A stretch of 11,867 nt of DNA from Candidatus Woesearchaeota archaeon CG10_big_fil_rev_8_21_14_0_10_32_24 (GTDB taxonomy: Archaea > Nanobdellota > Nanobdellia > Woesearchaeales > GW2011-AR9), in NCBI GenBank assembly GCA_002763025.1, contig PCYG01000059.1, positions 832 to 12,698 on the forward strand. The letters are read 5' to 3'. The position numbers and the translations under genes were made by a program. The first letter of the stretch is position 1, and every line of letters starts with the position of its first letter. The notes beneath the pieces are model-generated. The model made no database searches. It had not been told where the DNA came from and saw only the letters and a list, made by a program, of their open reading frames with translations. This document shows, piece by piece, positions 1 to 11,867 of the stretch.

Positions 1-64
1 AAAGAGGTACGAGAAATTAAAAATAATTTCTGGATATCTTTTTTATAACTAAAAAAGAGGTACG
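1..64 (+). promoter_or_regulatory. Upstream region of prs with duplicated AAAGAGGTACGA element, small hairpin and TATA-like tract
   Basis: The 12-mer AAAGAGGTACGA occurs at 1-12 and again at 54-65, where its final A begins the prs ATG. The second copy supplies a good ribosome binding site (AGAGGT, 3 bases before ATG). Between the copies are a perfect 8-bp inverted repeat (12-19 with 24-31, AAAA loop) and a T-run followed by ATAAC (39-49). The latter could be a TATA element, or with the hairpin the terminator of a gene to the left. Which role applies cannot be decided from sequence alone. Confidence 0.45.
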
Positions 65-946
65 ATGATTATAACAAGCTGTGGGAATTCTATAAATCTA
101 GCAAAATCTCTCGCAAAAAAGCTTCATGTAAAATATGTACCTTTAGATGTAGGCGAATTTCCAGATGGCGATATGTATATGCGATTTAAGGCGAAATCGT
201 TCAAAGGAAAAAAATTAGTAATTGTACAATCTTTTCAACCACATCCAGACATGAGCCTTTTTGATGTTATTTGGGCTGCTGAAACTGCAAAGGATTTAGG
301 TGCGAGAAAAGTGATTCTTGTTGCCCCATATCTTGCATTCATGCGTCAAGATAAAAGATTTAATGCGGGAGAAGCTATTTCAAGTAAAATCATGTCTAAG
401 TTGTTAAACAAATCAATTGATAAAATTATTACGATAGATCCTCATTTACACAGATACAAATCTTTGAAAGATATATTTACCATTTCTGCTGTAAAATTAA
501 CAGCAAATGATTTGATCGGCGATTTTGTAAAAAGAAAAATTAAAAATCCCGTGATTATCGGCCCTGATTGGGAAAGTTATCAATGGGCAGATAAAATTGC
601 AAAGCAAGTGGGTGCTGAAAGTACATGTTTAGCAAAAACACGATTTTCATCTAGAAGAGTGACTTCTAAAATAACAAGAAATGTTGAGATTAAAGAAAAA
701 AATGTTGTGATTATAGATGATATCATTTCCACAGGCCATACAATTATTGAAGCTGCAAAAAAGGCACATAAAAAAGGTGCAAAATCTGTAACGGCAATTG
801 GTGTTCATGGACTTTTTGTTGAAGGCATGGATAAGTTAAAAAAACATGTTGATTATATTTATACTACAAATACAATTGTTCATAAAACAAATAAGATTGA
901 TGTTCTTCCATTGTTATTAAAAGAATTGAAATCATTAAAAATTTAA
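65..946 (+). CDS. prs: Ribose-phosphate pyrophosphokinase (PRPP synthetase), archaeal type
   Basis: Transfers the pyrophosphate of ATP to ribose 5-phosphate, giving PRPP for purine, pyrimidine, NAD and histidine synthesis in the cytosol. Visible in order: FPDGDMYMR (32-40), the ATP-contact segment PYLAFMRQDKRF (88-99), the catalytic-histidine segment DPHLHR (125-130; bacterial enzymes usually have DLHxxQ), the flexible loop LAKTRFSS (189-196) and the PRPP-binding loop DDIISTGHT (218-226). At 293 residues it matches archaeal enzymes, which are shorter than the roughly 310-320 residues usual in bacteria. The start is fixed by AGAGGT three bases upstream and by the N-terminal strand MIITSCGNS, typical of the family. 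It is the only gene on the + strand and converges on the B12/reductase cluster. No key residue appears to be missing. The family call is secure; the archaeal subtype is judged by eye. Confidence 0.96.
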   Translation: MIITSCGNSINLAKSLAKKLHVKYVPLDVGEFPDGDMYMRFKAKSFKGKKLVIVQSFQPHPDMSLFDVIWAAETAKDLGARKVILVAPYLAFMRQDKRFNAGEAISSKIMSKLLNKSIDKIITIDPHLHRYKSLKDIFTISAVKLTANDLIGDFVKRKIKNPVIIGPDWESYQWADKIAKQVGAESTCLAKTRFSSRRVTSKITRNVEIKEKNVVIIDDIISTGHTIIEAAKKAHKKGAKSVTAIGVHGLFVEGMDKLKKHVDYIYTTNTIVHKTNKIDVLPLLLKELKSLKI

Positions 947-1011
947 TGAAATTTTTAGGATGCCAAAAATTTTAAATAAAATTTTCGTGCAAAAGAAAAA
1001 TAATTTTAAAT

Positions 1012-1067
1012 CAAAAACCCAACCACAGCAAGCTGTGGGGTATGTTTAGATTAATATTGGGTTTTTG
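1012..1067. terminator. Bidirectional hairpin terminator between convergent genes
   Basis: CAAAAACCCAA (1012-1022) and TTGGGTTTTTG (1057-1067) form a perfect 11-bp stem. A second hairpin is nested inside it: CCACAGC (1023-1029), AA, GCTGTGG (1032-1038). The outer arm ends in a T-run when read from either strand, so it can serve prs from the left and the - strand genes from the right. The structure is seen; the termination role is inferred from shape and position. Confidence 0.6.
1028..1044 (+). repeat. Short GC-richer repeat, copy 1
   Basis: GCAAGCTGTGGGGTATG matches copy 2 at 1091-1107 at 15 of 17 positions. This copy lies inside the nested hairpin of the terminator. Similar GCAAGC...GGGGTAT palindromic elements are dispersed in some bacterial genomes, which is background recall rather than a search result. 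Confidence 0.5.
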
Positions 1068-1081
1068 GTGTTTGCTCTTAA

Positions 1082-1411
1082 TTAGTCGTCGCAAGCAGCG
1101 GGGTATGAACCCATTCGCAAACAATCAAACAATGCTTTCTTAAGACCAGTATAAGTTCCGCTAGCTCCTTTAGTTATAGCGACTGAAGTTAGATAAGCTG
1201 TTAAGACTGCACCACCTGCAAGTGTTACTGCCATAGTCCCATTAAGAATTTTATCTGAAAGTTATGGATATTGATGAAAAAAGTTTGCAGATTCTATTGC
1301 ACCACTTGCATAAAATAATGATAAATTGGCGATGAATGGTGATGTTTCTAAGAGAACAAATGAATCATAAAATTTTGATTTTTCTTGTTTGGTTAAGTTA
1401 TCTAATAACAT
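1082..1411 (-). pseudogene. Small membrane-protein gene broken by an in-frame TAA
   Basis: Starting from ATG at 1411, one base after the stop of the upstream gene, the frame gives 49 residues ending FFHQYP. A TAA follows at 1264-1262, and the same frame then stays open for 59 more residues to a TAA at 1084-1082. The part after the stop contains a clear hydrophobic segment (AVTLAGGAVLTAYLTSVAI), and the part before has a weaker one. The two halves together look like one protein of about 108 residues with one or two membrane helices. No family is recognised. An alternative start at 1492 would overlap the upstream gene by 80 bases and is less likely. The internal TAA could be a real inactivating mutation, a sequencing error, or (least likely) a readthrough site. 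Other genes here end in TAA, so the code has not been reassigned. Confidence 0.55.
1091..1107 (+). repeat. Short GC-richer repeat, copy 2, inside the end of a reading frame
   Basis: GCAAGCAGCGGGGTATG, 63 bases from copy 1. Read on the - strand it encodes SYPAAC within the last nine codons (MGSYPAACDD then stop) of the broken membrane-protein frame. The repeat therefore appears to have supplied the C-terminus of that frame. The flanking bases form only an imperfect hairpin. Confidence 0.5.
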
Positions 1412-1412
1412 T

Positions 1413-2018
1413 TTAGATACACCGAGGGAATAAAGTATGATTAAATACGTGGTGCTCAATACAACTTCTATAAGAAGAATTTGTTCTTGCATCCTTTACG
1501 CGTTCAAAATCACAGATTTTTTTTGTGATATCAATACAATCTTCTAAATTTAAAGGACTAGCACTTCTACCACACATAGGAAGATAATCCATACAGACAT
1601 TTTTTGTTAATTCTTGAGCATAATCTTTTGCACGTTCCTCAATACTTGGTTTTTCACGGAAAGAAAAGGACACTGGATGAATTTTTGGTTTATAGTGTCC
1701 AATATCAATAGGAACAAAAGGTTTTCTAGAAACATCTAAAGGTCCTAATGGATGGATCTTACCATAAGAAGGAGTTGAATTGTCAACAAATTGATAAGTT
1801 TTTTCATCAGAAGGATGAATGTTATCATCAAAATCAGATGGCACATAAAGTGAATTTTTGGCAATGTCACGAGAATGATAATTACCTATTGGTTGAGTTG
1901 CAGAAACAGGAGTTGAGGGCATATCTGCTTCAGATTTCTGAACATAAGCTGGAGAACAAGCTAATGATACTAGAGTTACTAAAAGTGTTAAGTGTTTAAT
2001 TAATTTTGTTGGTGTCAT
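1413..2018 (-). CDS. Exported protein with cysteine-rich C-terminus, function unknown
   Basis: This is a 201-residue protein with a short basic N-terminus and a hydrophobic stretch (about residues 8-20, TLLVTLVSLA) that looks like a signal peptide. C21 directly follows, but the bases before it (SLA) are not a canonical lipobox, so simple secretion is as likely as lipid attachment. Residues 30-125 are rich in Pro, Ser, Asp and His and probably disordered. The last 60 residues carry six cysteines (142, 149, 161, 169, 186, 200), an even number that suggests disulfide bonds outside the cell. A TATA-like AAATAAATATAAA lies at 2049-2037, and AGAGGT (2034-2029) stands ten bases before ATG. The broken membrane-protein frame begins one base after its stop, so the two were probably co-transcribed. 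No family is recognised. Confidence 0.7.
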   Translation of the reverse strand: MTPTKLIKHLTLLVTLVSLACSPAYVQKSEADMPSTPVSATQPIGNYHSRDIAKNSLYVPSDFDDNIHPSDEKTYQFVDNSTPSYGKIHPLGPLDVSRKPFVPIDIGHYKPKIHPVSFSFREKPSIEERAKDYAQELTKNVCMDYLPMCGRSASPLNLEDCIDITKKICDFERVKDARTNSSYRSCIEHHVFNHTLFPRCI

Positions 2019-2036
2019 TTTTGTTTTAACCTCTAA

Positions 2037-2049
2037 TTTATATTTATTT
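2037..2049 (-). promoter_or_regulatory. TATA-like element of the exported-protein gene
   Basis: AAATAAATATAAA on the - strand is centred about 26 bases before the ATG at 2018, the spacing expected for an archaeal TATA box with a near-leaderless start. An AGAGGT ribosome binding site also lies between them, so the exact transcript start is uncertain. Confidence 0.4.
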
Positions 2050-2062
2050 TGAATTATTATGT

Positions 2063-2917
2063 TTATACTAAATAACTAAAATATTCGGGATTCTCTCTAC
2101 TTCCAAATTGACCCTCTTGAAGACCTGCTAATCCTTGTAGAAAATCTTCTCGTTTTGCAATATAGGCCATGTTTCCACCACCAGTTGATAAAAATGAACC
2201 GTGGTTTCCATTTCTTTCTCTGACGATTTGGGGTATATGATCTGTAACTACATTCGTCATAATATCCAAGAAAGAATCTTTATCATTTATTCCTACATAA
2301 AATAATTCTCTTGCAGTAGATTCTGGAAGATAAAGATTTGTCATTTGAAATGATGGGCGCTTATCAGATGAAGGGATTCGTGAACCTGTAGAAAGAACAC
2401 GGAATGGTTCTGCTATACCACCACTAATCAGATCATTATGCATCACCACACCATGATATTCTTTTTCTTTGACTTCTTGTAAACGAGTTGATACAATTGT
2501 TTCTGTACCGCCAAAAAGTCTCAAAAAGGGATTACGAGAAGGAATTATTCTTTGATATTTTACTTCTTTTCTTCCTTTAGAAACAATTTTTTGATCTTCC
2601 ACGGAAGGTGATAATTGAATTAAATGTGTGTATTGGTCAAATTCAAATGGAGGTAAAATTGTATCTCCATAATCATGTTTATTAAGTGGATTAGATACAA
2701 ACTCTCCAAGCCGATTAAAAAGATTCCCAAAATTAGTATATACGTTCCACTTTCTATCTTGAAATGCAATATCTGCTTTATCTTTAAGATGACTAGAAGA
2801 ATTTGCTATTGTTGAAGGTTCAAATAACCTCCCATCATGTAATCCATTATATCCATTTCTTAGATGTGTAAAAATGAATACAGATGCTTCAGCATTTACT
2901 TTCTCTTGTAGTCCCAT
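2063..2917 (-). CDS. Hypothetical protein, 284 residues
   Basis: I do not recognise this family. The protein has no signal peptide, membrane segment or obvious repeat, and looks soluble with mixed helix and strand. Notable features are a Gly/Asn-rich stretch near the C-terminus (NGNHGSFLSTGGGNMAYIAKR), a basic patch in the middle (SKGRKEVKYQRIIPSR) and a glycine-rich GGTETIV segment. None of these amounts to a known catalytic signature. It has its own promoter (TTTATAAA at 2947-2940), no ribosome binding site, and an ATG where transcription should begin, so it is likely expressed as a leaderless message apart from the reductase cluster. Base use is like that of its neighbours. A few residues of uncertainty exist at the start, but the promoter spacing supports M1. 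Confidence 0.7.
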   Translation of the reverse strand: MGLQEKVNAEASVFIFTHLRNGYNGLHDGRLFEPSTIANSSSHLKDKADIAFQDRKWNVYTNFGNLFNRLGEFVSNPLNKHDYGDTILPPFEFDQYTHLIQLSPSVEDQKIVSKGRKEVKYQRIIPSRNPFLRLFGGTETIVSTRLQEVKEKEYHGVVMHNDLISGGIAEPFRVLSTGSRIPSSDKRPSFQMTNLYLPESTARELFYVGINDKDSFLDIMTNVVTDHIPQIVRERNGNHGSFLSTGGGNMAYIAKREDFLQGLAGLQEGQFGSRENPEYFSYLV

Positions 2918-2939
2918 ATAAAACTTAAAAATGTGCTGA

Positions 2940-2954
2940 TTTATAAAGGTTTCG
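2940..2954 (-). promoter_or_regulatory. Archaeal-type promoter (BRE + TATA) of the 284-residue gene
   Basis: On the - strand, CGAAA (2954-2950) is followed by CC and the TATA box TTTATAAA (2947-2940). The box centre is about 26-27 bases before the ATG at 2917, and no ribosome binding site lies between. This is the textbook arrangement of an archaeal leaderless gene and the clearest promoter in the window. Confidence 0.7.
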
Positions 2955-2983
2955 TTCTTTTTGTCCCTAATTCGGAGTAACTA

Positions 2984-3565
2984 TTATGCTGCTTTTCTTT
3001 TAGATATCTGAACGCCTTTCTGCATACTTTCAACCCATTCTTCTGCATCCTGAACCATTTGTTGAGATTCTGAAATAATCTTAATTAAACTAAGAATAAA
3101 TTCTTCCATATCAGCAACACTTCTATTTTTAGCAATATGTCGTTCTAATAAAAAAATCCCATTATAAAGAGTATTTAATTTTGATAATAGCTTTTGAGAG
3201 TGATCTATCAGACCATCTTTCAAGATATTTTTTGCTTCTAAAAAATAGTCTTGATGTTCAAAAGGCACTGCAATATTTTTAAATTCGGAGTCCAGACTTT
3301 TTGAATAATCTCTCATTTTAAATTCTGCCTGCAATGCAAAACGTAAATCAGCTTTTGATTTTTCTAATTCATCTTTAACTTCACTTAACAAAATAGATTC
3401 ATTAATTCTTAAAGGCCCACTCTTGTCTTCTCTTTGAATAGCACCATCTAAATGTTTTTGAATTGTAAGCAAATCATCTAACTGCTTCCTGACAAGGTTA
3501 ATATTGTCTTTTAATTCGTCCACATACTTAAATTCTACAGATAACCAGGTTAATGTTTTATTCAT
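2984..3565 (-). CDS. Coiled-coil orphan protein coupled to the adenosyltransferase gene
   Basis: This is a 193-residue, almost wholly helical, charged protein. Heptad-like spacing of Leu/Ile is visible at about residues 14-50 (VDELKDNINLVRKQLDDLL), 60-85 (LLSEVKDELEKSKADL) and 120-180, suggesting a helical bundle or coiled coil. It has no signal peptide, membrane helix or cysteine, and a short basic tail (ISKRKAA). The ATG overlaps the end of the adenosyltransferase frame by eight bases (ATGAATAA), so translation is probably coupled and the two proteins are likely made together. That context allows a role in cobalamin handling or the reductase system, but no family is recognised and no function can be assigned. 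Confidence 0.75.
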   Translation of the reverse strand: MNKTLTWLSVEFKYVDELKDNINLVRKQLDDLLTIQKHLDGAIQREDKSGPLRINESILLSEVKDELEKSKADLRFALQAEFKMRDYSKSLDSEFKNIAVPFEHQDYFLEAKNILKDGLIDHSQKLLSKLNTLYNGIFLLERHIAKNRSVADMEEFILSLIKIISESQQMVQDAEEWVESMQKGVQISKRKAA

Positions 3566-4127
3566 GTTTTTCTACCCCATTAAAATATTTGTATATTGGT
3601 TGTTGTTCTTTCACTTCTAATTCATTATTAGCATGTCGTGCAAGAACATAAAATAAATCACTTAGTCTATTGACATATGATAATACAGAAGAGTTTAGAA
3701 GATGATTAGTACTCGCTTTTACTAAAACACGTTCCGTTCTTCGGGTAATGGAACAACATAAATGTAAAAATGAACTTGCCACTGTTCCTCCAGGGATAAT
3801 AAACGAAGTCTGTGGTGTGAGAACCCCAGTTATATTGTCAATCTGTTCTTCTATATCTTTAATATGTTGTTGTTGAATTTTTGGAATATCGTAATGGGGA
3901 AGATGAGAACTTGCCATATCTGCACCAACTGTAAAAAGATCGTGTTGGATTTTAGAAAGCAATCCACGTAATTTTTCATTTTCTACAAAACAAAGTGTAA
4001 CTCCAATCATGGAATTTAATTCATCAATAGATCCAAGTACTTCTATACGTAAATCATCTTTTGGAACTCTTGTACCCCCATAAAATGAGGTCTTTCCTTG
4101 ATCACCTGTTTTTGTATATATTTTCAT
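3558..4127 (-). CDS. PduO-type ATP:cob(I)alamin adenosyltransferase
   Basis: Transfers the 5'-deoxyadenosyl group of ATP to cob(I)alamin, making adenosylcobalamin, the cofactor of class II ribonucleotide reductases. Its 189 residues fit the PduO/MMAB family. Visible motifs: TKTGDQGKTS (5-14) and GGTRVPKDD (17-25) for ATP triphosphate binding, RIEVLGSIDELNS (27-39), FIIPGG (109-114), TRRTER (128-133) with the arginines and glutamate conserved in the family, and YVNRLSDLFYVLAR (151-164). It starts 18 bases after the nrdJ2 stop with a GTAGGT ribosome binding site and overlaps the next gene by eight bases, so it belongs to the nrdJ2 transcript. Placement beside two B12-dependent reductases indicates it feeds them. 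Nothing appears to be missing. Common names are pduO or cobO-like, and the exact symbol is left open. Confidence 0.95.
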   Translation of the reverse strand: MKIYTKTGDQGKTSFYGGTRVPKDDLRIEVLGSIDELNSMIGVTLCFVENEKLRGLLSKIQHDLFTVGADMASSHLPHYDIPKIQQQHIKDIEEQIDNITGVLTPQTSFIIPGGTVASSFLHLCCSITRRTERVLVKASTNHLLNSSVLSYVNRLSDLFYVLARHANNELEVKEQQPIYKYFNGVEKHE

Positions 4128-4145
4128 TACCTACCCATATTAATT

Positions 4146-6212
4146 TTAATACCCTTCTCCTATGTTAATCACTTGATCTTCATAACTTCCATCTCTATAA
4201 ATTGTAATTCCTTTACATTTAGATTTCCATGCAAGCATGTATGCTTCTTCCACATCTTTAATAGAAGTTGTGCGTGGAAAGTTGATGGTTTTTGAAATTG
4301 AATTATCTACATTCTTTTGTAAAGTAGATTGCATTTTAATATGCCATTCAGGTGTAATATCTTGAGCAGTGACAAAAATCTCCCGTACATCTTTCGGAAT
4401 TTCTTTAAACATTTGAATACCACCTGCTTTTGCGATTTTACGAATCAACTCAGAGCTATAAAATCCTCGCTCTTTTGCAACGTTCTCAAATGTTTTATTT
4501 AAGTAAATAATTTCTGAATCACCTAAAACTGTTTTCTGATAAGAAATTGCAAATAAAGGTTCACAACCAGGAGAGGCATCAGCTAAAATACTAATGGTAC
4601 CTGTTGGTGCTAATGAATTACACGTAAGATTCCTCATTTTTCTTCCTGCTTGTTGATGTTCAGATCCAATCCATCCAGGACATGTTCCACGCCGTTCTGC
4701 AAGTTTAGAAGACATTTCATAAGTTGTTGTTTTAATGAAATTCATTAATTTATCTGCTACTTCTAATCCTTCTTCAGAATCATATTTCAAACCTAATTTA
4801 ATTAAAAAATCTGCGAAACCCATCATCCCAAGTCCGAATTTTCTTGTATGTTTTGTGCATTCTTCAATTTCTTTTTGAGGATAACTATTCATGTCAATAA
4901 CATTATCTAAAAAGTGAACTGCAGTTTTTATTGTTTCACGAAGATCATCCCACATGATTTCTTTATTTTCTGTATCTACAAATTTATTTAAATTAAGAGA
5001 CCCGAGAACTACACCTTCATATGGAAGAAGAGGGGCTTCACCACATTGATTAGTGGTTTCAATTTCTCCAAGATGATTGCCGGGATGTTTCCTATTAATT
5101 TCATCAATAAAAATTAATCCAGGATCACCAGTTTTCCATGCGTTTTGGGTAATCATTGAAAACACATCACGTGCACGAAGTTTCCCTTGTTGTTTTCCTG
5201 TTTTAGGATCTGTAATAATATAATCTCTATCTGCTTCTACTGCCCTCATAAATCTATCTGTGACACCTACAGAAATATTGAAATTTTTTAAGGAAGTTTT
5301 ATCTCGTTTTGATTCTATAAAACGAATTATATCAGGATGATCAACTCGTAAAACTGCCATATTTGCACCAGGACGAATTCCACCCTGCCTAATTGCACCA
5401 AATGCACGATCAAAAACGTTCATGAATGCAACAGGTCCTGCTGCAATGCCTTGATGTTTTCCAACAGCATCCATCCTTGATCTTAAACGTGAAAAAGAAA
5501 AACCAGTTCCTGCACCACGTTGATGAATGAGAGCCGCATCTTTTAATGTACCAAAGATCCCCTCCATCGTATCAGTAATGGGGAGAACAAAACAGGACGA
5601 AAGTTGCTGATTTTTTGTCCCAGCATTTTTCAATGTGGGTGAATTTGGCATAAATTTTAATTCTGACATTACTTCAAAAAATCTTTTTTCATAATCTTTA
5701 ATTTCGGCATCCGTTCCATTATAATTTTTATCTGCGAGTGCAACATTTTCTGCGACACGTTGCAACATTTGTTCAGGTGTTTCAATTAAATTTCCTAATT
5801 CATCCTTTTGAAGATAACGACGTTCCAGAATACGAAGAGCTTGGTGTGAAAAATTCAAACATTCTTGGGATTCTTCTGTTCCGAGAATTAACGCTGACGT
5901 TTTCCTTTGCTCATCTTTTTTATGCCTATGGAGAATGTAAGCCTTTGCAATTTTCACATGCCCACATTCAATCAAAACTTCTTCTACAAGATCTTGCACA
6001 ACTTCAGCAGAAGGGATATTATCCTTATGGCGTGCTTTTAGATACGTGAGAACATCATTTGCAAGTTGAAGTGACAAGGTTCTATCTGCTAAATTTACTG
6101 AAAGAGCAGCTTTAAAAATCGCATCTGCAATCTTCACAACATCAAATTTAACAACTTTTCCACTACGCTTCTTTAATTCCTGTAGTTCTATGATTTCTTG
6201 TGGGTCTTGCAT
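4146..6212 (-). CDS. nrdJ: Short class II (adenosylcobalamin-dependent) ribonucleotide reductase paralog lacking redox cysteines
   Basis: Predicted to reduce ribonucleotides to deoxyribonucleotides using a thiyl radical made from adenosylcobalamin. Order: ATP-cone (about residues 17-105), then the ten-stranded barrel with PNSPT (189-193), SSCF (C207, first redox cysteine), the effector/specificity region HQRGAGTGFSFSRL (230-243), the thiyl motif NQCGE (N388, C390, E392), the phosphate loop APTGTIS (535-541) and CKGITIYRDGS (666-676). Two things are missing. The position 11 residues after C390, normally the second redox cysteine (PYESCNLGS in relatives), reads PYEGVVLGS with V401. The protein also ends at residue 688 soon after YRDGS, without the cysteine-pair tail that re-reduces the active site. 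The start lies where a leaderless transcript from the TATA at 6243-6236 would begin. It could be an enzyme with another reductant, a partner of NrdJ1, or a regulator. Confidence 0.92.
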   Translation of the reverse strand: MQDPQEIIELQELKKRSGKVVKFDVVKIADAIFKAALSVNLADRTLSLQLANDVLTYLKARHKDNIPSAEVVQDLVEEVLIECGHVKIAKAYILHRHKKDEQRKTSALILGTEESQECLNFSHQALRILERRYLQKDELGNLIETPEQMLQRVAENVALADKNYNGTDAEIKDYEKRFFEVMSELKFMPNSPTLKNAGTKNQQLSSCFVLPITDTMEGIFGTLKDAALIHQRGAGTGFSFSRLRSRMDAVGKHQGIAAGPVAFMNVFDRAFGAIRQGGIRPGANMAVLRVDHPDIIRFIESKRDKTSLKNFNISVGVTDRFMRAVEADRDYIITDPKTGKQQGKLRARDVFSMITQNAWKTGDPGLIFIDEINRKHPGNHLGEIETTNQCGEAPLLPYEGVVLGSLNLNKFVDTENKEIMWDDLRETIKTAVHFLDNVIDMNSYPQKEIEECTKHTRKFGLGMMGFADFLIKLGLKYDSEEGLEVADKLMNFIKTTTYEMSSKLAERRGTCPGWIGSEHQQAGRKMRNLTCNSLAPTGTISILADASPGCEPLFAISYQKTVLGDSEIIYLNKTFENVAKERGFYSSELIRKIAKAGGIQMFKEIPKDVREIFVTAQDITPEWHIKMQSTLQKNVDNSISKTINFPRTTSIKDVEEAYMLAWKSKCKGITIYRDGSYEDQVINIGEGY

Positions 6213-6223
6213 TAAGTGTTTGG
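6210..6223 (-). promoter_or_regulatory. Possible NrdR half-site overlapping the nrdJ2 start codon
   Basis: On the - strand AAACACTTAATGCAA (6222 downward) contains the start ATG. It matches AAACACTAAATGCAA, found on the + strand at 11512 in the nrdR control region, at 14 of 15 positions. The ACACT half agrees with the left half of NrdR boxes, but the right half does not. Low confidence. Confidence 0.25.
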
Positions 6224-6235
6224 GGGGAGTGGATG

Positions 6236-6249
6236 TTTAAATATTTATT
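6236..6249 (-). promoter_or_regulatory. TATA-like promoter of nrdJ2
   Basis: On the - strand AATAAATATTTAAA, with TATTTAAA at 6243-6236, is centred 27-28 bases before the nrdJ2 ATG. The spacer is C-rich and has no ribosome binding site. This fits an archaeal leaderless promoter and would let nrdJ2, the adenosyltransferase and the coiled-coil gene be expressed separately from nrdJ1. Confidence 0.55.
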
Positions 6250-6263
6250 GGAAAGGTGGATAC

Positions 6264-6626
6264 TTAAAATTCATCAAATTCCCAATTTTTTATAATATCA
6301 CAAAGATAAAGATTCCTCACAAGTTTATAATTAAGATCGTAAAGAATTCTTTTATTTTTTTGACCATTTTGATAAATTGTTTCTGTAACCTCGGTTGGTC
6401 TTCCATTAGATGGAGGTAAATTACATGAAGAAGTATTTACAAATATTGCAGGATATTCTCCTTGTCCTTCTTCTCGTTCTTTAATCACATTAACCAGCCA
6501 ATCAACAGTTTCCGAATTATTTAAAGGAGCATATCGTTTAGAATGACCCCCTTCAATAGTATAAGTTCCATCCTCACATCTTTTCCCATATAAAAATACA
6601 ACCTCGTATCCCTTTTGATTTTGCAT
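6264..6626 (-). CDS. Orphan 120-residue protein between the two reductases
   Basis: I do not recognise a family. The product appears soluble, with no signal peptide or membrane helix. The N-terminal part (YEVVFLYGKRCEDGTYTI) looks like beta strands around a turn. The middle has SETVDWLVNVIKEREEGQGEYPAIFVNTS, a helix then strand. The C-terminal part is basic (QNGQKNKRILYDLNYKLVRNLYLCDIIKN) and ends in the acidic WEFDEF. Cysteines are at about 17, 68 and 109, with no metal-site spacing. The ATG has no ribosome binding site but an AT-rich element about 27 bases upstream, so it may be leaderless. The gene sits between the terminator of nrdJ1 and the promoter of nrdJ2, on the same strand. That makes an accessory role possible, though nothing in the sequence proves it. 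Confidence 0.65.
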   Translation of the reverse strand: MQNQKGYEVVFLYGKRCEDGTYTIEGGHSKRYAPLNNSETVDWLVNVIKEREEGQGEYPAIFVNTSSCNLPPSNGRPTEVTETIYQNGQKNKRILYDLNYKLVRNLYLCDIIKNWEFDEF

Positions 6627-6638
6627 AGGTTTATGAGA

Positions 6639-6660
6639 TTTATTAAATACATAAATATTT
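6639..6660 (-). promoter_or_regulatory. AT-rich promoter-like element of the 120-residue gene
   Basis: On the - strand AAATATTTATGTATTTAATA spans the position 20-34 bases before the ATG at 6626, where an archaeal TATA box would lie. No ribosome binding site is present. The whole 120-base gap is so AT-rich that such matches are easy to find, so confidence is low. Confidence 0.3.
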
Positions 6661-6706
6661 AGATAATATAATATGAATTTTCAAGAATTATTTTAATGAT
6701 TAATTT

Positions 6707-6746
6707 AAAAAAAACATTCAAAAAAGAAAAAAAAAACAATAAAAAA
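6707..6746 (-). terminator. Oligo-T termination tract after nrdJ1
   Basis: Directly after the nrdJ1 stop, the - strand runs through T6, T10, T6 and T8 blocks within 40 bases, with no hairpin. Clustered T-runs without a stem are the usual intrinsic terminator of archaea. This suggests that much of the nrdR-nrdJ1 transcript ends here. Confidence 0.6.
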
Positions 6747-9700
6747 TTAACTACACCCAGTAGTCTCACCACATACTTCACACAGCATACAAGTCCCATT
6801 CTGTCGCATTTGTGATGCACCGCAACTTCTACATTTTTCTTTGCAAGCTGTTGTTATTTTTTGTGTTAGAGTTACAGAAGGTGATTGAACTGTTCCAACA
6901 TCGTCAAACTCTAAAAGGAATTCTTTCAACTCATTGAGAACTGGATGTTCGTGAGAGGTTAAAAATTTCTCTGCAATCAAATGTGGACTCATTCCCTGGG
7001 ACAAACTGAAATTCACTGCTGTAAGAATTGTATTTAACAAGACTTCCTGTGCAGGAATCAATCCTTCCATTGTAAAAGAAACTTCCTTTAAACTTCCTTC
7101 ATCTTCCCGTCCTTTCAACTGTAATTTTCTTGGTCCAATTTTAACACGTTTAATGATATTGTTAATGATAATAGTACCAGAAGAAACTGTTTCTTCCACA
7201 GGCGTATCAAAGATTTCTTTCAGTTCTGTATTTCCTTCTAATGTTGTATTAAGAGGTTGGGACAATTTACAACCATCTCTGTAAAGAGCTGTTGCCTTTG
7301 TGCCCATTTTCCATGCGTCGTAATATACTTGCTTAATTTGGGCAATGGTCCAATCAGGCGGCATATTTATTGTTTTTGAAATTGCACCTGAAATGAAGGC
7401 TTGTGCAGCGGCGAGCATTTTCAAATGTCCATAGGGATGAATATATCGTTCTCCTTTCTTCCCACATTTATTAGCACAATCGAAGATGTGAAGATGTTCT
7501 TCTTTCAAGTAAGGTGCACCTTCTAATGTCATGGTTCCACAAATATATTCATTTGCTTCTGCAATTTGTTGTTGAGAGAACCCTAACCCTGTCAGTAAAT
7601 CTCCCTCTTTACCTTGCATTAATGAATGGTACAAGTCTTCACCAATCGTCCAAATATTAAACACATGACGAATATCCATATTACTTCCAAGTTGTCTTTC
7701 AATATTTACAATTGCTTCTCCCGTAACCCCTTTATCAGAAAGTGTTCTTGCATTAATGTGTGGACTTCCATTTAATGATCCACGTCCTAAACAATATTTG
7801 ATGATTACATCAATTTCATGTTCTGGATAACCAAGTTTTTTCAATGCATTTGGTACGGATTGGTTCACAATTTTAAAGAATCCACCACCTGCTAATTTTT
7901 TGAATTTTACTAATGCATAATCTGGTTCTACTCCAGTGGTATCACAATCCATTACTAAACCAATTGTACCAGTTGGTGCAAGAACAGTTGTTTGTGCATT
8001 CCTAAATCCATATTTTTCTCCAAGAGATAATGCTCTATCCCAAGAATCATGTGCTGTTTCTAATAATGATTTAGGACAGATTTCTTGATCAATTGATTGT
8101 GGTAAGACTTCAAGATTTTCATAGTCAGTACGATTATATGCTGCTCTTCTATGATTCCTAATTACTTTCAACATATGTTCTTTGTTCTTTTCATACATTT
8201 GAAATGGTCCAAGAGTTGATGCAAGTTCTGCGGAAGTCGCATAAGAATCCCCGGTCATTATTGCAGCCATTGCAGCAGCGTATGCACGTCCTTCATCACT
8301 ATCGTAGGGAATTCCTTGTAACATTAACAATGTTCCAAGATTTGCAAATCCTAAACCTAATGTTCGGAATTGATAACTTTTAATAGCAATGGGATCAGAT
8401 GGAAATTGTGCCATAAGAACGGAGATTTCTAAGGTAATTGTCCATAACCGAATTGCATGCCTGTAACCTTCTATATCAAATCCTTTTTCTTGGGAATAAA
8501 ATTTTACAAGATTCATTGATGCCAAATTACAAGCAGTATCATCTAGAAACATGTATTCAGAACAATTATGGATGGTGATCCCATTTGCAACAAAACTATG
8601 GGTTAATGGTTCTGTTAAATCATAAACTTCTTCTTCTCCAAGAAATTCTAAACGTTCAACTGAATCTATTGGATAATCTTGATACGTTGATACATTAGCG
8701 TTTAGTTTTTTAAGTTTTTCTTGTTTTGGCGATTCTGCCATAAATCCAATTAGTTCCTGAAATAAAATACGATTAGACTTACTAATTCGTAAAGAATGCA
8801 TTTCACGAACTGAATATTCTTTCAATCCTCCTTTACCATCTGGTAATAAGGCTTTATCCTTACCTGCTCGACGATTTTTGTAAAGTTTACTTTTAATTCC
8901 AAAACCTAAAAGAAGAATTTGAGTATCTTTAAGAAGTTGCAAACTTGTTGAATCTAAAGCAACATATTGTGATTTTGTTCCATAATTTGCAACAGTCCCA
9001 TCAGCTGTAAATAATCCTTGTAAAACATATTTCTGTATCCCTAACCCTGCTTCAAAGATTTGTTGAGGGATACATTTTTGATGCCCTAATAAAGAAAGAT
9101 CCAAAATAGAACCCATTTTAGACCTCAAAGTACGATTTGTAATAACATATGCTGCAGAGCTTTGATGTAAACAAACTGTTGTAGCACTATTTTGATGCGT
9201 TTTTCTTTCATAATTTTCTTCAACATAAGAACAAAATTTATCTAAAATAGGAAGTTCCTCTTGAGCATTCATTGTGATTTGAATGCCATGATTAGAAGTG
9301 CCACATCCATCCCCAATATAAACACCTACCATTTGATAAAATGTAGAATCCTTTGGTTCAATAATTGCACTCACTGGGTTCATTGGCAATAATACACAAT
9401 CATCTTTCGTTAATTCACAAGCTTGAACATAATCCCTATTAATTGTAAAAACCTTATGATCTGCTGTTAATTTTAATTCGTAACCGCATTTCGTTGTTAA
9501 GCGATAAACCGGTTTTATACCCGTTTTAAATGAACCTTTAATTTGAGAACTAATAATTGTTCCCATATTTGTTAGGAGGTTTATTTCTTCCTCAATAAAA
9601 GAATCAATTCTTTTCCATTTCCCTCCATCTATTAATACTAAGGTGTCTCCAGTAACGCAGGGGTTACTTCCATTAATAGGACCGTCTTCAGGGCAAGTAT

Positions 9701-11045
9701 GCCATTCGTTAATCGTCGTATTATATTGTAAACCAGGATCTGCAGATGCCCATGCACAATAACCAATGTCATCCCATAATTCTGCAGCAGGAATAGTTTG
9801 CATTATTTCTCCTGTTTTTCTTCCAGTTAAATGCCATTCACGTCCTTCATTCAATGCTTTAAAAAATTCATTTGGAATTCTAATGGAATTATTACTATTC
9901 TGCCCAGAAACAGTGAGATAAGCTTCAGATTCATAATGTGTATCAAATTCTTGCAAAGGTAATTCATAACCTTGTTTTGCTAAATTTAATGCACGCACCA
10001 TGTAATTCACGGGAATATATTCTTTTGACGCAATTTGTAATAATTTTTTCACTTCAGGATTGTGTAAAGGATTTTCTTGTCCCTTAGATAATTCAATAAT
10101 TTTAGACAGTCTTTTCTTTAAGGTTTTACTTCCTGCAACTAGACCTGCTACTTTCTCTTCTTCACGAACTTTCCACCAAATAAAATCACGAATTTCAGGA
10201 TGATCTAAATCAAGAGAACACATTTTTGCTGCTCTTCGTGTTGTACCACCTGATTTAATACTACCCGCTGCTGTATCAAAGATTTTTAAAAAACTCATTA
10301 AACCTGAAGAGGTTCCGCCACCGGATAATTTTTCTCCTTTACCACGTATCTTAGAGAAATTACTTCCAGTACCTGAACCATACTTGAAGATTCGTGCTTC
10401 TCTTGTAAGCAAGGAAAAAATTCCTCCCTCAGTAACAAGATCATCATTTACAGATTGAATAAAGCATGCATGAGGTTGTGATCTTGTATATGCATCTTTA
10501 GAATACTCTAACTTTCCTGTAACAGGATCTACATAACTATGTCCTTGTGGTGGACCTGTTAAACCATATGCAAAATTTAATCCTGTTGTAAACCATTGTG
10601 GAGAGTTGGGAGCTGCTGATTGATTAATAATCATATAAACCATTTCATCGTAAAAAATTTGGCCATCTTCTGTAGATGCAAAATATCCATATTTCTCCCC
10701 CCAATTACGCCAACATCCCGCTAACCGATGTGCAATTTGTTTAATACTGGTTTCACTTCCCGTGATAACATTACCATTTTCATTTAATAATAAATCGCCT
10801 TTTTTATTTCGTAAGGGTACTTCTGCTTTACGGAAATATTTTTGTGCAAGAATATCTGTTGCAACTTGTGACCAAAAGTGAGGCACTTCAACATCATGCA
10901 TTTGAAAAACCATCGAACCATCAGGATTCTTGATTTCTGAACTACGAATGTCATATGTAAACATATCTATAGGGTTAATCCCTTCTTTTGTATAATAACG
11001 GGGGATTTTGAGTCCTTGTTTTTGTGTTGTTGCCATTGTTTCCAT
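6747..11045 (-). CDS. nrdJ: Long class II (B12-dependent) ribonucleotide reductase precursor with intein
   Basis: Makes deoxyribonucleotides with adenosylcobalamin as radical source. The frame encodes 1432 residues; removing the intein (463-827) leaves 1067, normal for the long NrdJ group. Visible: APNSPQWF (145-152), PHACF (C194, first redox cysteine), FKYGSGTGSNFSKI (220-233), the thiyl motif N461-P462 joined after splicing to C828-S-E830, C839 in DDTACNLAS (second redox cysteine, 11 residues after C828), APTGTIGL (1023-1030), ATALYRDGC (1251-1259) and a cysteine-rich tail (C1405, 1408, 1419, 1422, 1425, 1431) suited to re-reduction of the active site. No N-terminal ATP-cone is evident, unlike the neighbouring paralog. 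The start METMATT follows the nrdR stop by seven bases, with a TGAGGT ribosome binding site overlapping that stop, so the two are co-transcribed. All catalytic residues are present. Confidence 0.97.
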   Translation of the reverse strand: METMATTQKQGLKIPRYYTKEGINPIDMFTYDIRSSEIKNPDGSMVFQMHDVEVPHFWSQVATDILAQKYFRKAEVPLRNKKGDLLLNENGNVITGSETSIKQIAHRLAGCWRNWGEKYGYFASTEDGQIFYDEMVYMIINQSAAPNSPQWFTTGLNFAYGLTGPPQGHSYVDPVTGKLEYSKDAYTRSQPHACFIQSVNDDLVTEGGIFSLLTREARIFKYGSGTGSNFSKIRGKGEKLSGGGTSSGLMSFLKIFDTAAGSIKSGGTTRRAAKMCSLDLDHPEIRDFIWWKVREEEKVAGLVAGSKTLKKRLSKIIELSKGQENPLHNPEVKKLLQIASKEYIPVNYMVRALNLAKQGYELPLQEFDTHYESEAYLTVSGQNSNNSIRIPNEFFKALNEGREWHLTGRKTGEIMQTIPAAELWDDIGYCAWASADPGLQYNTTINEWHTCPEDGPINGSNPCVTGDTLVLIDGGKWKRIDSFIEEEINLLTNMGTIISSQIKGSFKTGIKPVYRLTTKCGYELKLTADHKVFTINRDYVQACELTKDDCVLLPMNPVSAIIEPKDSTFYQMVGVYIGDGCGTSNHGIQITMNAQEELPILDKFCSYVEENYERKTHQNSATTVCLHQSSAAYVITNRTLRSKMGSILDLSLLGHQKCIPQQIFEAGLGIQKYVLQGLFTADGTVANYGTKSQYVALDSTSLQLLKDTQILLLGFGIKSKLYKNRRAGKDKALLPDGKGGLKEYSVREMHSLRISKSNRILFQELIGFMAESPKQEKLKKLNANVSTYQDYPIDSVERLEFLGEEEVYDLTEPLTHSFVANGITIHNCSEYMFLDDTACNLASMNLVKFYSQEKGFDIEGYRHAIRLWTITLEISVLMAQFPSDPIAIKSYQFRTLGLGFANLGTLLMLQGIPYDSDEGRAYAAAMAAIMTGDSYATSAELASTLGPFQMYEKNKEHMLKVIRNHRRAAYNRTDYENLEVLPQSIDQEICPKSLLETAHDSWDRALSLGEKYGFRNAQTTVLAPTGTIGLVMDCDTTGVEPDYALVKFKKLAGGGFFKIVNQSVPNALKKLGYPEHEIDVIIKYCLGRGSLNGSPHINARTLSDKGVTGEAIVNIERQLGSNMDIRHVFNIWTIGEDLYHSLMQGKEGDLLTGLGFSQQQIAEANEYICGTMTLEGAPYLKEEHLHIFDCANKCGKKGERYIHPYGHLKMLAAAQAFISGAISKTINMPPDWTIAQIKQVYYDAWKMGTKATALYRDGCKLSQPLNTTLEGNTELKEIFDTPVEETVSSGTIIINNIIKRVKIGPRKLQLKGREDEGSLKEVSFTMEGLIPAQEVLLNTILTAVNFSLSQGMSPHLIAEKFLTSHEHPVLNELKEFLLEFDDVGTVQSPSVTLTQKITTACKEKCRSCGASQMRQNGTCMLCEVCGETTGCS
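8565..9659 (-). mobile_element. Intein with LAGLIDADG homing endonuclease inside nrdJ1
   Basis: This is a 365-residue in-frame insertion that splices itself out of the protein. It begins C463-VTGDTLV (splicing block A), has LTADHKVF (526-533, block B with its histidine), and ends THSFVANGITIHN (815-827), with the penultimate H826 and terminal N827 followed by C828. The two endonuclease motifs are VGVYIGDGC (573-581) and LQGLFTADG (675-683), each keeping an acidic residue at the catalytic position. The homing activity may therefore still be intact. The flanking host sequence SNP|CSEYMFLDD is continuous in intein-free reductases. The insertion falls immediately before the thiyl-radical cysteine, so the unspliced enzyme must be inactive. 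The residue before the intein is proline (P462). Confidence 0.95.
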
Positions 11046-11052
11046 TTTTTAT

Positions 11053-11484
11053 CTACCTCATTGCTTGAATTTCTTTTTCTAATTTTCGGGGGTCTTCAAT
11101 TTCTTTATAGACCATAGCATATCGTAAATATGCCATTTTATCTTCTTTCTTTAATTCTTGAAGAATGAATCCACCTATGTGAATTGTTTTAATTGGGTTT
11201 ACTTTTTTATTAAGAATTTTTTTATGTACTCTCATTGCTAAAGATTTGACGATCTGTTCATCAACTTTTCCATATGCGGGTTTGATACTTCGCTTTATTT
11301 TTTCTAAATCAAAATCTTGAATTCGCCCATCTTTTTTTTGAACTTTAAGATTAAATTCCGCACGTTCATAGGTTGTAAATCTCTGATCACAGGATTGACA
11401 GGATCTTCTACGCCTCAGCGAATCATCTATAACTCTAGATTCAAGAACTTTTGTGTCATTATTATTACAAAATGGGCAATACAT
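11053..11484 (-). CDS. nrdR: NrdR, transcriptional repressor of ribonucleotide reductase genes
   Basis: Nucleotide-sensing DNA-binding repressor of reductase genes. A zinc ribbon, CPFC (C3, C6) with CQSC (C29, C32), and the basic run RRRR (24-27) form the DNA-binding head. FTTYER (36-41) is the family signature. An ATP-cone follows (about residues 47-130, starting VQKKDGRIQDFDLEKI) that binds ATP or dATP and sets the DNA-binding state. Its 143 residues match the usual 140-160. The frame can be extended to a TTG at 11490 or an ATG at 11487. The ATG at 11484 gives MYCPFC, like known NrdR proteins, and six-base spacing from the AGAGGT site. It is the first gene of the nrdR-nrdJ1 unit, and NrdR-box-like sites lie upstream, so it probably controls itself and nrdJ1. 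NrdR is mainly bacterial and rarer in archaea. Confidence 0.96.
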   Translation of the reverse strand: MYCPFCNNNDTKVLESRVIDDSLRRRRSCQSCDQRFTTYERAEFNLKVQKKDGRIQDFDLEKIKRSIKPAYGKVDEQIVKSLAMRVHKKILNKKVNPIKTIHIGGFILQELKKEDKMAYLRYAMVYKEIEDPRKLEKEIQAMR

Positions 11485-11501
11485 CATCAAACCTCTTTTA
11501 G

Positions 11502-11509
11502 ATTATATA
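11502..11509 (-). promoter_or_regulatory. TATA / -10-like element of nrdR
   Basis: TATATAAT on the - strand lies about 21 bases before the preferred nrdR ATG, followed by AAAAGAGGT. It could be an archaeal TATA box (giving a transcript starting near the ATG) or a bacterial-style -10 (giving a short leader with the ribosome binding site). No -35 match stands out. A second TATA-like TATTTAAAT at about 11671-11679 could start a longer leader. Confidence 0.4.
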
Positions 11510-11511
11510 CT

Positions 11512-11529
11512 AAACACTAAATGCAATTT
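11512..11529. promoter_or_regulatory. NrdR half-site next to the nrdR TATA element
   Basis: ACACTAAATGCAATTT (11514-11529) has a perfect left half of the NrdR box (ACACTA) and a weak right half. It directly abuts the TATATAAT element, a position where a bound repressor would block transcription. Its centre is 83 bases, close to eight helical turns, from the strong box. Confidence 0.35.
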
Positions 11530-11552
11530 GAAACTTAATTCAATAGCAAGTA

Positions 11553-11609
11553 ATCACTTTCTACATCATCACGAAACATCCCATTAAAGTGATGAAACAC
11601 TAGATGTAG
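11553..11609. repeat. Interleaved inverted repeats in the nrdR leader
   Basis: ATCACTTT (11553-11560) pairs with AAAGTGAT (11586-11593). Competing with it, CTACATC (11561-11567) pairs with GATGTAG (11603-11609), and ATCAC (11568-11572) with GTGAT (11589-11593). The second partner overlaps the strong NrdR box. If a long leader is transcribed, two alternative folds are possible. No known riboswitch is recognised. Confidence 0.25.
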
Positions 11610-11614
11610 TGTTT
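11595..11614. promoter_or_regulatory. NrdR box (strong palindrome)
   Basis: AAACACTA and TAGTGTTT form perfect 8-base arms around GATG. The central 16-mer ACACTAGATGTAGTGT (11597-11612) fits the known NrdR-box pattern acaCwAtATaTwGtgt at nearly every position. It lies about 110 bases before nrdR, the first gene of the reductase unit, which makes the assignment strong. Confidence 0.75.
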
Positions 11615-11627
11615 TAAGACAACTTAA

Positions 11628-11643
11628 TTTTGTTATCTAGTGT
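11628..11643. promoter_or_regulatory. Second NrdR box (one good half)
   Basis: The 16-base frame ends in CTAGTGT, a full right half-site, while the left half is degenerate. Its centre is 31 bases from the strong box, three helical turns. NrdR boxes typically occur in pairs with about this spacing, which supports a real tandem operator. Confidence 0.5.
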
Positions 11644-11748
11644 TAAGCTAATTGAGATTAAATGTTGATTTAAATAGATTTTAGTTTTTTGAAATGTATG
11701 TTGAAGAACAGGGATTAAAAAACGTAATACTTTAGTGTTCTGAAACAA

Positions 11749-11866
11749 AGAAAGCACCAATTTATGAACGTTTATCAACCCTAACATTTCTTTGCGGGTG
11801 GGGGAAGCCCCTTACGGGGTGCCCGCAGTGCAATCCCGCAAGCAAAAAAGTGAGTCGGTGCTATCT
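11749..11866. ncRNA. Candidate structured RNA, GC-rich, family unknown
   Basis: A closing stem pairs AGCACC (11753-11758) with GGTGCT (11857-11862) and, after one mismatch, AGA with TCT. Inside is a markedly GC-rich core in otherwise AT-rich intergenic DNA: TTGCGGG (11792-11798) can pair with CCCGCAA (11835-11841), or its GCGGG with CCCGC (11822-11826), and CCCC (11808-11811) pairs with GGGG (11816-11819) around TTAC. Local GC enrichment with nested stems is a known sign of RNA genes in AT-rich genomes. It does not match RNase P, SRP, 5S, tRNA or cobalamin riboswitch cores that I know. The strand cannot be decided, and the far edge may lie outside the window. Confidence 0.4.
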
Positions 11867-11867
11867 C

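Follow-up and report, generated by a model that had tools for sequence, protein, structure and literature searches.

NrdJ2, a class II ribonucleotide reductase (RNR) paralog encoded in an 11,867-nucleotide stretch of woesearchaeal DNA (the window), is interpreted here, with roughly even confidence, as the accessory α′ subunit of a class II RNR that depends on AdoCbl and is built as a heteromer, with its neighbor NrdJ1 as the proposed partner. A mixed complex or specialized subunit was among the explanations offered by an earlier, sequence-only reading of the same DNA, and it fits best because most genomes that encode a tailless copy encode a tailed NrdJ as well, often adjoining it, and because transfer from a class II tail to a neighboring subunit has been shown (PMC5704485, in the sections compared). 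The physical complex itself, the role of the ATP-cone, radical formation on NrdJ2 and the action of a tail in trans we infer from these patterns.

NrdJ2 and Its Neighbors

NrdJ2 (4146..6212, minus strand) is a tailless class II RNR alpha paralog of 688 amino acids, in which an ATP-cone (residues 15–101) and an lgN segment (residues 120–202) precede a 10-stranded barrel. The barrel and all-alpha domain of RNR large subunits are both present, with profile scores of 435.9 bits for PF02867 and 83.9 bits for PF00317, and the score against TIGR02504 (NrdJ_Z) of 668.1 bits exceeds the cut-off of 399.95. The predicted structure matches Thermotoga maritima NrdJ (VIA-align 2). The finger loop, NQCGE, conforms to the class II pattern NxCxE and contains the intact thiyl-radical cysteine C390 (codon TGT, 5043..5045, minus strand). 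Of the class II redox pair, the first cysteine, C207 on betaA (codon TGT, 5592..5594, minus strand), is present, and the place of the second, on betaF, is taken by V401 (codon 5010..5012, minus strand; G400-V401-V402 is GGT GTA GTT). The protein ends 12 residues past YRDGS (codons 4149..4184, minus strand), and these hold neither a CxxC nor any other cysteine in place of the class II tail. The sequence-only reading had reported each of these features, together with C828, C839 and the CxxC-rich tail of NrdJ1, and all of them could be read directly.

In an alignment with T. maritima NrdJ (PDB 1xje, 3o0o), a dimeric class II enzyme, positions 207, 388, 390, 392 and 401 of NrdJ2 correspond to 134, 320, 322, 324 and 333, which are C, N, C, E and C in that enzyme; C333 is therefore the equivalent of V401. 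Unlike NrdJ2, T. maritima NrdJ has no N-terminal ATP-cone, and it was crystallized in a C-terminally truncated form (PMC5704485, sections compared).

The proposed partner, NrdJ1 (6747..11045, minus strand), is a tailed class II RNR of the PF08471 type with 1432 amino acids, its own barrel, all catalytic cysteines and a CxxC-rich tail, and it gave no ATP-cone match. Residues 463–827 form a LAGLIDADG-type intein (8565..9659, minus strand), which sits directly before the thiyl cysteine, C828 being the first C-extein residue; NrdJ1 would therefore presumably have no enzyme function until splicing. Upstream of NrdJ1 lies an NrdR-like repressor gene (11053..11490, minus strand) with a Zn ribbon and an ATP-cone, whose product scores 115 bits against TIGR00244, below the cut-off of 124.65. 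The next gene downstream of NrdJ2 encodes a PduO-type ATP:cob(I)alamin adenosyltransferase, a maker of AdoCbl (3558..4127, minus strand).

The ORFs at 6264–6626 and 2984–3565, beside NrdJ2 and PduO, gave no Pfam or NCBIfam match. The second of these, of 193 amino acids, shares 8 bases with pduO, and relatives at 36–40% occupy the same place in loci L035 and L043. A redox tail on a small neighboring gene was considered and rejected, as neither ORF shows a CxxC by eye; where a split NrdJa/NrdJb enzyme would have its tail on a small NrdJb chain, the neighbor here is the 1432-residue NrdJ1 with a barrel of its own. The window gave no Rfam match at the gathering threshold and no tRNA.

Purifying Selection on NrdJ2

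Pairwise dN/dS for NrdJ2 is 0.067–0.082 (window, L035 and L043), close to the values for NrdJ1 (window versus L035: N-extein, 0.056; C-extein, 0.090) and PduO (0.089), although the ratios are rough because dS is near 1. NrdJ2 is under purifying selection similar to that on its neighbors. Loss of function through plain decay, or through selection that relaxed once the gene had been duplicated, would account for the variation of active-site residues described below, but is extremely unlikely given dN/dS of about 0.07–0.08, the conserved gene order, the 22 alignment columns that never change, C390 included, and the presence of tailless copies in 15 family codes. The earlier argument that an intact radical site speaks against simple decay is borne out by the same ratios and by C390, which is present in 217 of 217 rows of the phylum tree.

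The Tail Is Lost throughout the Clade and C401 Repeatedly within It

Whether the short C terminus and V401 are traits of a clade had been named as a check by the sequence-only reading. In a homolog search the 7999 candidates sharing most words were scored, and the 120 homologs listed were aligned with the window protein, giving 121 clade rows (P0001 and P0003 are both the window protein). Among these listed matches, a cysteine past YRDGS is found in 0 of 121 rows, and position 401 is Cys in 80, Ile in 34, Val in 5 and Ser in 2. In a tree of the 121 listed rows built without column 401, this position switches between Cys and another residue at least 6 times. The whole clade thus shares the tail loss, and C401 has been lost repeatedly inside it. 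The missing tail unites all 121 listed rows; V401 does not by itself define the clade, in whose wider range Cys401 prevails.

Val401 occurs in all relatives seen at ≥88% identity (P0004 and P0005, genomes G371 and G102), and beyond these in one further case among the matches listed, P0094 (66%). Since all relatives at ≥88% identity have Val, V401 is not a sequencing error. An artifact or misplaced stop was likewise rejected, given the tailless end common to all 121 listed clade rows and the presence of V401 in further assemblies. The refuting condition set by the sequence-only reading, Cys401 in most close relatives, holds for the wide clade (80 of 121 listed rows) but not at ≥88% identity.

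C390, N388 and E392 are each found in 121 of 121 rows among the matches listed, and C207 in 120. Gln replaces the Pro before the thiyl cysteine in all 121 listed rows; at this place P predominates in class II finger loops (PMC9669993, sections compared). Two further cysteines, C531 (119 of 121 listed rows) and C550 (121 of 121), are uncommon outside the NrdJ2 clade except in its tailed sisters.

Several of these counts bear on a somewhat unlikely alternative, in which NrdJ2 would be a working reductase recharged in trans by the NrdJ1 tail or by a redoxin, with another thiol replacing C401: C531, C550, or a tail cysteine that attacks C207 directly. Retention of C207 in 120 of the 121 listed rows, when C401 has been lost in 41, is in its favor, as are the conservation of C531, C550, N388 and E392, the thioredoxin-family matches in all 14 genomes tested (above the cut-off in 13), and genome G018, which appears to live on tailless NrdJ alone. 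However, the tailed sisters L022–L024 have both C531 and C550 along with an intact redox pair, so these two cysteines are not a replacement gained on tail loss, and a compensating pair of that kind is not supported. In addition, C207, N388 and C401 have been lost together in some other tailless lineages.

The Glycyl-Radical Domain and Finger-Loop Met of Class III Are Absent

With betaA and thiyl cysteines and no betaF cysteine, NrdJ2 has the cysteine pattern of class III NrdD (PMC9669993, sections compared), and formate had been raised as a possible electron donor. Use of formate in the manner of class III enzymes is nevertheless very unlikely. Class III finger loops carry the motifs MGCR or MCCR, and reduction by formate as in class III would require the finger-loop Met, according to the same sections of PMC9669993. 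NrdJ2 reads TTNQCGE at this place, ends 12 residues past YRDGS where a glycyl-radical domain would lie, and, unlike NrdD, is encoded next to a PduO gene. The source genome (G000) gave no match to PF13597, the glycyl-radical domain, or to NrdD. C401 is retained in 80 of 121 clade rows among the matches listed, and the betaA cysteine is gone in some tailless lineages, among them those with the SDCDG set.

Searches for a class III gene above the cut-off found none among the 49 genomes that make up the family of the window or among 37 genomes that have tailless copies; a search of the 49 family genomes for class I beta likewise found none. The family therefore appears to rely on NrdJ. The absence of class I beta from the 49 genomes, together with the PduO gene that adjoins NrdJ2 and is fused to it in G288, would fit, indirectly, a dependence of NrdJ2 on AdoCbl.

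Tailless Copies Mostly Occur with Tailed Partners

In the window's family (49 genomes), NrdJ1 of the PF08471 type was found in 25 of 28 genomes with NrdJ2, counted at ≥60% identity and including one 65-residue fragment, versus 4 of 21 without (Fisher p 8e-7, relatedness ignored). In two of the NrdJ2 genomes without NrdJ1, G385 and G092, the gene just upstream is a different tailed NrdJ, and the third, G288, is 86% complete. Where NrdJ1 was found by itself, the contig ends right after it in G053 and G200, and G377 has an N-terminal fragment alone. In G169 (89% complete), which seems to be a true exception, NrdJ1 lies well inside a 20.7-kb contig and NrdJ2 has no match, so NrdJ1 can apparently act alone.

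The association extends across the phylum. For the adjacency and partner counts, the G204 copy (cut at its 3′ end) and the G329 copy (no barrel) were dropped. Among 62 phylum genomes with a complete tailless copy, a tailed partner was seen in 49; in 8 the end of the partner falls outside the fetched stretch or contig, and in 5 (G018, G229, G247, G306 and G335) there was none. An NrdJ neighbor within 3 kb was present for 42 of 65 tailless copies, on the same strand in all 42 and upstream in 40. Tail cysteines are carried by 38 of these 42 neighbors, the others being three G018 copies among themselves and one 68-residue fragment in G342. The partners are of the PF08471, NPCGEQFLH and NPCAEIWLL types, and this variety suggests repeated pairing.

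ATP-cones were called with an HMM of our own, with which Pfam agreed in 10 of 10 proteins, and the N-terminal barrel of the partner was seen in all 51 pairs compared. The cone is on the tailless copy only in 31 pairs, on the partner only in 9, on both in 7 and on neither in 4, two of the last having a cut N terminus. With exactly one cone in 40 of 51 pairs only, complementarity of the cones was rejected as a universal rule.

Fused tailed–tailless proteins were not found: each of 11 NrdJ ORFs longer than 1150 amino acids has one PTG-type motif, in a check that was crude, being made by motif with some genes counted twice. A fusion of another kind is seen in G288 (L161:7447-10155, like L044:7447-10155), where a 903-residue frame joins NrdJ2 to a PduO-like C-terminal part whose end looks like the window PduO when compared by eye, which may mean that the adenosyltransferase acts for the NrdJ2 subunit. 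In G108 (L219:4517-6776), the tailed partner is split into frames of 426 and 335 amino acids just upstream of the tailless copy.

Among the genomes with no tailed partner, G018 (99% complete) has three tandem NrdJ copies (L169:944-6746), all tailless and all with C207, N388, C390, E392 and C401 intact, and a search for RNR genes besides these three found none; a tail is therefore not always needed. A P-loop ORF beside the trio looks by eye like a CobA/BtuR-type adenosyltransferase. G229, G247 and G306, at 87–89% completeness, have the tailless gene only. In G335 (L291:1838-5409), a 944-residue NrdJ without tail cysteines is followed by a 238-residue ORF with CPEC and CMTC, possibly a split tail and the sole candidate of this kind among the few loci inspected.

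The Thiyl Cysteine Is Retained while Other Catalytic Residues Vary

A survey of the phylum yielded 215 deduplicated NrdJ ORFs from 130 genomes. The underlying sample consisted of 371 genomes drawn from a larger group, with at most 3 candidates scored per genome and 120 regions selected by hand; because these regions were chosen from search matches, the set of 130 genomes was not drawn at random, and its MAGs are incomplete. Of the 195 ORFs with a readable C terminus, 128 are tailed and 67 tailless; the catalytic columns are not covered by 15 of the former and by one of the latter, a fragment from G329, which leaves 113 tailed and 66 tailless copies. The 113 include the G288 NrdJ2-PduO fusion, whose cysteines lie in the PduO part, and the 66 include the second NrdJ of G335 and the cut G204 copy. 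For the dN/dS and 217-row tree sets, the G288 fusion was moved to the tailless group and L110, cut by a contig end, was dropped.

The tailed copies have C390 and E392 in all 113 cases, C207 in 112, and N388 and C401 in 111. The 66 tailless copies, from genomes that span 15 family codes, retain C390 in all 66, E392 in 59, C207 in 52, C401 in 43 and N388 in 32, and many of them have all five residues. In the 217-row tree, with the tail state scored for 216 rows, the minimum number of state changes is 11 for the tail, 14 for position 401, 10 for 388, 8 for 207, 3 for 392 and none for 390; the number of independent tail losses is approximate because the trees are from FastTree and several tailless clades are weakly supported (18–35).

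Barrel columns conserved at ≥97% in 148 tailed rows were compared with the same columns in 68 tailless rows, where a value <75% was scored as a fall, both thresholds being our choice. Six of the 75 conserved columns fall in the tailless rows (S258, S262, N388, P389, C401 and A535), and the reverse comparison, of tailless against tailed rows, gave 0 of 68. Of these, N388 and P389 are the finger-loop residues next to the thiyl cysteine, C401 is the redox cysteine, and A535 lies beside the PTG loop. C390 is among 22 wholly unchanged columns of 538, and G538 and R673 are retained in 68 of 68 tailless rows. When tail loss was set against change at 207, 388 or 401, on average 5.5 pairs went the same way, 0.3 the opposite way and 3.2 showed no difference; a phylogeny-aware sign test on the 9 supported pairs gave a median p of 0.0625, which misses 0.05.

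Individual loci illustrate the range of these changes. The most extreme paralogs (L170:4482-6500, L171:8132-10198, L075:847-2907 and L078:243-2258) have Ser207, Asp388, Asp392 and Gly401, and their finger loop, DPCGD, retains the thiyl cysteine. In genus code g101, the second NrdJ differs between two genomes, with Asn388 and a tail of two cysteines in G155 (L167:7782-9872) versus Ser388 and no tail cysteine in G203 (L168:7815-9905), a difference that perhaps reflects recent tail loss. Paralogs in G294 (L177:4606-6768) and G028 (L234:6687-8864) have lost C401 and N388, have tail cysteines and lie beside an intact tailed NrdJ; they are possible intermediates.

The persistence of C390 in all 217 rows, against a minimum of 10 changes at N388, 8 at C207 and 14 at C401, could also reflect radical chemistry that does not end in reduction, in which NrdJ2 would abstract a ribose hydrogen and make or sense some other nucleotide product. 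Although retention of G538 and R673 in all 68 tailless rows agrees with such a role, it is distinctly unlikely: no product is known, the window has no recognizable extra pathway gene beside NrdJ2, and enzymes without these cysteines are known to self-inactivate.

A Proposed Two-Subunit Reductase

In the arrangement preferred here, with NrdJ2 as accessory subunit, NrdJ1 would be the self-sufficient reductase, having the full catalytic set and a cysteine tail that a redoxin could recharge, but no ATP-cone. NrdJ2 would contribute its retained fold, phosphate-binding PTG loop, C390 and ATP-cone. Without a tail and, in its genus, without the second redox cysteine, NrdJ2 should on known chemistry be incapable of repeated reductive turnover alone. 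By pairing with NrdJ1 it may add control of activity by dATP/ATP and an effector site at the dimer interface. NrdJ2 would retain AdoCbl-dependent formation of the thiyl radical and draw any electrons from the tail of NrdJ1. C390 never changes, yet a regulator with a structural role alone would be expected to do without it; we read this as pointing to retained thiyl formation, whether for turnover on borrowed electrons or for another role.

Such a pair of tailed and tailless class II genes is proposed to be a variant on known split-tail and cross-talk enzymes. In the Pseudomonas aeruginosa NrdJa/NrdJb system, as here, the catalytic chain has no tail and the redox tail is on another polypeptide (PMC4520616, sections compared). 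Unlike NrdJb, which is a small tail protein, the other chain here is a complete second reductase, and, unlike the split enzyme, tailless NrdJ2 has also lost a catalytic cysteine. In Stackebrandtia nassauensis NrdJ, a tail can deliver electrons across to the active site of a different subunit, but this is a one-gene homo-oligomer and the cross talk was shown with engineered mutants (PMC5704485, sections compared). Class II enzymes without C-terminal cysteines also appear in the survey of PMC9669993, where 26% of C termini without a zinc finger have no cysteine and roughly 40% of these are split NrdJa; active sites and tandem tailed partners do not figure in its sections compared. Searches of the open-license literature for woesearchaeal class II RNR and for gene pairs of this kind found no matching description, which is weak evidence of novelty.

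A more far-reaching reading is doubtful and is suggested tentatively: tailless NrdJ proteins may be recurrent, radical-competent but redox-disarmed subunits of two-gene class II RNRs, serving as radical-dependent regulators or in a non-reductive nucleotide chemistry of their own. If this is true, they make a thiyl radical with AdoCbl yet have given up the reductive half-reaction.

Implications for RNR in These Archaea

The class II reductases described in the sections compared of PMC9669993, PMC5704485 and PMC4520616 are monomers, homo-oligomers, or a catalytic chain with a small tail chain. A system of two reductases, in which reductive residues disappear from one copy but the radical cysteine never does, would show how the radical step, the reductive step and control by the ATP-cone can be divided between subunits. 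That C390 stays constant where the rest of an active site has altered raises the question of whether a non-reducing reductase still makes a thiyl radical, and why. Many small-genome archaea carry two NrdJ genes, frequently adjacent; the window copy, without its tail and one of its two redox cysteines but with the radical cysteine, points to an enzyme in two parts, of which one is a specialized partner that is not self-sufficient. Source names label such copies simply as ribonucleoside-diphosphate reductase, and a two-reductase system would alter the interpretation of RNR genes in this group.
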